Source of the DNA: Dietzia sp. B32
GTDB taxonomy: Bacteria > Actinomycetota > Actinomycetes > Mycobacteriales > Mycobacteriaceae
Assembly (NCBI RefSeq): GCF_024732245.1
Contig: NZ_CP093845.1
Location: 2,542,001 to 2,606,000, forward strand
DNA: 64,000 nucleotides
Direction: 5' to 3'
Each line of letters starts with the position of its first letter. The stretch's first letter is position 1. The position numbers were made by a program, and so were the translations under genes. Shown here piece after piece: positions 1 through 64,000 of this stretch. The notes under the pieces are model-generated. The model ran no database searches. It saw only the letters and a list, made by a program, of their open reading frames with translations, and was not told where the DNA came from.

Positions 1-573
1 CAGGGCGGAGCGGCCGTCGAGTTCGGCGGCGGCGACACCGCAGAGCACGCTGCGGTCGCCCTTCTCCCAACCCTCCTCGGACGGCGGCACGACCAGCCCG
101 GTGAAGCGTCCGCCGGGGTCGACCTCGCGCCCGCCGGCGTACCCGGAGATCAGCGGGAGGCAGCGCTCGGTCCCCACCGGCGCCAGCTCGGCACTGACCG
201 GCAGCGGCGCGCCCTCCCCGAAGCCGGGGACCTTCGACAGGTCGATCCGGGCCGCCACCTCGAACCGGTGTGGCTCGGCGCAGTCGACCGTGTCGAACGA
301 GGTCACGCGGTCCGCGGCGTCGAGCGACCAGGTCAGGCACGTCCCCGGCGCGGCCTCGGCGTACGCGGGCCCGGACAGGGTTCGCGGGTCGACCTGGGGC
401 ACGACCGCCGCGATGCGCTCGGCGCGGGACGAGTTGGGATCGTTGATCGCCGACGCCATGAGTGCACCGGTGACCGCCCCGCCGGACAGGACGGCGAGGA
501 GGGAGGCCATGACCGCGCCCCGTGTGCGGAGCAGCGATCGACCACGGCGCGACGATCGGGTGGGAGTGGTCAT
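1..573 (-). CDS. Septum-formation-family membrane protein, C-terminus cut by window edge
   Basis: The reading frame runs off the left edge with 191 residues visible. The N-terminus is short and basic (MTTPTRSSRRGRSLLRTRG) and is followed by one hydrophobic segment at about residues 20-42, so this is a single-pass protein with an extracytoplasmic domain. That domain holds a GTCLTW motif and a later VDCAEPHRFEV motif, a Cys/His pattern seen in the actinobacterial septum formation family (Pfam Septum_form type). The start is ATG at 573, with GGAAGG just upstream on the minus strand. It is divergent from the ankyrin gene. Family assignment is by motif memory only. The biochemical function is unknown, and the missing C-terminus prevents a length comparison. 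Confidence 0.6.
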   Translation of the reverse strand, partial: MTTPTRSSRRGRSLLRTRGAVMASLLAVLSGGAVTGALMASAINDPNSSRAERIAAVVPQVDPRTLSGPAYAEAAPGTCLTWSLDAADRVTSFDTVDCAEPHRFEVAARIDLSKVPGFGEGAPLPVSAELAPVGTERCLPLISGYAGGREVDPGGRFTGLVVPPSEEGWEKGDRSVLCGVAAAELDGRSAL

Positions 574-607
574 CGCCTTCCATGATGCCGCAATCGCGCG
601 GTCCCGA

Positions 608-613
608 TAGGAT
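608..613 (+). promoter_or_regulatory. -10 hexamer TAGGAT of a leaderless-type start
   Basis: TAGGAT ends 7 nt before the ATG at 621. No Shine-Dalgarno is visible, so transcription probably begins at or next to the start codon. Confidence 0.5.
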
Positions 614-620
614 CCTCGGC

Positions 621-1064
621 ATGAGCGGACAGAACCACGACGAGCCGGCCGGTGCGGACGGCGAGGTGCGCTCGCCGCGGGACGGGGTGGACCCGGAGGT
701 CCTCGAGTTCGCGCAGATGCTGTTCCAGCTGGCGCGCGACGGCGAGACGGAGCGGCTCGCGGCGTATGTCGACGCCGGGGTGAGCCCGGACCTGACCAAC
801 GAGCGGGGCGACGCCCTGCTCATGCTCGCCGCCTACAACGGTCACCCGGACACCGTTCGCGCGTTGCTCGCACGCGGCGCCCAGGTGGACCGCGCCAACG
901 ACCGGGGCCAGACCCCGCTGGCGGGCGCGGTGTTCAAGGGATACGGCGAGGTCGTCCGCGCGCTCTTCGAGGCGGGTGCGGATCCCTACGGCGGGACGCC
1001 CACCGCGGTCGACACGGCGCGCATGTTCGAGAAGGACGCCTTCCTCGAACTGTTCGGCGTCTGA
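621..1064 (+). CDS. Small ankyrin-repeat protein
   Basis: This 147-residue soluble protein has an acidic N-terminal helix (about residues 25-55) followed by two clear ankyrin repeats and a partial third. The diagnostic pieces are GDALLMLAAYNGHPDTVRAL and GQTPLAGAVFKGYGEVVRAL, then GADPYGGTPTAVDTA. Ankyrin repeats bind protein partners, and no catalytic motif is present. I chose the ATG at 621 over upstream in-frame codons because a TAGGAT -10 box sits 7 nt before it. It lies between a divergent membrane-protein gene and serS, which gives no clear functional hint. The partner is unknown. Confidence 0.85.
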   Translation: MSGQNHDEPAGADGEVRSPRDGVDPEVLEFAQMLFQLARDGETERLAAYVDAGVSPDLTNERGDALLMLAAYNGHPDTVRALLARGAQVDRANDRGQTPLAGAVFKGYGEVVRALFEAGADPYGGTPTAVDTARMFEKDAFLELFGV

Positions 1065-1111
1065 CCACCCCGCGGTCGCGGTCGCGGATCGGGGCGCGCG
1101 GGCGGGGCCGC

Positions 1112-1117
1112 TAGGCT
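1112..1117 (+). promoter_or_regulatory. -10 hexamer TAGGCT for serS, leaderless type
   Basis: TAGGCT is separated by 7 nt from the GTG start of serS at 1125, and no ribosome-binding site is present. Confidence 0.55.
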
Positions 1118-1124
1118 GGGACGC

Positions 1125-2387
1125 GTGATCGATCTCAAGCTGCTCCGCGAGAACCCCGACGTCGTCCGCGACTCCCAGCGCACCCGTGGTGAGGACCCGT
1201 CGCTGGTCGACCAGCTGCTCGCGGCGGACGAGGCCCGCCGGTCCTCGATCGCGGCCGCGGACGGCGCCCGCGCCGAGCAGAAGGCCCACGGCAAGAAGGT
1301 GGGCCGGGCCACGCCCGACGAACGCCCCGCGCTGCTTGAGGCCGCGGGCGCGTTGAAGCAGGCGGTCAAGGACGCGGAGGAAGCCGAGAAGACCGCCGCC
1401 GCGGAGGTCGACCGGCTCCAGCGGATGCTGTCCAACATCGTCGAGGAGGGCACGCCCGCCGGCGGCGAGGACGACTTCGTGGAGATCGAGCGCGTCGGCG
1501 AGATCCCGAGCTTCGACTTCGAGCCGAAGGACCACCTCGAGCTCGGCGAGAGCCTGGGGCTGCTCGACATGGAGCGCGGTGCCAAGGTCTCCGGCGCGCG
1601 CTTCTACTTCCTCACCGGCTACGGCGCCCTTCTACAGCTGGGCATGCTGCAGCTGGCCGCGCAGAAGGCCACCGCGAACGGCTTCACGATGATGATCCCG
1701 CCCGTTCTGGTGCGGCCCGAGATCATGCAGGGCACCGGGTTCCTGGGTGCGCACGCCGATGAGGTCTACAAGCTCGAGGCCGACGACCTCTACCTGGTCG
1801 GCACCTCCGAGGTCGCGCTCGCCGGCTACCACCAGGGCGAGATCCTCGACCTGTCGGACGGGCCCAGGCGCTATTGCGGCTGGTCCTCCTGCTTCCGCCG
1901 CGAGGCCGGCAGTCACGGCAAGGACACCCGCGGCATCATCCGCGTCCACCAGTTCGACAAGGTCGAGATGTTCTCCTGGTGCAAGCCCGAGGAGGCCCAC
2001 GCCGAGCACAAGCGGCTGCTGGGGTTCGAGAAGGAGATGCTCGAGGCGATGGGCCTGCCCTTCCGGGTGATCGACATCGCCGGCGGCGACCTCGGCTCCT
2101 CGGCGGCCCGGAAGTACGACTGCGAGGCGTGGGTCCCCACCCAGGGCACCTACCGGGAGCTCACCTCGACCTCCAACTGCACGACCTTCCAGGCTCGCCG
2201 GTTGGGCGTGCGCTACCGCGACGACGAGGGTCGTACCCAGACCGCCGCGACACTCAACGGCACGCTGGCCACCACGCGGTGGCTGGTCGCGATCCTGGAG
2301 AACCACCAGCAGGCCGACGGGTCCGTGGTGGTCCCTGAGGCGCTTCGGCCGTTCGTGGGCAAGGACGTGCTCGAGCCGATCCGCTGA
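1125..2387 (+). CDS. serS: Serine--tRNA ligase
   Basis: This cytosolic class II aminoacyl-tRNA synthetase charges tRNA-Ser, and also tRNA-Sec where that exists. The protein has 420 residues, the usual length. The N-terminus [21 protein letters not shown] is typical of the family, and residues about 30-110 form the tRNA-binding coiled-coil arm. The catalytic core carries class II motif 2 ([20 protein letters not shown]) and motif 3 near the end ([19 protein letters not shown]). The serine pocket residues are around [13 protein letters not shown]. The start is GTG at 1125, with a TAGGCT box 7 nt upstream and no Shine-Dalgarno. It is a single gene followed by a convergent thioesterase. Confidence 0.97.
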
Positions 2388-2465
2388 CCCCGAACCGCGG
2401 GTGGTCGCCGGGGTCTCCGGGGACGACGACGAGGTCTTCGGACGCCTCGCGGGCCGCCGCCGGGG

Positions 2466-2999
2466 TCAGGGCCGGAAGAGCATCATCACGCCACTCGCGC
2501 TGGCGCAGGTCCGACCATCGGTGTCGGTGACCCGGACCTGCACCACGCACGTCGACCGGCCCGCGTGCTCGACCTCCGCGCGGATCGTGGCGGGGGTCTT
2601 GTCCAGCCGTAGTGCCCGGAGGTAGCGGACGGTGAGGTCCAGGGTGCTGTAGCCGACACCCTCCTCCACGACCGTCGCCGTGGCGTATCCGAGCGCCGAG
2701 TCCACCCACCCGGAGACGATCCCGCCGTGGACCGTCCCGCCGTTGTTGAGCGCCCACTCCGCCGGTTCGGCCGTCATGGTGACCGCACCCTCCTCCGCGG
2801 CGGCCAGGCGGAGGCCCAGCGTGTGCGCGCCGGGGGAGAGGTGGCGCTCGCCGTCGATGATCAGGCGCAGCGCGTCGAGGCCCGCATGGGGGGAGCGGTC
2901 GCCCGCGGCCGGCTGGGCGGGCCAGGAGTAGTGGCGGCTGCGCGCCTCCGGGTCGACGGAATCGAAGGGGGCACTCAGGTCGCGGGGGGCGTCGTCCAC
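2466..2999 (-). CDS. PaaI-type hotdog-fold acyl-CoA thioesterase
   Basis: This 177-residue cytosolic protein probably hydrolyses an acyl-CoA or aryl-CoA thioester. The hotdog signature is NNGGTVHGGIVSGWVDSALG, with the conserved HGG turn and an acidic residue (WVDSALG) further on, followed by TLDLTVRYLRAL and a C-terminal strand (VQVRVTDTDGRTCASASGVMML). The GTG at 2999 is chosen because a TAGGTT -10 box lies 7 nt upstream; the frame extends further 5' but would then overlap the divergent acyltransferase promoter. The two genes share a 60-bp back-to-back promoter region, and both act on acyl groups, which suggests related lipid roles. Substrate is unknown. Confidence 0.85.
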   Translation of the reverse strand: MDDAPRDLSAPFDSVDPEARSRHYSWPAQPAAGDRSPHAGLDALRLIIDGERHLSPGAHTLGLRLAAAEEGAVTMTAEPAEWALNNGGTVHGGIVSGWVDSALGYATATVVEEGVGYSTLDLTVRYLRALRLDKTPATIRAEVEHAGRSTCVVQVRVTDTDGRTCASASGVMMLFRP

Positions 3000-3006
3000 G
3001 TCGTCG

Positions 3007-3012
3007 AACCTA
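3007..3012 (-). promoter_or_regulatory. -10 hexamer TAGGTT of the thioesterase gene, leaderless type
   Basis: On the minus strand TAGGTT lies 7 nt before the GTG at 2999. It faces away from the acyltransferase promoter 35 bp further on. Confidence 0.5.
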
Positions 3013-3046
3013 CCGGCGGGGACAGCCGCCCGTCGGGGCGGCCCGC

Positions 3047-3052
3047 TAGGCT
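3047..3052 (+). promoter_or_regulatory. -10 hexamer TAGGCT of the acyltransferase gene, leaderless type
   Basis: TAGGCT is 7 nt upstream of the GTG at 3060, with no Shine-Dalgarno between. Confidence 0.55.
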
Positions 3053-3059
3053 GGGGGAC

Positions 3060-3881
3060 GTGGAGCTGCTCTATACGGGGATCATCGGGTTCGCCCGGAC
3101 AATGTTCAGGGTCCAGGGCCTGGACCTCACGATTCGCGGGGAGCGCAACTTCCCCGAGGTCGGCGGGGCGGTGGTGGTGATGAACCACACCGGGTACCTC
3201 GACTTCGTCTACGGCGGCATCCCGGCCCGCGTGCACAAGCGGTTCATCCGCTACATGGCCAAGGTCGAGGTGTTCGAGCACAAGGTGTCCGGGCCGATCA
3301 TGCGCGAGCTGAAGCACATCCCCGTCGACCGGACGGCCGGTAAGGCGTCCTTCGACGAGGCCGTCGCCCGGCTGAGGGCCGGGGAGTTGGTCGGTGTGTT
3401 CCCGGAGGCCACCATCAGCCGCAGCTTCGAGGTCAAGGGTTTCAAGTCGGGCGCGGTCCGGATGGCGTTGGCGGCCGACGTTCCCATCATCACCGTGACC
3501 CTGTGGGGATCGCAGCGGGTGTGGACCAAGGGCCTGCCCAAGAAGCTGCTGCGTCCCCGGGTGCCGATCATGATGGAGGTCGGCGAGCCGATGGCCGCGT
3601 ACGAGCCGGTCGAGGAGTGCACGCAGGAGTTGCGCTCACGGATGCAGGCCACGCTCGAGCGACTCCAGCAGGAGTACGCGGAGCGCTACGGCGCCTACCC
3701 GGCCGGCGCCAACTGGGTGCCCGCCCGTCTCGGCGGTTCCGCCCCCACCCTGGAGGAGGCCACGGCCCTGGACGAGGCCGAGCACGCCGAGCGCCTCCGT
3801 CGCCGCGCGCAGAAGGCGGTCGACCCGGAGGCCGACGCCCGTGACGAACCGACGGGACCGGCGGGCCCGGACGCTCCGTGA
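3060..3881 (+). CDS. 1-acyl-sn-glycerol-3-phosphate acyltransferase (PlsC family)
   Basis: This 273-residue protein probably moves an acyl chain from acyl-CoA to lysophosphatidic acid or a related acceptor at the inner membrane face. The family block I is NHTGYLDF (about residues 42-49; the H and D form the catalytic HX4D). Block III is FPEATISRSF, a variant of FPEGT. The last 50 residues are charged and low in complexity. The start is GTG at 3060 by the leaderless TAGGCT box; an upstream reading frame is open but would cross the divergent thioesterase promoter. Its stop overlaps the GTG of the HAD gene by 4 nt, so the two are co-translated. Confidence 0.88.
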   Translation: MELLYTGIIGFARTMFRVQGLDLTIRGERNFPEVGGAVVVMNHTGYLDFVYGGIPARVHKRFIRYMAKVEVFEHKVSGPIMRELKHIPVDRTAGKASFDEAVARLRAGELVGVFPEATISRSFEVKGFKSGAVRMALAADVPIITVTLWGSQRVWTKGLPKKLLRPRVPIMMEVGEPMAAYEPVEECTQELRSRMQATLERLQQEYAERYGAYPAGANWVPARLGGSAPTLEEATALDEAEHAERLRRRAQKAVDPEADARDEPTGPAGPDAP

Positions 3882-4711
3882 CCCGTTCCCGGCCGCTTTT
3901 CGTCGCCTCCGACGTCGACGGGACCCTGATCGACAACGACCACCTCGTCCCGGCCGCGAACAGGGCCGTGGTGGAGGACCTCGTCGCGGACGGCGCCACG
4001 TTCGTCCTGGCCACCGGGCGCCCGCCGCGCTGGCTACCCCAGGTGGTCGACCAACTGCCCGTCGCGCCACTGGCGGTCTGCGCGAACGGTGCCGTCATCA
4101 TGGACACCGACACCGGCGAGTTCCTGGCCACCAGCCTGCTCGACCCCGAGACGCTGGCGGCGATCGACGCGGTGTTGCGCCGTCTGCTGCCCGGCAGCGG
4201 GATCGCGGCCGAGCGCCTCGGTGCCGATGCCGCGGACGCCGACTTCGTGGCCAGCCCCGACTACGAGCACGCCTGGATCCACCCGGCGCACCTCGAGGTG
4301 GGCCACGACGAGGTCCTCTCCGAGCCGGTGCTCAAACTGTTGGCCCGAGTGCCGGGGATGCCCAGTGGCGAGATGGTGGCCGCCCTGCACGGCGAGGTGG
4401 ACCACCTGGCCGACGTCACCTACTCCACCACCGACGGACTGATCGAGTTCGCGGCGCGCGGTGTGACCAAGGCGAGCGGGCTCTCTCAGATCGCCTCGCG
4501 CACGGCGGCCGGCGCGGCCGTGCCGTCCTCCGCGGTGCCGGTCACCGTCGCGTTCGGCGACATGCCCAACGACCTGGAGATGCTGCGCTGGGCCGATCAC
4601 GGAGTCGCGATGGGCAATGCCCTCCCCTCCGTGCACGCCGCCGCCGACGAGGTCACGCTCACCAACGATGAGGCCGGTATCGCCCACGTCCTGCGGCGTT
4701 GGTGGAGCTGA
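3878..4711 (+). CDS. Cof-type HAD-superfamily hydrolase
   Basis: This 277-residue cytosolic phosphatase has HAD motif I at the N-terminus (ASDVDGTLID; first D is the nucleophile), motif II in LATGRPP, and motif IV near residue 230 (VAFGDMPNDLEMLRWADHGVAMGNA). The order and the Cof-type cap between motifs II and III fit the Cof/YbiV group, which removes phosphate from small sugar phosphates or cofactors. The GTG start overlaps the stop of the acyltransferase (GTGA), so both are one operon. Two strong hairpins follow and probably end the transcript. The true substrate cannot be told from sequence. Confidence 0.9.
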   Translation: MTRSRPLFVASDVDGTLIDNDHLVPAANRAVVEDLVADGATFVLATGRPPRWLPQVVDQLPVAPLAVCANGAVIMDTDTGEFLATSLLDPETLAAIDAVLRRLLPGSGIAAERLGADAADADFVASPDYEHAWIHPAHLEVGHDEVLSEPVLKLLARVPGMPSGEMVAALHGEVDHLADVTYSTTDGLIEFAARGVTKASGLSQIASRTAAGAAVPSSAVPVTVAFGDMPNDLEMLRWADHGVAMGNALPSVHAAADEVTLTNDEAGIAHVLRRWWS

Positions 4712-4729
4712 GGGCTCCGGGGAAATAGG

Positions 4730-4815
4730 TTGCGGACCGGTCCCCACCACTTCCCCGGTGTGCCCGCCGCCCCTGGCGGGGGAGGCGGGCACACCTGGTG
4801 GGACCCGGTCCGCAA
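4730..4815. terminator. Long imperfect inverted repeat, probable bidirectional terminator
   Basis: The outer arms (TTGCGGACCGGTCCCCACCA at 4730-4749 against 4796-4815) match at 18 of 20 positions. Inside them is a perfect 12-bp stem, GGTGTGCCCGCC with GGCGGGCACACC. It sits between convergent genes. Confidence 0.6.
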
Positions 4816-4823
4816 GTCTGGTC

Positions 4824-4860
4824 GGCCGGGCGCCGCTCCTCGCGGGAGCGGCGCCCGGCC
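4824..4860. terminator. Perfect 16-bp hairpin between convergent genes
   Basis: GGCCGGGCGCCGCTCC pairs with GGAGCGGCGCCCGGCC around a 5-nt loop. It ends 5 nt from the stop codon of the amidase gene. No U-tract follows on either strand, as is common in GC-rich actinobacteria. Confidence 0.7.
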
Positions 4861-4865
4861 GGAGA

Positions 4866-7016
4866 TCAGGGGTTCGGCTCGACGGTGAGCTCCCTGGTGG
4901 CCGGGTCGTAGACCAGCGTGCCTCCGAGGAACCGCTGTGCGACCGTCCCGTCGGCGCGCTCGGCCTCCGCGGCGACCGGCAGGCCGAGCGGACCGTGCTC
5001 GTAGCCCTGGGCGGCCCACGCGTCACCGATCACGCCCCACACCGGGTGCGTGCCCGTCTCGGGGGAGGAGTACAGCGCACCGTTCTCGTGTTTGACGAGG
5101 GAGACGTTGCCGAAGCGCTGGATCCCGGACAGGGCCTTGCCGAGCGGGCCCGCGAGCCGCTGGGCGAGCGCGGAGAAGTCGCCGCCGATCGCGTTCTGCA
5201 CCGACCCCGCGTCGAGCGGGATGTCCGCCAGCGTCTTGCCGCCGGTGAGGATCCGGGTCAGGGTCGCGGGGTCGAGCCTGCCGCCGGTGAGGACGGTCCG
5301 CAGGGCCGTGGTGACGGCGTCCTGGACGCTGCCCTGGGTGATGGTCGACGGGAGGTCGGCGCTCCCGGCGCCGGCGCCACCGCCGGTGCCCCCACCGCCA
5401 CCGCCACCGGTACCCGGGCCGGGGCTCGGGTTGGACGGGGCCGCGCCGCCGCCTCCGCCGCTCTTGGCGTACGACGCCGCGATGTCGCGGATCTGACCCA
5501 TCTTGGCGTAGCCCGCGTTGCCCGGGCAGGACGTGAGGCCGACGTCGCGGTGGGCGAAGATGTTCGGCAGCCGGACGGCGGTGCCGTACGAGTACTTGGT
5601 GTACGAGGTGCCCTCGGAGTAGTGGGTGTCCGAGCCCTTGGGGTCGATCCCCGCGACCGAGAGGCGCCACCCGACGATCTCGCCGACCTTGCGGACGGTC
5701 GCGTCGGACGGGGCGACGGTGGAGTAGTCGCCCATCATCGAGATGCCCCAGGTGTTGCCGTTAAAGCCGCCGGCGTGGGCGCCCTGGACGTTGCGGCTGA
5801 GCCCGCCGTAGCGACCCTCGAAAGCCTGGCCGTACTTGTCGACCAGCACGTTGTAGCCGACGTCGCACCAGCCGAGGGTGCGTGCGTGGTAGGTGTAGAT
5901 GCCGCGCATGACGCCGGCGGAACCCTCGCGGGTGTAGTTGTTGCTGCCCGCCGTGTGGTGGACGACGGCCGCGGCGAGTGACGGGTCGTACGTGGCGTTG
6001 CGGCAACGGATGGACTCGTCGGCGCCCCAGCCCGAGCGGCTGATGATCGACGGCTGCTTGGCGGCGATGTCGCCGTGGGTGCCGGTCCCGCCGGAGGCCG
6101 TGATGTCGGAGAACGCCTCGGGATCGGGCGTCGGCGTGTCGTCGGGGGAGAGCAGGACGGCCTTGACGGAGTCGGCTGTGTTCGAGTCGGTGCTGTTCGA
6201 GTCGGTGCTGCTCGAGTCGGCGCTGTTCGAGACGGACCCGAGGTCTGAGGTCTCGGCGACGGGCCTGATGTCCGCGTAGCGGGTGGGCACGGGCGGGGTG
6301 CGGTCGGCGGCGGGTTCGGCCGCGCGCGTGGCGGCGGCGTCTGCGTCCGCGGCGTCTGCGCCCGCGGTGTCTGAGTCCGCGGTGGCCGCGTCATCGGCGT
6401 CCGCGTCATCGGCGGGCTCCGCCGAAGCCGGGGCCGAGGCCGTGGCGGGCTCCGTGGCGGGCCCCGCGGCGGCGTCGGGCGCGTCTTCGGGGCCGGTGAC
6501 CTCGGGCGCGTCGGCCAGCGAGGTGTCGGCGGGGTCGACACCGGAGAGCTTGATCTGGACGGCGGTGGTGTCCGTGCCCAGGTAGACGGGCTCGGTGCCG
6601 CCGGTCCCGTTGACGCTCTCACCCTTGCCGTCGACCGATTCCGCCTCGTACCAGGGCCCCCAGGAGCCGTCCGGGTTCTTCGCACGAACGGCGGCCAGGG
6701 CGGCGGGGTTGTGCCCCTTCCACGTGACGCCGACCATCGAGAACGGGGTCTCGGAGGTGACCTCCCGGACGGGGCCGCCGCCGGAGGCGATGTCCGTGTC
6801 CACGCCGACGGCGGGCGGTGCCCCGGCGAGGGGGACCTCGGTCTCGGCGGTGGGGAGGGCGCTGCCCGCGGTGGTGGCGATCTCGTCGCCGGACTGGACG
6901 ACCTGGTCCGCCCCGTATACGGCGAGGGGCGTGACGACGGATGCCGCGACCGCCACCGCCAGGGCGAGGGTCCGGCGTCGACCACTGACGTACAGGGGGC
7001 GGCGTCGTGTTCTCAA
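4866..7016 (-). CDS. Secreted PGRP-type N-acetylmuramoyl-L-alanine amidase with LGFP repeat
   Basis: This exported cell-wall hydrolase, 716 residues in this model, is predicted to cleave the bond between muramic acid and L-alanine. A signal segment (RTLALAVAVAASVVTPLAVYG) follows a basic start. Next comes a beta-rich region, then a long Ala/Asp/Ser-rich linker containing STDSNSTDSNTADS. The PGRP/amidase_2 domain spans about residues 330-515, with zinc ligands in VVHHTAG (about 353) and HRDVGLTSCPG (about 490). A Gly-rich linker leads to a C-terminal LGFP repeat (GPLGLPVAAE). I chose TTG at 7016, with GGAGAAG upstream; GTG at 7046 or 7058 is also possible. An Rv3811-like amidase sits near glf in mycobacteria too, which fits a cell-wall role. 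Confidence 0.88.
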   Translation of the reverse strand: MRTRRRPLYVSGRRRTLALAVAVAASVVTPLAVYGADQVVQSGDEIATTAGSALPTAETEVPLAGAPPAVGVDTDIASGGGPVREVTSETPFSMVGVTWKGHNPAALAAVRAKNPDGSWGPWYEAESVDGKGESVNGTGGTEPVYLGTDTTAVQIKLSGVDPADTSLADAPEVTGPEDAPDAAAGPATEPATASAPASAEPADDADADDAATADSDTAGADAADADAAATRAAEPAADRTPPVPTRYADIRPVAETSDLGSVSNSADSSSTDSNSTDSNTADSVKAVLLSPDDTPTPDPEAFSDITASGGTGTHGDIAAKQPSIISRSGWGADESIRCRNATYDPSLAAAVVHHTAGSNNYTREGSAGVMRGIYTYHARTLGWCDVGYNVLVDKYGQAFEGRYGGLSRNVQGAHAGGFNGNTWGISMMGDYSTVAPSDATVRKVGEIVGWRLSVAGIDPKGSDTHYSEGTSYTKYSYGTAVRLPNIFAHRDVGLTSCPGNAGYAKMGQIRDIAASYAKSGGGGGAAPSNPSPGPGTGGGGGGGTGGGAGAGSADLPSTITQGSVQDAVTTALRTVLTGGRLDPATLTRILTGGKTLADIPLDAGSVQNAIGGDFSALAQRLAGPLGKALSGIQRFGNVSLVKHENGALYSSPETGTHPVWGVIGDAWAAQGYEHGPLGLPVAAEAERADGTVAQRFLGGTLVYDPATRELTVEPNP

Positions 7017-8626
<1,610 letters not shown>

Positions 8627-8711
8627 GCCTGCTCGCCTCGGCCTGACGGAACGACCGCCGCCCGCCGCCGCCCCGCAGCCGAACCGCCGCCCCGCCGCGT
8701 GCCGGCAGGGG

Positions 8712-10064
8712 TCAGTCGGCGGTGGTGCTGCCGGCCGGGGCGGCGAGCTCGCGGACGGCGGTGTCGAGCTGGGCCGCGTGCACGAGCGTGGGCTTGGCCT
8801 CGCCGAGGTGCTCGAGGACCGGGGTGACCGAGGTCCAGAAGCGGCTCAGCGAGCTCAGCCCCTCGTTCTCCGCCCGGGCCTGGGCGCGCTCGGCGCGGGT
8901 GTCGTCGGCGCGGGTGGGGTGCAGGGCCGCGCGCTTGCCCTCGATCCGGTCGTCCTTGCGCTGCGAGATCACGTAGCCCAGCGCGAACGCCACACTCCGC
9001 GGCATCCGCCCGGTCAGCAGGACCTGCGCCTCCGGGTACTCGTCGAGGACCTGTTCGACCGCGCCGGACAGCTCCTCGACGAGCCGTGCGAAGGCCCGCC
9101 GGTCGATCTGCCGCCCGCTCGCGCCCGGGTACCAGCGCCCCGAGGGCAGCGTCCATGGGACGAGGGTCTGGGCTGCGCCCGGGCCGGCGTCGCCCGTGCG
9201 GTCACCGTTCGTGTCGGTGACGGGTCCGCCGTCGGTGGGGGCGACGACGACGACGAGGTCCGCCGCCTCCCTCAGTGGATGCCCCGCGTCCACCTCGGAC
9301 ACCGGACCGCCCCCGTCCAGCTGGAGGGAGAGCCAGACCCGCTGCACGGAGGTCCGGTCGGCCCGCGCCGCGGTCGCCGACCCGGCGGGGAGGGTGATCA
9401 TCGACAGTTCGGCTCCCGGTTGGCCTCGGCGGGACCGCCACCGGCGCTCGGCCCACATGTCGTCGCCGTCGTCGAAGTACACCGTCCGCACGCCCGTGTC
9501 GCCGCCGGGCAGCCGGCGCCTGCGGGCCTCGGTCGGCAACTCGGCCAGGTGGGTGCGCTCGCGCAGGAGGACGTCGTATCCGACCGCCAGCGCCGCCGGG
9601 AACGCGAGGTTCGGGGCCAGGACGAAGCCGGTCGCGTCGTCGTCGTCGTTCATCGCGCGCTCCAGCTCGTCGGAGACGTGGTCGACCTCCCGGCGCAGGT
9701 CCACCACGTCGTTCGCGGTGCCGAACCAGCCGGTGGCGGAGCGGAAGCCCAGGCTGCGGGCGTTGGCCACATCCACCGCGGCGCGCATCCGGTCCGCGCT
9801 ATCGGCCGGCAGCAGTCGCAGGTAGTAGAGGGTGCCGTTGTGGGCGAGGAGCCACGCGCGCAGGGCCATCGCCACCACGAGCACGACCAGGGTGCCGATG
9901 AACCACCCCAGCCGTGACGGCGACGTGCAGGCCTCCGACCACAGGTCCGGTACGGACGAGATCGAGCACGAGGCGTCCCGGGTGATGAGGTCCTCGGCGA
10001 CGAGGCCACCGAACGCGGTGGTCAGTGCGACGGTCAGGGCGATGAGCGTTTCCAGGACGAACAC
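8712..10064 (-). CDS. Two-TM protein of unknown function with an internal P...GY repeat
   Basis: I do not recognise this 450-residue protein with certainty. Two N-terminal membrane helices (about residues 1-25 and 50-75) anchor a large cytosolic domain. That domain contains two similar segments, GFVLAPNLAFPAALAVGYDV (about 145) and VLLTGRMPRSVAFALGYVIS (about 365), which share a hydrophobic strand, a Pro/Arg turn, an Ala-rich helix and GY. This layout faintly recalls SAVED-type nucleotide-sensor domains; that link is a guess. The start GTG at 10064 is preferred because TAGTCT lies 7 nt upstream; ATG at 10100 is the alternative. It is divergent from the TPM-like gene, 64 bp away, and interrupts the usual glf-glfT2 pairing. 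Confidence 0.7.
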   Translation of the reverse strand: MFVLETLIALTVALTTAFGGLVAEDLITRDASCSISSVPDLWSEACTSPSRLGWFIGTLVVLVVAMALRAWLLAHNGTLYYLRLLPADSADRMRAAVDVANARSLGFRSATGWFGTANDVVDLRREVDHVSDELERAMNDDDDATGFVLAPNLAFPAALAVGYDVLLRERTHLAELPTEARRRRLPGGDTGVRTVYFDDGDDMWAERRWRSRRGQPGAELSMITLPAGSATAARADRTSVQRVWLSLQLDGGGPVSEVDAGHPLREAADLVVVVAPTDGGPVTDTNGDRTGDAGPGAAQTLVPWTLPSGRWYPGASGRQIDRRAFARLVEELSGAVEQVLDEYPEAQVLLTGRMPRSVAFALGYVISQRKDDRIEGKRAALHPTRADDTRAERAQARAENEGLSSLSRFWTSVTPVLEHLGEAKPTLVHAAQLDTAVRELAAPAGSTTAD

Positions 10065-10071
10065 CCGATCG

Positions 10072-10077
10072 AGACTA
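10072..10077 (-). promoter_or_regulatory. -10 hexamer TAGTCT, leaderless type
   Basis: TAGTCT on the minus strand is 7 nt from the GTG at 10064 and supports that start over the upstream ATG at 10100. Confidence 0.45.
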
Positions 10078-10116
10078 TCGCCGACGATCGCGGGCGCCAC
10101 CGACCACCCGCGGCAC

Positions 10117-10122
10117 TAGGCT
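10117..10122 (+). promoter_or_regulatory. -10 hexamer TAGGCT, leaderless type
   Basis: TAGGCT is 6 nt upstream of the ATG at 10129. It is back to back with the minus-strand TAGTCT 40 bp away. Confidence 0.55.
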
Positions 10123-10128
10123 CGGGTC

Positions 10129-11559
10129 ATGACACGGACGACCACCGCCCCGACCCTGCGCCTGCTCGTGGTGGTCGCCGGTGTCGTGGGACTGCTGCTG
10201 CTCCTGTTCCCGCTCGCGTCGGCGCGTGCGCAGGCCCCCGCCCCCGCGGAGGCGCCAGCCCGGGCGGTCGAGGTCGGTATCACCGACCGCGCGGGCGTGC
10301 TCTCACCCGGAGACCAGGACCTGCTCCGCACCGAGACCGGCCGCATCGCGTTCCCGCCGCAGGTCGCGCGCGTCGAGTACCTGGTCTTCGATGACGACGG
10401 CGACAACCTCAACGACACCACCGAGCGCTTCGCCCAGGACGAGCGACCGGACCTGGTGGCGGAGGACCGGGAGAAATGGGCGCCCGGGACGCTCATCGTG
10501 GCCAACGACACGGAGGCGCGTGACGTCGGCATCTACTGCGGAGACGACGTGTGCGCCGCGCTCGACCTGTTCGAGGGCGGTCACCTCGACGGTTCACTCG
10601 AGGCGATGAAGGACCCGATGCGGCGCGAGAACCACGCGGTCGGGCTGCTGTCGGGGGCGCGGGCTGCCGCCGATCCCACCGTGCAGGCGCCGGAGCCCGA
10701 GCCCGCGCCGGCGTGGCTGCCGTGGGCCTTCGCCGGAGCGGGGGTGATCGTCGCGGGCGCGGTCGGCGCCGGGGTCGCGGCGAGTCGTAAGAAGAAGGCG
10801 ACGACGGCGAGGGAGCGCTACGACCGGGTCTCCCGCGAGTACGGGCGGGTGGCGGGGGAGCTCAGCGGGCTGGACATCCGCGCCAATTCGCTCACCTCCC
10901 CGTTGGCCGACGACGAGCTGCGGTCCCAGTGGCAGGACGTGCGCGGCCGGTTCCTCGCGCTGGATGAGGTCATGGGCCGGATCGGAGACCTGCGGCCCGA
11001 CTCGACGGACGCCGAGTTCCGTGCCAAGGCCGGCGACATCGACACCGCCCACACCACTGTGGACCAGATGCTCACGGCGGAACAGAACATCGACCAGCTC
11101 TTCCGCATGGAGCAGGGGGACGCCGACGTGCGCCGCCGCCAGCTCGGCGAGCTGCACGAGGACATGCTCGCCGCCGCGCTGGGGACGAAGGACGAGCGGC
11201 TGGCCGCCGAGGCCCGGGCCCTGGACGCCCGCGCCGACGAGCTGGCCCGGGATACGCAGGCTCCCGACTTCATGGGCCGCTACGCCCGGCTCGTCGTGGA
11301 CTACCGGCTCGTCGTGGAGGCGATCCGGGCCCGCGAGATGGCGGACGTCGAGGTGGCGAAGGACGCGGGCGACCGCCACGCGCCGAGGCTGTACGACCGC
11401 GACTGGCGGGCCGGGTACGGCTACAACGGTTTCGTGCCGTACTACGTGGTGTCCGGCTGGCACACCCACGACGTTCAGGCGGCGCAGTCGGCCAGCTCCA
11501 CCAACACCGGCTACTCGAACGCGTCGTTCTCCGGCGGCGGCGGCTCGAGCGGGTACTAG
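10129..11559 (+). CDS. TPM/DUF5129-like exported membrane protein
   Basis: This 476-residue protein begins with a hydrophobic signal (LRLLVVVAGVVGLLLLLFPLA) ending at an Ala-rich site. An extracytoplasmic domain follows at about residues 45-185, where ITDRAGVLSPGDQDLL is typical of TPM domains (TLP18.3/Psb32/MOLO-1 fold). A single membrane helix (about 196-216) precedes a long cytosolic helical region (about 225-425) and a Gly/Ser-rich tail ending GGGGSSGY. This plan matches corynebacterial DUF5129-type proteins. The role is unknown; TPM domains in other proteins act in membrane-protein quality control or as weak phosphatases. ATG at 10129 is supported by the TAGGCT box. Confidence 0.72.
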   Translation: MTRTTTAPTLRLLVVVAGVVGLLLLLFPLASARAQAPAPAEAPARAVEVGITDRAGVLSPGDQDLLRTETGRIAFPPQVARVEYLVFDDDGDNLNDTTERFAQDERPDLVAEDREKWAPGTLIVANDTEARDVGIYCGDDVCAALDLFEGGHLDGSLEAMKDPMRRENHAVGLLSGARAAADPTVQAPEPEPAPAWLPWAFAGAGVIVAGAVGAGVAASRKKKATTARERYDRVSREYGRVAGELSGLDIRANSLTSPLADDELRSQWQDVRGRFLALDEVMGRIGDLRPDSTDAEFRAKAGDIDTAHTTVDQMLTAEQNIDQLFRMEQGDADVRRRQLGELHEDMLAAALGTKDERLAAEARALDARADELARDTQAPDFMGRYARLVVDYRLVVEAIRAREMADVEVAKDAGDRHAPRLYDRDWRAGYGYNGFVPYYVVSGWHTHDVQAAQSASSTNTGYSNASFSGGGGSSGY

Positions 11560-11580
11560 AGTCGCCCGGCCCGGGTCGGC

Positions 11581-12318
11581 TCAGCCCTCGACGATCTCCA
11601 CGGACTCGATCGTGTGCAGCGTCTGCGGCCGGCCCTGCGGGCTCCCGTCGTCCTCGATCGCCGTGACGGCGTCCATCCCGTCGGTGACGGTGCCGAAGAG
11701 GCTGTAGTCCGGCGGCAGGGAGACGCCGGAGTCGCCGGTGACGATGAAGAACTGGGAACCGTTGGTGTCCGGTCCGGCATTGGCCATGGCCATCGACCCG
11801 ATCTCGTACTCGCCGGCTTCGGGGAGCTCGTCGGCGAAGTCGTACCCCGGGCCGCCGCTGCCGGTGCCCTGCGGGTCGCCGCCCTGGATCATGAAACCGG
11901 GGATGACGCGGTGGAACGTGATGCCCTCGTAGAACTTGTTGCGGGCCAGGAACACGAAGTTGTTGACCGTCTCCGGGGCCTTCTCCTCGAGCAGGTCCAC
12001 GGTGACGACGCCGGCGTCGGTGGTGATGACGGCGGAGTAGTCGACGCCCTCGTCCAGACACATCGGCGGGGCCGAGTCGAACTCGGTGGCGCGCTCCGCT
12101 GTGCCCTCGGCGGGCGGGCACTCGGCTGCGCCCCCGGCGGACCCACCGGACTCGCGGCCCTCGGACTGCGATGCCGCGGTGGCTCCGGTGGTCGCCGCGT
12201 CGTCGGACGGGGCGTCATCGGAACCACACCCGGCGAGGGCGAGGGGAGTGGCGAGTGCGAGCACCCCCAGGGCGGTGCGGACGGTCGGGCGGCGACGGGC
12301 GGATCCGGTGAGGCGCAT
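11581..12318 (-). CDS. Cyclophilin-type peptidyl-prolyl isomerase, lipoprotein
   Basis: This 245-residue exported isomerase should assist folding of proteins outside the membrane by proline cis-trans isomerisation. The N-terminus has a lipoprotein signal ending in LALAGCGSDD, so the Cys (about residue 30) is lipidated. A Ser/Ala/Gly-rich linker precedes the cyclophilin domain (from about residue 90). Its motifs include FHRVIPGFMIQGGDPQGTG and SMAMANAGPDTNGSQFFI, which carry the catalytic Arg (FHRV), the PGFMIQGGD loop and the Gln of SQFFI. The usual Trp near the C-terminus is replaced (DYSLFGTV). TAGGTT 6 nt upstream of the ATG marks a leaderless start. It is convergent with the TPM-like gene. 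Confidence 0.92.
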   Translation of the reverse strand: MRLTGSARRRPTVRTALGVLALATPLALAGCGSDDAPSDDAATTGATAASQSEGRESGGSAGGAAECPPAEGTAERATEFDSAPPMCLDEGVDYSAVITTDAGVVTVDLLEEKAPETVNNFVFLARNKFYEGITFHRVIPGFMIQGGDPQGTGSGGPGYDFADELPEAGEYEIGSMAMANAGPDTNGSQFFIVTGDSGVSLPPDYSLFGTVTDGMDAVTAIEDDGSPQGRPQTLHTIESVEIVEG

Positions 12319-12324
12319 GTACCG

Positions 12325-12330
12325 AACCTA
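12325..12330 (-). promoter_or_regulatory. -10 hexamer TAGGTT of the cyclophilin gene, leaderless type
   Basis: TAGGTT on the minus strand ends 6 nt before the ATG at 12318. Confidence 0.5.
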
Positions 12331-12394
12331 CTTCTTCTGTCCTCCCGGGTGGGGCCCCGGCGCGTGCTGGACGGGCCGTGTCGCCCCCGCCGGG

Positions 12395-12400
12395 TACGAT
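12395..12400 (+). promoter_or_regulatory. Possible -10 box (TACGAT) of the glfT2 operon
   Basis: TACGAT lies about 95 nt upstream of the glfT2 ATG and would drive glfT2 and the genes that follow. Support is weak: motif and position only. Confidence 0.3.
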
Positions 12401-12494
12401 CGACCCGGCTTTCCTGCCCGCGGGTGCGGGTAGGGCGAGGCGCAGCAAGGCTGATGAGGGCGGCCCCCGGCCGTCGGGACGGGGACTGGCATAT

Positions 12495-14495
12495 ATGGAA
12501 CACCACGGCCACCACGAACTGATCGACGAGATCGAGCGGTCGGTCGTCGCGCTCTCCACTCCACGTGGCCGGGAATGCCTCCAGCGCATCATCCTCCCGC
12601 GGGCCGGTGAGCCGCTCGACGTGCGCTCGCTCTACCTCGCGGAGGCGTCCACCAACGTCCGACGGGCGCACTCCTCCTCGCGGACCTCGCTGAGCATCGG
12701 CGCGGACTCCGAGGTCTCGTTCGCCACGTACTTCAACGCGTTCGCCGCGGCGTACTGGCGGCGGTGGTCAGTTCTCGGCGAGGTCGTCCTGAGGCTGACT
12801 GTGCGCGGGTCCGGACGGGTGGACCTGTACCGCTCCAAGATCGACGGGTCGCGCATCGCGATCACCGGTGACGTCGTCGGCGAGCGGGGTCGGGCCGACC
12901 AGGTGACGACGGTCGAGTTCACCTGCGACCTGGGGCCGTTCGAGGACGGCGGGTGGATCTGGTTCGACCTCACCTCCGACACGGACGTCGAGTTGCTCGC
13001 GGGCGGGTGGTACTCGTCTGTCGACGCCCCGGCCACGCGCCCCGACGCCCACCCCGACGGCACGCGCGACCCGGCGGTGCAGGTGCCCAACGACCGCCGG
13101 GTCACCGTCGGCATTCCCACGTTCAACCGGCCCGGCGACGCGGTGGCCGCGCTGCGGGCACTGACCTCCGATCCCGAGGTCGACGCCGTGATCGACGCCG
13201 TCCTCATGCCCGACCAGGGCGATCGCAAGGTCCGCGACGAGCCCGGCTTCGCGGAGGCGGCGGAGTTCCTCGGCGACAGGCTCCACATCTTCGACCAGCC
13301 CAACCTCGGTGGTTCGGGCGGGTACAGCCGCATCATGTACGAGGCCAGGCGTCTCACCGATTCGCCGTACATCCTGTACATGGACGACGACATCGAGATC
13401 GAGCCCGACTCGATCCTGCGGGCCCTGGCCTTCGGGCGTTTCTCCACCGTCCCGATGCTGGTCGGCGGCCAGATGCTCAACCTGCAGGAACGCAGTCACC
13501 TGCACACGATGGGCGAGGTGGTGGGCGCCCACGACTTCATGTGGACCGCCGCGCCGCACGCGGACTACGACTACGACTTCTCGCGCCACCAGTTGACGGA
13601 CCGGGACAACCCCAAGCCGCTGCACCGCCGTATCGACGTGGACTACAACGGGTGGTGGATGTGCCTCATCCCGCGCGTGGTCGCCGAGAAGATCGGGCAG
13701 CCGCTCCCACTGTTCATCAAATGGGATGACGCGGAGTACGGGTTGCGCGCGCGGAAGGCCGGCCACCCCACGGTCACCATGCCGGGTGTGGCGATCTGGC
13801 ACATGGCGTGGTCGGACAAGGACGACGCGATCGACTGGCAGGCCTACTTCCACCTGCGGAACCGCCTCGTGGTGGCGTCGATGTACCACGAGGGCGACCA
13901 CAAGGGCATCATGCAGTCCAGCCTCAAGGCGCTGGTCAAGCATCTGGTGTGCCTGGAGTACTCGACGGTGGCCATCCAGATCGAGGCCATCCGCGACTTC
14001 CTGCGCGGCCCGGAGGCCCTGTACGAACTGCTGCCCACCGCCCTGCCCAAGGTGCGGGCCATGCGAGCGGAGTTCCCCGACGCGGTGGTCATCCCGTCGG
14101 CCGTGGACCTGCCCGCCCCGTCCGGCGGCCCGGCCGGCATCCATTCCGAACCCCGCGGCCCGGTCCGCAAGGCCGTGGCACTGGCCCGCGGCCTGGCCCA
14201 CACCCTGAGCAGGGACGACAAGACGCACCACGAGGTGCCGCAGGCCAACTTCCCGCCGATCGAGGCCCGTTGGTACTCGCTCAGCAGGGTCGACGGTGCG
14301 ACCGTCACCACCGCCGACGGTCGCGGGGTCGTCTACCGCAAGCGCGACCGCGACCTCGCCGCCGCCCTGTTCAAGGAATCGGCAGCCGTGCACCGTGAGC
14401 TGTTCCGTCGATTCCCGGAGATGCGCCGCCGCTACCGCGACGCCCACGCCGATCTCGTGACCAAGGAGGCCTGGGGCCGTGTCTTCGAATCCTGA
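12495..14495 (+). CDS. glfT2: Galactofuranosyltransferase GlfT2
   Basis: This bifunctional GT2 enzyme extends the galactan with alternating beta-1,5 and beta-1,6 Galf residues from UDP-Galf, working at the membrane. The protein has 666 residues and aligns by eye along its length with M. tuberculosis GlfT2 (Rv3808c). It has an N-terminal beta-sandwich (to about 200), a GT-A domain starting at VGIPTFNRPGDAV, the DDD metal motif (YMDDDIEIEP, D297-299), IKWDDAEYGLRA with the catalytic Asp pair, and WHMAWSDKDDAIDWQ with the metal-ligand His. A C-terminal helical bundle follows. The first about 35 residues (MEHHGHHELIDEIERS) are extra compared with the mycobacterial protein. The start ATG at 12495 is tentative, since no clear Shine-Dalgarno precedes it. 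The gene overlaps the next by 17 nt. Confidence 0.97.
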   Translation: MEHHGHHELIDEIERSVVALSTPRGRECLQRIILPRAGEPLDVRSLYLAEASTNVRRAHSSSRTSLSIGADSEVSFATYFNAFAAAYWRRWSVLGEVVLRLTVRGSGRVDLYRSKIDGSRIAITGDVVGERGRADQVTTVEFTCDLGPFEDGGWIWFDLTSDTDVELLAGGWYSSVDAPATRPDAHPDGTRDPAVQVPNDRRVTVGIPTFNRPGDAVAALRALTSDPEVDAVIDAVLMPDQGDRKVRDEPGFAEAAEFLGDRLHIFDQPNLGGSGGYSRIMYEARRLTDSPYILYMDDDIEIEPDSILRALAFGRFSTVPMLVGGQMLNLQERSHLHTMGEVVGAHDFMWTAAPHADYDYDFSRHQLTDRDNPKPLHRRIDVDYNGWWMCLIPRVVAEKIGQPLPLFIKWDDAEYGLRARKAGHPTVTMPGVAIWHMAWSDKDDAIDWQAYFHLRNRLVVASMYHEGDHKGIMQSSLKALVKHLVCLEYSTVAIQIEAIRDFLRGPEALYELLPTALPKVRAMRAEFPDAVVIPSAVDLPAPSGGPAGIHSEPRGPVRKAVALARGLAHTLSRDDKTHHEVPQANFPPIEARWYSLSRVDGATVTTADGRGVVYRKRDRDLAAALFKESAAVHRELFRRFPEMRRRYRDAHADLVTKEAWGRVFES

Positions 14496-15114
14496 TCCGG
14501 TGGTGTCCGATCCCGCCGTGGAGATCCCCGTACCGACCGGCGAGGTCCGGTTGCTGGCGGCGATCCAGCGTCAGCTGTTGGCCGTGCCCGGTTCGCGGGA
14601 GGCGGCCGTGACGCTGTCTCATGTCGGCGAGCACGCCCTGGGGTGGATGGCGATCTCGGCCGCCGGCATGGCGGTCGATCCGGCCCGGCGCGGCCGCTGG
14701 GCGATGGTGGGGGTCGGCAGCTTCGGTGCCCACGCCACCTCTGTTGTCGTCAAGCGCGTCATCCGCCGCCGGCGCCCGGACCACCCCACGGTGACCGTCG
14801 GCGTCGGTACCCCCTCCAAGCTCAGCTTCCCGTCCTCCCATGCCACCTCGACCACCGCGTTCGCCCTGCTCGCGGGGTCGGTGGCCGGGGTCCCGGTGGC
14901 GCCGGCGCTCGTGCCGGTGATGCTGGCGTCCAGGCTGGTGCTGGGAGTCCACTACCCTTCGGATGTGTTCGCCGGTGCCGCGGTCGGTGCGGGCTGCGCT
15001 GCGCTCACCCGTGCGGTGTGGCCCTCCGCAGCCGTCCAGAACGTGCTGCCCGAGGCGTTGCGCGACGGTGCGTCCGGCCCAGGCCTCACCCAGAATCCCG
15101 AGGAGAAGCGATGA
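14479..15114 (+). CDS. PAP2-family decaprenylphosphoryl-5-phosphoribose phosphatase
   Basis: This membrane phosphatase (211 residues, Rv3807c position) is expected to remove the 5-phosphate from decaprenylphosphoryl-5-phosphoribose, giving the DprE1 substrate. The three PAP2 signature blocks are present: KRVIRRRRPD, PSSHATSTTAF and SRLVLGVHYPSDVFAG, with the catalytic histidines in the last two. Several membrane helices surround them. The GTG start at 14479 lies inside the end of glfT2 and has AAGGAGG 10 nt upstream. Its stop overlaps the ATG of ubiA (ATGA), so glfT2, this gene and ubiA form one tightly coupled operon. Function is by synteny and family, not shown here. Confidence 0.9.
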   Translation: MSSNPDPVVSDPAVEIPVPTGEVRLLAAIQRQLLAVPGSREAAVTLSHVGEHALGWMAISAAGMAVDPARRGRWAMVGVGSFGAHATSVVVKRVIRRRRPDHPTVTVGVGTPSKLSFPSSHATSTTAFALLAGSVAGVPVAPALVPVMLASRLVLGVHYPSDVFAGAAVGAGCAALTRAVWPSAAVQNVLPEALRDGASGPGLTQNPEEKR

Positions 15115-16148
15115 CCGATCATTCCGGAGCGCCGGCGTCCCGGGGCGTGGCAGACCACCACCTCGTCGGAGCCGAACCCCACACGGCCAACGAGATAGAC
15201 GACATCGCCGAGGCGGAGGAGGATGCGAAGGGCGCGCCGCCCAAGAACCTCCTCGACGGCATGATCAAGGCCCTCCGGCCGCGCCAGTGGGTCAAGAACG
15301 TCCTCGTCATCGCCGCCCCCGCGGCGGCCGGGTCGCAGACCCTCACCGACGGCAACGTCCTGTTCTCGGTGTTCATCGCGTTCGTGGCGTTCTGCATGGC
15401 CGCCTCGAGCGTGTACCTCATCAACGACGCGATGGACGTCGAGGCCGACCGCGCCCACCCGACCAAGCGGTTCCGCCCCATCGCCGCGGGCGTGCTCCCC
15501 GTCGGGTTGGCCTACGGCATGGCGGTGGTGCTCATCATCGCCTCGCTCGCCATCTCGGTGCTGTTCACCCACCCGGCGCTGGCGATCGTCGTGGCCGTGT
15601 ACATCGTGCTGCAGCTCATGTACTGCTTCGGTCTCAAGCACCAGCCGGTGCTCGACATCGCGTTCGTCTCCTCCGGCTTCCTGCTGCGCGCGGTCGCCGG
15701 TGGCGCGGCCGCCGAGGTCGAGATCTCGCAGTGGTTCCTGCTGGTCATGGCGTTCGGTTCGCTGTTCATGGCAGCCGGCAAGCGGTACGCCGAGCTGAAC
15801 CTGCACCTCAAGACCGGCGCCAAGATCCGCAAGGCTCTGGAGAGCTACACCCCCACCTACCTGCGGTTCGTCTGGACGCTGTCCGCGACGGTGCTCGTGC
15901 TCTGCTATGCCCTGTGGGCGTACGACCGCGGGTCCGACCCCACGCAGCCGGCCGGCGCGGCGATCTGGCTGCAGATCTCCATCGTCCCGTTCACCATCGC
16001 GGTCCTGCGGTACGCGGTCGACGTCGACGCCGCGCAGGCCGGCGAGCCCGAGGACATCGCGCTCGGCGACCGGGTCCTGCAGGTCCTCGCGGCCCTGTGG
16101 GTCCTCACCGTGGTGATCGGCGTCTATATCGTCCCGTCGATCTCCTGA
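15111..16148 (+). CDS. ubiA: Decaprenyl-phosphate phosphoribosyltransferase (DPPR synthase)
   Basis: This integral-membrane UbiA-superfamily prenyltransferase (345 residues; Rv3806c equivalent) joins phosphoribosyl pyrophosphate to decaprenyl phosphate, the first committed step towards the arabinose donor. Eight or nine hydrophobic helices follow a 40-residue acidic N-terminal tail. The first Asp-rich motif is YLINDAMDVEADRAHP (NDxxDxxxD type); the second conserved region is CFGLKHQPVLDIAFVSSGF, followed by GKRYAELNLH. RPRQWVKNVLVIAAP at the start of the membrane domain is highly conserved in this family. ATG at 15111 overlaps the preceding stop and has GAGGAGAAG upstream. Confidence 0.96.
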   Translation: MTDHSGAPASRGVADHHLVGAEPHTANEIDDIAEAEEDAKGAPPKNLLDGMIKALRPRQWVKNVLVIAAPAAAGSQTLTDGNVLFSVFIAFVAFCMAASSVYLINDAMDVEADRAHPTKRFRPIAAGVLPVGLAYGMAVVLIIASLAISVLFTHPALAIVVAVYIVLQLMYCFGLKHQPVLDIAFVSSGFLLRAVAGGAAAEVEISQWFLLVMAFGSLFMAAGKRYAELNLHLKTGAKIRKALESYTPTYLRFVWTLSATVLVLCYALWAYDRGSDPTQPAGAAIWLQISIVPFTIAVLRYAVDVDAAQAGEPEDIALGDRVLQVLAALWVLTVVIGVYIVPSIS

Positions 16149-16164
16149 GTCCGGCGGACGGTCG

Positions 16165-18270
16165 ATGTCGGAGGTGACGGCGGCGCGCCGGACCGGGCGC
16201 ACCGCACCGGTCTTCTGGACCGGGGTCGTGGTGGTGGTGGCGATCTTCCTCGCCGGGGCCTGGCAGCGGCGGTGGATCGCCGACGACGGACTCATCGTCC
16301 TGCGCACCGTCCGCAACCTCATCGCCGGCAACGGCCCGGTGTTCAATGCGGGGGAGCGGGTCGAGTCCAACACCTCCACGCTGTGGACCTATCTCATCTA
16401 CGGGGTCCATGAGCTCGTCGGGTACCGGCTCGAGCTGGTGGTCCTGGGCGTGGCGCTCACGCTGAGCATGGTCGCGGTGGTGTGCGCGATGGTCGGCACC
16501 CGCGTGATGTACCGCGGCACCCGCCGTGCGCCCGCCGGTGGCCCGGTACTGCTCCTGCCGTTCGGCGTGCTGGTCTATGTCATGCTGCCGCCGGCCCGCG
16601 ACTTCGCCACCTCGGGCCTCGAGACGGGTCTGGTGATCTGCTGGATCGGCGCCATGTGGATGGGGCTGCAGCTCTGGGCCCGCGCGCCCCGCCGTGAGGG
16701 GCGGTTCGGTCTGCCCGCGCCGGGCACCGCGGCGGTCGCCTTCATCGCCGGTCTCGGCCCCCTGGTGCGCCCAGAGATGGCGTTGGCCGCGGCCGCGTTC
16801 CTCGCGCTGATGGCCGCGGCCCGCCAGTCGTGGCGTCACCTCGGCTGGCTGGTGGTCATCGCCGGCACGGTCCCCGTTCTGTACCAGCTCTGGCGGATGT
16901 CGTACTACGCCCTGCCGTACCCGCTCACGGCGGTGGCCAAGGACGCCGGCGGGGCGAAGTGGGACAAGGGCGCCGAGTATGCGTGGAACCTGGTGGCGCC
17001 GTACGCGTTGCTGCTGCCGTTGGCCGCCGTCCTGATCGCGGGACTGGTCGCACTCTGGGCCCGCCTGGCCCTCCGCCGCGGAAATTCGCTACTCCCGCTC
17101 CGGATCCGCTACCCGCATTCGGGTAGCGGATCCGGAGGGACGGTAGCGGATCCGCGTGGCAGCGCCGACGACCACGCCGACGGCCACGACGACGGCCACG
17201 ACGACGCCGACGACCACGACGGCGCCGACGCCGACAACAACGACCACGACGACGACGAGGCCGGCCGCCTGCTCCGGCTGCGCCAGCGGGTCCGCTCCAC
17301 CCCGGTCGTCACGGCGGTCTTCCTCGGGGTGGCGCTGGTGATGCTGCTCTACGTGGTCCGCGTGGGCGGCGACTTCATGCACGGCCGCGTGCTGCTGCCG
17401 TCCCTGTTCCTGTTCCTCCTGCCGGTCTCGGTGGTGCCCCTTCCCGTCGGTCCCGCCCGCGGGTCCGCGGACGCCTCGGTGCGCCGGGTGACCGTCCCAC
17501 TCACCGCGGTCGCATGGCTCGTCGTCGTCGGCTGGGCGGTGACCGTCCAGGTCACCGAGGACCCCTTCCGCGAGGAACCGGAGTCGATCACGGCGGCGGG
17601 GATCGTGGACGAGCGCCAGTTCTACATCCAGCGCACGGGCCACAAGCATCCGTTGCTCGCCGAGGACTACCTGGACTTCCCCCGGATGCGGGCGCTGGTG
17701 CGGGACGTCACCGCGAACCGGACGGGTGCGGTCTTCCTGCCCGTGCCGGGATTCCAGGACCGGTGGGACGTGGTCTCCTACGACCGCCCCATGCCCGGGC
17801 TGGCGCCGTTCGAACTGCCCGAGGAGCCGGTCAAGACCGTCGTGTTCCTCAACCTCGGCATGACGAGCATGAACCTGCCGCTCGACGTGGACGTCTACGA
17901 CACCGTGGGGCTCGCGTCGCCGCTGGCCGCGCATACAGACCGGATGGAGGACGGTCGGATCGGGCACGACAAGTTCCTGCCGTACGACTGGGTGCTCGCC
18001 CGCACCGGCGTGGTCGAGGATCCGGTCAACTTCCCGCGGTGGATCGACGTGAACTGGGTGAACCAGGCGCAGGTCGCGCTGCAGTGCCCGGCCACCCAGG
18101 CGTTGATCGAGTCGTACTCGGGTCCGTTGACCCTGGAGAAGCGCTGGTCGAACGTGATGAACGCATTTTCATACGCCGAGTACCGGATCAACAGAATCCC
18201 TGCGTACGAGGTGCAGAGGTGCGGGTTACCGATGCCTGAGAAAGTGGAGAAGTACCAGGGCACTCGGTAG
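16165..18270 (+). CDS. aftB: Arabinofuranosyltransferase AftB, with an in-frame Asp/His-rich insertion
   Basis: This GT-C membrane enzyme adds the terminal beta-1,2 arabinofuranose to arabinan, using decaprenylphosphoryl-arabinose. The N-terminal catalytic Asp pair is in RWIADDGLIVLRT (D40-D41), followed by GPVFNAGERVESNTSTLW, and a soluble C-terminal domain begins near residue 440. It has 701 residues, about 70 longer than M. tuberculosis AftB (Rv3805c). The excess sits at about residues 306-366, between two membrane helices: first a copy of a palindromic repeat (17081-17153), then a run of Asp, His, Ala and Gly (ADDHADGHDDGHDDADDHDG). The insert is in frame, so the enzyme is probably still functional. 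It follows ubiA by 16 nt in the same operon. Confidence 0.95.
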   Translation: MSEVTAARRTGRTAPVFWTGVVVVVAIFLAGAWQRRWIADDGLIVLRTVRNLIAGNGPVFNAGERVESNTSTLWTYLIYGVHELVGYRLELVVLGVALTLSMVAVVCAMVGTRVMYRGTRRAPAGGPVLLLPFGVLVYVMLPPARDFATSGLETGLVICWIGAMWMGLQLWARAPRREGRFGLPAPGTAAVAFIAGLGPLVRPEMALAAAAFLALMAAARQSWRHLGWLVVIAGTVPVLYQLWRMSYYALPYPLTAVAKDAGGAKWDKGAEYAWNLVAPYALLLPLAAVLIAGLVALWARLALRRGNSLLPLRIRYPHSGSGSGGTVADPRGSADDHADGHDDGHDDADDHDGADADNNDHDDDEAGRLLRLRQRVRSTPVVTAVFLGVALVMLLYVVRVGGDFMHGRVLLPSLFLFLLPVSVVPLPVGPARGSADASVRRVTVPLTAVAWLVVVGWAVTVQVTEDPFREEPESITAAGIVDERQFYIQRTGHKHPLLAEDYLDFPRMRALVRDVTANRTGAVFLPVPGFQDRWDVVSYDRPMPGLAPFELPEEPVKTVVFLNLGMTSMNLPLDVDVYDTVGLASPLAAHTDRMEDGRIGHDKFLPYDWVLARTGVVEDPVNFPRWIDVNWVNQAQVALQCPATQALIESYSGPLTLEKRWSNVMNAFSYAEYRINRIPAYEVQRCGLPMPEKVEKYQGTR
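17081..17159 (+). repeat. Palindromic REP/MITE-like repeat, copy A, inside aftB
   Basis: This stretch aligns without gaps to 59751-59829, with about 51 of the first 70 positions identical. Ends are inverted (AAATTCGCTAC and GTAGCGGATCC). The middle folds as a perfect 18-bp hairpin: 17098-17115 pairs with 17120-17137 around the loop CATT. It is translated in frame as part of AftB. Confidence 0.75.
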
Positions 18271-18465
18271 TGTGGCCCAAGCTGTTATCTCGAAACGGTA
18301 ACAGTCGGGGGTCGAATTGGTCCCTGACCTGTAACACCTGTCCCAAAGTGCGCGACAGTATCGATGAACTCGATGTCGCAGTTCCGGTCCTCCCCTGGTG
18401 GGGCCGGTCCGATGAACGTCACCGATGCCCTCCCGGGCACCAGGAACGAACAAAGGAACCAACGA
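18271..18465 (+). promoter_or_regulatory. Upstream region of the first mycolyltransferase with inverted repeat
   Basis: The inverted repeat CTGTTA/TAACAG at 18282-18304 has an 11-nt spacer, and the half-site sequence TGTAACA recurs near 18330. The region is less GC-rich than its neighbours and probably holds the promoter and an operator. No gene is seen. Confidence 0.4.
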
Positions 18466-19590
18466 ATGTCCCAATCCACCCTCCGGCGCAGGTTCGCCGC
18501 CGGGCTCACCGCTCTGGCGACGGCCGCAGGGCTCATCGTCGGGGCCCCGGCACTGGCCGGCGCGCAGGCGACCGAGCAGGGCTCGTCGGCCAGCCTCGGG
18601 TCCGCTGGCTCGGCTGCCCCGCCGCCCGCCGCCCCCGCGTTCCGGCCGGCCGGAGGTAACGAGAACCCGGTTGGTTTCCGCAACTGGCTGCGTCCCGGCT
18701 GTGAGTGGGACCCGGTCGCCTCCTGGGTCCAGCTCTGCACGGTCCACTCGCCGTCGATGAACCGGCCCATCAAGGTCCAGGTGCAGCCGGCCCGCTTCGG
18801 CGGCAACGCCGGCCTGTACCTGCTCGACGGCCTGCGTGCCCGTGACGACTGGAACGCGTGGACCCACGACGCCCAGGCGCAGCGCATCTTCCTGCAGGAC
18901 AACATCACCCTGGTCATGCCCGTCGGCGGTCAGGTGTCCTTCTACTCCGACTGGGAGCGGCCCATCAACCTGGGCGGCACCCTGCTCCAGTACAAGTACG
19001 AGACGTTCCTGACCAAGGAGCTGCCGGACTACCTCGCGGCCCACTTCGGCGTCCGGCGCGACAACAACGCCATCGCCGGACTGTCGATGGGCGGCTCGGC
19101 GGCCGCGACGCTCGCCGCCAAGCACCCGAACCAGTTCAAGCAGGTCTCGGTGTTCTCCGGCTACATGAACCCGACCGCGCCGGGCATGTACACCATGATC
19201 CCGCTGGCGATGTTCGACCAGTGCAAGTGCGACCCGTTCGCGATGTGGGGCCTGCCCGGCTCGCCGCGCTGGGGCGAGAACGACCCGCTGCTCAACGCCG
19301 CGAAGCTGCGCAACATCCCGATGTACGTGACCGCCGGGTCGGCGATCCCGGGCCGGTACGACCAGCCCTCCAGTCTGCAGGCCGTGTTCAACACGTTCAA
19401 CGGCATCATCCTCGAGGGCCTGTCCCGCGGCTCGACGCTGGCGTTCCAGAACACCATGAACGCCGCGCCGAACAAGGCGACGTTCGAGTACCGCACCACC
19501 GGCATCCACGGCTGGGGTTATTGGAACGACGACCTCATCGCGGCCCGCTCGGCGCAGATCCTTGACGTGATGAACGCCCACGCGTGGTGA
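18466..19590 (+). CDS. Antigen 85-type mycolyltransferase (short form)
   Basis: This secreted alpha/beta-hydrolase moves mycolic acids between trehalose monomycolate and arabinogalactan or another trehalose, and is 374 residues long. The signal peptide (RRRFAAGLTALATAAGLIVG) ends near GAPALAGAQA. The esterase core has LLDGLRARDDWNAW, the nucleophile elbow AIAGLSMGGSAA (S207) and the C-terminal catalytic His in TTGIHGWGYWNDDL. The family block VMPVGGQVSFYSDW is intact. The start ATG at 18466 has AAAGGAA upstream; other in-frame ATGs at 18364 and 18373 would place a non-signal stretch in front. It corresponds to the fbpA/fbpD position of mycobacteria. A strong terminator follows. Confidence 0.95.
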   Translation: MSQSTLRRRFAAGLTALATAAGLIVGAPALAGAQATEQGSSASLGSAGSAAPPPAAPAFRPAGGNENPVGFRNWLRPGCEWDPVASWVQLCTVHSPSMNRPIKVQVQPARFGGNAGLYLLDGLRARDDWNAWTHDAQAQRIFLQDNITLVMPVGGQVSFYSDWERPINLGGTLLQYKYETFLTKELPDYLAAHFGVRRDNNAIAGLSMGGSAAATLAAKHPNQFKQVSVFSGYMNPTAPGMYTMIPLAMFDQCKCDPFAMWGLPGSPRWGENDPLLNAAKLRNIPMYVTAGSAIPGRYDQPSSLQAVFNTFNGIILEGLSRGSTLAFQNTMNAAPNKATFEYRTTGIHGWGYWNDDLIAARSAQILDVMNAHAW

Positions 19591-19645
19591 TCACACCGAG
19601 TTAGCCGACGAATCGGACTCTCATCAGCGAGTCCTCACCCGTCAC

Positions 19646-19685
19646 ACCGGGGCCCCGCGCGTAGATTCTCGTGCGGGGCCCCGGT
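19646..19685 (+). terminator. Perfect 13-bp GC-rich hairpin terminator
   Basis: ACCGGGGCCCCGC pairs with GCGGGGCCCCGGT around a 14-nt loop, 55 nt after the first mycolyltransferase stop. A short T-containing stretch (CGTTGTGTG) follows. Confidence 0.75.
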
Positions 19686-19830
19686 CGTTGTGTGACCACC
19701 GGGTTCGGCCGCGGGAGGGGAACCCGCGGGCGCACCGGGACCCGGGCTCCGGATACAGGTGACGCGGGTCGGTGAGACGCGCGCCCACTAACTATTCGGC
19801 GACACGACGCGGCAAGGAAGAGAACAACAC

Positions 19831-21789
19831 ATGGCGACCCCCAGCGCACACGCGAGCCCCCGTTCCCGGTGGACGTCCCTCCTCGCGGCTCCCCTCGTGG
19901 CGTCCGTGGTGGGATCCGGCCTCGTCCTCCCGCCCGTCGCCGCGGCGCAGGAGACGCCCGTCCGGCCGACCCAGGGGCAGACCAGCCCGGCGGAGAGCCC
20001 GGCCCGGTCGACCCCCGCGGAGAGCCCGGCCAACGCACCCGAGGCGCCCAGCCTGCGCGTGCCCTCGGCACCACCGTCGGGCGTCCGTCTCGACAAGGTC
20101 GAGTGGAAGTCCGCCAACCGGGTCGCGCTCTGGGTCCAGTCGCCGGCCATGAAACAGGCCATCCAGGTGCAGCTCATGCTCCCGGCCCAGTGGAACGCGG
20201 ACCCCGAGCGCACCTACCCGTCCCTGCTGCTGCTCGACGGGCTGCGGGCCCGCGACGACGCCAGCGGCTGGACGCTCGAGACCAAGATCTCGCAGTTCTT
20301 CGACGCCAAGAACGCGGTCATCGTGCTGCCCGTCGGTGGCGAGTCGAGCTTCTACACGGACTGGGTCGCAGACGCCAAGGGCTCGGCCTACCAGTGGGAG
20401 ACGTTCCTCATGCAGGAACTGCCGCCGCTGCTGGCCCGCGACTGGCGGGTGGGTGACAAGCACGGCGTCGCCGGACTGTCCATGGGCGGCACGGCCGCCA
20501 TGATGCTGTCGCAGCGCTACCCGGATCACTTCGACTTCGCCGCCAGCTACTCGGGGTTCCTCGACACCACCAGCTTCGGTATGCCCGAGGCCGTGAAGGT
20601 GGCCATGCAGGACGCCGGCGGCTACCCGGCCGAGAACATGTGGGGCCCGCTCGGGTCGCGGCGCTGGCAGGAGCAGGACCCGAAGCTGCACACCGAGAGG
20701 ATGCGCGGGCAGAGCGTCTACGTCTCCGCCGGCAGCGGCAACACCGGGCCCTGGGACCAGCCGTCCGGACTGCCGGACATCCCCACCAACTTCCCCGGTT
20801 ACGGCCTGGAACTGCTCTCCCGGATGACCACGCAGACCTTCGTCAACAGGGCCCGCGCCGCCGGGGTCGAGGTCACCGCCAACTTCCGCCCGTCCGGCAC
20901 GCACACCTGGCCCTACTGGCAGTTCGAGATGACCCAGGCGTGGCCGCAGTTCGCGACCGCGGTGGGGATCGAGAACGTGGAGAAGCCGTGCGCGGCGAGT
21001 GGCGACATCGCCCGCCTGGCCGAGCGCCAGCCCGGTCTCGGTCCGTGCCTGACCGGCGAGTACGACGTCCGCGGCGGCAAGGCGACCGACTTCCGCTTCG
21101 GTCGCGTGTTCTGGTCTCAGCAGACCGGCGCCCATTCGGTCCTCGGCGCGATCGGTGCCGCCTACCAGGCCGAGGGCGGCCCCGACGGGGTGCTCGGTCT
21201 GCCGACCTCCGGTGAGACCGCCACCCCGGACGGCCGCGGCCGGTTCTCCACCTTCCAGAACGGTGTCATCTACTGGTCGCCCACCACGGGCGCGCACGCC
21301 GTCCGCGGCGGCATCCGGGCGATGTGGCAGGAGCGCGGCTCCGAGCGCGGCGAGCTCGGCTACCCGACCACCGACGAGATCACGAACCCCAACAAGCCGG
21401 GCGTCGTCCAGGGCTTCCAGGGCGGAACGGTCTACTGGTCCGAGGAGACGGGTCCGAAGGTCGTCGAGGGTGCGATCCTCCAGACCTACCGTGAGGCCGG
21501 GGCCGAGAACTCCGAGCTGGGGTACCCGACCACCGACGAGATCGCCCTGAGCACCCGTCGAGGGGCGTTCAACAGGTTCCAGGGCGGTGCGATCTACTGG
21601 TCCCCGCGTACCGGGGCGCACGTGGTCCCGCGCGGGCCGGTGTTCGATGCCTGGGGCACCGTCGACTACGAGCGCGGCCGGCTCGGGTACCCGACCGGCC
21701 CGCTGCGCAACACCAGGGACGGCCAGGTGATGGAGTTCGAGGGCGGCAGCATCACCGTGAGCGGCGGCCGGGCGGAGATCTCGTCGTGA
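19831..21789 (+). CDS. Antigen 85-type mycolyltransferase with C-terminal LGFP repeats
   Basis: This second secreted mycolyltransferase has 652 residues. A signal peptide ends near PPVAAAQE, and a Pro/Ser/Glu-rich linker contains the repeated SPAESPARS/TPAESPAN. The esterase domain (about 80-385) has LLDGLRARDDASGW, the nucleophile GVAGLSMGGTAA (S217) and the catalytic His in PSGTHTWPYWQFE. After that come four LGFP cell-wall repeats (GVLGLPTSGE, GELGYPTTDE, SELGYPTTDE, GRLGYPTGP), which in corynebacterial homologues anchor the protein to the wall. ATG at 19831 has AAGGAAGAG upstream. The stop overlaps the GTG of the next lipoprotein by 4 nt. Confidence 0.95.
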   Translation: MATPSAHASPRSRWTSLLAAPLVASVVGSGLVLPPVAAAQETPVRPTQGQTSPAESPARSTPAESPANAPEAPSLRVPSAPPSGVRLDKVEWKSANRVALWVQSPAMKQAIQVQLMLPAQWNADPERTYPSLLLLDGLRARDDASGWTLETKISQFFDAKNAVIVLPVGGESSFYTDWVADAKGSAYQWETFLMQELPPLLARDWRVGDKHGVAGLSMGGTAAMMLSQRYPDHFDFAASYSGFLDTTSFGMPEAVKVAMQDAGGYPAENMWGPLGSRRWQEQDPKLHTERMRGQSVYVSAGSGNTGPWDQPSGLPDIPTNFPGYGLELLSRMTTQTFVNRARAAGVEVTANFRPSGTHTWPYWQFEMTQAWPQFATAVGIENVEKPCAASGDIARLAERQPGLGPCLTGEYDVRGGKATDFRFGRVFWSQQTGAHSVLGAIGAAYQAEGGPDGVLGLPTSGETATPDGRGRFSTFQNGVIYWSPTTGAHAVRGGIRAMWQERGSERGELGYPTTDEITNPNKPGVVQGFQGGTVYWSEETGPKVVEGAILQTYREAGAENSELGYPTTDEIALSTRRGAFNRFQGGAIYWSPRTGAHVVPRGPVFDAWGTVDYERGRLGYPTGPLRNTRDGQVMEFEGGSITVSGGRAEISS

Positions 21790-22280
21790 GATCCCGGCTG
21801 GCGACCCTGACCGCCGCGCTGCTCGTCGCGGGCGGGATGCTCACCGCCTGCGGTGGAGGGGACTCGACGGTCTCCGGCGTGCCCGACTCCGAGACGCTGG
21901 CCCCGCCGCCGGGTGGCGGCGGGACCCCCGGTGTCTCGCGTGTACCCGCGACGGAGGACTCCGGCCGCTACACCGAGGCGCCCGCACCGGTCGACCCGGA
22001 CGCCTCCGGGTACACCGCGCCGGCCGTCGGTGCGCGGGAGCGCGGGTACCTCGCGGCGCTCGAGAACGAGGGCATCGAGACCGCGGAGCTGTCCGATTCG
22101 CTCGTCGCCGCGGGTAACACCATCTGCCGGATCCGGACGACCGGGGGAGCCGCCGACGAGACCACGACGATCGCGGACGCGGTGGCGGGTCAGATCTCGG
22201 CGGGTGGGTACTCGGACCGTGAGGTCGACGAGCTCTCGCGCATCGTGGTGGACGCCTCGGCGGGCCAGCTCTGCCCGTAG
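21786..22280 (+). CDS. DUF732-like lipoprotein
   Basis: This 164-residue exported lipoprotein has a signal ending in the lipobox MLTACGGG (Cys about residue 20) and a Pro/Gly/Thr-rich linker. A small helical domain (about 75-163) with two cysteines follows (GNTICRIRTTGG and ASAGQLCP), which could form a disulfide. The pattern of an about 80-residue C-terminal helix bundle with the YLAALENEGI start fits DUF732, a family common on mycobacterial surfaces with no known activity. It is translationally coupled to the LGFP mycolyltransferase (GTGA overlap), so it may assist it; that link is inference. No close counterpart is known to me at this spot in mycobacteria. Confidence 0.8.
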   Translation: MRSRLATLTAALLVAGGMLTACGGGDSTVSGVPDSETLAPPPGGGGTPGVSRVPATEDSGRYTEAPAPVDPDASGYTAPAVGARERGYLAALENEGIETAELSDSLVAAGNTICRIRTTGGAADETTTIADAVAGQISAGGYSDREVDELSRIVVDASAGQLCP

Positions 22281-22359
22281 CTCCCCGGCGGCCCCCACTC
22301 GCCCCGGGGCCAGGGGCCCAGGGGCCGGCTACCCCGGGCCCGGCACGCGCCGCCGAGCG

Positions 22360-22388
22360 GTGAGCCCCGACACCCTCAGGGGTCTCAC
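22360..22388 (+). terminator. Weak hairpin after the DUF732 gene
   Basis: GTGAGCCCC pairs with GGGGTCTCAC with one bulged base, in the 192-bp gap before the cutinase gene. It may be a terminator or attenuator. The rest of the gap (22281-22472) shows only GC-rich sequence and the ribosome-binding site of the next gene. Confidence 0.35.
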
Positions 22389-22472
22389 GGAACCCCGACC
22401 GTCCTCGGGACGTTGACCGATCGTCGGCCGCCCGCCACAGTCGCGTGGGCAGGCCGGGAAGGAGTTCGTATC

Positions 22473-23438
22473 GTGGCTCGTGGATCCCGTCGTGGCGGAG
22501 GCCGTCGTCTCGGTTGCTCGCTGGGGGCGCTCGTGTTGGTGGTCCTGCTCGTCGTGGGCGTCGGGTGGTGGATCGGGAACCGCGGACTCCCCACGGGCCC
22601 CGACGGACCGCTGCCGACCCCGGGGGAGCCGGAGTTGACCCAGCCGGCGGACTGCCCGGACGTGGAGATGATCGCCGTACCGGGGACGTGGGAGAGCAGC
22701 CCGACGGACGACCCGTACAACCCGGGCTTCCTGCCCAACGCCCTGCTGCGGACCATCACCGACCCGCTGAGCCAGCAGTACCCGGACGACCGGCTCGAGG
22801 TGTTCACCGTCCCCTACGTGGCGCAGTTCAGGAATCCGCAGGCGCCCAACGAGATCCCCTACGACCAGAGTCGGGCGGAGGGCACCGAGCGTGCCCGTGC
22901 CGAGCTCGCCGCGACCCACGAGCGGTGCCCGTACACCTCGTTCGTGCTGCTGGGCTTCTCCCAGGGCGCGGTGATCGCCGGCGACCTCACGAGCGAGATC
23001 GGCACCGGCAACGGTCCGGTGCCCGCCGACCTGGTCCGCGGATCGGTCCTCATCGCCGACGGCCGCCGACTGCCGGGCGAGGGGCGGTCACCGGGTCTGT
23101 CCCCCGGGAACGGCCAGGGCATGGAGATCTCCCTGCAGCCGGCCACCGGCCTCACCCAGCTCATCGCCGGCGCCACCATGACCGGACCGCGCCCGGGCGG
23201 ATTCGGCGAACTCGCCGAGAGGACGGCCCAGATCTGCGACTCCCGCGACCTGATCTGCAACGCCCCGCTCAACGTCGTGGACGGAGCGGCCCGGTTCCAG
23301 GAGTTCGTCGCCAACAACGCCATCCACGCGATGTACGCCACCAACCCGGACGTCATCGAGGGCACCACGGTCCCCGAGTGGACGATCGGGCACGTTCGCG
23401 AGCTCGTCGACGGCGCCCCGGAGATCGCCCACGGGTGA
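22473..23438 (+). CDS. Cutinase-like phospholipase/thioesterase (Culp6/Rv3802c-like)
   Basis: This membrane-anchored hydrolase has 321 residues. One N-terminal helix (LGALVLVVLLVVGVGWWIG) holds a periplasmic cutinase domain with the catalytic elbow LLGFSQGAVIAG (S163), an Asp in CDSRDLICNAP and a His in NNAIHAMYA, the classic cutinase triad with neighbouring cysteines. The homologue Rv3802c is an essential phospholipase/thioesterase that helps control mycolic-acid output and lies in the same place, between the mycolyltransferases and fadD32. GTG at 22473 is chosen because GGAAGGAG lies 8 nt before it; TTG at 22413 would add 20 residues. Confidence 0.92.
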   Translation: MARGSRRGGGRRLGCSLGALVLVVLLVVGVGWWIGNRGLPTGPDGPLPTPGEPELTQPADCPDVEMIAVPGTWESSPTDDPYNPGFLPNALLRTITDPLSQQYPDDRLEVFTVPYVAQFRNPQAPNEIPYDQSRAEGTERARAELAATHERCPYTSFVLLGFSQGAVIAGDLTSEIGTGNGPVPADLVRGSVLIADGRRLPGEGRSPGLSPGNGQGMEISLQPATGLTQLIAGATMTGPRPGGFGELAERTAQICDSRDLICNAPLNVVDGAARFQEFVANNAIHAMYATNPDVIEGTTVPEWTIGHVRELVDGAPEIAHG

Positions 23439-23443
23439 GCGGT

Positions 23444-23464
23444 GGGCCCCGCCTCCGGGGGCCC
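23444..23464 (+). terminator. Small GC hairpin after the cutinase gene
   Basis: GGGCCCC pairs with GGGGCCC around a 7-nt loop just after the stop codon. It is short, so terminator function is uncertain. Confidence 0.4.
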
Positions 23465-23523
23465 GGGCGACACGCCTGACGTTCCGGATGATTCGGAGTT
23501 CGGATGTGCTCTGGGGCAGGCTG

Positions 23524-23529
23524 TAGGAT
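23524..23529 (+). promoter_or_regulatory. Probable -10 box (TAGGAT) of the fadD32-pks13-accD4 operon
   Basis: TAGGAT matches the -10 form seen elsewhere in the window and would give a leader of about 75-80 nt before the GTG of fadD32. Confidence 0.45.
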
Positions 23530-23611
23530 CGACCAAGCTTGTCGTCAGTGCACCCGGCATTTCCGTGGTCGACGACGTCGACCAACGTAAGACGGATCGG
23601 AACGGAGCAAC

Positions 23612-25558
23612 GTGGAGTTCGAGCAGTACCACGACGCCAGCGGGGCGATCGTCATCCCTGATCGCACCACCCTCGTCGATTTCGTCGAAGCCAACGTCTC
23701 CGCCGCTCGCGAGGATCCCGCCGAGGACGGGCTGATCTACCGCTACATCGACTACTCGTCCTCCCGCGACGGCGAGGTGCACGAACTCTCGTGGTCGCAG
23801 TTCGGTGACAGGCTCTACGCCATCGCCGCCCGTCTGCAGCAGGTCGCGAAGCCGGGTGACCGGGTGGCCATCCTCGCGCCGCAGGGTCTCGACTACATCG
23901 TGTCCTTCTTCGCGGCCATCCACGCGGGGCTCATCGCGGTTCCCCTCTTCGACCCGGACGAGCCCGGTCATCACGACCGACTCCACGCCGTCCTGGCGGA
24001 CTGCGCGCCCGCGGTCATCCTCACCTCGACCGAATCCGCGGCCGGTGTCCGCACGTTGTTCCGTTCCCTGCCGGCCCGCGAGCGTCCGCGCACCGTGGCC
24101 GTCGACGCCATCCCCGCCGAGCTCGGCTCGGGCTGGACCAGGCCGGAACTCGGTGCCGACGACATCGCCTACCTGCAGTACACCTCCGGATCCACCCGGG
24201 TGCCAGCCGGAGTCGAGATCACCCACCGCAACGTGGTCACGAACGTCATGCAGCTGTTCGACGGGCTCGGGCTGACCCGCGCGTCGCGCGGCGTCACCTG
24301 GTTGCCGCTGTTCCACGACATGGGCCTGCTGACGGTGATCCTCCCCGCGATGGGCGGGGCCACGATCTCGGTGATGAGTCCCCGCGCGTTCGTGCAGCGC
24401 CCGGGCCGCTGGGTCTCGCAGCTGGGCGCCATGTCGGACGGCGACGGGGTGTTCGCCGCCGCCCCCAACTTCGCGTTCGAGCACGCCGCCCGCCGGGGCC
24501 TTCCCCGGGAGGGCGAGACCCTCGACCTGTCCGGCGTGACCAGCATCATCAACGGTTCGGAGCCGGTCACCCCGGCCTCCATGCGTGCCTTCAACGAGGC
24601 CTTCGCGCCCTACGGACTCGCGCCGACCGTCATCAAGCCGTCCTACGGCATGGCCGAGGCGACCCTGTTCGTCTCCTCGCCGCGCCGCGACGACGAGGCG
24701 ATCGTCATCCACGTGGACCGGACCGATCTCAACCAGGGCGTCATGACGGTCCTGGACCCGGCGCAGGTGGAGGGCAACGAGGACGCCATCCCGCAGGTCG
24801 CCTGTGGATACGTCGCCCCCAGCCAGTGGGCGACCATCGTCGACGCGAACATCGACGAGGCCACCGGTGAGCACGACGGCACCGGTCGCGAGCTCCCCGA
24901 GGGCCGGGTGGGCGAGATCTGGCTGCACGGCACCAACGTCGGGCGCGCCTACTGGGGGCGCCCCGAGGAGTCCGACGCCACGTTCGGCAACCGGTTGGTG
25001 GAGCGCCTGGACGAGGGGTCCCGGACGGTCCGCGAGTTCGGGACCGTGCCCGAGGACGCGCGGTGGCTGCGCACCGGGGACTACGGCGCCTACGTGGACG
25101 GTCAGCTGTACATCACCGGACGCGTCAAGGACCTCGTGATCGTCGCGGGCCGCAACCACTACCCGCAGGACCTGGAGAACACCGCGCAGGGTGCGTCCGA
25201 CGCACTCCGCCCCGGTTTCGTCGCCGCGTTCTCGGTGCCAGCCAACCAGTTGCCGATGGAGGCGCGTAACGGCGCCGACATCGCCGCCGATGACTCCTCG
25301 GAGACGCTCGTCGTGGTCGGCGAGCGCGCACCCGGCGCCGGTAAGGCGGACCCGGGACCGATCGCGGACGCGGTCCGTTCGGCGATCTCCGCACGACACG
25401 GCGTCACCGCCCAGGATGTGCTGTTGGTCCCGGCCGGATCCATCCCCCGCACGTCCAGCGGCAAGATCGCGCGTCGCGCGTGCAAGGCGGCGTACGTGGA
25501 CGGCACCCTCCGCGGGGGCCATCAGCAGTCCGCCTTCCCGGATCTGCCGACGCAGTAG
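23612..25558 (+). CDS. fadD32: Long-chain fatty-acyl-AMP ligase FadD32
   Basis: This cytosolic enzyme activates the meromycolic acid as acyl-adenylate and loads it on the N-terminal ACP of Pks13. The protein has 648 residues. The AMP-binding P-loop is QYTSGSTRVPAGVEITHRN (about 189-207), in the Arg-Val-Pro-Ala form typical of FadD32 rather than the common Gly-Pro-Lys form. Other motifs are SYGMAEATLFVSS, the conserved aspartate in LRTGDYGAYVDGQLYITGR, and the C-terminal lysine in PRTSSGKIARRACK. GTG at 23612 has ACGGAGC upstream. The order fadD32-pks13-accD4 is conserved across mycolate producers and the three genes appear to be one transcript. Confidence 0.97.
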   Translation: MEFEQYHDASGAIVIPDRTTLVDFVEANVSAAREDPAEDGLIYRYIDYSSSRDGEVHELSWSQFGDRLYAIAARLQQVAKPGDRVAILAPQGLDYIVSFFAAIHAGLIAVPLFDPDEPGHHDRLHAVLADCAPAVILTSTESAAGVRTLFRSLPARERPRTVAVDAIPAELGSGWTRPELGADDIAYLQYTSGSTRVPAGVEITHRNVVTNVMQLFDGLGLTRASRGVTWLPLFHDMGLLTVILPAMGGATISVMSPRAFVQRPGRWVSQLGAMSDGDGVFAAAPNFAFEHAARRGLPREGETLDLSGVTSIINGSEPVTPASMRAFNEAFAPYGLAPTVIKPSYGMAEATLFVSSPRRDDEAIVIHVDRTDLNQGVMTVLDPAQVEGNEDAIPQVACGYVAPSQWATIVDANIDEATGEHDGTGRELPEGRVGEIWLHGTNVGRAYWGRPEESDATFGNRLVERLDEGSRTVREFGTVPEDARWLRTGDYGAYVDGQLYITGRVKDLVIVAGRNHYPQDLENTAQGASDALRPGFVAAFSVPANQLPMEARNGADIAADDSSETLVVVGERAPGAGKADPGPIADAVRSAISARHGVTAQDVLLVPAGSIPRTSSGKIARRACKAAYVDGTLRGGHQQSAFPDLPTQ

Positions 25559-25650
25559 CGTCCGGCGACCGGGCCGGTTCAAGGCACCACGGGTGCCCCG
25601 CCGCGACGGGACACACCGGACGACACCCGAGGGAAAGGCGAGCCACGACG

Positions 25651-28600
25651 ATGGCACAGAGCGAGATGACGGTAGTGGAGCTCCGCGAGTGGATGCGGGG
25701 CTGGGTCTGCCGGGCCACGGGGCTCGACATCTCCAAGGTCACCGACGACCGCTCGTTGGAGGAGTACGGCCTGTCGTCCCGCGACGCGGTGTCCCTGTCC
25801 GCCGATCTCGAGGACCTCATCGGTCGCCCGCTCGACGCGACCGTCGCCTACCAGCACCCCACCATCGCCTCGCTGGCCGAGTACGTCGTCAACGGGCCGG
25901 TCGAGACCGACGAGCCCACCGACTTCCACACGTTCCGTGACCGCGGCGCGGGCATGGAGTTCGACGTGGCCGTGATCGGGCTCGCCACCCGGTTCCCCGG
26001 CGGCGCCGACACCCCGGAGGCGACCTGGGAACTGCTCGCCTCCGGCCGGGACGCCACCACCCCCCGCCCGGACTCCCGCTGGTCGGAGTGGGCGGGCGAC
26101 GCCTACGTCCAGCAGGTCCTGGCCGAGGCCCCGGACCGCGGCGGCTGGCTCGACGACTCCGAGGTCAAGGACTTCGACGCCGAGTTCTTCGGCATGAGCC
26201 CCCGCGAGGCCGAGATGGTCGACCCGCAGCAGCGGCTCGCGCTCGAGCTCACGTGGGAGGCCCTGGAGAACGCCCACCTGCCGGCCAGTGACCTCAAGGG
26301 CCACGAGGTCGGCGTCTTCATGGGCTCGTCCTCCAGCGACTACCAGGTGTTCCTCACCTCGGACTCCGCTGCGGCCTCCCCCTACGCGGTCACCGGCGCC
26401 TCCAACTCGATCATCTCGAACCGGGTGTCCTACACGTTCGACTTCCGCGGCCCGTCCATGACACTGGACACCGCCTGCTCGACGTCGCTGGTGGCGATCC
26501 ACGAGGCCGTCAACTCCCTGCGACTGCACGAGTCGGATCTCGTCGTGGCCGGTGGCGTCAACATGATGCTCGCGCCCGCCGCCACCATGGGCTTCGCCAA
26601 GACCGGCGCCGCGCTCAGCCCGGACGGGCGGATCAAGGCGTTCTCGTCCGACGCCAACGGCATCTGCCGTGCGGAGGGCGGGGGAGTGTTCATCCTGAAG
26701 CGCCTCTCGGAGGCCGAACGGGACGGGAACGACATCCTCGCCGTCATCAAGGGGTCCGCGGTGAACTCGGACGGCCGCTCCAACGGCATGACCGCCCCCA
26801 ACCCCGACGCCCAGGTCGCGGTCCTGCGCCAGGCCTACGCCGACGCCGGTGTGGACCCGCGCGAGGTCGACTACATCGAGGCGCACGGCACCGGCACGAT
26901 CCTGGGCGACCCCATCGAGGCCACCGCCCTGGGGCAGGTGCTCGGTCGCGGGCGCGAGGCCGACCGGCCCACGCTGCTCGGCTCGGCCAAGACCAACTTC
27001 GGCCACATGGAGTCCGCCGCCGGCGCCGCCGGTCTGGCCAAGATCATCCTCGGGATGAACAAGGACGCCCTGCCGCCCACGATCAACTTCGCGGGCCCCA
27101 ACCCGTACATCGACTTCGACGCCGCTCGACTGAGCGTGGTCACCGAGACCACCGAGTGGCCGCGCTACAGCGGCCGCGCCCTGGCCGGCATCTCCGGGTT
27201 CGGGTTCGGCGGTACCAACGCGCACGTCGTGGTGGCCGAATACCAGCCGGCGGCCGGCGCGGCCGGCGAAGCCGAGGCGGGCAACGCAGCCGGCGCGGAC
27301 GAGGCAGCCGGCGCAGCCGAGGCGGACGACGCAGCCGAGGCGGACGACGCAGCCAGCGCGTCCGACGCGGACGACGTCGCCCGCTGCGTGGCCGAGGCCG
27401 TGGAGCGCAACGCCGACGAGCTGGCCACCACCGGGACCTCCGTGGCCGGTGCGCCCGCGACCGTGCTCGTGGTCTCCGGCTCCCTGCCGTCGCGGCGCAA
27501 GTCAACCGCCGGCCAGATCGCCGACTGGCTCGAGGCCCGGGACGACTCGATCGACCTGGGTGCCGTCGCCCGTACCCTGGCCACCCGCAACCACGGGCGG
27601 TCCCGCGGGGCCGTGGTGGGCCACACCCGCGCCGAGCTGGTGGCGGGCCTGCGGGCCCTGGCCGCCGGCGATCCCGGGCCCGGCGTGTTCAGTGCCGACG
27701 CCCCCGCCGGCACCGGCGACGTGTGGGTGTTCTCCGGTTTCGGCTCGCAGCACCGGAAGATGGCCAAGGAGCTGTACCTGTCCAACCCGCTGTTCGCCTC
27801 GTGCCTGGACGCGGTGGACGAGCTCATCGACTTCGAGGCCGGGTACCGGATCTCCGAGATCATCCTCGACGACTCCCAGACCTACGAGCTCGAGAATTCC
27901 CAGGTCGGGATCTTCGCCATCCAGGTGGCGCTGATCGACACCCTGCGCGCGCTCGGGGCCAAGCCCGAGGCCGTCATCGGCCACTCGATGGGCGAGGTCG
28001 CGGCCGCCTACGCGACCGGTGGACTCGGCCTCGAGGACGCGGTGCGCGTGATCTGCGTGCGGTCGCGTCTCATGGGTGACGCCGAGGGCCAGGTGTCGGA
28101 CGACGAGGCCGGCGCCATGGCGCTGGTCGAGTACTCGGCGGAGGAGATCGCCCGGATCATCGCCGACAACCCGCAGTTCGCCTCGATCGAGCCCGCGGTC
28201 TACGCGGCGCCCACCCACACCACGGTCGGCGGGCGCGCCAAGCCCGTCGCCGACTTCGTGGCCTGGGTCGAGGAGCAGGGCAAGTTCGCCCGTCAGCTAC
28301 AGGTCCGCGGCGCCGGCCACACGTCGGACGTGGACATGCTCCTCGGCGAACTCGCCGCCGAGATCGCCGGTCTCGAACCGCACGAGCTCACCTCCGGCCT
28401 GTTCTCCTCGGTCGACCGCGAGACCTTCTACCGCGCCGGCCACGAGCCGGTCCACGCCGAGGAGTACTGGGTCAAGGGCATGCGTCACTCGGTGTGGTTC
28501 ACCCACGCCGTGCGCAAGGCCGTGGAGGCCGGGTACGTCACGTTCCTCGAGCTGGCGCCCAACCCGGTCGCGGCGATGTCCGTGGCCGCGACCTGCTTCG

Positions 28601-30696
28601 ACGCCGGCCTCATGGAGCCCAACCTGCTCCACACGCTCAAGCGCAAGGAGTCGGAGGCCGACACCCTCCTCCACGCGATCGCGCAGCTGTACGTCCACGG
28701 TCACACGATCGACATGCCCAGCGTGGTGGAGATGATCCACGGGTACGTCACCGGCCCGGACCGGTATGCACCGGTGCCCGGGACGGCCTGGAAGCGCCGG
28801 ACCCTGTGGCCCAAGGTCACCGCCGGTGGCGGGTCGGGTGAGGGCCGCATGCCGGGCTCGCACGTCGCGCTGCCCGACGGTCGCCACGCCTGGCAGGTCC
28901 GCGCCGAGGTGGTGCCCAGCGTCGACGCGCTGATGACCGCCGCCGCGGCGTCCGTGCTCGACGGCGCGACCCTCACCGCCGTGAACCGGCCCGGTGTGTT
29001 GCCGGCCGCCGGTTCCGTGACCACCACCATGACCCCGCACCCGGGTGGCGCGTCGGTGCAGGTCCACGCCCGGACCGGTGAGGGCTCCGGGACGTTCGTG
29101 TTGGTCGCCGAGTGCGCGGTGACCGGGGGCGCCCCGATCGCCCCGGAGTCCGCGCCCGAGCAGCACTACGTGTCGAGTGAGTCCGACGCCCCAGTGGTCG
29201 ACGAGGACGAGGACGACGACGAGGTCGACAACCGCTGGAATCCCGAGTCCGGCGAGTCGATCGGCGACCGACTGGCCCGGATCATCGGGTCGTCGATGGG
29301 GTACAGCCCCGACGACCTGCCGAGGGAACTCCCGCTGCTGGATCTCGGCCTGGATTCGCTCATGGCGGTGCGGATCAAGAACCGCGTCGAGCACGAGTTC
29401 TCCATCCCGCCGCTCGAATTGCAGGCGATGCGCGACGCGTCGCTCGACGATGTCGCGGACATGGTGCGGTTCGCCGTGGAGAACCCGGAGCAGGTCGGCG
29501 ACCTGGCCGCCCAGCAGGCCCGCGGTGAGGGCGCCGTCGACGTGGCCGCACTGCGCGGCGACGCGTCGGTGTCCGACGCGGGCCCCGGCGCCGATGACTC
29601 CGCGGTCTCCATCGCGCCCCGCGACGACACCGAGCGCATGGCGTTCGGTGCGTGGGCCGTGGTCACCGGCGCCGCGGCGCCCGGCGTGACGGGCGCGCTG
29701 CCCGCGATCGACGAGGACACCCGGACCGCCCTCGCCGAGCGGCTCTCGGCCCGCTCGGGCGGCGACATCACCGCCGCGCAGGTCGCCGGTGCCACGACGA
29801 TCGCCGAGGTCGCGGACCTGCTGCGTCCGTTCACCGAGGTCGCGGTGGAGGGCAACATCCGCGTGCTGGCCGAGGGGTCGGCCGAGGGCACCCCGCTGTT
29901 CCTGTTCCACGCCGCCGGCGGGTCGTCGTTCGTGTACGAGCCGCTGGTCGACCGACTCGGCGCGGACACCCCGGTGTACGGCGTCGAGCGAGTCGAGGGG
30001 CCGCTGGAGGAGCGGGCCGCGAGCTACCTGGACCGCATCCGCGAGATCGCGGCCGGCCGTCCGCTCGCCGTGGGGGGCTGGTCCTTCGGCGGCGCGCTGG
30101 CCGTGGAGGTGGCCCGGCAACTGCGGGCCGCGGGCGACGAGGTGGCGCTGGTCGTCCTGCTGGACACGGTGCAGCCGTCGGAGCCGATCCCCGACACCCT
30201 CGACGAGGCCGAGGCCCGGTGGCGGCGATACTCGGAGTTCGCCAAGCGCACCTACGGGCTCGACGTGGAGGTCCCGCGGGACTTCCTCGCCGAGCACGGT
30301 GAGGACGGCGTCCTGGACATGCTGCTCGGGGCACTGGGTGCCGAGGCGGGCGTCATGGGCGGTGGCGTCATCGAGCACCAGCGGGCCAGCTTCGTCGACA
30401 ACCGCATCCTGCAGAGCGCGGACCTGTCCTCCTGGGCCGGTATCGGCGCGGAGGTGCCGTTCGTGCTCTACCGGGCCGAGCGCATGCACGACGGGGCGAT
30501 CGAGCTCGAGCCCCGCTACGCCCACATCGACCCGGACGGCGGCTGGGCCCGGATCGTGGCCGATCTGGAGGTCGTCCAGCTCGAGGGGGACCACCTCGCG
30601 ATGGTCGACGAACCGGTGGTCGGTACCGTCGGTAAGCATCTGGCGCGTCGGCTCACCGAGCTCGACGCGGGTGTACGGAAGGGATCAGACGCGTGA
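25651..30696 (+). CDS. pks13: Polyketide synthase Pks13 (mycolic-acid condensase)
   Basis: This 1681-residue type I PKS performs the final Claisen condensation that joins two fatty chains into a mycolate. Domain order is ACP-KS-AT-ACP-TE. The N-terminal ACP has [12 protein letters not shown] (S43). The ketosynthase has [21 protein letters not shown] (C276), EAHGTGT (H412) and [13 protein letters not shown]. The acyltransferase has [11 protein letters not shown] (S779). The second ACP has [13 protein letters not shown] (S1236). The thioesterase has [10 protein letters not shown] (S1478). An Ala/Glu/Asp-rich low-complexity linker separates KS from AT (about 540-580). ATG at 25651 follows GGGAAAGG. 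The length is close to the M. tuberculosis protein (1733). The stop overlaps accD4 by 4 nt. Confidence 0.98.
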
Positions 30697-32246
30697 CGGC
30701 GAAGACCACCGCGGAGAAGCTCGCGGAACTGCGGGTCAAGACCGAGCAGGCCATGGACCCGGGTAGCGAGCGGGCCAAGGCCCGCCGCGACGCCGCGGGG
30801 CACACCCCGCCCCGGGAGCGCATCGGGCTGTTGCTGGACGCCGGCAGCTTCGTGGAGATGGGGCAGCTCGCCAAGGCGCCCGGCAGTCCGGACAACCCGT
30901 TCGGTGACGGCGTGGTGACCGGCCGCGGCACCATCGACGGTCGTCCGGTGGCCGTGTACGCGCACGACAACACGGTGTTCGGCGGGTCGGTCGGCGAGGG
31001 CTTCGGCAAGAAGGTCTGCGCCATCATGGACTTCGCCATCAAGGTCGGTTGCCCCATCATCGGCATCAACGACTCCGGTGGTGCCCGCGTCCAGGACGCC
31101 GTGACCTCGCTGGCCTACTACTCCGAGATCTCGCGTCGGCAGTACCCGGCCTCGGGCTACGTCCCCCAGATCTCGATCATGCTCGGCAAGTGCGCGGGCG
31201 GCGCCGTCTACGCCCCCGCGACGACCGACTTCGTGATCGCGGTCCAGGACCAGGCGTACATGTTCGTCACCGGCCCGGACGTGATCCGTCAGGTCACCGG
31301 CGAGGACGTCACCATGGACGAACTCGGTTCGGCCCTGCAGCAGGCCAAGAACGGCAACGTCAACCACGTGGCCGTCAGTGAGCACGACGCGTTCATGTAC
31401 GTGCGCAACCTGCTGAGCTACCTGCCGTCCTCGGCGGCGGAGAAGGCCCCCCGGATCAACCCGGGCCTCGAGCCGGAGCCGACGGAGTCGGACCTGCACC
31501 TCGACACGATCATCCCGGACTCGGACAACGCCGCGTACGACATGCACGACGTGCTCCTGCGGATGTTCGACGACGGCGAGTTCGTGGAGACCTCTGCGCA
31601 GTTCGCGTCCAACATCATCACGGGCTTCGCCCGGGTCGACGGCGAGTCGGTCGGCGTCATCGCCAACCAGCCACTGCACCTGTCGGGGGCGTTGGACATC
31701 GACGCCTCCGAGAAGGCGGCCCGGTTCATGTCGCTGTGCGATGCGTACTCGATCCCGCTGGTCTACGTGGTGGACACCCCCGGCTATCTCCCGGGCGTGC
31801 AGCAGGAGAAACTCGGCATCATCCACCGCGGGGCCAAGATGGGGTTCGCCGTGGTCGCGGCCTCGGTCCCCAAGGTCACGTTCGTCGTCCGCAAGGCCTA
31901 CGGCGGCGCGTACGCCGTCATGGGGTCCAAGAACCTGGGCGGCGACCTGAATTTCGCCTGGCCGACCGCCCGCATCGCGGTGATGGGCGCCGAGGGCGCG
32001 GTCGACCTCTTGCAGCGTCGTCAGATCGAGGAGGCGGGCCCCGAGGAGGGGCCGAAGCTCCGCAAGCAGCTGATCGACATGTACAACGAGTTCATCGCCA
32101 CCCCGTACACCGCCGCCGAGCGCGGGTACATCGACGCGGTGATCGAGCCGTCGCAGACCCGTCTGGTGCTGCGCGGTGCGCTGAACCAGCTGCGGGACAA
32201 GATCCGCAACGAGCCGCCGCGTAAGCACCCGATCGCCCCGATGTGA
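30693..32246 (+). CDS. accD4: Acyl-CoA carboxylase beta subunit AccD4
   Basis: This carboxyltransferase subunit (517 residues) makes the carboxylated (malonyl-type) long-chain extender used by Pks13, working with AccA3- and AccD5/AccE-type partners encoded elsewhere. The N-terminal half has the oxyanion-hole glycines in [13 protein letters not shown] and [15 protein letters not shown]. The C-terminal half has [24 protein letters not shown] and [25 protein letters not shown]. The first 30 residues form a Lys/Glu-rich helix typical of AccD proteins. The GTG at 30693 overlaps the pks13 stop (GTGA), so expression is coupled. A very strong terminator hairpin follows within 5 nt. Confidence 0.97.
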
Positions 32247-32250
32247 TCGA

Positions 32251-32299
32251 CGCGGGCGGGGCCACGCCATCCGGCCGATGGCCACCGGCCCCGCCCGCG
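32251..32299 (+). terminator. Terminator of the fadD32-pks13-accD4 operon
   Basis: A perfect 13-bp stem, CGCGGGCGGGGCC with GGCCCCGCCCGCG, around a 23-nt loop, begins 4 nt after the accD4 stop. Confidence 0.75.
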
Positions 32300-32310
32300 C
32301 ACCTGGCACC

Positions 32311-32374
32311 CGCCCACGCGGCACGCGGCACCCGCCCACGCGGCCCGCGCCCACGCGGCCCGCGCCCACGCGGC
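32311..32374. repeat. Short tandem repeat CGCCCACGCGGC in the accD4-emb gap
   Basis: Four copies of the 12-mer start at 32311, 32333, 32348 and 32363; the last three are in a 15-bp period. GCTCGCGCTG is repeated just after (32383 and 32404). It is not coding and has no spacers of CRISPR size. The 414-bp gap (32247-32660) contains this repeat, two terminator hairpins and no gene. Confidence 0.6.
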
Positions 32375-32574
32375 ACGCGTCTGCTCGCGCTGCTCCCGCG
32401 CCAGCTCGCGCTGCCCCGTTGACCTATGCGTCCTGAATGGTCCGTTCTCCCAGCACAACCCTGCGGTAGCCGTACAGAGAGCGCGCATGACCCGACGAGG
32501 CAGCGGACCCGGCGGGGATGCCATGCCTCGGTGCCCGGGCTGACACCGAATGCGGCTCCGGCAGGGACGAGAAA

Positions 32575-32610
32575 GGGGCCCGCCGTCGGCTTCTGCCTCC
32601 GGCGAGCCCC
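32575..32610 (-). terminator. Terminator of the emb operon
   Basis: Read on the minus strand, GGGGC and CGCCG arms pair with CGGCG and GCCCC with one mismatch, and the hairpin is followed by a T-rich run (TTTCTCG). It lies 51 nt after the emb stop. Confidence 0.6.
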
Positions 32611-32660
32611 TGTCAGCGCGGAACTGTCCCCGATCCGGGTCGGTCCCCGCTCCGGGCCGG

Positions 32661-35600
32661 TCAGCGCTCCGGGTCGGTCACCAGGATCGGCCCCTCGGGC
32701 TCCCACCAACCCCAGCGGGTCTCGGTCCCGGTGGTCACCTCCGCCGGCGCCGGCGGGGTCTCCTGGTAGGTGCCCAGCGGGGTGTACGCCTCGATGGACC
32801 CCCAGTCGCGGTTCCAGTCATGCCGCAGGTACGACGGGATCGTACGGGCACGCTGAGCGGTCTCGACCCAGCCCAGCGGGCCGCCGGACTCGTAGGCCAT
32901 CCACGTGCTGGTGGCGCTCACGGCGAGCGGACGGTCGGGCATGATCCGGAACTCCGGCAGCTCGGCCACGCCCGCGTAGTGCGCGAACGGCCGCTGGCAC
33001 GGGAACTGCAGGCTCACCGCCCAGTCGAGCAGGACGGGCGACTCCGACCCGACCATCTCCTGGACCGTCACGAGCTCGGGCGCTCGAGGCGGAGTGATGG
33101 CCGCCCACTGCTCGGGGGTGAGGTCGTTGTCGTCGACCCGGACCCGCATGACATCGGCGTCGGCGGGGGCGTCCTGCATGTCCACCCGCAGGTTGCGCCA
33201 CGTGGGGGCGGGTCCGATGTCGAACGGCACGACCGGCTCGCCGATCATGTCGACCCCGGCGTCACCGGACCGGCCGAACTCGACCACGACCTCCTGGCCG
33301 TACTTGTAGAGACCGTCGGCGTCGTAGCGGCCGATCCGACCCGCCGCCGAGATGACGATCAGCGGGTGGGACTCGCGGTTCTCGGGAAGCCGGTACCAGC
33401 CGGTCTCGAGACTCGACTCACGCTGCGGGCCGACGAAGAACGAACCGAGCACCGGGGTGGTGGCGGGGTCGAGTCCGAACGGCAGGGCCACCGTGGACTC
33501 GTTCACGCCCTCGGCCCCGCGGCCACCGGCGGTGCCTGCGCTCTCGCCGGTACTGACGGACGGCCCGCCGCCGGGCTCGGAGGTGGTGTTGGCGGCGCCG
33601 GGATCGGCCACCACCGCGTCCGCGGACAGGTCCGGGGCGACGCCGTCCGGGGTGAACGCGGTGTTCTCCCCGGCTTCGATGGCCGCGGCCCGGTCCCGGG
33701 GGTCGATCGACCCGTCGGGCAGGGGGGTGGCGTCGAGCGGGTCCAGCATGCCGGCATTGGCGTCGGGCTCGACGAGGACCTGGTCGGCGAGCATGCAGGG
33801 GTCGCCCGCCAGCGCGGACAGGTTGCCGGCGGCGATGTTGTAGGCCGGGTACTGCTTGTGGATGCCCTTGGCGAACGAGGCGATCGAGAAGACCACCAGC
33901 AGACCCGCGACCACCGCGATGGGGGCGGCGGCGAAGGTCCGCACGCGGCGGCGGCCCTCGGAGGTCCGGGGCGCCCGGTCGCCGGTGTAGTCGCGGCGGA
34001 GGTGCTGCCAGCCGGCGAAGGCGAACGTGAGCACGGCCAGGGCGAGGAGCACGCTGGCGGCGTCGATCCCCCGGACGCTGGGCGCCTTGTCCCACCACGG
34101 GATGCCGTAGCTGGAGACGTACCACCAGCCGTTGGGTCCGGCGAACGCGAGCGCGACCACCACCAGGATCACACCGAGGAACAGCGTCCGGTTGCGGGCC
34201 GTCCGGACGGCGGACGCGGAGATGGCGAGGGCGCCGAGCGCGGCGATCGCCCCGCCGATACCGGCGTACACACCGAAGTGGTGGGTCCACTTGGTCGGCG
34301 AGAACATCATGAAGAAGGCCGTACCCACGACCACGCCGACCAGGCGCCAGACGGGACCGGAGGCGGCGCCGGGCACCTTCCCGCGGCGCAGCATCGTGCC
34401 GATGACCAGGGCCAGGCACAGCAGGACCAGCAGCACCGGCAGACGGCGGGCGAGCGAGCCGTCCACCGTGGGGATCATCAGGTAGTAGTAGCGGACGAAT
34501 TCCTCGAACCAGTTCAGGTTGGGCCCGATCTCGCCGCGGACGCGGATGGCCTCGAGGACGGAGGCGAGGCTCTGGACGCCGAAGACCACGATGAGCACCA
34601 TCGTGCCGGAGGCCAGCACCGGGGCGATCAGCGCGAGATACGACCCGATCCGGGCCCCGCGCACCACGACGGTGCGGACGACAGCGCGCAGACCCATGAT
34701 GAGGGCGGCGACGGCCATGAGTCCGGTGGGGCCGGTGGCCAGCGAGAACGAGGCGATGATCACCGCGATCGCGAACGGCAGCATCCGGCGCGTGGCTATC
34801 GCCCGTTCGACGGAGACCCAGGTGAGCAGGGCGCCCAGCGCGATGACGGGTTCGGGCCGGAGTCCGTTGTTGAACGCCATCCAGAAGGCGAGGAAGACGG
34901 CGGCGGCGCTCCAGATGACGACCGGGGTGGTGCGCGCGGCGCGGCCGAGTCGGGGCAGGACCTCACGGCTGATCACCAGCCAGCACAGGATGGCCGCCAC
35001 GAGGGCGGGCAGACGCATCCACGGGCTGGCCGTGGAGACCTGCGAGAACAGCGTGAGGAGGTCGTAGTAGGGCGAGCCGAAGGGAGACTCCGGGACCCCG
35101 TACCAGCGGTAGTAGTTGGCCATGTAGCCGGCCGGATCGGCGGCGCGGGCCATCGACAGGATGTAGCCGTCGTCGGAGGTGTTGCCGCCGATGAAGTGCC
35201 AGATGGCGAGCGTGCCGATGACGGCGATGTCGGGCGGCCGGATCCTGAACCACCCGCGCGGCAGGAAGCGGCGGGCGCGCCGACCGTCGGTCTGGTCGAG
35301 TGCGTGCAGGGCCCACAGCGCGACGGCGGTGGCCAGGAGGCCGATCACCATCGCCGCCCACTTCAGGGGGGTGGGGTCGGTGGTGAACCGGGAGTCGACC
35401 TCGACGGTGGCCTCGAGGCCGGCGGGCACGGCGGTGTCCGAGGGCAGGTCCGTGTAGACGCCCACTACCATCGGGCGCAGGTCGTCGGCGTCCACCCGGC
35501 GGGCGGCTGCGGGATCGTCGAGGCCTTCGAACGCGGCCTCCACGTAGGTGGGGGCGGCGACCACGCTGAGCCGGGTGCAGTCACCGGCCTCCACCCGGTC

Positions 35601-36029
35601 ACGCGGGGCGGAGACGATCACGCGGTTGCGGGAGACCACGTCGACCGTGTCGGCGGAGGCGCGCACGAACAGGGCGCGTTCACCGGCCTCCTCGCCGCCG
35701 GCGGGAGCGGTCGACAGGAGGATGCCCCCGTCCTGCGGCAGGTCCGCGACCAGGGCGCAGGGCGCGGTGGCGGTGAACCGCTGCGGGGAGTGCGCCATGA
35801 GCGGGGCCGTGACCGAGTCGACCGACCCGTTCTGCGGCCACTGGACGGTCGAGGTGGTCTGCGCGACCGGCAGGAACGGCAGGGACAGGAAGCACAGGGT
35901 GCCCAGGAGGCCGCTGACGATGGCGATGAGGCGCAGGCGTCCGACGCGGGCGTCGGAGGCGACCGAGCCTGCCACCGGGCCGGTGGCCGGGGGAGTTTCC
36001 GGGGACGGGTCCGGTGAGGAATCTGACAC
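32661..36029 (-). CDS. Arabinosyltransferase, Emb family (second of two)
   Basis: This GT-C membrane glycosyltransferase extends arabinan from decaprenylphosphoryl-arabinose and is the target family of ethambutol. The protein has about 1122 residues. A first helix is followed by an extracytoplasmic carbohydrate-binding domain, then the catalytic loop NTSDDGYILSMARAADPAG (about 284). About 13 further helices follow, including AFNNGLRPEPVIALGALLTW and FSPTKWTHHFGVYAG, and finally a C-terminal carbohydrate-binding domain with FPCQRPFAHYAGV. I place the start at GTG 36029, where TAGAAT is 8 nt upstream; GTG 36035 is also open. It is the last gene of dprE2-aftA-emb-emb, so by position it resembles EmbA/EmbB; which one cannot be decided by eye. 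Confidence 0.92.
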   Translation of the reverse strand: MSDSSPDPSPETPPATGPVAGSVASDARVGRLRLIAIVSGLLGTLCFLSLPFLPVAQTTSTVQWPQNGSVDSVTAPLMAHSPQRFTATAPCALVADLPQDGGILLSTAPAGGEEAGERALFVRASADTVDVVSRNRVIVSAPRDRVEAGDCTRLSVVAAPTYVEAAFEGLDDPAAARRVDADDLRPMVVGVYTDLPSDTAVPAGLEATVEVDSRFTTDPTPLKWAAMVIGLLATAVALWALHALDQTDGRRARRFLPRGWFRIRPPDIAVIGTLAIWHFIGGNTSDDGYILSMARAADPAGYMANYYRWYGVPESPFGSPYYDLLTLFSQVSTASPWMRLPALVAAILCWLVISREVLPRLGRAARTTPVVIWSAAAVFLAFWMAFNNGLRPEPVIALGALLTWVSVERAIATRRMLPFAIAVIIASFSLATGPTGLMAVAALIMGLRAVVRTVVVRGARIGSYLALIAPVLASGTMVLIVVFGVQSLASVLEAIRVRGEIGPNLNWFEEFVRYYYLMIPTVDGSLARRLPVLLVLLCLALVIGTMLRRGKVPGAASGPVWRLVGVVVGTAFFMMFSPTKWTHHFGVYAGIGGAIAALGALAISASAVRTARNRTLFLGVILVVVALAFAGPNGWWYVSSYGIPWWDKAPSVRGIDAASVLLALAVLTFAFAGWQHLRRDYTGDRAPRTSEGRRRVRTFAAAPIAVVAGLLVVFSIASFAKGIHKQYPAYNIAAGNLSALAGDPCMLADQVLVEPDANAGMLDPLDATPLPDGSIDPRDRAAAIEAGENTAFTPDGVAPDLSADAVVADPGAANTTSEPGGGPSVSTGESAGTAGGRGAEGVNESTVALPFGLDPATTPVLGSFFVGPQRESSLETGWYRLPENRESHPLIVISAAGRIGRYDADGLYKYGQEVVVEFGRSGDAGVDMIGEPVVPFDIGPAPTWRNLRVDMQDAPADADVMRVRVDDNDLTPEQWAAITPPRAPELVTVQEMVGSESPVLLDWAVSLQFPCQRPFAHYAGVAELPEFRIMPDRPLAVSATSTWMAYESGGPLGWVETAQRARTIPSYLRHDWNRDWGSIEAYTPLGTYQETPPAPAEVTTGTETRWGWWEPEGPILVTDPER

Positions 36030-36037
36030 GACCACCG

Positions 36038-36043
36038 ATTCTA
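36038..36043 (-). promoter_or_regulatory. -10 hexamer TAGAAT before the second emb gene
   Basis: TAGAAT is 8 nt from the GTG at 36029, in the short gap between the emb genes, and could be an internal leaderless promoter. Confidence 0.4.
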
Positions 36044-36051
36044 GGCGACGA

Positions 36052-39000
36052 TCAGTTCATCGGACCCGGCGTGGTCCAGCCCCACCTCATCTCGCTCCCG
36101 CGGACCAGCTCGGCGGGACTCGCCTGCGGGTCGAGCGGCTCGAATCGCTGGAGCGAACCCCAGTCGCGGGACCAGTCGTGGTCGAGGTAGGTGGGGACGG
36201 TGATCGCCTCGACGGTCTGGGTGGTCCACAGCAGCGGTCCGCCGCCGCCGGCGCTCTGCCACCAGTTCGCCGCGGAGGAGGATTCCCGGTCGGCGAGGAT
36301 GCGGTACCGGGGGATCTCCGCCACGCCACCGTTGTGCACGAACGGCCGCTGGCACGGGAAGGCCAGTGCGACCACCCAGTCGACGAGTACCGGGTCGGTG
36401 TGGCCGATGACCTCGTCGAGGGTGCGCAGTCGCGGGTTCCGCGGCGGGGTCACGGCGAGCCACCAGTCTGGGTCGAGGTTGCCGTCGTCGGCGACCACGC
36501 GGACCACCTCGGCCTCGTCGGGGATCGACTCGAGGGGGATGCGCAGGTTGCGCCAGGCGGGCGCGGGCCCGATGTCGATGGGGGCCATGGACCCCATGAC
36601 CTCGAAGTCCGTGGGCCCCGTCGCGCCGACCCGACCGGGGCGCCCGTACTCGATCCGCAGGTCCCCGCCTCCGATGCGGCCGGCGGCGGCCATGACCAGG
36701 AGCGGTCGGTTGGGGCTGCGGGCGGGCAGTTGGTACCAGGCGCTGGTGAGTTCGGCGGCGACCTGGGGCCCGCGTCGGTACGAGCCGAGGACGGGGGTGG
36801 TGTCCGGGTCCAGGCCGAAGGGCAGGGCCACGGTGGAGCCGTTGACGGTGACGGCGCCGCGGCCGCCGGTGGTACCGGCGTCCACGCCGTCGCCGGGGTC
36901 GCGTTCGCCGCTCTCGGACGTCGCCAGGGAGCCGGAGGCCTCGGTGCTCTCGACGGTGATGGAGTCGGGCAGGCCGTTGGGGGCGAACCCGTTGACCACG
37001 CCGGCGCCGAGGGAGATCTCCGGGCCCGCCCCGACCGCTCGGAGCAGGCCGTCGTTGGAGTCCTCCTCCACCAGCACCGAGTCGGCCAGCGCGCACGGTT
37101 CGCCGGCCAGTGCCCTCATGTTGCCGCGGCCCACCGTGTAGGCGGGGGTCTGGGCGAACACGGCGGTGACCGCGGAGACCAGCTCGAACACGACGATGGA
37201 GAACGCGACGACGGTCAGCGGGGCGCCGTCGATGCCGGTTCCCCGGCGCGGACGCGCCGTGGCGCCGGAGCCCCCGTCGCGCCGCCGCGACGCGGGGGTG
37301 TCGGCGTGCGTACGCAGGAACGGCACCGCGCGCCGGATCCGCACGCGCAGTGCGGCGCCGGGGTCGTCGGGCAGGATCCCGGAGTGGATGAGGCCGGCGA
37401 TGAGCAGGCACACGAATCCGCCGATGAACGCGACGTACTGCACCTGGACCCCGCCGACGGCGGGGAAGGTGTCGGAGAAGGGGATGCCGTAGTCGGACAC
37501 GTACCACCAGGTGTTGTTGGTGGCGGTGGCGAGTCCGACGACGAGGCACAGCGACGCCCACACGAGCCAGCGACTCCGGCTCAGCGAGACCGTCGAGGAG
37601 CGCAGGGCGATGACGGCGAGCACGGCGAGCGCTCCCGCCAGCCCGGCGAAGACCCCGAAGTGGTGGGTCCACTTGGTGGGCGTGAAGACCAGGAACAGCA
37701 GCGATCCCGCGATCACGCCGAGCAACCGCCGGGACGGTCCCGCGGCCGCACCGGGGATCCGCCCGCGCCGCAGCATCACGGCGGAGACCAGCACCAGGCA
37801 CATGAGCATGAGCAGGACGGGGAAGCGCCGGGCCACGCCGCCGTCGGCGGAGACCCCGAACAACGCCTCCCACCGTTCCTTCTCCCCGTACCAGGGCAGG
37901 CTCGGGCCGAGCTCGGTGCGGATCCGGGTGGCCTCGAGTACCGCGGCCAGGGTCTGGTCCGCGAACACGGTGTAGAGCAACGCCAGACCCACGGCCAGGA
38001 CGGGCCCGAGGATCGGTGCCCAGCCGACCACCTGCGCCCGGCGGCGCACCATCCGGACGAACTCGCGCGCACCGGCGGCCAGCGCCGCCACGCACATCAA
38101 TCCGGTGGGGCCAGCGCCGAGGGAGAACGCGGCCACACCGATCGCCGCGACGCCCGGCACGAGTCGGCGCGTGGCGATGGACCGCTCCACCAGCGACCAC
38201 GTGAGCAGTGCGCCCAGCGCGATGACCGGCTCGGGCCGCAGCCCGTTGTTGAACGCCATCCAGAACGCGAGGAACAGGGCGGCACCGGTCCAGCGGGGGC
38301 CGCGCCAGGTGCGGGCGAGGCGACCCAGGCGGGGGACGACCTCGCGACTGATGATGAGCCACGACAGGATCCCGCACACCAGGGTGGGCAACCGCATCCA
38401 CGGACTGGCGGTGGAGATCTCGGCGAAGATCCGCAGGATCTCGTAGTACCAGCCCACCGGGGACTCCGGGGAGCCGAGCCAGCGGTAGTAGTTGGCCATG
38501 TACCCGCTGGGTCCGGCGGAGCGCGCCATGGTCAGCAGGTAGCCGTCGTCGGAGGTGTTGGCGCCCACGAGGTGCCAGAAGGCCAGGACGCTGATCACCA
38601 CGCCGTCGACCCCGGACAACCGCGACCACGACCGCGGCACGAACCGCCGGCCCGAACGCCCGTCGATACCGTCGAGACGGTGGAGGAACACCACGGAGGC
38701 GAGGGTGGCCAGGACGCCGATCACCATCAGCACCAGCTTGAGCAGCGTGGGGCTGGAGGAGTAGCGGGAGTCGACGGTCACCTCCACCGTCGACTCGCCG
38801 AGCCCGTCGGGTGCGGTCGCGGCCGTGAGGTCGGTGAACACGCCGGTGACCTGCGGACGCATGGTGCCGGGCACAGCGGCCCGCACCGCGTCCTCCGCGT
38901 CGTCGGGGTCCCGTTCGAGACCGGCGAACTCGGCCACGAGGATCCCGGTCTCGGCACGCACGTTCAGCGTCTCGCACGCGGGGTCGCGCAGGGTGGCCAG

Positions 39001-39504
39001 GGGCACGGACAGCAACGTGATGTTGCGGACCGCCACCTCGATCACGGGGTTGCCCGCGGCGTTCTCGGCCCGTTGGACCACCAGCCCGTCGGAGATCCGG
39101 CCGGGGGCGTCCTTCGGCAGGGTCGAGAACACGATCGTGTTCTCCGGCACCTGTGCGAGCGGCGCGCAGGGAGCGGTGATGGTCAGGTCGAGCGGTCGCC
39201 CGGAGACCAGCGGTGCGGTGACCGAGGCGTAGTCGGGCCCGGCGGTCCACTGCACGCGGGTGGTGTCCTGGTTGACCGGCAGTACCCCGGCGAGGATCGC
39301 CAGGAACGCTCCGAGGAACCCGGTGATGATCGCCCACCGGCGGTCGCGGTCCATGCCCGGGTAGGGGTGCAGACCGAGCGGACGCCCCCGATCGGCGTCG
39401 CCGACCTCGTCGTCGCGCCCGTCGTCGTCGTCGCCCCGTGACACGGCTCCCTCGACCAGGCCGTTACCGGACCCGCGACCGTCACCCGCTCCCCGCATCG
39501 TCAC
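36052..39504 (-). CDS. Arabinosyltransferase, EmbC-like (first of two emb genes)
   Basis: This protein (1150 residues) shares the Emb plan with its neighbour. An acidic, Asp/Arg-rich tail of about 55 residues is unusual and precedes the first helix. The N-terminal domain has GVLPVNQDTTRVQW. The catalytic loop is NTSDDGYLLTMARSAGPSGY (about 319). TNNTWWYVSDYGIPFSDTFP and the C-terminal domain with FPCQRPFVHNGGVAEIPRYR are also present. Being first after aftA and carrying LPVNQ and VGANTSDDGY, it matches EmbC best. The start may be GTG 39504 or ATG 39498; the gap to the aftA stop is only 7 nt, so it is part of that operon. Confidence 0.92.
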   Translation of the reverse strand: MTMRGAGDGRGSGNGLVEGAVSRGDDDDGRDDEVGDADRGRPLGLHPYPGMDRDRRWAIITGFLGAFLAILAGVLPVNQDTTRVQWTAGPDYASVTAPLVSGRPLDLTITAPCAPLAQVPENTIVFSTLPKDAPGRISDGLVVQRAENAAGNPVIEVAVRNITLLSVPLATLRDPACETLNVRAETGILVAEFAGLERDPDDAEDAVRAAVPGTMRPQVTGVFTDLTAATAPDGLGESTVEVTVDSRYSSSPTLLKLVLMVIGVLATLASVVFLHRLDGIDGRSGRRFVPRSWSRLSGVDGVVISVLAFWHLVGANTSDDGYLLTMARSAGPSGYMANYYRWLGSPESPVGWYYEILRIFAEISTASPWMRLPTLVCGILSWLIISREVVPRLGRLARTWRGPRWTGAALFLAFWMAFNNGLRPEPVIALGALLTWSLVERSIATRRLVPGVAAIGVAAFSLGAGPTGLMCVAALAAGAREFVRMVRRRAQVVGWAPILGPVLAVGLALLYTVFADQTLAAVLEATRIRTELGPSLPWYGEKERWEALFGVSADGGVARRFPVLLMLMCLVLVSAVMLRRGRIPGAAAGPSRRLLGVIAGSLLFLVFTPTKWTHHFGVFAGLAGALAVLAVIALRSSTVSLSRSRWLVWASLCLVVGLATATNNTWWYVSDYGIPFSDTFPAVGGVQVQYVAFIGGFVCLLIAGLIHSGILPDDPGAALRVRIRRAVPFLRTHADTPASRRRDGGSGATARPRRGTGIDGAPLTVVAFSIVVFELVSAVTAVFAQTPAYTVGRGNMRALAGEPCALADSVLVEEDSNDGLLRAVGAGPEISLGAGVVNGFAPNGLPDSITVESTEASGSLATSESGERDPGDGVDAGTTGGRGAVTVNGSTVALPFGLDPDTTPVLGSYRRGPQVAAELTSAWYQLPARSPNRPLLVMAAAGRIGGGDLRIEYGRPGRVGATGPTDFEVMGSMAPIDIGPAPAWRNLRIPLESIPDEAEVVRVVADDGNLDPDWWLAVTPPRNPRLRTLDEVIGHTDPVLVDWVVALAFPCQRPFVHNGGVAEIPRYRILADRESSSAANWWQSAGGGGPLLWTTQTVEAITVPTYLDHDWSRDWGSLQRFEPLDPQASPAELVRGSEMRWGWTTPGPMN

Positions 39505-39511
39505 CGCTTGA

Positions 39512-41473
39512 TCACCGCACCACGATCACGGCGAACGGTCCCACGTCGTGGACCTCGAAGTGGGGACCCTCCACGGCCTCGGCCGGGATGGTGACGCCGA
39601 ACCGTCGCACGTTGGGGTCGTTGGGGTAGGTGTCCTCGGCCAGGCGCAGCGTGTACCCGTCGCCCGACGGGCGGGCGACGATCGCGTCGGGACCGCGCCA
39701 CGGCGTCTCATCCATCATGGCGCGCAGTTCGTCGCCGCTGGTGGCGTCCTGCCACCGGACCATGGCATCGTTGCGGTCGGCGTACCGCCCCAGGGGGTTG
39801 GCGTAGTGGGAGGTGACGGCCTGGAAGGCCAGGTACGGGTGGTAGGCGAGGAAGGCGTCGGCGGTGCTGACGACGACGAGGTCGGTGCGCCTCCGGTCCG
39901 GGAACGCCTCCCGGATGGTCTCGTCGACCTCGGCGTAGTGGGACTCGGGCCCGGGTGGGTAACGGTCCGCCCGCTCTCCGTGACCGTCGGTGTCGGTGTA
40001 GGCCAGCCGGATCTCCTCGTGCAGGTGATCGGGGATGCCCTGCGCGTGGGCCAGTGCGGCCAGGGACGCCACGACGCCCACCACCGCGGTGGCCCGGCGA
40101 CGACGATCGGCCGCCTCCGCCGCGGGTCGATCGGCGCCGTTCTGACGCCCGGCCGCGCGCACCGCGAGGCCGGCGACGTCGGCGATCGCGAAGACGCCCG
40201 CCACCACGAGCAGTCCGATGAGCACCGGCTCGAGCCGGAAACCCAACATGGTGGTGCCCAGGACGGTGATCGCCATGGAGGCCAGGCACCACAGGTAGAC
40301 GGCCACCACGCCCAGGCCCAGCGCCTGTGCCCGGCGCGAGGTCCACGCCCGGACGACGATCCACACCAGTCCCGCCAGGCACACCCAGCCGGTGAGGCCG
40401 CCCGCGGTCATCGGCAGCGGCAGGCGGGCGCCGGCGTCGGGCAGGTAGTGCATCGCGGTCCCGGAGTCCGCGGGGGTGCCGCGCAGGGCGGCGAGCAGGT
40501 AGGGCGCCCACACCATGAGCGCGATCGCGATGGAGCCGAACCCGATCGCCGCGAGCCGGACCGCGGGCAGCCAGAGCGGGAAGGATCCGCGGGTGGGATG
40601 GGGCCCGCCGGCGCTGCGGCGGGCGACCGAGGCGGCGACGGTCGCGACCAGTGCCATGAGCACGACGGTGCCCGCCGCCAGGCCCGTGTACAGCGTGTAT
40701 GTGCTGGCCGATGCGCCCAGGAACAGGGTCGTGGCCAGGGCCGCGCCGCGACCGGCGTGCCGCGCGGTGGGGTTGACCGCGTGCCAGGCGAGGATCAGCA
40801 CCGGAGGGATGAACAGCGCCACGATCGCGCCGTAGGGCTCGGGGCTTCCGTAGGCCAGCACGATCGAGGTCGAGGCCAGTCCCACCGCGGCGCCGAGATC
40901 GGTCCGCAGCAGGCGGGTCCAGAGCACCGTGACCAGCGCCGCGGCGACCGCCAACGAGAGGATCGACCACGGTTTGAACGCCGCCCACCCCTCGAGTCCG
41001 GCGAGGTTCGCGAAACGCCCGCCCAGCCAGAACCAGCCCGACGGGTAGAACGAGGGCAGGTCGGCGTACGCCATGTCCGGAAGCCCGAGCGAAGTGGCCG
41101 AGCGACCGAGGAACTGGGTGCGGAACTCCTGGTCCACGCTCACGCCGTGCAGGTACAGCCGCGAGGCGGCCAGCGGGATCCCCAGCGTGGCGGCCACGAG
41201 CAACGCCGAGCCGGTGGGGGCCGCGAGCTTGCCCAGCCGGACCAGAGCGGCTCGGCCCCCCGGCCGCTCGCCGGCGCGCGCGGACAGGATCCCCAGCACC
41301 ACCAGGGCGACAGCCGCGGCCTGACCGACCACCGTGAGCGCCCGCAGGACGTTGGAGTTGCCGTAGGCGGGGAACGAGACGAGGGAGAACCCGGCGAGGA
41401 CGACCGCGGTGACGACGGCGGCCAGCAGCGTCGCCGCGCCGGCCAGACCGAGTCCCCGTAGCGCCACCGGCAT
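39512..41473 (-). CDS. aftA: Galactan 5-O-arabinofuranosyltransferase AftA
   Basis: This GT-C membrane enzyme places the first arabinofuranose on the galactan chain and has 653 residues. It starts with several helices. The catalytic Asp lies in LHGVSVDQEFRTQFLGRSA (about 120), and LPSFYPSGWFWLGGRFANLAG follows, a block shared with Rv3792. About eleven membrane segments precede a periplasmic C-terminal domain with LVVVSTADAFLAYHPYLAFQ. ATG at 41473 lies 2 nt after the dprE2 stop. The order dprE2-aftA-emb is the same as in mycobacteria. Confidence 0.94.
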   Translation of the reverse strand: MPVALRGLGLAGAATLLAAVVTAVVLAGFSLVSFPAYGNSNVLRALTVVGQAAAVALVVLGILSARAGERPGGRAALVRLGKLAAPTGSALLVAATLGIPLAASRLYLHGVSVDQEFRTQFLGRSATSLGLPDMAYADLPSFYPSGWFWLGGRFANLAGLEGWAAFKPWSILSLAVAAALVTVLWTRLLRTDLGAAVGLASTSIVLAYGSPEPYGAIVALFIPPVLILAWHAVNPTARHAGRGAALATTLFLGASASTYTLYTGLAAGTVVLMALVATVAASVARRSAGGPHPTRGSFPLWLPAVRLAAIGFGSIAIALMVWAPYLLAALRGTPADSGTAMHYLPDAGARLPLPMTAGGLTGWVCLAGLVWIVVRAWTSRRAQALGLGVVAVYLWCLASMAITVLGTTMLGFRLEPVLIGLLVVAGVFAIADVAGLAVRAAGRQNGADRPAAEAADRRRRATAVVGVVASLAALAHAQGIPDHLHEEIRLAYTDTDGHGERADRYPPGPESHYAEVDETIREAFPDRRRTDLVVVSTADAFLAYHPYLAFQAVTSHYANPLGRYADRNDAMVRWQDATSGDELRAMMDETPWRGPDAIVARPSGDGYTLRLAEDTYPNDPNVRRFGVTIPAEAVEGPHFEVHDVGPFAVIVVR

Positions 41474-41475
41474 CC

Positions 41476-42237
41476 CTAGAAGGGGAGCTTGCGGAAGATG
41501 GGGCGCGGCACGTGGGTGAGCACGGCCATGACCCCGCCGAACGCGGCCGGCGCGAAGACCGCACCCTTGCCCGCACCCGCCTTCTTCACCGCGATGCGGG
41601 CGACCTCTTCCTTGTTGATCGTCAGCGGCGCCTCCTTGACGTGTGCCGACATGCGCGTGCGGACCTGGCCGGGGCGGATGACCAGGACGTCGACCCCGTG
41701 TTCGGCCAGCGCGTAACCGAGGCCGGTGTAGAAGGAGTCCAGGCCGGCCTTGGTGGAGCCGTAGACGAAGTTGGAACGGCGGGCCCGGAGCCCGGCGGCC
41801 GAGCTCATGGCGATGATCCGGCCGTAACCCTGGGCCTTCATCCGCTCGGCGAGGAGCACACCGACCGAGACGGCGCCGGTGTAGTTGATCTGTGCGATCT
41901 GGACGGCCTTGCGCTGGTCGGACCAGAGTTCCTCGTTCTCTCCCAGCAGGCCGAACGCGACGATGGCCACGTCCACGTCCCCGCCGGCGAAGATCTGCTC
42001 GAACGCGGCCGGGTGGGACTCGGTGGCGGCGGCGTCGAAGTCGACGACCTCCACCGCACTCGCACCGGCGGCCGTCATCTCGGCGCGCGCGTCCTCGACC
42101 CCCGGGTCGCCGGGCAGGCAGGCCAGGATCACGCGCATCGGGCCCTGCTGCAGGTACTCGGCACAGATGGACAGGCCGATCTCTGAGGTTCCACCGAGGA
42201 GGAGCAGGGTCTGGGGGACGCCGACGGCATTGATCAT
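41476..42237 (-). CDS. dprE2: Decaprenylphosphoryl-2-keto-ribose reductase DprE2
   Basis: This short-chain dehydrogenase (253 residues) reduces the DprE1 product to decaprenylphosphoryl-arabinose using NADH. The nucleotide loop is [19 protein letters not shown]. The catalytic residues are the Ser in [16 protein letters not shown] and the Tyr/Lys in [11 protein letters not shown]. The C-terminus [19 protein letters not shown] is amphipathic and may touch the membrane. It has its own TAGACT box 7 nt before the ATG and is separated from dprE1 by 420 bp, unlike the adjacent pair in mycobacteria, so the two halves of the epimerase need not be co-transcribed. Confidence 0.95.
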
Positions 42238-42244
42238 GGGCAGG

Positions 42245-42250
42245 AGTCTA
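42245..42250 (-). promoter_or_regulatory. -10 hexamer TAGACT of dprE2, leaderless type
   Basis: TAGACT on the minus strand is 7 nt from the ATG at 42237. It may drive dprE2, aftA and both emb genes. Confidence 0.55.
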
Positions 42251-42363
42251 CCGAGGGAGTCCGACGCCGCTGTGTTCCTCTCGGGTGGCGGGCGAATCGG
42301 GGCGCGCGGGGCGGCTCGGGTGACCGCGCAGGGGTCCGGTCCGGTCGGAACGCGCGCCCGGGG

Positions 42364-42528
42364 TCAGGTGGGCCGGGATGGGGGCGGCCCGGCCGGGCGC
42401 GTCCCACGGGGACGTGACGAGGCCGCGGAATGCGGAGGGGCCGACCTTCGCGGCGACCGCTCCCACACCGTCGAGGGTGGGGTGGTCACCAGCAGGGCGA
42501 TCGCGGCGACGGCGGTGCGGAGGATCAT
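42364..42528 (-). CDS. Possible 54-residue small protein in the dprE1-dprE2 gap
   Basis: This short frame begins MILRTAVAAIALLVTTPPS, a hydrophobic stretch that could be a signal or membrane segment, then becomes Pro/Arg/Ser-rich. GGAGC lies 10 nt before the ATG. It may be a degraded exported peptide or chance. The rest of the 420-bp gap holds only the dprE2 promoter. Confidence 0.2.
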   Translation of the reverse strand: MILRTAVAAIALLVTTPPSTVWERSPRRSAPPHSAASSRPRGTRPAGPPPSRPT

Positions 42529-42657
42529 GGCGGGTGCTCCATCGGATGCTCCGAGCACTCTCGAAGCGTGGGGGCCCACCAGTGTCACTCCGCGGCCGGG
42601 GTCGTGTGAAGCCCCCGACGGGACGCCCCCGGTAGGACGCCCCGACGGGGAGCCCCG

Positions 42658-44121
42658 TCAGATCAGCTCGAGGCGACGCCCCATGTCGGAGACGAACACG
42701 CCGTTCGGGTCGATCTCCCGGCGGGTGGCGATCCACGAGTCGATCCGGGGGTACATAGCGTGGAAGCGCTCGGCCGGGACGCGGGAGTCCTTGGCCGTGT
42801 ACAGCCGCCCGCCCATGGACATGACCTTGGCGTCGAGTTCGTTGACGAACGCGTTGAGACGGCCGTTGATCGGGAAGTCCACGCAGACGTTCCAGCCCTC
42901 CATCGGGAACGACAGCGGCGCCTGGTTCCCCGGCCCGAAGAGCTTGAAGACGTTGAGGAAGGAGTAGTGACCGGAGCGCTGGATGTCGCGGATGATCTCC
43001 TTGAAACCCTCGACCTCACCGGGCGGGACGATGAACTGGTACTGCAGGAACCCCTTGGACCCGTAGGCCCTGTTCCACTCCGAGAACAGGTCGAGCATGT
43101 GGTAGAACGCCGGCAGTGTCTTGATCTGGTTCCGGGACGTGCCGCCGAGCCGGTAGTACACCTCGCCGATGGGGCCGAAGGTGTACTTGTTGGCCAGCCC
43201 GTTGGGGAAGACGTCCGGGAAGGTGATCAGCGGCTTGGCGTCCATCGCCAGCGGGTTCCTGGCCAACTTGGGCGCGTACTCCTCGAGCTGGGCGAGGGTG
43301 GCCAGCGATCCGCGGGAGACGGCGGCCCGGCCGAGCTTCGGGGGCGCGCTGATCGCGTCGAACCAGGCCGAGGAGTAGGTGTACTTCGACTCGGAACCGT
43401 CGGTGTGCAGGGCGATCGTCTCGTCGAGCGAGCCGGTCTGATCGGAATCGGCCAGGAAGAACGCGGTCTCGGTGCGGGTCATGGCGATCCACACCTTGAG
43501 AATCACGCCGGTCAGACCGTTGCCACCGACCGTGGCCCAGAACAGGGTGCCCTCCGGGTCGTCGGCCGTACCGCCCGGTTCCAGCGTCAACACCCGACCG
43601 TCGGCGACGAGCAGCTCCATGCGCGTGACGTGGTTGCCGAACGAGCCGGCGGAGTGGTGGTTCTTGCCGTGGATGTCGTGCCCGATCGCCCCGCCGACGG
43701 TGACCTGACGCGTGCCGGGCAGCACCGGAACCCACAGTCCGAACGGCAGGGCCGCGCGCATGAGCTGGTCGAGGTTCACACCCGCGTCCACCACGGCCAG
43801 GGCCTTCTCGGCGTTGAGCTCGTGGATGCGGTTGAAGTGGCTCATGTCCAGCACGAGGCCGCCGGAGTTCTGGGCGCTGTCGCCGTACGAGCGACCGAGC
43901 CCGCGGGCCACCACGCCGCGGCGCAGGTGCGCGGGACCCGAGGCGTTGGCGTCGTTGACCGCCGCCACGGCTGCCGATACCTCCTCCACCGAGCGCGGAG
44001 TGAGGACGTGGCTCATCGCGGGGGAGGTTCGTCCCCAGCCGGTGAGGCGCTTGAGTTCGGTATCCAGGGAGACGGTGTTCGTGGAGGGCTGGGCCGGGGC
44101 GGAGTTCTGGGCGGTGCTCAC
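42658..44121 (-). CDS. dprE1: Decaprenylphosphoryl-beta-D-ribose oxidase DprE1
   Basis: This FAD enzyme (487 residues) oxidises the 2-hydroxyl of decaprenylphosphoryl-ribose, the first half of epimerisation to the arabinose donor. It works at the periplasmic side in mycobacteria. The FAD-binding domain (PF01565 type) has [17 protein letters not shown] and [20 protein letters not shown]. The substrate domain contains [18 protein letters not shown], where C413 corresponds to Cys387 of M. tuberculosis DprE1, the residue that benzothiazinones attack. The C-terminus ([15 protein letters not shown]) is conserved. The GTG at 44121 is marked by TACCCT 7 nt upstream. Confidence 0.96.
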
Positions 44122-44128
44122 ACGATCG

Positions 44129-44134
44129 AGGGTA
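44129..44134 (-). promoter_or_regulatory. -10 hexamer TACCCT of dprE1, leaderless type
   Basis: TACCCT on the minus strand is 7 nt before the GTG at 44121. Confidence 0.45.
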
Positions 44135-44242
44135 CCGCTCGCCGCCGGCCGACCCATCCCGTGACGGCCCCGACGTGACGGCCGCGACGTCACCGCGGTG
44201 CTCATCGGCGGCCGCCTCAGGCGTCGGCGACCGCCGGCGGAG

Positions 44243-45637
44243 CTAGCGGCAGCCGGAGGTGAACGGGACTCCGCGGGCGCGGTCGTCGACCCAGTCGAGT
44301 GCCGGACCCACGGCCGTGTACGCGGCGAGGATGTGTTCGCCCGGCACGGGCGTGTACTCGACGTCGGCGCCGGCCGCGCACCACTCGTCGGCCAGTTGCC
44401 GGGCCGTCCATTCGGGGACGAACGGGTCGCCGGGGCCCTGTGACGAGCCCGGGCCCGGCCCGATCGGCGCGGCGGCGTCCCCGTGCCACACCTGGACCGG
44501 GCCGGTCGGCACCTCGCGGGGGTCCGCGCCGCGTGTCGGGTCGGCGGTCCCCAGCCGGTTGCGGGCCAGGACCTCCGCAACGACCGGGTCGGTACGCGGG
44601 TCGACGTCGGTGAGCATCGACAGCGGGGTGTGGAAGATGCCGGCTGCGGTATTGGCGGCGGCGCACGAGTCACGGAGTGCATGGGCGGCCACGTCCCCGG
44701 CGTCGTTGAGCAGGGAGTACAGCTCGGGGTACTCGCGGGCGATCCCCAGCACCGCGGCGAGGAAGAGGCCCGAGCCGAGGGTCCCGTCCAGGGTGTCGAA
44801 CAGTTCCGAGTAGTCGGCGGGGACACCACCCACCGATGACCCCACCAGGACGCCGGTCAGCTCGGGTGCGTAGACCGGCTGCAGCTGGGCGGCCCAGCCG
44901 GTCGCGATTCCGCCACCGGAGTAGCCGACCTGCACGACCCGCGAGTCGGCGAACAGCGGGCCGGGGTCGCCCGGCGGGACGAAGGCCCGGGCCGCGCGGA
45001 TCCCATCGAGGACGGCCCGGCCGTTGGCCCGGCCCGCGGCGTACGCGGCCTTCGGGCCCTGGAAGTCCGTGACGACCAGGCCGTATCCGCGGTCGGCCAG
45101 GATCTGGAGGAACGGCGGCAGCTCGAGGTTGAACTCGTGCGGCAGTACGTGCGACGGCATGCACGTCAGGCCGAGGGAGTCGATCGTGACGTTGAACGAC
45201 ACGAGCGGCCGCGTGCCGGGCCCGGTCCACGGAGTGGCCGGCTCGATGACAGTGGAGACGATCTGCTGCGGTCGGTCGTGGGAGTCGGTGCTCTGGACCA
45301 GCACCTGCCAGCCCCGGCCGAAGTTGCGCATGTTGTGCGGGGGGATGGTCACCGGACGCGAGTCGAGGATCGTGCCGGGGGCGGTGGCGGGATCGACGAC
45401 GGGCGGGGAGGAGTACCACGGGTCCGGCGACGGGCTGGGCAGATACCGCTCCGGCGTTCGCTCGTGCGGCGGGGCAGGTCGGAACGCGGCCATCGGATCG
45501 GGCACCGCGACGGCCGAGGATCCCGCCGCCGGGTCGGACATGGCCACCGCCGGAGACTGTCCGGCGACAACGCAGGCCAGAGACATTATTGCCGCGGCGA
45601 CTGCGCGGCCGGGACGGAGGGGACGCCGCGACCTCAT
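44243..45637 (-). CDS. Secreted lipase (secretory LIP family)
   Basis: This exported alpha/beta-hydrolase has 464 residues. A signal peptide ([22 protein letters not shown]) leads to a Pro-rich region with WYSSPP, then a cap-containing hydrolase domain. The nucleophile is in [19 protein letters not shown] (about 235), with the catalytic Asp probably in [15 protein letters not shown] and the His in [16 protein letters not shown]. Cysteines near 159, 325, 417 and 463 may form disulfides. The family includes the fungal CaLIP-type lipases and actinobacterial triacylglycerol lipases. Its own promoter (TAACGT box) suggests independent expression. Confidence 0.88.
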
Positions 45638-45643
45638 GCGCGT

Positions 45644-45649
45644 ACGTTA
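45644..45649 (-). promoter_or_regulatory. -10 hexamer TAACGT of the lipase gene, leaderless type
   Basis: TAACGT on the minus strand ends 6 nt before the ATG at 45637. Confidence 0.4.
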
Positions 45650-45738
45650 TCGCGCCCCTCGGACACGGCCACCGGGTGGTCGACACATCAACCCCCTCCC
45701 GGCCGGGGTGATCCGCCCCAACGGGCAGGCGGCCCCCG

Positions 45739-46401
45739 TCAGCCCGGGCCTGCCTGCGTGAATGGCACCCCGCCGATGTCGGGGAGAGGAAGTCCGCAGA
45801 GGCGGCGGGCCTCGCCGGAGGCCAGACCGAAGGTGCGGAGGAGGTCTTCGGTGATCCGATCGGTCGCGTCGGCATCGTCCCGACCGGGCTGGTCGTGCAG
45901 CAGCTGGGCGAGGCCGATGGTCGCACCGGCGACCAGCGCCAGCGCGAGGTCCTGATCATGGAACGTGAAGCGCCCCGCCGCGGCCGCGGCCCCGAGGTCG
46001 CGGCGGGCGCGGGGCGCCAGTCCGAACTCGGAGGAGATGAGTGACGCGCCTTCGGAGAGGATGACCCTCGAGAGTTCCGGATGAATCCGGTGGAGGCGGC
46101 CGGTGACCCGAAACGATCGGGCGAACACCTCTGCCGGGTCGTCCGAACCGGTAGTGAGCTCGTCGAGCATCTCCCCGTGCGCCTCGAGAGCCTCGTCCAC
46201 GGCGGCCCGGAACAGGTGTTCCTTGCTCTCGAAGTGGTTGTAGAACGAGCCCATGCCCACGTCGGCGGCCTGGGTGATCTCGAGAACCGGCACCGCCGTG
46301 CGCCCCTGGGCGAGGAAAGACTGAGCGGCATCCACGAGCGCGGCGCGGGTACGCGCCTTGCGGCGTCGGAGGCGGTCCTCGCGGGTTCCGGTGTCGACCA
46401 T
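45739..46401 (-). CDS. TetR-family repressor of the adjacent aromatic-catabolism operon
   Basis: This 220-residue regulator has an N-terminal helix-turn-helix, with ITQAADVGMGSFYNHFESKE as the recognition part (about 40-60). A helical ligand-binding domain with no recognised motif follows. The ATG at 46401 has AAGGAGG 11 nt upstream; a TTG at 46449 is less likely. It is divergent from the dioxygenase operon. The 140-bp gap between them holds two near-identical 14-16-bp palindromes and a third degenerate one, which are very probably its operators. It therefore likely represses both itself and the operon until an aromatic or ring-cleavage compound binds; the ligand is unknown. Confidence 0.88.
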   Translation of the reverse strand: MVDTGTREDRLRRRKARTRAALVDAAQSFLAQGRTAVPVLEITQAADVGMGSFYNHFESKEHLFRAAVDEALEAHGEMLDELTTGSDDPAEVFARSFRVTGRLHRIHPELSRVILSEGASLISSEFGLAPRARRDLGAAAAAGRFTFHDQDLALALVAGATIGLAQLLHDQPGRDDADATDRITEDLLRTFGLASGEARRLCGLPLPDIGGVPFTQAGPG

Positions 46402-46439
46402 GGGTCGCGTTGCCTCCTTCGTGGACGAACTCTGTGTCG

Positions 46440-46445
46440 AACCTA
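46440..46445 (-). promoter_or_regulatory. -10 box TAGGTT of the tetR gene
   Basis: TGCTAGGTT on the minus strand looks like an extended -10 element. Transcription would start near 46433, ahead of the AAGGAGG site. The nearest operator lies between this box and the -35 position. Confidence 0.45.
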
Positions 46446-46461
46446 GCAATCCGGTGCATTT

Positions 46462-46477
46462 CTGACGATATCGTCAG
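46462..46477. promoter_or_regulatory. TetR operator O1, 16-bp perfect palindrome
   Basis: CTGACGATATCGTCAG is fully self-complementary. It shares the core TGACGATATCGTCA with the second site 43 bp away. Confidence 0.75.
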
Positions 46478-46487
46478 AACCATTGAC

Positions 46488-46501
46488 TGATGATTGCGTC
46501 A
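46488..46501. promoter_or_regulatory. Degenerate TetR operator between the two perfect sites
   Basis: TGATGATTGCGTCA matches the operator core at 10 of 14 positions. Its centre is 25 bp from O1 and 18 bp from O2. Confidence 0.4.
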
Positions 46502-46505
46502 TGAG

Positions 46506-46519
46506 TGACGATATCGTCA
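46506..46519. promoter_or_regulatory. TetR operator O2, 14-bp perfect palindrome
   Basis: TGACGATATCGTCA repeats the core of O1. It overlaps the likely -10 region of the dioxygenase operon, 23 nt before the ATG, with AGGAGG between. Confidence 0.75.
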
Positions 46520-46541
46520 GTCGCAGATCTAGGAGGCCAGG

Positions 46542-47675
46542 ATGGGCCAACAGTCCGACCCGCACGCGCACCTGCACTCCGAGCAGGGCGCACTGCGTGG
46601 TGAACACCCCGGTCGTGCCGTGGATCCGGTGATCAAGGTGCAGTCGCTGGCCTGGCTGGAGTTCGAGAAACCCGATCTGGACCGGGCCGAGAACTTCGCG
46701 CGGGCCTTCGGGTTATCCACGGTGAGGGTCACCTCGACCGAACTTCATCTGCGCGGGACGGACCCCGGAGCGGCCTGCGTCATCATCCGCCGAGGTCCCC
46801 GCTCTCGCTTCGTGGGTGCCGCCTTCGCGGCCGCGGAGCGCCGGGACGTCCTCCGGTTGGCCGACGCCACCGACCGCACGGTCACCGCGCTCCCCGAGAG
46901 CATCGGCGGGGTTACCGTGGACCTCACAGATCCCGGGGGAAGCCTGGTCCGGGTGGTCTCCGACGCCCACGAAGCTGCGGCGCTGACCCCGCAGCAACCG
47001 CAGGTGGTCAACGCCGGGCCGCAGATCGCCCGCATCAACTCCGCCCAGCGCCCGCCGCGCGAACCGGCGCGGATCGAGAGAGTCGGACACGTGGTGCTCC
47101 AGAGCGCCCACTATCTCGACAGCCTCAACTGGTATCTGCAGCACCTCGGCCTCATCGTCAGTGACTTCCTCTACTACGAGGGGCAGCGCGAGCGGGGCCC
47201 CGTCATGAGCTTTATGCGCTGCGACCTGGGGCCGGTCCCCTCCGACCACCACACCCTCGCCCTCACACTCGGGCCCCGGGACCGCTACGTGCACTCGGCG
47301 TTCCAGGTCTGCGACCTCGACGCGATCGCCGCGGGCGGCGAGTTCCTGCTGGACCGGGGTTATCGACGGTCGTGGGGTATCGGCCGCCACATCCAGGGCA
47401 GTCAGATCTTCGACTACTGGCGCGATCCAGACGGCTTCCTCGTCGAGCACTACGCCGACGGCGACTTGTTCGACTCCACCCTTGAGCCCGGCTGGGCTCC
47501 GATGACCGCCTCGGGACTGGCGCAGTGGGGTCCGCCGGCCACCCCGGACTTCCTCGGCATCGCACCGGGGAAGGAGTCCTTGCGTGAGCTACGCGCCATG
47601 GCCTCGTCGCTGCGAGGCGACACCGAATTCGATCTCCAACGCCTTCGCGGCCTACTGAAAGTTGCCTCCACATGA
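46542..47675 (+). CDS. Extradiol ring-cleavage dioxygenase (VOC superfamily)
   Basis: This 377-residue, two-domain protein should open a catechol-type ring next to the hydroxyls using Fe(II) and O2. The catalytic C-terminal half has the metal ligands His (ERVGHVVLQSAHYLDS), His (DRYVHSAFQVCDLDAI) and Glu (DPDGFLVEHYADGDLF). The N-terminal half (about 30-140) is a non-catalytic VOC domain. The plan fits catechol 2,3-dioxygenase/2,3-dihydroxybiphenyl dioxygenase relatives. ATG at 46542 has AGGAGG 5 nt upstream. It is the first gene of a three-gene operon, coupled to the next by ATGA overlap. The real substrate is unknown. Confidence 0.88.
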   Translation: MGQQSDPHAHLHSEQGALRGEHPGRAVDPVIKVQSLAWLEFEKPDLDRAENFARAFGLSTVRVTSTELHLRGTDPGAACVIIRRGPRSRFVGAAFAAAERRDVLRLADATDRTVTALPESIGGVTVDLTDPGGSLVRVVSDAHEAAALTPQQPQVVNAGPQIARINSAQRPPREPARIERVGHVVLQSAHYLDSLNWYLQHLGLIVSDFLYYEGQRERGPVMSFMRCDLGPVPSDHHTLALTLGPRDRYVHSAFQVCDLDAIAAGGEFLLDRGYRRSWGIGRHIQGSQIFDYWRDPDGFLVEHYADGDLFDSTLEPGWAPMTASGLAQWGPPATPDFLGIAPGKESLRELRAMASSLRGDTEFDLQRLRGLLKVAST

Positions 47676-48619
47676 GTATCTCCGTCCTTCGCACCGCCGA
47701 CGCCTGGTGGGTCCAGAATCTCGACGGTGCCGCGAGGATCGACACCGCCGCCACCACCACGGGGGAGCTCCTCGGAGACCGGGCGGCGATCGTCGCAGCC
47801 GAGGCCGCGGGGCCCGGCGAGCGCGTGCCGGTCGATGACCTCGACCTCGTCTCCCCTGTGACCGCGCCGTGCCGGGTGGTCGCGCAGATGACCAATTACG
47901 CCACCCATGTCAAGGACTCCGGGATGGACCCCCAGACCGTTCCGCTGACCTTCTTCCGCAAGTCCTCCGGGTCGATCAGCGGCCCGTTCGACGACGTGAT
48001 CAGGCCGGCGCACGTCACACTCCTCGACTACGAGGTCGAGATCGGCTTGGTCGTGGGATCGCCGCTGCGGGTGGGCACCGAGGTCGACGAAACCACGCTG
48101 CCGGAGGTCGTCGCCGGGCTCGTCATCACGAACGACGTCTCCGCCCGTGACGTGCAACTGCCCAAGACCCAGTTCTACGAGGCCAAGTCGTACCCGACGT
48201 TCACCCCCGTCGGCCCCGTCCTCGTCCTCCTGGACGCCGCAGAGTTCGCCCGCTTCGACGATCTCCGCTTGACGCTGCGGGTTAACGGCGAGATCCGCCA
48301 GGACCGGAAGGTGGGCGGGGACATGATCTACGGGCCGGTCGAGGCGCTGCGGACGTTGGCGGGTTTCCAACGGCTCGACGCGGGGGACCTGGTACTGACC
48401 GGGACTCCCGGTGGGACCGCCCTCAAGGCCCCACCCAAGCTGATCGAGAAGATCGGTGCGCTGCTGCCGCCGGCGCTCAAGTGGAAGAGCTTCTTCAGGG
48501 GGCAGGCGAAGAACCCCGCCTATCTGAAGGACGGGGACATCATGGAACTCTCGATCGCCACCGACGACGGCGCCCTGGACCTGGGCATCCAGCGCACTCG
48601 GGTGAGGTATGCCCGGTGA
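47672..48619 (+). CDS. Fumarylacetoacetate hydrolase (FAH) family protein
   Basis: This 315-residue cytosolic enzyme has the FAH fold. The metal-binding acidic residues are in LLDYEVEIGLVVG (Glu pair) and NDVSARDVQLPKTQFYEAKS (Asp). DLVLTGTPGGTALKAPP is the usual C-terminal glycine-rich block. FAH-family members act on C-C bonds of ring-cleavage products or decarboxylate/isomerise oxo-acids, so here it probably processes the ring-opened product of the neighbouring dioxygenase. It overlaps the dioxygenase stop by 4 nt and the hydroxylase start by 11 nt. No MhpC-type hydrolase is present, so this enzyme may take that role; that is inference. Confidence 0.88.
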   Translation: MSISVLRTADAWWVQNLDGAARIDTAATTTGELLGDRAAIVAAEAAGPGERVPVDDLDLVSPVTAPCRVVAQMTNYATHVKDSGMDPQTVPLTFFRKSSGSISGPFDDVIRPAHVTLLDYEVEIGLVVGSPLRVGTEVDETTLPEVVAGLVITNDVSARDVQLPKTQFYEAKSYPTFTPVGPVLVLLDAAEFARFDDLRLTLRVNGEIRQDRKVGGDMIYGPVEALRTLAGFQRLDAGDLVLTGTPGGTALKAPPKLIEKIGALLPPALKWKSFFRGQAKNPAYLKDGDIMELSIATDDGALDLGIQRTRVRYAR

Positions 48620-50153
48620 GGGCCGGGGTCGGTCCATGACGGTGACACGCCACTCCGTGGTGGTGGTGGGCGCCGGCCCGGTGGGGATGGCCACCGCGAT
48701 CCTACTGGCGGACCGCGGCGTGGATTGTCTGGTCGTGGACCGATGGTCGGATGTGTACCCGCAGCCCCGGGCAGTGCATCTCGACGACGAGGTGTGTCGA
48801 ATCCTCTCGAGGCTCGGGTTGGCCGACGACTTCGCCCGCATCTCCCGTCCGGCGCACGGGCTGCGTCTGGTCGACGCCGGCCGTTCCGTCCTCGCGCAGT
48901 TCACGCGTAGCCCCGGTGCGGGGGTCCACGGCTTCCCGCAGGCCAACCTGTTCGACCAGCCGGAACTCGAGAAACTCCTGCGTGCCGGTCTCGCGCGCCG
49001 CGAACATTGCACGTTCCGCGGCGGGGTCGAGGTCATCGATGTCGCCAACACCCGGGAGGGTGCCCGGGTGACCATGGTGGACTCGGTCACCGGTACGCGG
49101 GAGACCGCCCACGCCGCGTACGTCCTCGGATGTGACGGGGCGAACAGCGTCGTCCGATCGTCGATCGGAACCGGGATGGAGGAGCTGGGCCCGGAGCAGC
49201 GTTGGCTGGTCGTGGACATCGCCACCGACAGGGATCTCGGGCACTGGGACGGCGTGCACCAGGTGTGTGACCCGCAGCGGGCCGCGACCTTCATGAGGAT
49301 CGGTCCGACGAGGTACCGCTGGGAGTTCCGATTGCTGCCGGGGGAGAGCGCACGCCGGTACGGTGACTTGCCCGCCCTGTATCCGCTCCTCGCTCCCTGG
49401 ATCCAGAGCGCGGACCCCGGCGAGCTGGACGTGGTGCGGGTGGCCGAATACACCTTCTGCGCCCGGGTAACGCTGCGGTGGAGGGACCGGAGGATCTTCC
49501 TGCTCGGTGACGCCGCGCACCTCACCCCGCCGTTCATCGGCCAGGGACTGGGGGCGGGATTTCGGGACGCGGACAACCTGGCCTGGAAGCTCGCCGGGGT
49601 ACTGCGGGGCGGCCTTTCCGCGTCGTACCTCGATTCCTTCGAGCAGGAGCGCAGACCACATGCCCGCGCGATGGTGCGACTGGCCGTGGCGATGGGGTGG
49701 GCGATGACGAGCGGCGGGCACCTCGGGGGCGCGGTGCGGCGGCGGGTCGTCCCCCTCGCGGTGCGGATCCCGTCGATCGGATCGAAGATCATCGAGGGTG
49801 TCACCCCGCCGCTTGCGGCCTCCCGTCTCGTACACCGGGCCCCCGTGCGCGGCGGGCTCGCCGGGAGCCTGTGCCCGAACGTCACCGTCGGTGAGGACCT
49901 CCGACGCCTCGACGATGTCGCGGAGGGCGCAGTGGTGGTGGCGACAGTGGTCGAGCCCACTGCGGGCCAGAGGGCCGAGATCGAGCGTCGAGGAGCCCGT
50001 GTGATCCGCCCCGCGGCCGGTTCGGACCTACACCGGTGGCTCACGCGAGGCGGTGCCGCGGCCGCCGTCGTACGACCGGACGGGACCGTCCTGTGCGCCG
50101 CGAGGTCGCTGGCGGGCGTGTACACGCGGATCCCGGTGCTCACGTCGACCTGA
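48609..50153 (+). CDS. FAD-dependent aromatic hydroxylase (MhpA-like)
   Basis: This 514-residue flavoprotein monooxygenase of group A should add a hydroxyl to a phenolic ring using NAD(P)H, giving the dioxygenase its diol. The N-terminal FAD site is SVVVVGAGPVGMATAILLADRG, followed by the DG motif (YVLGCDGANSVVRSSIG) and the GD motif (IFLLGDAAHLTPPFIGQGL). A C-terminal thioredoxin-like domain (from about 420) ends VRPDGTVLCAARSLAGVYTR, as in MhpA. ATG at 48609 overlaps the FAH gene; ATG at 48636 is equally possible and lies nearer the FAD motif. With the two preceding genes this makes a short hydroxylation-cleavage-hydrolysis pathway. Confidence 0.9.
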   Translation: MPGEGRGRSMTVTRHSVVVVGAGPVGMATAILLADRGVDCLVVDRWSDVYPQPRAVHLDDEVCRILSRLGLADDFARISRPAHGLRLVDAGRSVLAQFTRSPGAGVHGFPQANLFDQPELEKLLRAGLARREHCTFRGGVEVIDVANTREGARVTMVDSVTGTRETAHAAYVLGCDGANSVVRSSIGTGMEELGPEQRWLVVDIATDRDLGHWDGVHQVCDPQRAATFMRIGPTRYRWEFRLLPGESARRYGDLPALYPLLAPWIQSADPGELDVVRVAEYTFCARVTLRWRDRRIFLLGDAAHLTPPFIGQGLGAGFRDADNLAWKLAGVLRGGLSASYLDSFEQERRPHARAMVRLAVAMGWAMTSGGHLGGAVRRRVVPLAVRIPSIGSKIIEGVTPPLAASRLVHRAPVRGGLAGSLCPNVTVGEDLRRLDDVAEGAVVVATVVEPTAGQRAEIERRGARVIRPAAGSDLHRWLTRGGAAAAVVRPDGTVLCAARSLAGVYTRIPVLTST

Positions 50154-50258
50154 CCTGGCCGAAGGCCTGCCGGTAAACGCCTCGCGCGCGACGTCCCCGT
50201 GTTGGCCGGTGGGCCGACGGTGGACGCCGCGCGCGAGAGCGGTGCGGTGGGCTCGCGC

Positions 50259-50441
50259 TCAGGCGGAGCCGCGGGTGGCCGGCGTCGACAGGACGACGCG
50301 GCCGGTGGGCGTGTACGACGGCGAGACCGGGCGACGGTTCGGAGTCCGCAGCGGCGACGACGGCGGGATGGCCCGGCCGGTCGGCGTGTACGAGAACGCG
50401 GTCGGCGCGTTGTTCATGGCGGGGTTTCGGTACTGCGACAT
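50259..50441 (-). CDS. Small 60-residue protein with two SYTPTGR repeats
   Basis: I do not recognise this protein. It starts MSQYRNPAMNNAPTAF and contains two copies of SYTPTGR (about residues 17-23 and 41-47), separated by a Pro/Arg/Ser-rich stretch (AIPPSSPLRTPNRRPV). It has no signal peptide, no membrane segment and no cysteine. A strong ribosome-binding site (AGGAGGAA) lies 5 nt before the ATG, which argues for a real gene. The repeated Tyr/Thr/Arg/Pro composition suggests a disordered, possibly phosphorylated or modified peptide. It stands alone, convergent with the aromatic operon and divergent from gtrA. Confidence 0.6.
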   Translation of the reverse strand: MSQYRNPAMNNAPTAFSYTPTGRAIPPSSPLRTPNRRPVSPSYTPTGRVVLSTPATRGSA

Positions 50442-50757
50442 GGGGATTCCTCCTGGTCGGGAAGCGGGCTGTGGAACCGTCACGTCACCTGGTGACGGGA
50501 TGACGGGACCTGCCCGGATGCGTTGGGTGGAGGCGACGACGGCTACCCGGGGATGGCGCGGACCTTGTGGTGTGGGCGCCGTGTGAGATGGGGTGGCCGG
50601 CAGCGAATCGCTCCAGCGGTATCGAACGCAGTCGGCGGATGTGCCGTTCTCGGTTCGACCAGAAGCGGGCTGGTGTGCCCGCGATCAGGAAAGTGTGGCA
50701 CGGGCACGGACGCCGCACAAGACGCTGTGTCGATGTTCACGGGCTCGGGCCGGGGCC

Positions 50758-50763
50758 TACCCT
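50758..50763 (+). promoter_or_regulatory. -10 hexamer TACCCT of gtrA, leaderless type
   Basis: TACCCT is 6 nt before the GTG at 50770, and no ribosome-binding site precedes that codon. Confidence 0.45.
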
Positions 50764-50769
50764 GTGCTG

Positions 50770-51276
50770 GTGAGTTCCTCCCCCAGAGATTCCGAGGTCC
50801 CGGACGATACCGTGCTGGACTCCCTGCGCGGTGTCGTCGATCCGCTGGAGTCGCGGCACGAGTCCGATCCGACCAGTCCCACCGACCTGAAGACGCAGGT
50901 CATCCGGTTCTTCCTCACCGGTGTGCTCTCGGCGATCGTCGACTACGGGCTCCTCCAGTTGCTCATGCTCGCGGGCCTGGGCCACGGCGCGGCCAAGGCG
51001 CTGTCGTTCGTGGCGGGCACGCTCACCGCGTACGCCCTCAACCGGCGTTGGACGTTCCAGGCGGAGCCGTCTCGGGCCCGGTTCGTGGCCACGATGGGCC
51101 TGTACGCGGTGATGTTCGGCGTCCAGTGGGGCCTGTTCATGGTGCTGGTGCCCGTCTTCGAGGACCTGGGCTGGGGCACCTTCTGGGCCACGACGGTCGG
51201 CTACGTCATCGCCCAGGGCGTCGCGACGGTGACCAACTTCATCGTCCAGCGGACCGTGATCTTCCGGGTGCGCTGA
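50770..51276 (+). CDS. GtrA-family membrane protein (Rv3789-like)
   Basis: This 168-residue protein has a 45-residue charged N-terminal tail and four membrane helices, with QVIRFFLTGVLSAIVDYGLL and KALSFVAGTLTAYALNRRWTF typical of the GtrA family. In mycobacteria the equivalent, Rv3789, sits beside dprE1 and has been proposed to flip decaprenylphosphoryl-arabinose or to help anchor AftA. Here it is 6.6 kb from dprE1 and heads an operon with a large membrane protein and a glycosyltransferase. The GTG at 50770 is chosen by the TACCCT box; GTG 50764 is two codons earlier. Confidence 0.88.
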   Translation: MSSSPRDSEVPDDTVLDSLRGVVDPLESRHESDPTSPTDLKTQVIRFFLTGVLSAIVDYGLLQLLMLAGLGHGAAKALSFVAGTLTAYALNRRWTFQAEPSRARFVATMGLYAVMFGVQWGLFMVLVPVFEDLGWGTFWATTVGYVIAQGVATVTNFIVQRTVIFRVR

Positions 51277-51281
51277 GCGGA

Positions 51282-53342
51282 GTGGCTGTGGCGCTGCTCC
51301 CGGTCGCCGCGGTGGTGCTGCTGCTGGCGCCGGGCGCGGCGATCTGCCTGGCCGCCGGCACCCGGTGGCGGGACGCGGTGGCGGCCGGGCCGGTGGTGTC
51401 GCTGGCCGTGGTCGCGGTGGGGTGCGCGGTCACCGCCGCGGCGGACCTGCGCTGGGGCCTCATCTCCGCCGGGGTGACGGCCCTGGCCGCGCTGGCTTGC
51501 GCGTCGGCAGTGGGTATCGCCGCCCGGGTCACCGACCGGGGGACGTGGCGGCGCGGTGAGGGGGAGTACGACGACGACGCCCGCCGCGGCGGGCCGGGCC
51601 CGGGAGTGGCGGACCTCGTCGTCGTCGTCCTCGCGGTGATCCCGGTCGCCCACATCCTCGTCGCCACCCGCGGTCTCACCGCCATTCCCCAGGGCTGGGA
51701 CGCCATCTTCCACGGCGGCGCCACCCGGTTCATCGCCGAGACCGGGCGGGCCGGCCTGACCGACCTCGCGCCGGTGAGCCAGCCCGCCAACCCGCACTTC
51801 TTCTACCCGGACACCTATCACGCGTTCGCGTCGCTGCTGGTCGGGCTGCCCGGAGGCGGCCTGCCGGAGGCCCTGGGCGCCGTCTCCGCGGCGACCGGGG
51901 TGGTGTTCGTGCTGGGGGTCGCGGTCCTGGCGGCCCGCCTCTGCGGGGGGTCCCGACTCGCGGCGGTGGCGGCCGCGGCGGTCGCCGCGTCGGCGTGGAC
52001 GTTCCCGTACCTCGCCCTGGCGCGCGGACCCGTACTGCCGTTCGCGTTGGGCGTCGCGGTGATCCCCGGACTGCTCCTGCTGGGTGAGCACCTCGCCGCC
52101 CGTCGGTCCCGGATGCCCGCGCACGCGCTGCTCCTGGGCGCCGGGATGGCCGGGGCGTGGTCGGTGCACCCGTCGGTGGCACTGGCCGCGGCGATCCCGC
52201 TCGCCGCGCAGGCCCTCGCCGGGCTGGCCGCCGCTCCCGGCCTGCGCCCGCGGCTGGCGGTGCTGGGCGCGTTCGTCCTGGCGGCCGTGCCCGCGGGGGC
52301 GTACGTCGGGTGGTCGGTGAGCATGGTGTCGTCCGGGACCACCCAGTCGCTCGCCGGGTTCTCGTGGCCACGGGAGGTGGGTGTGGCGCGGGCGGTCGCC
52401 GCGGTGCTCGACCTCGGTCCCACGGCGGTGGCCTCGGTGGGCATGGCCGTGGCGGTGATCGTGGGACTGGCGACGGCGGTCGCCGACCCGCGGCGGCGTC
52501 GCCCGCTCGCCGCCCCCGTCGCCGCGCTGCTCGTCTACGGGACCCTGTACGTCCTGGCCGCGGCCGTGCAGGGCGACTGGGTGCGGACGTTCACCGGCTT
52601 CTGGTGGGACGACTTCTACCGGTTCGCGTCGCTGCTCGTCCTGCCCTCGGCGGTGCTGGCCGGGGCCGGCGTGCGGGCGCTGGTTCCGCGCGGGTCGCTG
52701 CGCCGGCCGGCGGCCCGGGTCGGCGTGGCCGTGGCGGCGGCGCTGGCCCTGCTCACCGCCTCCGGGCACGCGGTGATGGCGCGGGACCTCACCGCCTGGG
52801 GGTACGCCGACGGGCCCGCGGTCACCGCCGACGAGCGGCTCGTGCTGGACGCGCTGGGGGAGAGGTACGACGGCGGGGTGGCCCTGAACGACCCGTTCGA
52901 CGGCACCGCCTGGGTCTACGCGCTCCACGGGGTGCCGGTGGTGTTCGGGGCGCCGCTCGCCGACGACCCGGTCGCGCAGGTCGGCGCCGACCGCATGACG
53001 CTGTACACCTCGGTCAACCGCTACGGTTTCGACCCGACCGTCACCCGCGAGATGCAACTCCGGGACGTGCGCTGGGTGATCGTCGGGACGGAGTCCGTGG
53101 GCGGGCCGGGCCGGCCGGGTGGGTTCATCGGACTGCACCTCAACCCGAACCTGCGGCTGGTGGAGGCCACTCCCGGCGCCCGCCTGTACGAGGTCCTGCC
53201 GGTGCCCGCGGACCACCAGCCGCTGCCCCCGCCACCCGGCATCCCCCCGGTGACACCGCCTGGGCAGCCCCCGAACACCGACTCACCGGTCGTCGAGGCG
53301 GCGCCCCCCGGCCCGGGGGCTAGCCTGGACGGCACCGCCTAA
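51282..53342 (+). CDS. Large polytopic membrane protein (DUF6541-like, GT-C-like layout)
   Basis: This 686-residue protein has about 13 hydrophobic helices and a periplasmic C-terminal domain (from about 500). The first loops carry GWDAIFHGGATRFIAETGR and PANPHFFYPDTYHAFASLL, acidic and aromatic residues where GT-C enzymes place their catalytic groups. FWWDDFYRFASLLVLPSA and LNDPFDGTAWVYALHGVPV are conserved-looking. The C-terminus is Pro-rich and ends PPGPGASLDGTA. It may be an uncharacterised lipid-linked glycosyltransferase of the cell envelope; no activity is proven. The GTG at 51282 starts 5 nt after gtrA and the stop is 25 nt before the next glycosyltransferase, so the three genes form an operon. 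Confidence 0.8.
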   Translation: MAVALLPVAAVVLLLAPGAAICLAAGTRWRDAVAAGPVVSLAVVAVGCAVTAAADLRWGLISAGVTALAALACASAVGIAARVTDRGTWRRGEGEYDDDARRGGPGPGVADLVVVVLAVIPVAHILVATRGLTAIPQGWDAIFHGGATRFIAETGRAGLTDLAPVSQPANPHFFYPDTYHAFASLLVGLPGGGLPEALGAVSAATGVVFVLGVAVLAARLCGGSRLAAVAAAAVAASAWTFPYLALARGPVLPFALGVAVIPGLLLLGEHLAARRSRMPAHALLLGAGMAGAWSVHPSVALAAAIPLAAQALAGLAAAPGLRPRLAVLGAFVLAAVPAGAYVGWSVSMVSSGTTQSLAGFSWPREVGVARAVAAVLDLGPTAVASVGMAVAVIVGLATAVADPRRRRPLAAPVAALLVYGTLYVLAAAVQGDWVRTFTGFWWDDFYRFASLLVLPSAVLAGAGVRALVPRGSLRRPAARVGVAVAAALALLTASGHAVMARDLTAWGYADGPAVTADERLVLDALGERYDGGVALNDPFDGTAWVYALHGVPVVFGAPLADDPVAQVGADRMTLYTSVNRYGFDPTVTREMQLRDVRWVIVGTESVGGPGRPGGFIGLHLNPNLRLVEATPGARLYEVLPVPADHQPLPPPPGIPPVTPPGQPPNTDSPVVEAAPPGPGASLDGTA

Positions 53343-53367
53343 CCGACTCCCAGGAGCGCATCGCCCC

Positions 53368-55239
53368 ATGGACGCCACCACCGTGACAACCGCAGACGCC
53401 GACACCGGGACCGACCGGCCCGAGCGCGACCTGCTGCTCCAGCGCACCCTGTTCTCCGGCCCGCGCCGGTGGGTCAACGACGACCTGTACTCGCGGATCA
53501 CGCGGGGCGTGGTGCGCCGCACACGCACCGAGCTGCACCTGGAGCCCGGCGCGATCGTCGACACCAACACCTACTTCGGCCGGTTCGAGGCGTCCTACTG
53601 GCAGCGCTGGACCATCGTCACGGAGCTGACCGTACGGGTGTCGGTGGAGACAGCCGGGCAGGTCGACGTGCTGGTGCGCGCCTCCGACATCGGCTCCCAC
53701 GTGCGGACGGTGGAGGTGGTCCACCACCACGGCGACGGCATGGCGGTGCTGCACGTGCCGGTGGACACGTTCACCGACGGTGGCGCGATGTGGCTGGAGG
53801 TGCACGCCGTCGACGCGCCCGCGACGGTGTCGGAGGTGGAGTGGAATACGACGACGACGAGGCCCGCCCGCCGCGCCGCCGTCGCCATCTGCACGTTCAA
53901 CCGGGCGGATGACTGTGCGGCCACGGTCGACTCGCTGGCCTCGGATCCCCTCGTCGCGGACCTGATCGACGACCTCTATGTCACGGACCAGGGCACCGAT
54001 CTGGTGGAGACCCGCGATCCGTTCCGGCACGCGGCGGAGGAGTTCGGCGACCGGCTGCACTACCTCCGCCAGCCCAACCTCGGCGGTGCCGGCGGCTTCA
54101 GCCGCGGACTGTACGAGGCCACCGCACCGGACGGCCCGGGGCCGGTGGACGTGCTGCTCATGGACGACGACGTCCGGGTGGAGCCCGAGACGGTGCTGCG
54201 GCTGTTCGCCTTCGCCGCCGTCACCCGCGAGCCGATGCTCGTGGGTGCCCAGATGCTCTACCTGTTCAACCCCGACTACCTGCTGGTCTCGGCCGAACGG
54301 ACGCAGCTCGACGAGCTCCGGGGCGGGTTGGACGCCGACGAGTTCGCGCTGCGTGACGAGTCGGTGGTCGCGGGCCGGCAGGAGCGGCGGATCGACGCCG
54401 AGTACAACGCGTGGTGGTCCTGCCTCGTCCCCGGCGAGGCCGTGGAGCGGGTCGGGCTCCCCATGCCGTACTTCTTCCAGTGGGACGACATCGAGTACGG
54501 CCTGCGCTGCCGCCAGGCGGGGATGCCCACGTGCACCCTGCAGGGTGCGGCGGTGTGGCACGCGGACTTCTACTGGAAGGACGGCGACGACTTCGGTCAG
54601 TTCTTCTCCCTGCGCAACTCGCTGACCACCGCCGCCCTCCGGCAGGGGATCGACGCGAAGGGCATGGCCAAGAACCTCGCCCGGAGCGTCCTGCGTGCCG
54701 TGGCGGCCATGCAGTACGGCCTGGCCGCCACGCGCCTGCGGGGCATCGAGGCGTTCCTCGACGGGCCCGACGGTTCCCACGGGGTGGACGACGGCGGTCA
54801 GGCCGCGTTGGCCGCGATCCGTGCCGAGCGCGCGCAATATCCGGAGACCGCCAAGCTCGGCGTGGAGGCCCTGCCCGCCGGGATCGGTGTCCAGCGCAAG
54901 GTCGGGATCCCGCGCGAGGACCGCGAGGACCAGGTGCTGGCCAAGCGGCTGCTCATGCAGAAGCTGGGTCGGCAGCGCCGCGGCGTGGTGGCGATCCCGT
55001 ACGAGGACGCCGCGTGGTGGCACGTCTCGCTGTTCGACGAGGTGTACGTCACCGACGCCTCGCAGACCGGGGTGCACCACCGCAGGGTCGACCCGGCGCG
55101 GTCCGCAGAGCTGCAGAAGCGTCTGGTGTCGCTGCTCGCCCGGTTCGTCCGGGAGGCCCCGGCCGCCCAGGAGCGGTGGCGCGCCGCGCAGGCCGAGCTC
55201 ACCACCCGCGAGAACTGGGCCCGGCTCTACGGCGTGTAG
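53368..55239 (+). CDS. GlfT2-like family 2 glycosyltransferase (paralogue)
   Basis: This 623-residue protein shares the whole GlfT2 plan. It has an N-terminal beta-sandwich with TYFGRFEASYWQRWTIV, a GT-A domain (VAICTFNRADDCAATV, QPNLGGAGGFSRGLYEA), the metal DDD (LLMDDDVRVEP, D266-268), the catalytic Asp pair in FFQWDDIEYGLRCRQAG, the His of AAVWHADFYWKDGDDF, and a C-terminal helical part. It is clearly diverged from the GlfT2 at 12.5 kb, for example EYNAWWSC where GlfT2 has DYNGWWMC. All catalytic residues are kept, so it is likely an active furanosyl- or other sugar transferase acting on a lipid-linked polymer. AGGAG precedes the ATG. M. tuberculosis has only GlfT1 and GlfT2 of this kind. 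Confidence 0.92.
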   Translation: MDATTVTTADADTGTDRPERDLLLQRTLFSGPRRWVNDDLYSRITRGVVRRTRTELHLEPGAIVDTNTYFGRFEASYWQRWTIVTELTVRVSVETAGQVDVLVRASDIGSHVRTVEVVHHHGDGMAVLHVPVDTFTDGGAMWLEVHAVDAPATVSEVEWNTTTTRPARRAAVAICTFNRADDCAATVDSLASDPLVADLIDDLYVTDQGTDLVETRDPFRHAAEEFGDRLHYLRQPNLGGAGGFSRGLYEATAPDGPGPVDVLLMDDDVRVEPETVLRLFAFAAVTREPMLVGAQMLYLFNPDYLLVSAERTQLDELRGGLDADEFALRDESVVAGRQERRIDAEYNAWWSCLVPGEAVERVGLPMPYFFQWDDIEYGLRCRQAGMPTCTLQGAAVWHADFYWKDGDDFGQFFSLRNSLTTAALRQGIDAKGMAKNLARSVLRAVAAMQYGLAATRLRGIEAFLDGPDGSHGVDDGGQAALAAIRAERAQYPETAKLGVEALPAGIGVQRKVGIPREDREDQVLAKRLLMQKLGRQRRGVVAIPYEDAAWWHVSLFDEVYVTDASQTGVHHRRVDPARSAELQKRLVSLLARFVREAPAAQERWRAAQAELTTRENWARLYGV

Positions 55240-55263
55240 CCCCGCGGGTGGTGCCCCGGTCCA

Positions 55264-55662
55264 TCACGGCACCAGGGCCACCGCCTTCAACTCGACGAGC
55301 TGGCCTGGGAACGTCAGCTCGCTGACACCGATCGCACTCCACGCCGTGGGGACGTCCGTCCGGGGGATGTAGCGGCTGCGGACGTCGAGGAACAGGGGTA
55401 GATGGTCCTGGAGTCCGACGTGGTAGGTGGTCATCTCAACGATGTGCTCGAAGTCCGACCCGCCGGCCCGGAGTACGGTGCCGAGGTTCTCCCAGGCCGC
55501 CACGAAGTGGTCCTCGAGACTGCTGTCGATGACGTTCATCTCCGAGTCCCTCCCGACCTGACCCGAGCAGTAGATCAGGTTGCCGACCTTCACCGCCGGC
55601 GAGTAGTTGAACCGCTCCACCAGGTGGGCCATGTCCGCGGGGACGACGATTTCCTTCTGCAC
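55264..55662 (-). CDS. RidA-family (YjgF/YER057c/UK114) protein
   Basis: This 132-residue cytosolic protein forms trimers in its family. Classic members deaminate reactive enamine/imine intermediates. The core has VKVGNLIYCSGQVGRDSEM and the C-terminal half includes YIPRTDVPTAWSAIGVSELTFPGQLVELKAVALV. The Arg needed for imine binding in true RidA would lie in SRYIPRTDVP, and here it is followed by DVPTAWSAIGV rather than the RidA PARSAVEVA, so the substrate may differ. GTG at 55662 follows CGGAGGAAAA. It is convergent with the GlfT2-like gene. Confidence 0.85.
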   Translation of the reverse strand: MQKEIVVPADMAHLVERFNYSPAVKVGNLIYCSGQVGRDSEMNVIDSSLEDHFVAAWENLGTVLRAGGSDFEHIVEMTTYHVGLQDHLPLFLDVRSRYIPRTDVPTAWSAIGVSELTFPGQLVELKAVALVP

Positions 55663-55849
55663 TTCTTTTCCTCCGTCTGTGGTCCGGTGTGACGGATTCA
55701 TCCTCTGGGGGCGATGAGTCGAGTTAGTTAGCTGCATGTAACAGCGGTGGGTCATGGGCTTCCACAGGGTGTGGCGTTCTCCACAGGGGCCGCTCGGATG
55801 GCGCTCTCGCGGCCCGGTGCCGGCGGTTCCGTGCGCCACAGTGAGGGGT

Positions 55850-57010
55850 ATGGAGATCCCAGACAAGTACGGTGCCGGAGTGCTCGATGCCGGACCCCCC
55901 GATGTCACAGTTCTCGATGCGGGAGCGCGCGGTACGGACGCGGCCGGCGACCTGTCACCACCGGGCAGGGTCCGCAGGGACGCCCCGGGCGCACGTGGCG
56001 AACGTGGCGCACTGCCGCCCGGCCCGCTGACCACCGCAGAACTCGCCGGGGCGGTACCGGACCCCGCCGACCGCGCGCGGTACCAACGGATCTGGCACGG
56101 GATGTACCGCCGCGCCGACCAGCCGGACGACCTCCGGCTCCGCAGCGTGGCCTTGGCGCGAACCTGGCCCGACGGGGTCCTGCGCGGTCGCAGCGCCGCC
56201 CTGCTGTGGGGAGACGACTCCACGCCGCCGGATGCGTTGCCCGAGATCTGGCTGCCGTCCACCCGCAGGTCGTGCCCGGGCCGGGTGTACCGCTACGGCT
56301 CGATGCCCGCGTCAGCCGTCACGGAACTCGACGGATTGCGCGTCACCACCCCGCTGCGGACCTGCCGGGACCTCGCGGGGGACCTGGGCCTCGAGGAGGC
56401 GGTCGTCTCGGTGGAACGGCTGTGCGCGATGGTGCCCGAGCTGCCGGGCCAGTTGACAGGGGTGGCCGACCATCCGGCGGGCCGGGGCGCGAGGAGGTTC
56501 AGAGAGGTCGTCCGGGCCGCGGACCAGCTGTCCGGATCAGTCGCCTCGACGCGGGCCCGTCTCACGCTGGCGGCGGCCGGGCTCGGCGGGTTCGGACACG
56601 GGCACACCGTTCGAATGGGGCACTACACGGTGGATTTGCCCCTGGCTGATCCGATGGCCCGGTGCGTGGTGTTCACCCCGGGCGGGAGGGCGGCGACACT
56701 CGGACGATCCGCGGAGCGCTACCGGGCGCGCCTTCTGGGCGCCGGCTGGGCCGTGATCGACGTCCGCGGTGGCTCCGCGGACACCGCACCACCGGGCACC
56801 CCCGCGCCCGCGGGCGTCGCGCCGCCGACCGCTCCCGCGTCGCTCACCCCGGTCACCCCGGTCACCGATGTCGGCCACCGCGCGGCGGCGGTTCTGCGGG
56901 TGCGCTGGCCGTCGACGGAGGTCCGTTTCCCGCTCCGGGGGCACGGCGCGGCGGATCCCCACGGGATGTGGTCCGGCGGTCCCCGGTGGAATCCGGGGCC
57001 GCCGGCGTGA
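55850..57010 (+). CDS. AbiEi/DUF559-like protein with degraded nuclease site
   Basis: This 386-residue protein resembles a widespread actinobacterial type: an N-terminal part like AbiEi antitoxins (IWHGMYRRADQPDD, GLRVTTPLRTCRDLA, LEEAVVSVERLC) followed by a PD-(D/E)XK-like endonuclease region (about 245-300). The fold is suggested by YTVDLPLADP and by AERYRARLLGAGWAVIDVRG, but the usual E-x-D-G strand is replaced by RCVVFTPGG, so the catalytic Glu is missing. It is probably inactive as a nuclease. Long Pro/Thr-rich stretches follow. ATG at 55850 has GAGGGG upstream. No partner toxin gene is adjacent. Function unknown. Confidence 0.65.
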   Translation: MEIPDKYGAGVLDAGPPDVTVLDAGARGTDAAGDLSPPGRVRRDAPGARGERGALPPGPLTTAELAGAVPDPADRARYQRIWHGMYRRADQPDDLRLRSVALARTWPDGVLRGRSAALLWGDDSTPPDALPEIWLPSTRRSCPGRVYRYGSMPASAVTELDGLRVTTPLRTCRDLAGDLGLEEAVVSVERLCAMVPELPGQLTGVADHPAGRGARRFREVVRAADQLSGSVASTRARLTLAAAGLGGFGHGHTVRMGHYTVDLPLADPMARCVVFTPGGRAATLGRSAERYRARLLGAGWAVIDVRGGSADTAPPGTPAPAGVAPPTAPASLTPVTPVTDVGHRAAAVLRVRWPSTEVRFPLRGHGAADPHGMWSGGPRWNPGPPA

Positions 57011-57013
57011 GCG

Positions 57014-58213
57014 TCAGCGGGTGTAGTCGGTCGCCTTCTCGTAGCGTCCCTGCTCGTCCCAGACCCGCCGCAGGAGCTGCTCGAGCTCCCAGACGTCACC
57101 CTCGGAGCCGAAGTACTTGCGGTCGATGGTGCTGAGCTTGTCCTCGTTCTCGATGATCTTGCTCCACAGCTTCGCGCGCTCGACCGGGTCGTCGGTGAAG
57201 TCCTTGTTGAGGTAATCGTGCGAGTGTCGCTTGAGGTTGCCGAGCACCGTCAACGCCTTGCCGGCCGGGCTGAGCAGGGAGGCGAGGACCGTCACCACGA
57301 GGACACCCACGATGATGCCCAGCGAGAGGAACGTGGGGATCTCCACCACGTCCACGTGCTCGCCACCGTTGATGAACGGCAGGTTGTTCTCGTGCAGGGC
57401 GTGGAGGATGAGCTTGACGCCGATGAAGCCGAGGATCGCGGCCAGGCCGTACTTGAGGTAGACGAGCCGGTCCAGCAGCCCGTCGAGCAGGAAGTACAGC
57501 TGGCGCAGGCCGAGCAGCGAGAACGTGGTGGCGGTGAAGACGATGAAGACGTTCTGGGTGAGCCCGAAGATCGCGGGGATCGAGTCCAGGGCGAACATGA
57601 TGTCGGTGCCGCCGATCGCGACCATGACGATCATCATCGGCGTCATGACCCGCTTGCCGTTCTCGATGGTGAACAGCTTGTCGTGGTCGTAGTGGTCGGT
57701 GGCCGGGATGAACTTCTTGGCCAGGCGCACCACCACGTTGTCGGCGTCGTCGTCCTCGTCGTCCTCGGCGAGCAGCCGGCCGGCGGTGATGATGAGGAAC
57801 AGGCCGAAGACGTAGAACAGGACCGCGAACTTGTTGAGCAGCGCAGCGCCGACGAAGATGAACGCGGTCCGCGCGATGATCGAGAACACGATGCCGAACA
57901 GCAGCGCCTTCTGCTGTCCCGCGCGCGGGACCTTGAAGCTGGTGAGCAGCAGGAGGAACACGAACAGGTTGTCCACCGAGAGCGCCTTCTCGGTGATGTA
58001 CCCGGCGAAGTACTCCACGCCCATGTCGGTGCCGCCGAAGATCCATACCGCGAACCCGAACACCACGGCGATCCCCACGTAGAGCGCGGACCAGATGGCC
58101 GACTCCTTGAGCGTGGGGATGTGCTCCTTGCGCACGTGGAAGAAGTAGTCGAACAGCAACAGGGCGATGATGAGGCCGACTGACAACGACCATGCGAGCG
58201 GGGTGGCTCCCAA
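57014..58213 (-). CDS. TerC-family integral membrane protein
   Basis: This 399-residue protein with about eight membrane helices belongs to the TerC family, linked to tellurite resistance and to metal loading of exported proteins. The family signature is EYFAGYITEKALSVDNLFVF (two acidic residues in membrane helices) and AIGGTDIMFALDSIPAIFG further on. The cytosolic loop between them is unusually acidic (LLAEDDEDDDADN). The C-terminal 70 residues are charged and predicted soluble. I chose TTG at 58213 because GGAAAGGA lies 7 nt upstream and a TAGGAT box lies about 40 nt upstream. It is convergent with the AbiEi-like gene, 3 nt apart. Confidence 0.9.
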   Translation of the reverse strand: MGATPLAWSLSVGLIIALLLFDYFFHVRKEHIPTLKESAIWSALYVGIAVVFGFAVWIFGGTDMGVEYFAGYITEKALSVDNLFVFLLLLTSFKVPRAGQQKALLFGIVFSIIARTAFIFVGAALLNKFAVLFYVFGLFLIITAGRLLAEDDEDDDADNVVVRLAKKFIPATDHYDHDKLFTIENGKRVMTPMMIVMVAIGGTDIMFALDSIPAIFGLTQNVFIVFTATTFSLLGLRQLYFLLDGLLDRLVYLKYGLAAILGFIGVKLILHALHENNLPFINGGEHVDVVEIPTFLSLGIIVGVLVVTVLASLLSPAGKALTVLGNLKRHSHDYLNKDFTDDPVERAKLWSKIIENEDKLSTIDRKYFGSEGDVWELEQLLRRVWDEQGRYEKATDYTR

Positions 58214-58250
58214 CGGGGGTTCCTTTCCGGGGAGGGCCGGGGACCGGATC

Positions 58251-58256
58251 ATCCTA
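58251..58256 (-). promoter_or_regulatory. -10 hexamer TAGGAT of the terC gene
   Basis: TAGGAT on the minus strand would start transcription about 30 nt before the TTG start, leaving room for the GGAAAGGA ribosome-binding site. Confidence 0.45.
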
Positions 58257-58317
58257 CCCGCGTCCGGCGATCGGAGCCCCCCGTCAGGGTCCGGCGCCGG
58301 CCTCCGTGAGGCCCTGC

Positions 58318-58803
58318 TCAGTCCTGTCGGCGGACCCTTTTTCCGATCGACATGGTGTGCCGGGCTTCGGCTACCGTCGTGCCGCGGGCATCGGTGACCA
58401 GTGCGGTGTGCACGATGCTCGTGCGGGATCGCTCGGTCAGCTGCCCGCGGATGGAGTCGGCCTCCGTGCGGGGCACCTCCACGACGCACCGCAGTCGGCC
58501 ACGGCCGGGGGTGCGGAAGTCGATCGTCGCCGTCTTGGTCCACACCTGGTACCCGGAGCCGAGCTGCCCCGACAGCAGGGCCCCGTAGAGCACGTCGGTG
58601 GCGGCGAACAGGGCGCCACCGAACGCGGTGCCGTTGGTGTTGGCCGTCCACGGTGCCACGTGCATGTCGAGTTCCCCGCGTGTCCAGTCCGGGGCGACGT
58701 GACGGATGCGGATCCCCGAACCGAGCAGGGGTGGGTAGAGCGACGCGAGGACGGGGAACGCCCGGGGGCTCGAGGTGTAGCGGTGCAGCAGTGTCTTCGG
58801 CAC
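58318..58803 (-). CDS. Hotdog-fold thioesterase (DUF4442-like)
   Basis: This 161-residue protein has the hotdog layout, with NTNGTAFGGALFAATDVLYG as the central helix turn and KTATIDFRTPGRGRLRCVVE as a core strand. DUF4442 members are putative thioesterases without a defined substrate. The start is GTG 58803, with TAAGCT 6 nt upstream. It lies 104 bp after the start of terC in the same direction but has its own promoter. Confidence 0.82.
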   Translation of the reverse strand: MPKTLLHRYTSSPRAFPVLASLYPPLLGSGIRIRHVAPDWTRGELDMHVAPWTANTNGTAFGGALFAATDVLYGALLSGQLGSGYQVWTKTATIDFRTPGRGRLRCVVEVPRTEADSIRGQLTERSRTSIVHTALVTDARGTTVAEARHTMSIGKRVRRQD

Positions 58804-58809
58804 GGGGCG

Positions 58810-58815
58810 AGCTTA
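58810..58815 (-). promoter_or_regulatory. -10 hexamer TAAGCT of the hotdog gene, leaderless type
   Basis: TAAGCT on the minus strand ends 6 nt before the GTG at 58803. Confidence 0.4.
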
Positions 58816-58876
58816 ACTTACCGACGGGTCAGTTCGGGGTGGGTGTCGATCTGTCGCGACATCGCGAGATTCCTGG

Positions 58877-58897
58877 ACAAAAGCCAACACTTTGTCT
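58877..58897. promoter_or_regulatory. Inverted repeat upstream of the ferredoxin gene
   Basis: GACAAA and TTTGTC flank a 9-nt spacer about 60 nt before the ferredoxin ATG and directly precede TAGCTT, a possible -10 box. It may be an operator. Confidence 0.4.
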
Positions 58898-58952
58898 AGC
58901 TTCAGGGTTCCGGCCCCGAATTCGGAGGTGGCCGTCGACGAGGAGGCACGTC

Positions 58953-59144
58953 ATGAGGATCATCGTGGATCCGGACCGCTGCGAGGGGCAGGCGGTGTGC
59001 GTGGGCCTGGCCCCCGCGGTGTTCGAGCTGGGGGACGACGACGAGGTGGTGCGCGTCATCGTCGACGAGGTCCCCGAGGAGCACCAGAAGCGGGCGCGCA
59101 AAGCGGTCGAGAAGTGCCCGATGGCCGCACTCAGAGAGGCCTGA
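58953..59144 (+). CDS. [3Fe-4S] ferredoxin
   Basis: This 63-residue protein carries a single 3Fe-4S cluster and passes electrons, most often to cytochrome P450 enzymes in actinobacteria. The cysteines are in DRCEGQAVCVGLAP and near the end in EKCPMAAL. The spacing leaves a non-Cys residue (Ala) where a fourth ligand of a 4Fe-4S site would be. ATG at 58953 has AGGAGG upstream. No P450 gene is nearby, so its partner is elsewhere. Its last 14 nt overlap the end of the oppositely oriented TIGR03086 gene. Confidence 0.92.
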   Translation: MRIIVDPDRCEGQAVCVGLAPAVFELGDDDEVVRVIVDEVPEEHQKRARKAVEKCPMAALREA

Positions 59145-59736
59145 CGGGCCACGCCCCCGGATCTCGACCGGTGAGCGCGAGCGCCGAGTCCCGGGCGGGG
59201 GCGTCCGGCTCGTCGTAACCGGGCACCGGGGGATCGAAGAGTTCCGGGGCCGGGTTGTCGGCGAGGTCCGCCCGGACGAACTCCAGCACGGCCCGGTCGA
59301 GCTCGTCGCCCCACCGCAGGTCGATCCGCTGGGAGACGGCGAGATCCCACGCGTGGACGGCGAGGTCGAACACCTGTTGCGCCAGGTAGTGCTTCGCGGG
59401 CGCCAGCCCGTAGGACAGGTGCACCTCGTCATCGTCCGGGGTTCCCCGCCATGCCGCCGCCACCGGCGGACGGATCGCGTCCCAGTCGGTGACCAGCTCC
59501 GGCCCGGTCGCCTCCCGGAGCCGACGCAGGCGGTCCTCCAGATCGTCGGCCACCTCGTCGACGGTGCCGCCGGCCAGCAGTCCCGGCACCCACAGTTGTT
59601 CGTCGACCACGTGGGCCAGCACCTCGCGCGCGGTCCAGTCGCTGCACGGGGTGGCGGCGTCCCAGTCGGTGACGGCGGGCAGCACCTCGTCATAGAGGTC
59701 TGCGGCGAGGGCCTGCAGGGCGATCCAGTCGGTCAT
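59131..59736 (-). CDS. TIGR03086-family, mycothiol-dependent maleylpyruvate-isomerase-like protein
   Basis: This 201-residue protein has the DinB/MDMPI-type four-helix bundle. The metal-binding residues are expected at EVLAHVVDEQLWVP (His about residue 41) and near FDLAVHAWDLAVSQ (His about 128). TPCSDWTAREVLAHV is the typical start of TIGR03086 proteins. Members often work with mycothiol, the actinobacterial thiol, but this one has no proven reaction. It is convergent with the ferredoxin gene and precedes a palindromic repeat. Confidence 0.82.
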   Translation of the reverse strand: MTDWIALQALAADLYDEVLPAVTDWDAATPCSDWTAREVLAHVVDEQLWVPGLLAGGTVDEVADDLEDRLRRLREATGPELVTDWDAIRPPVAAAWRGTPDDDEVHLSYGLAPAKHYLAQQVFDLAVHAWDLAVSQRIDLRWGDELDRAVLEFVRADLADNPAPELFDPPVPGYDEPDAPARDSALALTGRDPGAWPVRPL

Positions 59737-59750
59737 GGACCCATCCTGCC

Positions 59751-59829
59751 AAAATCCGCTACCCCGCCTCGGGATCCGCTAGTCGGATTGGAATCGCCGA
59801 TCCGGATTCGCAGTAGCGGATTTCGTGGG
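59751..59829 (-). repeat. Palindromic REP/MITE-like repeat, copy B, next to glfT1
   Basis: This intergenic copy has exact 11-bp terminal inverted repeats, AAATCCGCTAC and GTAGCGGATTT (59752-59762 and 59813-59823). It aligns without gaps to the copy inside aftB. It fills the gap between glfT1 and the TIGR03086 gene and could also act as a terminator. Confidence 0.75.
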
Positions 59830-60864
59830 TTAGCCGCCGGGCTTGACGAACCGCTCGCCCGCGCCCATCCGCTGCAGCCGGAGCCACTCGCGGAATCCGG
59901 CGGGGTCCCGGCGCGAGACGAGGAAGTACCAACCGAACCGCAACAGTTCCTGCGGGATGAGCCGCCGGTTGCCGGGCTGGGTGAGAACGTACCCGCGGTT
60001 GCGGTAGGTGAAGTGGCGCTTGACCGGGTCGTCGGGGAACTGGGTGTGCATCCGCCCACCGAGGATCGGCTTGAACTCGTCCGAGCCCTGGGGATGCAGG
60101 TAGGCGGTGGTCAGGCAGGTGCCGAAGGGCACACCGGAACGGACGAGCCGACGGTGCATCTCCACCTCGTCGCCGCGGATGAACAGGCGCAGGTCCGGAA
60201 CGCCCACCCGGTCCAGGCAGTCCGCGGTGAACAACGCGCCGTTGAACAGCGACGCGATGCCGGGCAGCAGGTCCTCGGTCGGAACCGCGCTCCCGCCCGG
60301 CTCGCCCGGCTCGCCCGGCTCGCCCGGCTCGCCCGGCTCGCCCGGCCCGTCCGACCCGCCCGCCCCGCCGGTCCCGCTGCCGTCCCCGTCCCCGGTGAAC
60401 AACTCTGAGCGGTACCGCCGCCACACCAGGCCGCGCCGCAGCGGGAACGCCAGGCGATCGGGATCGTCGAGGTCGCACACCACCGGCGAGACCTCGGCCA
60501 GGCCGTGGCGGTCCATGCAACCGAGGAGTGTCGCCAGCACCTCCGGGCCCTCCGGGCGGCCGTCGTCGTCGGCGCACCACACCAGGTCGGCGCCGGCGGC
60601 CAGGGCGTGGAGCATCCCCAGGGCGAACCCGCCCGCGCCGCCGAGGTTGTGCCGGGAGCCGATGTACGTGGCCTCCACCGGCTGCGACTCGACCAGCTCG
60701 CGCACGGCCTGCTCGTCGGCGTTGTCCACCACCACGAGGTGATCGACCGGGCGGGTCTGGCCGCACACCACCCCGAGCGAGGCGCGCAACTGCTCCAGCC
60801 GTCGGTGCGTGACCACGACGGCCACCACCCGCCGTGCGTCGGCGCCCGCGCCGTCAGCCCTCAT
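59830..60864 (-). CDS. glfT1: Galactofuranosyltransferase GlfT1
   Basis: This GT2 enzyme (344 residues; Rv3782 equivalent) adds the first galactofuranose residues to the lipid-linked rhamnosyl-GlcNAc acceptor before GlfT2 extends the chain. The N-terminal GT-A fold has VVAVVVTHRRLEQLRASL and SRHNLGGAGGFALGMLHAL, the metal motif in DLVWCADDDGRPEG, and FIRGDEVEMHRRLVRSG. A Gly-Pro-Glu repeat (GEPGEPGEPGEPGEPGG) is inserted at about residues 173-190, encoded by a 9-bp tandem repeat. The ATG at 60864 overlaps the end of the wzt gene by 11 nt, so wzm-wzt-glfT1 form one operon. Confidence 0.94.
   Translation of the reverse strand: MRADGAGADARRVVAVVVTHRRLEQLRASLGVVCGQTRPVDHLVVVDNADEQAVRELVESQPVEATYIGSRHNLGGAGGFALGMLHALAAGADLVWCADDDGRPEGPEVLATLLGCMDRHGLAEVSPVVCDLDDPDRLAFPLRRGLVWRRYRSELFTGDGDGSGTGGAGGSDGPGEPGEPGEPGEPGEPGGSAVPTEDLLPGIASLFNGALFTADCLDRVGVPDLRLFIRGDEVEMHRRLVRSGVPFGTCLTTAYLHPQGSDEFKPILGGRMHTQFPDDPVKRHFTYRNRGYVLTQPGNRRLIPQELLRFGWYFLVSRRDPAGFREWLRLQRMGAGERFVKPGG
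60301..60345 (-). repeat. Five perfect 9-bp tandem repeats in glfT1
   Basis: CTCGCCCGG is repeated exactly five times in a row, with a degenerate sixth copy before it. Each unit encodes Pro-Gly-Glu, so copy-number change keeps the frame. Confidence 0.9.
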
Positions 60865-61672
60865 GGTGCATCCTGCCGATGTAGTCGCCGATGGACCGGC
60901 CAGCCTCGGGGCCCTCGTAGGCGGTGACGATCTCCTCGATGCTGCCGCGCTGGCGGATCCGGCCGTGGTCGATCCACATCGCCGAGTCGCACAGCTGGGC
61001 CAGGAACTCGTTGGAGTGTGAGGCGAACACGAGGATCCCGGAGCGGGAGACCAGGTCGGCGAGCTTGACGCGCGCCTTCTTCATGAACTCCGCGTCCACG
61101 GCGCCGATGCCCTCGTCGAGCAGCAGGATCTCGGGATCGATGGAGGTCACCACGCCCATCGCCAGGCGCACCCGCATGCCGGTGGAGTAGGTGCGCAGCG
61201 GCATGTCGAGGTACTCGCCGAGTTCGGTGAAGTCCGCGATCTCCTCGACCTTGGCCTTCATCTGCTTGCGCGTCTGGCCGAGGAACAGCCCGCGGATGAT
61301 GATGTTCTCGTAGCCGGAGATCTCGGGATCCATGCCGACGCCCAGGTCGAACACCGGTGCCACGCGGCCGCGGATCCGGGCCGCGCCGCGGGTGGGCTCG
61401 TAGATCCCGGACAGCAGGCGCAGCAGCGTGGACTTGCCGGCGCCGTTGTGTCCGACGAGGCCGACGCGGTCGCCCTCGCGGAGGGAGAGGGTGATGTCCC
61501 GCAGGGCCTCGACGACGACGACGTTGGACGCGTTGCGGCCGATCGCGCCACCGGCGGAACCCAGGACGGCCTTCTTCAACGACCGCGACTTGGCGTCGAA
61601 GATCGGGAAGTCGACGCAGGCGTCCACGCAGTCGATGGAGACGCCACCGGGGGTGGGTGCAGCGGAGCTCAT
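60854..61672 (-). CDS. wzt: ABC transporter ATP-binding subunit for galactan export (Wzt/Rv3781-like)
   Basis: This 272-residue ATPase drives export of the lipid-linked galactan with its membrane partner encoded just upstream. Walker A is VGLVGHNGAGKSTLLRLL (about 75), the signature motif is LRTYSTGMRVRLAMGV, Walker B is EILLLDEGIGAVD and the switch His is in LVFASHSNEFL. The YSTGM variant of the LSGGQ motif is typical of polysaccharide-exporting ABC ATPases (Wzt/RfbE). The ATG at 61672 has GGAGG about 9 nt upstream, at the end of wzm. It overlaps glfT1 by 11 nt. Confidence 0.95.
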   Translation of the reverse strand: MSSAAPTPGGVSIDCVDACVDFPIFDAKSRSLKKAVLGSAGGAIGRNASNVVVVEALRDITLSLREGDRVGLVGHNGAGKSTLLRLLSGIYEPTRGAARIRGRVAPVFDLGVGMDPEISGYENIIIRGLFLGQTRKQMKAKVEEIADFTELGEYLDMPLRTYSTGMRVRLAMGVVTSIDPEILLLDEGIGAVDAEFMKKARVKLADLVSRSGILVFASHSNEFLAQLCDSAMWIDHGRIRQRGSIEEIVTAYEGPEAGRSIGDYIGRMHHEG

Positions 61673-61684
61673 GGGATGTACCTC

Positions 61685-62572
61685 CTACACCCAGTACGGG
61701 ACTCGGGAGCGGAACTGGCGCAGTGCCACGAACGCCAGCGCGAGACCGACGGCCGTGCAGGCCAGGACGATCCACCAGTGGTAGGCGTCGATCGGTTGGC
61801 CGATCATCGGCGCCCGGACGATCTCCAGGTAGTGGTACAGCGGGTTGAGCTCGGCGATGCGCGCGCGGTCGGCGATCTCGCCGCCCTGCTCGTAGAGCGT
61901 CTGCGTGGTCCAGACGATGGGGGTCATGTAGAAGAGCAGCTGCACCATCGAGTCCAGCAGCGGCGCGATGTCACGGAACCGGGTGGCGAGGATGCCGAAC
62001 AGCATGGCCACCCACACGCCGTTGAGCATGAGCACCGCCAGTCCCAGGACGGACAGCAGCAGGTCCCAGCCGAGCGGCCGGGGGAACACCACCATGAGCA
62101 CCACCCAGATCACCAGGTTGTGGCACAGGAAGAGGAACTGGCGCCACACCAGGCGGTAGACGTGCACGCTCAGGGCGCTGGGGAGCTGCTTGATCAGGCC
62201 CTCGTTGGCGATGAAGACCTCGGAGCCCTCCTTGATGCACCCGGAGATGAAGCCCCACATGATGAGTCCCACGGTGACGTGGGGGAGGAACTCGGCGAGT
62301 GGGATCTGGAAGAGGATCGAGTAGAGCAGGCCGAGTGCGACGGCCATGACTCCGGTGGCGATGGTGATCCACAGGGGTCCGAGCGTGGACCGCCGGTAGC
62401 GCTGTTTGATGTCCTGCCAGCCGAGGGACAGCCACAGCTCGCGCTGACTGAGCCCCTGCCGCAGGTCGGCGACGGCCCGGCGGAAGGTGTGGGAGTCGTT
62501 GACGATCTCGCCGCGGACGCGCTCGTCGGGGAGCGTCGCCGAGGCGGGATCGGGAAGGGACTGGTCCTGCAC
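61685..62572 (-). CDS. wzm: ABC transporter permease for galactan export (Wzm/Rv3783-like)
   Basis: This 295-residue inner-membrane protein has six hydrophobic helices and a 60-residue N-terminal cytosolic part containing WLSLGWQDIKQRYRRSTLGP, the typical coupling segment of ABC-2 polysaccharide exporters. The signature NEGLIKQLPSALSVHVYRL and the C-terminal LNPLYHYLEIVRAPMIG are also family-like. GTG at 62572 is chosen because TAGGCT lies 8 nt upstream; no Shine-Dalgarno is present and the frame is open far upstream. It starts the wzm-wzt-glfT1 operon and is divergent from the oxidoreductase, 66 bp away. Confidence 0.93.
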   Translation of the reverse strand: MQDQSLPDPASATLPDERVRGEIVNDSHTFRRAVADLRQGLSQRELWLSLGWQDIKQRYRRSTLGPLWITIATGVMAVALGLLYSILFQIPLAEFLPHVTVGLIMWGFISGCIKEGSEVFIANEGLIKQLPSALSVHVYRLVWRQFLFLCHNLVIWVVLMVVFPRPLGWDLLLSVLGLAVLMLNGVWVAMLFGILATRFRDIAPLLDSMVQLLFYMTPIVWTTQTLYEQGGEIADRARIAELNPLYHYLEIVRAPMIGQPIDAYHWWIVLACTAVGLALAFVALRQFRSRVPYWV

Positions 62573-62580
62573 GATCGGGA

Positions 62581-62586
62581 AGCCTA
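62581..62586 (-). promoter_or_regulatory. -10 hexamer TAGGCT of the wzm operon, leaderless type
   Basis: TAGGCT on the minus strand is 8 nt before the GTG at 62572. It is back to back with the oxidoreductase promoter. Confidence 0.5.
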
Positions 62587-62626
62587 CTAGAGCCTCGGCC
62601 GGTGGCAGCCCCGCCGCGAGTGCGCG

Positions 62627-62632
62627 TAGACA
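62627..62632 (+). promoter_or_regulatory. -10 hexamer TAGACA of the oxidoreductase gene, leaderless type
   Basis: TAGACA ends 6 nt before the ATG at 62639. Confidence 0.4.
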
Positions 62633-62638
62633 GTAGAG

Positions 62639-63655
62639 ATGACGACCAGTACACAGATCCAGCTCGCGAGCCGCCCCCGCGGATGGCCGACCCACGACAA
62701 CTTCCGCACGGTCTCCGTGGACCTGCCCGAGCTCGCCGAGGGTGAGGTGCGGGTGGCGAACGAGTACGTCTCCGTGGACCCGTACATGCGTGGGCGCATG
62801 AACGAGGGGCGCTCCTACATCCCGCCGTTCGAACTCGATCAGACGATGACCGGCGCCGCTGTGGGGCGCGTGGTCGAGTCGCGGTCCGGCGCCCACCCCG
62901 TCGGTGCGGTGGTCCAGCACGATCTGGGTTGGCGGGACATCGCGCAGGCCGACGGCCGGCAGTTCCGGGTGGTGCGGGAGATCGACGGTGTGCCGGTCTC
63001 GGCGTACCTCGGGGTACTCGGGACCACCGGTCTCACGGCGTATGTGGGTCTGCTGCACATCGGACGTTTCCAGCCGGGCGAGTCGGTCTTCGTCTCCGGC
63101 GCGGCCGGGTCCGTCGGGTCGGCCGTGGGCCAGATCGCCAAGCTCATGGGGGCCTCCAAGGTGGTCGGGTCCGCCGGTAGCGCGGAGAAGGTCGAGAAGG
63201 CCACGAGCAGCTACGGCTTCGACGCCGCGATCAACTACCGCGAAGGCCCGGTCCGCACGCTCCTGCGCGAGCACTTCGGCACCCAGGACGGTGAGGGCAT
63301 CGACGTCTACTTCGACAACGTGGGCGGGGACCACCTCGAGGCCGCGCTCGACCTGATGAACGACCGCGGTCGGCTCGCGCTGTGTGGCGCGATCAGCTCG
63401 TACAACGCCACCGAGCGCACGCCCGGGCCGGACAACCTCTGGTACGCCATCACCCGTGGGCTCACCCTCCAGGGCTTCACGGTGAACAACTACACGCACC
63501 TCTTCAAGGAGTTCGCGGAGAAGGTCGGTCCGTGGGTCGCGTCGGGCGAGATCGTCTTCGACGAGACCGTCGTCGAGGGCATCGACAACTCGGTCGACGC
63601 GTTCCTCGATCTGATGAAGGGTGCCAACGTCGGCAAGATGCTCGTCAAGATCTGA
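62639..63655 (+). CDS. NADP-dependent medium-chain oxidoreductase (Rv3777-like)
   Basis: This 338-residue enzyme belongs to the zinc-independent MDR family that reduces alkenals or alkenones (leukotriene B4 dehydrogenase/PTGR type). The NADP-binding loop is VFVSGAAGSVGSAVGQIAKLMG, followed by GSAEKVEKA with a residue pattern suited to NADP. YVSVDPYMRGRMNEGRSYIP and GIDVYFDNVGGDHLEAAL are family blocks. No zinc-ligand cysteines are present. In mycobacteria Rv3777, a related enzyme, lies close to the same export genes. Its role in wall assembly, if any, is unknown. Confidence 0.9.
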   Translation: MTTSTQIQLASRPRGWPTHDNFRTVSVDLPELAEGEVRVANEYVSVDPYMRGRMNEGRSYIPPFELDQTMTGAAVGRVVESRSGAHPVGAVVQHDLGWRDIAQADGRQFRVVREIDGVPVSAYLGVLGTTGLTAYVGLLHIGRFQPGESVFVSGAAGSVGSAVGQIAKLMGASKVVGSAGSAEKVEKATSSYGFDAAINYREGPVRTLLREHFGTQDGEGIDVYFDNVGGDHLEAALDLMNDRGRLALCGAISSYNATERTPGPDNLWYAITRGLTLQGFTVNNYTHLFKEFAEKVGPWVASGEIVFDETVVEGIDNSVDAFLDLMKGANVGKMLVKI

Positions 63656-63714
63656 CCGGCCCGCCCGCCGACCCGGGTGGGGGCGCGTCACGGGGGTGCG
63701 GCAGGGTTGACGTC

Positions 63715-64000
63715 ATGACGCCGACTCGCCGAGCCGCGCCCGCAGACCGTCTACGGCGACGGATCCGTCGCCGGCTCGATGACGCGCGCGCCGCCGCGGA
63801 CGCGCGGTGGGGCCGGGCGCGGGAGAGTCACCGGCCCGTGTATCTCGTCGCCCCGGCCGGTCACCCCAATCACGGCGACGAGCAGTTGTTGGCGGGGTGG
63901 TTGCGCTACCTGCGGCACGCGCTGCCCGGCACACCCGTGGTGGTGGACTGTCACACGCCCGGTCAGGCGGCGGTCCTCCACCATTCCGAGCACCCGGACG
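63715..64000 (+). CDS. Probable polysaccharide pyruvyltransferase-family protein, start only
   Basis: The first 95 residues are seen before the window ends. An Arg-rich stretch (RLRRRIRRRLDDARAAADAR) precedes PVYLVAPAGHPNHGDEQLL, then GWLRYLRHALPGTPVVVDCH. The G-[NH]-x-G-D-E pattern at the start of a Rossmann-like domain is the usual opening of polysaccharide pyruvyltransferase-family proteins. These add pyruvate ketals or act as related envelope glycan enzymes. ATG at 63715 is preceded at 7 nt by CAGGGT, a weak -10 form. Family assignment rests on a short motif only. Confidence 0.55.
   Translation, partial: MTPTRRAAPADRLRRRIRRRLDDARAAADARWGRARESHRPVYLVAPAGHPNHGDEQLLAGWLRYLRHALPGTPVVVDCHTPGQAAVLHHSEHPD

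Follow-up and report, generated by a model that had tools for sequence, protein, structure and literature searches.

The gene aftB of Dietzia sp. B32 contains a palindrome that is read in frame and is followed by an Asp/His-rich run. A similar palindrome lies between two genes elsewhere in the window, the stretch of 64,000 nucleotides that was analysed. This raises the question of what the palindrome is and whether it has a role in the AftB protein. The earlier note had taken it for a mobile repeat that inserted into aftB, kept the frame and possibly expanded into an acidic loop that could bind metal or tune the enzyme.

The palindrome in aftB consists of four boxes

The two copies in the window (Table 1) were aligned without gaps and were identical at 52 of 72 positions; the runner-up ungapped match of the element on the plus strand of the window reached 38 of 72. 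Both copies are strong palindromes, as the earlier note had pointed out, with complementary arms of 41 nt at 78% and 33 nt at 76% and RNA z-scores of -9.0 and -4.0, respectively. The 701-residue reading frame was identified as AftB by NCBIfam NF041481 (E=2e-184, yet below the curated cut-off of this model) and by the structure 9dlf in the PDB (E=1e-157). The element lies in frame within it, also as had been noted, and judged by the open frame it is translated.

Each copy of the element is a 72-bp palindrome in which the 9-mer ATCCGCTAC occurs four times, twice direct and twice inverted, with the box starts 20, 19 and 20 bp apart. The consensus is AAATCCGCTAC-n11-ATCCGCTAC-n10-GTAGCGGAT-n11-GTAGCGGATTT, with two direct boxes in each arm and the arms inverted. 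Since TAG occurs in two of the three frames of GTAGCGGAT, each consensus strand reads through in one frame only, and this single open frame is the one used by aftB. The mean RNA folding energy of the element is -50.5 kcal/mol. No U-tract was found after the element, as the T fraction in the positions directly following was 0.15, 0.09 and 0.22 against a background of 0.133, and therefore the element is not a classic intrinsic terminator. Rfam returned four matches for the region 16900-17400, every one below the gathering score.

Two further sites in the window were recorded. A lone exact box is found at 3246-3254 within a coding gene, which counts against the four-box explanation given below. 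The region around 60254-60371 belongs to a minus-strand gene and has matches of 72-86% elsewhere in Dietzia genomes, at several sites, which probably reflect a conserved motif of paralogous genes.

Table 1. Features of the aftB locus and of the second element copy in the window
Feature	Position	Strand	Evidence
aftB, terminal beta-(1->2)-arabinofuranosyltransferase, 701 aa	16165..18270	+	ORF, profile and structure matches
AftB loop, residues 299-372, corresponding to cytoplasmic loop CL4 (TM8-TM9), hypervariable in Dietzia	17059..17280	+	alignments; PMC12041299
Four-box palindromic element, aftB copy; residues 307-330 = NSLLPLRIRYPHSGSGSGGTVADP, last codon ends 17154	17082..17153	.	genome BLAST; match to covariance model R1 at E=4e-16 (R1 was built from 20 copies including this one); translation
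Box A1 = ATTCGCTAC, one change from ATCCGCTAC	17084..17092	+	sequence, alignment
Box A2 = ATCCGCTAC	17104..17112	+	sequence, alignment
Box B1 = GTAGCGGAT on +	17123..17131	-	sequence, alignment
Box B2 = GTAGCGGAT on +	17143..17151	-	sequence, alignment
Asp/His/Ala/Gly-rich tandem run, separate low-complexity expansion	17164..17259	+	TRF, period 12, 7.6 copies; orthologue alignment
Second element copy, between two co-directional (-) genes	59752..59823	.	

The element belongs to a family dispersed in Dietzia genomes

When the aftB copy was compared with its own genome by BLAST, 12 places besides itself were found at E<0.01. A box-pair pattern gave 18 forward matches and the reversed control pattern none. 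The covariance model R1, built from 20 copies, detected 23 places in the own 3.73-Mb genome and 21 in G009, and had matches in 22 of the 23 Dietzia genomes; the 535 two-strand matches in these 23 genomes correspond to roughly 270 copies, with G017, G016, G012 and G022 among the genomes poor in copies. The search of the own and related genomes that the earlier note had called for thus revealed a large dispersed family.

From this family 155 copies of 18 genomes, and two more of G018, were examined. They were located with a box score of at least 25 out of 36 (22 for some loci), a threshold biased towards intact boxes, and 127 of the 155 scored 33-36. The ungapped 72-bp scorer found no copy at L116, L127, L130, L134, L137, L139, L144 and L145, which were dropped from the context counts; at least L137 and L139 hold copies of another length. 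Three copies of the own genome detected by the model only (L102, L103 and L106, all convergent) were excluded from the orthology set.

With a strict pattern, all 20 matching stretches among the named genomes were from Dietzia. Among 301 genomes drawn from the taxonomic family, 43 had a model match, 21 of them within the genus. Outside the genus, 16 loci from 6 of the 22 genomes with matches were inspected. The Dietzia box recurs unchanged in the genus g27, where the spacing is 19 bp and the centre usually GCAATTGC-like. The single G108 element has TGCCGCTCC in all four boxes, and related boxes occur in G287. The matches in the other 16 non-Dietzia genomes may be chance hairpins.

A half copy is present at the very start of the own contig (L047:1-44), which thus begins inside an element; its opposite end resembles a 5S rRNA gene. 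Several draft contigs (e.g. L235, L246, L298) likewise have an end in or close to an element, as is expected of very stable hairpins. By eye, and from the aftB positions only, the copies of G000 and G009 seem to be more frequent up to about 0.65 Mb from the presumed origin.

Three unrelated genes carry the element in frame

The element is read in its sole open frame not only in aftB but also in the genes for a LysE-type exporter (PF01810) and a PxpB-like protein (PF02682, CT_C_D; its NCBIfam match is below the cut-off). The orthologues were located by protein homology, and translation of the copies was deduced from the open frame. In all three genes the frame is the same and a peptide like NPLL..IRYP..GSGS.GGVAD results, which lies in a linker of variable length.

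A readable AftB loop was available in 20 genomes, that is all 23 except the fragments of G011 and G019 and the divergent protein of G014. Nine of them have the element (eight clearly, G003 in degenerate form), 11 lack it, and G006 may hold a remnant. The LysE-family exporter has a clear copy in G000, G009, G004 and G010 and a degenerate one in G006 and G021, and the other 11 of the 17 aligned genomes have none. For the PxpB-like protein, where the partial matches of G020 and G022 were left aside, the copy is clear in the same four genomes, degenerate in G006 and absent in the other 9 of 14. On the AftB tree the element was gained or lost at least 5 times, with 3 of the changes forced by well-supported branches, which suggests that the insertion in aftB is old and was repeatedly lost. 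Loss of the aftB copy accompanied a low copy number genome-wide (8/1 versus 2/9, Fisher p=0.003), but this link was not significant on the tree, where supported branches give 2 independent pairs and all branches together give 5.

The boxes are conserved while the spacers drift

In 32 groups of orthologous copies the mismatch rate was 0.085 in the boxes, 0.294 in the spacers and 0.36 in the centre, and the spacers exceeded the boxes in 29 of the 32; pairs with more than 40 differences in 72 positions were left out of these weighted rates. The coding copies were then compared separately. In the nine aftB copies the box sites differ at 0.094 and the spacers at 0.335, and at third codon positions the rate was 0.053 in the boxes versus 0.40 outside. 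In lysE (5 copies) box and spacer differ at 0.172 and 0.336, and in pxpB (4 copies) at 0.194 and 0.394. After removal of the degenerate copies, with three genomes each, the rates were 0.019 versus 0.227 for lysE and 0.093 versus 0.121 for pxpB, so that the contrast in pxpB is weak.

The boxes bring very rare codons into these genes. In the well-scoring genes of the window, aftB excluded, CTA makes up 0.005 of the 1604 Leu codons and GTA 0.014 of the Val codons. CTA was kept in 8 of 8 aftB, 3 of 3 lysE and 3 of 3 pxpB copies, and GTA in 7 of 8, 3 of 3 and 3 of 3, respectively; these counts exclude the degenerate copies of G003, G006 and G021, and among the eight aftB genomes there are four that are closely related. 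Since the rare codons are kept while the surrounding protein positions drift, the constraint in the coding copies appears, from the sequence comparison, to fall on the nucleic acid and not on the protein. Selection seems to act on the DNA or RNA boxes themselves.

The two arms also change together. In 68 two-sided groups of copies, which drop to 52 once links by one flank are merged, double changes, with both partners of a box pair altered, numbered 29, and 25 of these produced a different Watson-Crick pair; shuffling gave 10.9 double changes and 5.9 that restored Watson-Crick pairing (for the latter with a maximum of 13 in 2000 shuffles). Pairing of the spacers was 0.734 versus 0.607 when shuffled. 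Taken together, the arms are kept complementary, either by selection or by template switching.

From the equal spacing near two helical turns and the identical direct boxes we infer that each box is recognised individually. On balance we lean towards the view that the element is a family of four-box palindromes recognised by a putative host trans-acting factor, and that it is a passenger in aftB, independent of the Asp/His run. Such a sequence-specific factor would recognise the boxes either in the duplex, where boxes about two helical turns apart would lie on one face, or in an extruded or transcribed hairpin, as the covarying arms might indicate.

Most copies are located downstream of genes

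Of the 155 copies, 92 lie between convergent genes, 29 between co-directional and none between divergent ones. A further 17 are located within a gene, 6 overlap the end of a gene and 11 were found at the edge of a contig. Merged to 52 independent Dietzia loci, the counts are 34 convergent, 12 co-directional, 0 divergent, 3 inside genes and 3 at gene ends. Convergent orientation applies to 8 of the 44 neighbouring gene pairs of the window, with 806 of 4447 intergenic bp; the genes were called with our own codon-score caller trained on the window, and the baseline is that of this one window. The median distance of the element to a 3' end was 37 bp, and the copies are found shortly after stop codons. 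Outside Dietzia, 8 of the 16 loci are convergent, 7 co-directional and 1 divergent (L324, a weak copy). At the 59752 site the element is absent in G011, G012 and G019, where the two genes abut.

Some sites had features of their own. At convergent copies the 25 nt between the stop codon side and the element, read from the gene, are C-rich and G-poor (about 0.50/0.27 versus 0.45/0.35 in element-free convergent gaps). At L017:840-1573 the element seems to provide the final codons and the stop codon of a macro-domain gene (PF01661). In L098:1435-2679, L099:1433-2701 and L100:1437-2705 a gene whose AbiEi_4 match is weak and below the Pfam cut-off stands between two elements, which are about 1.2 kb from each other, an arrangement found in several species. 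The neighbours of this gene are presumably a metallo-beta-lactamase-like gene on one side and a Crp-like regulator on the other.

The location suggests another explanation, that the element acts in the RNA at mRNA 3' ends. The hairpin would end or protect convergent transcripts from both sides, as a REP/BIME-like attenuator or stabiliser, and ribosomes would keep the aftB copy open. The convergent excess over the window pairs, the short distance to 3' ends, the folding energy and the covarying arms are all consistent with this. However, there is no U-tract, three genomes, in which the two genes abut, do without a copy at the 59752 site, and neither the one sequence common to all four boxes nor the box constraint inside translated aftB is explained. 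We therefore regard this explanation as possible but unlikely. The element resembles a bidirectional intrinsic terminator in its very stable hairpin between convergent genes and its A/T ends, but it has only three T before the composition returns to background, its boxes are constrained and some copies are inside coding regions.

The GTAG/CGTC REPs and BIMEs are described in PMC3733652 as palindromes near 3' ends, between convergent or unidirectional genes and in some cases within genes. The Dietzia copies likewise lie downstream of convergent and co-directional genes, and their box contains the GTAG tetramer. In contrast to the REPs, this GTAG is paired in the stem and is not an unpaired end tag, the length is 72 bp instead of 20-40 bp, and no RAYT was found. 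The RAYT transposase (Y1_Tnp, PF01797) was searched in 23 Dietzia genomes, several of them incomplete drafts, without a match; the control was positive in 5 of the 14 named genomes searched, E. coli among them. Mobilisation by a RAYT is thus unsupported.

One lineage shows a changed box and a recent-looking burst

In Dietzia G018 (L252, L253, L271, L329) all 5 sampled copies have outer boxes of the type ATCGGCGAC, 9 of the 10 exactly, whereas the inner boxes are mixed and show no uniform switch. Three of these copies were known and two came from 40 sampled stretches, where both model R1 and a scan for palindromy only detected them; the remaining 8 matches of the latter were weaker, unrelated palindromes. 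The G018 copies are 87% alike, compared with 64-79% within ten other genomes. This likeness together with the changed box suggests a young burst, and the switch may be the burst of one variant instead of a stepwise change.

Possible sources of the element were examined. The aftB copy had no BLAST match in a phage or a plasmid collection, so an origin from these was discarded. An exact arm-pattern scan hit four viral contigs, three related actinophage-like ones and one of 40% GC. The three contained no full element and the fourth gave one weak score of 24, and we judged these matches compatible with chance. In the actinophage-like contigs (L325:3442-3470, L326:1072-1100, L327:6202-6230) an HTH gene and an integrase flank two direct ATCCGCTAC boxes with a spacing of exactly 20 bp. 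Insertion into pre-existing palindromes was also rejected, as the flank complementarity was -21.3 kcal/mol within a locus versus -21.8 kcal/mol between loci (40 rows, with L271 of G018 twice).

The element shares with MITEs that it is small, non-coding, dispersed and built of inverted repeats. No target-site duplication was seen at one nearby empty site, where the flanks have diverged, and no autonomous partner was found, although two distant arms in G020, described below, may be candidates for its ends. Rickettsia palindromic elements are described in PMC10969869 as short palindromes in frame in unrelated genes, with a recognisable peptide and with intergenic copies. Compared with this description, the Dietzia element is likewise in frame in several unrelated genes with a related peptide, but it is shorter, about 72 bp as compared with about 150 bp, it contains four equal boxes, it is mostly intergenic, its boxes are measurably constrained as nucleic acid at coding sites, and its hosts are Actinobacteria. 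The top-ranked open papers contained no report of a four-box element in Dietzia or other actinobacteria.

A purely selfish, non-autonomous palindrome of the RPE or MITE type, with the boxes as transposase sites and no function for the host, would account for the dispersed copies, the burst in G018 and the in-frame copies in three unrelated genes. Unpartnered arms were absent in 1.38 Mb of sequence apart from the half copy at the contig start, and every arm in G000 and G009 falls inside known elements. G020 has five single arms (on C4, C5, twice on C16 and on C45). The two on contig C16, at 7108-7136 (+) and 9955-9983 (-), are inverted and 2.8 kb apart; they might belong to two elements that each have one arm degenerate, or they might mark both ends of a longer element, which would suit a selfish origin. 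The slow change of the boxes at old orthologous sites and the kept rare codons are unexpected for dead insertions, and neither the Y1 transposase search nor the empty site speaks for transposition. A purely selfish element is accordingly improbable in our judgement.

The excess of Watson-Crick double changes could stem from template-switch correction of quasi-palindromes, which would keep the arms alike without selection. As the sole cause of maintenance this is very improbable, since it can neither preserve the likeness of the two direct boxes within an arm nor leave the boxes unchanged while the spacers of the same palindrome drift.

The Asp/His run of AftB is separate from the element

The Asp/His/Ala/Gly run directly follows the aftB copy, as the earlier note had stated, at residues ~334-365. 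The element and the run occupy the residues between 298 and 373. Here 74 residues correspond to about 19 in the solved AftB of M. chubuense, which makes the surplus by alignment about 55 residues and not 70 as had been estimated. In the solved structure, according to PMC12041299, the corresponding loop CL4 between TM8 and TM9 is cytoplasmic and disordered, and the cap domain is periplasmic. AlphaFold2 predicted no secondary structure for residues 306-364; this is weak support because the mean pLDDT was 49.5 and much of the periplasmic part was also below 50.

The run is a tandem array of a 12-bp unit that is long in the own genome, while its near relative G008 has a shorter version. In other species the acidic stretch is shorter, whether or not the element is present. 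The orthologue alignment thus agreed with the earlier note in that the loop varies between lineages and part of them carry the element, but G017 has an acidic loop without it. A single insertion that brought the run along does not fit, as the element is old in aftB. The run is, by its sequence, a local tandem expansion independent of the element. The element lengthens a disordered cytoplasmic loop by about 24 residues, probably without a role for the enzyme, and neither metal binding nor tuning of the enzyme is supported. The interpretation of the earlier note was therefore partly supported. Its proposal of a mobile insertion that expanded into a metal-binding or regulatory loop is hardly credible, because apart from the adjoining of copy and run it meets an element without such a run in G005, G010, G013, G009, G004 and G015, an acidic loop without an element in G017, and a homologous loop that is cytoplasmic and disordered according to PMC12041299.

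A putative recognition system of the cell

For the four-box family with a host factor, the following course is conceivable. The element would have been copied around the ancestral Dietzia genome and, at least once more and recently, in the lineage with the changed box. It would have been tolerated where it is harmless, namely in the gaps of convergent gene pairs and, in rare cases, as an in-frame insert in the linker of a protein. We tentatively propose, as a plausible though not yet favoured extension, that four equally spaced 9-bp boxes in a palindrome form a cellular recognition system. Its putative factor would not be of the Y1/RAYT type, and its box could be switched, from ATCCGCTAC to ATCGGCGAC at the outer positions in one Dietzia lineage and to other sequences in other genera. 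Selection on it would hold the very rare codons in aftB, the LysE-type exporter gene and the PxpB-like gene.

The search for the binding factor is tractable, since copy-rich genomes hold about 20 sites, some species have hardly any and one lineage has a switched box. The family adds a translated palindromic repeat for mycolic-acid bacteria to the RPE and REP cases, with one copy in a gene of cell-wall arabinan. More broadly, it is an example, accessible to measurement, of genes in which codon preference appears to yield to selection on the DNA or RNA sequence.
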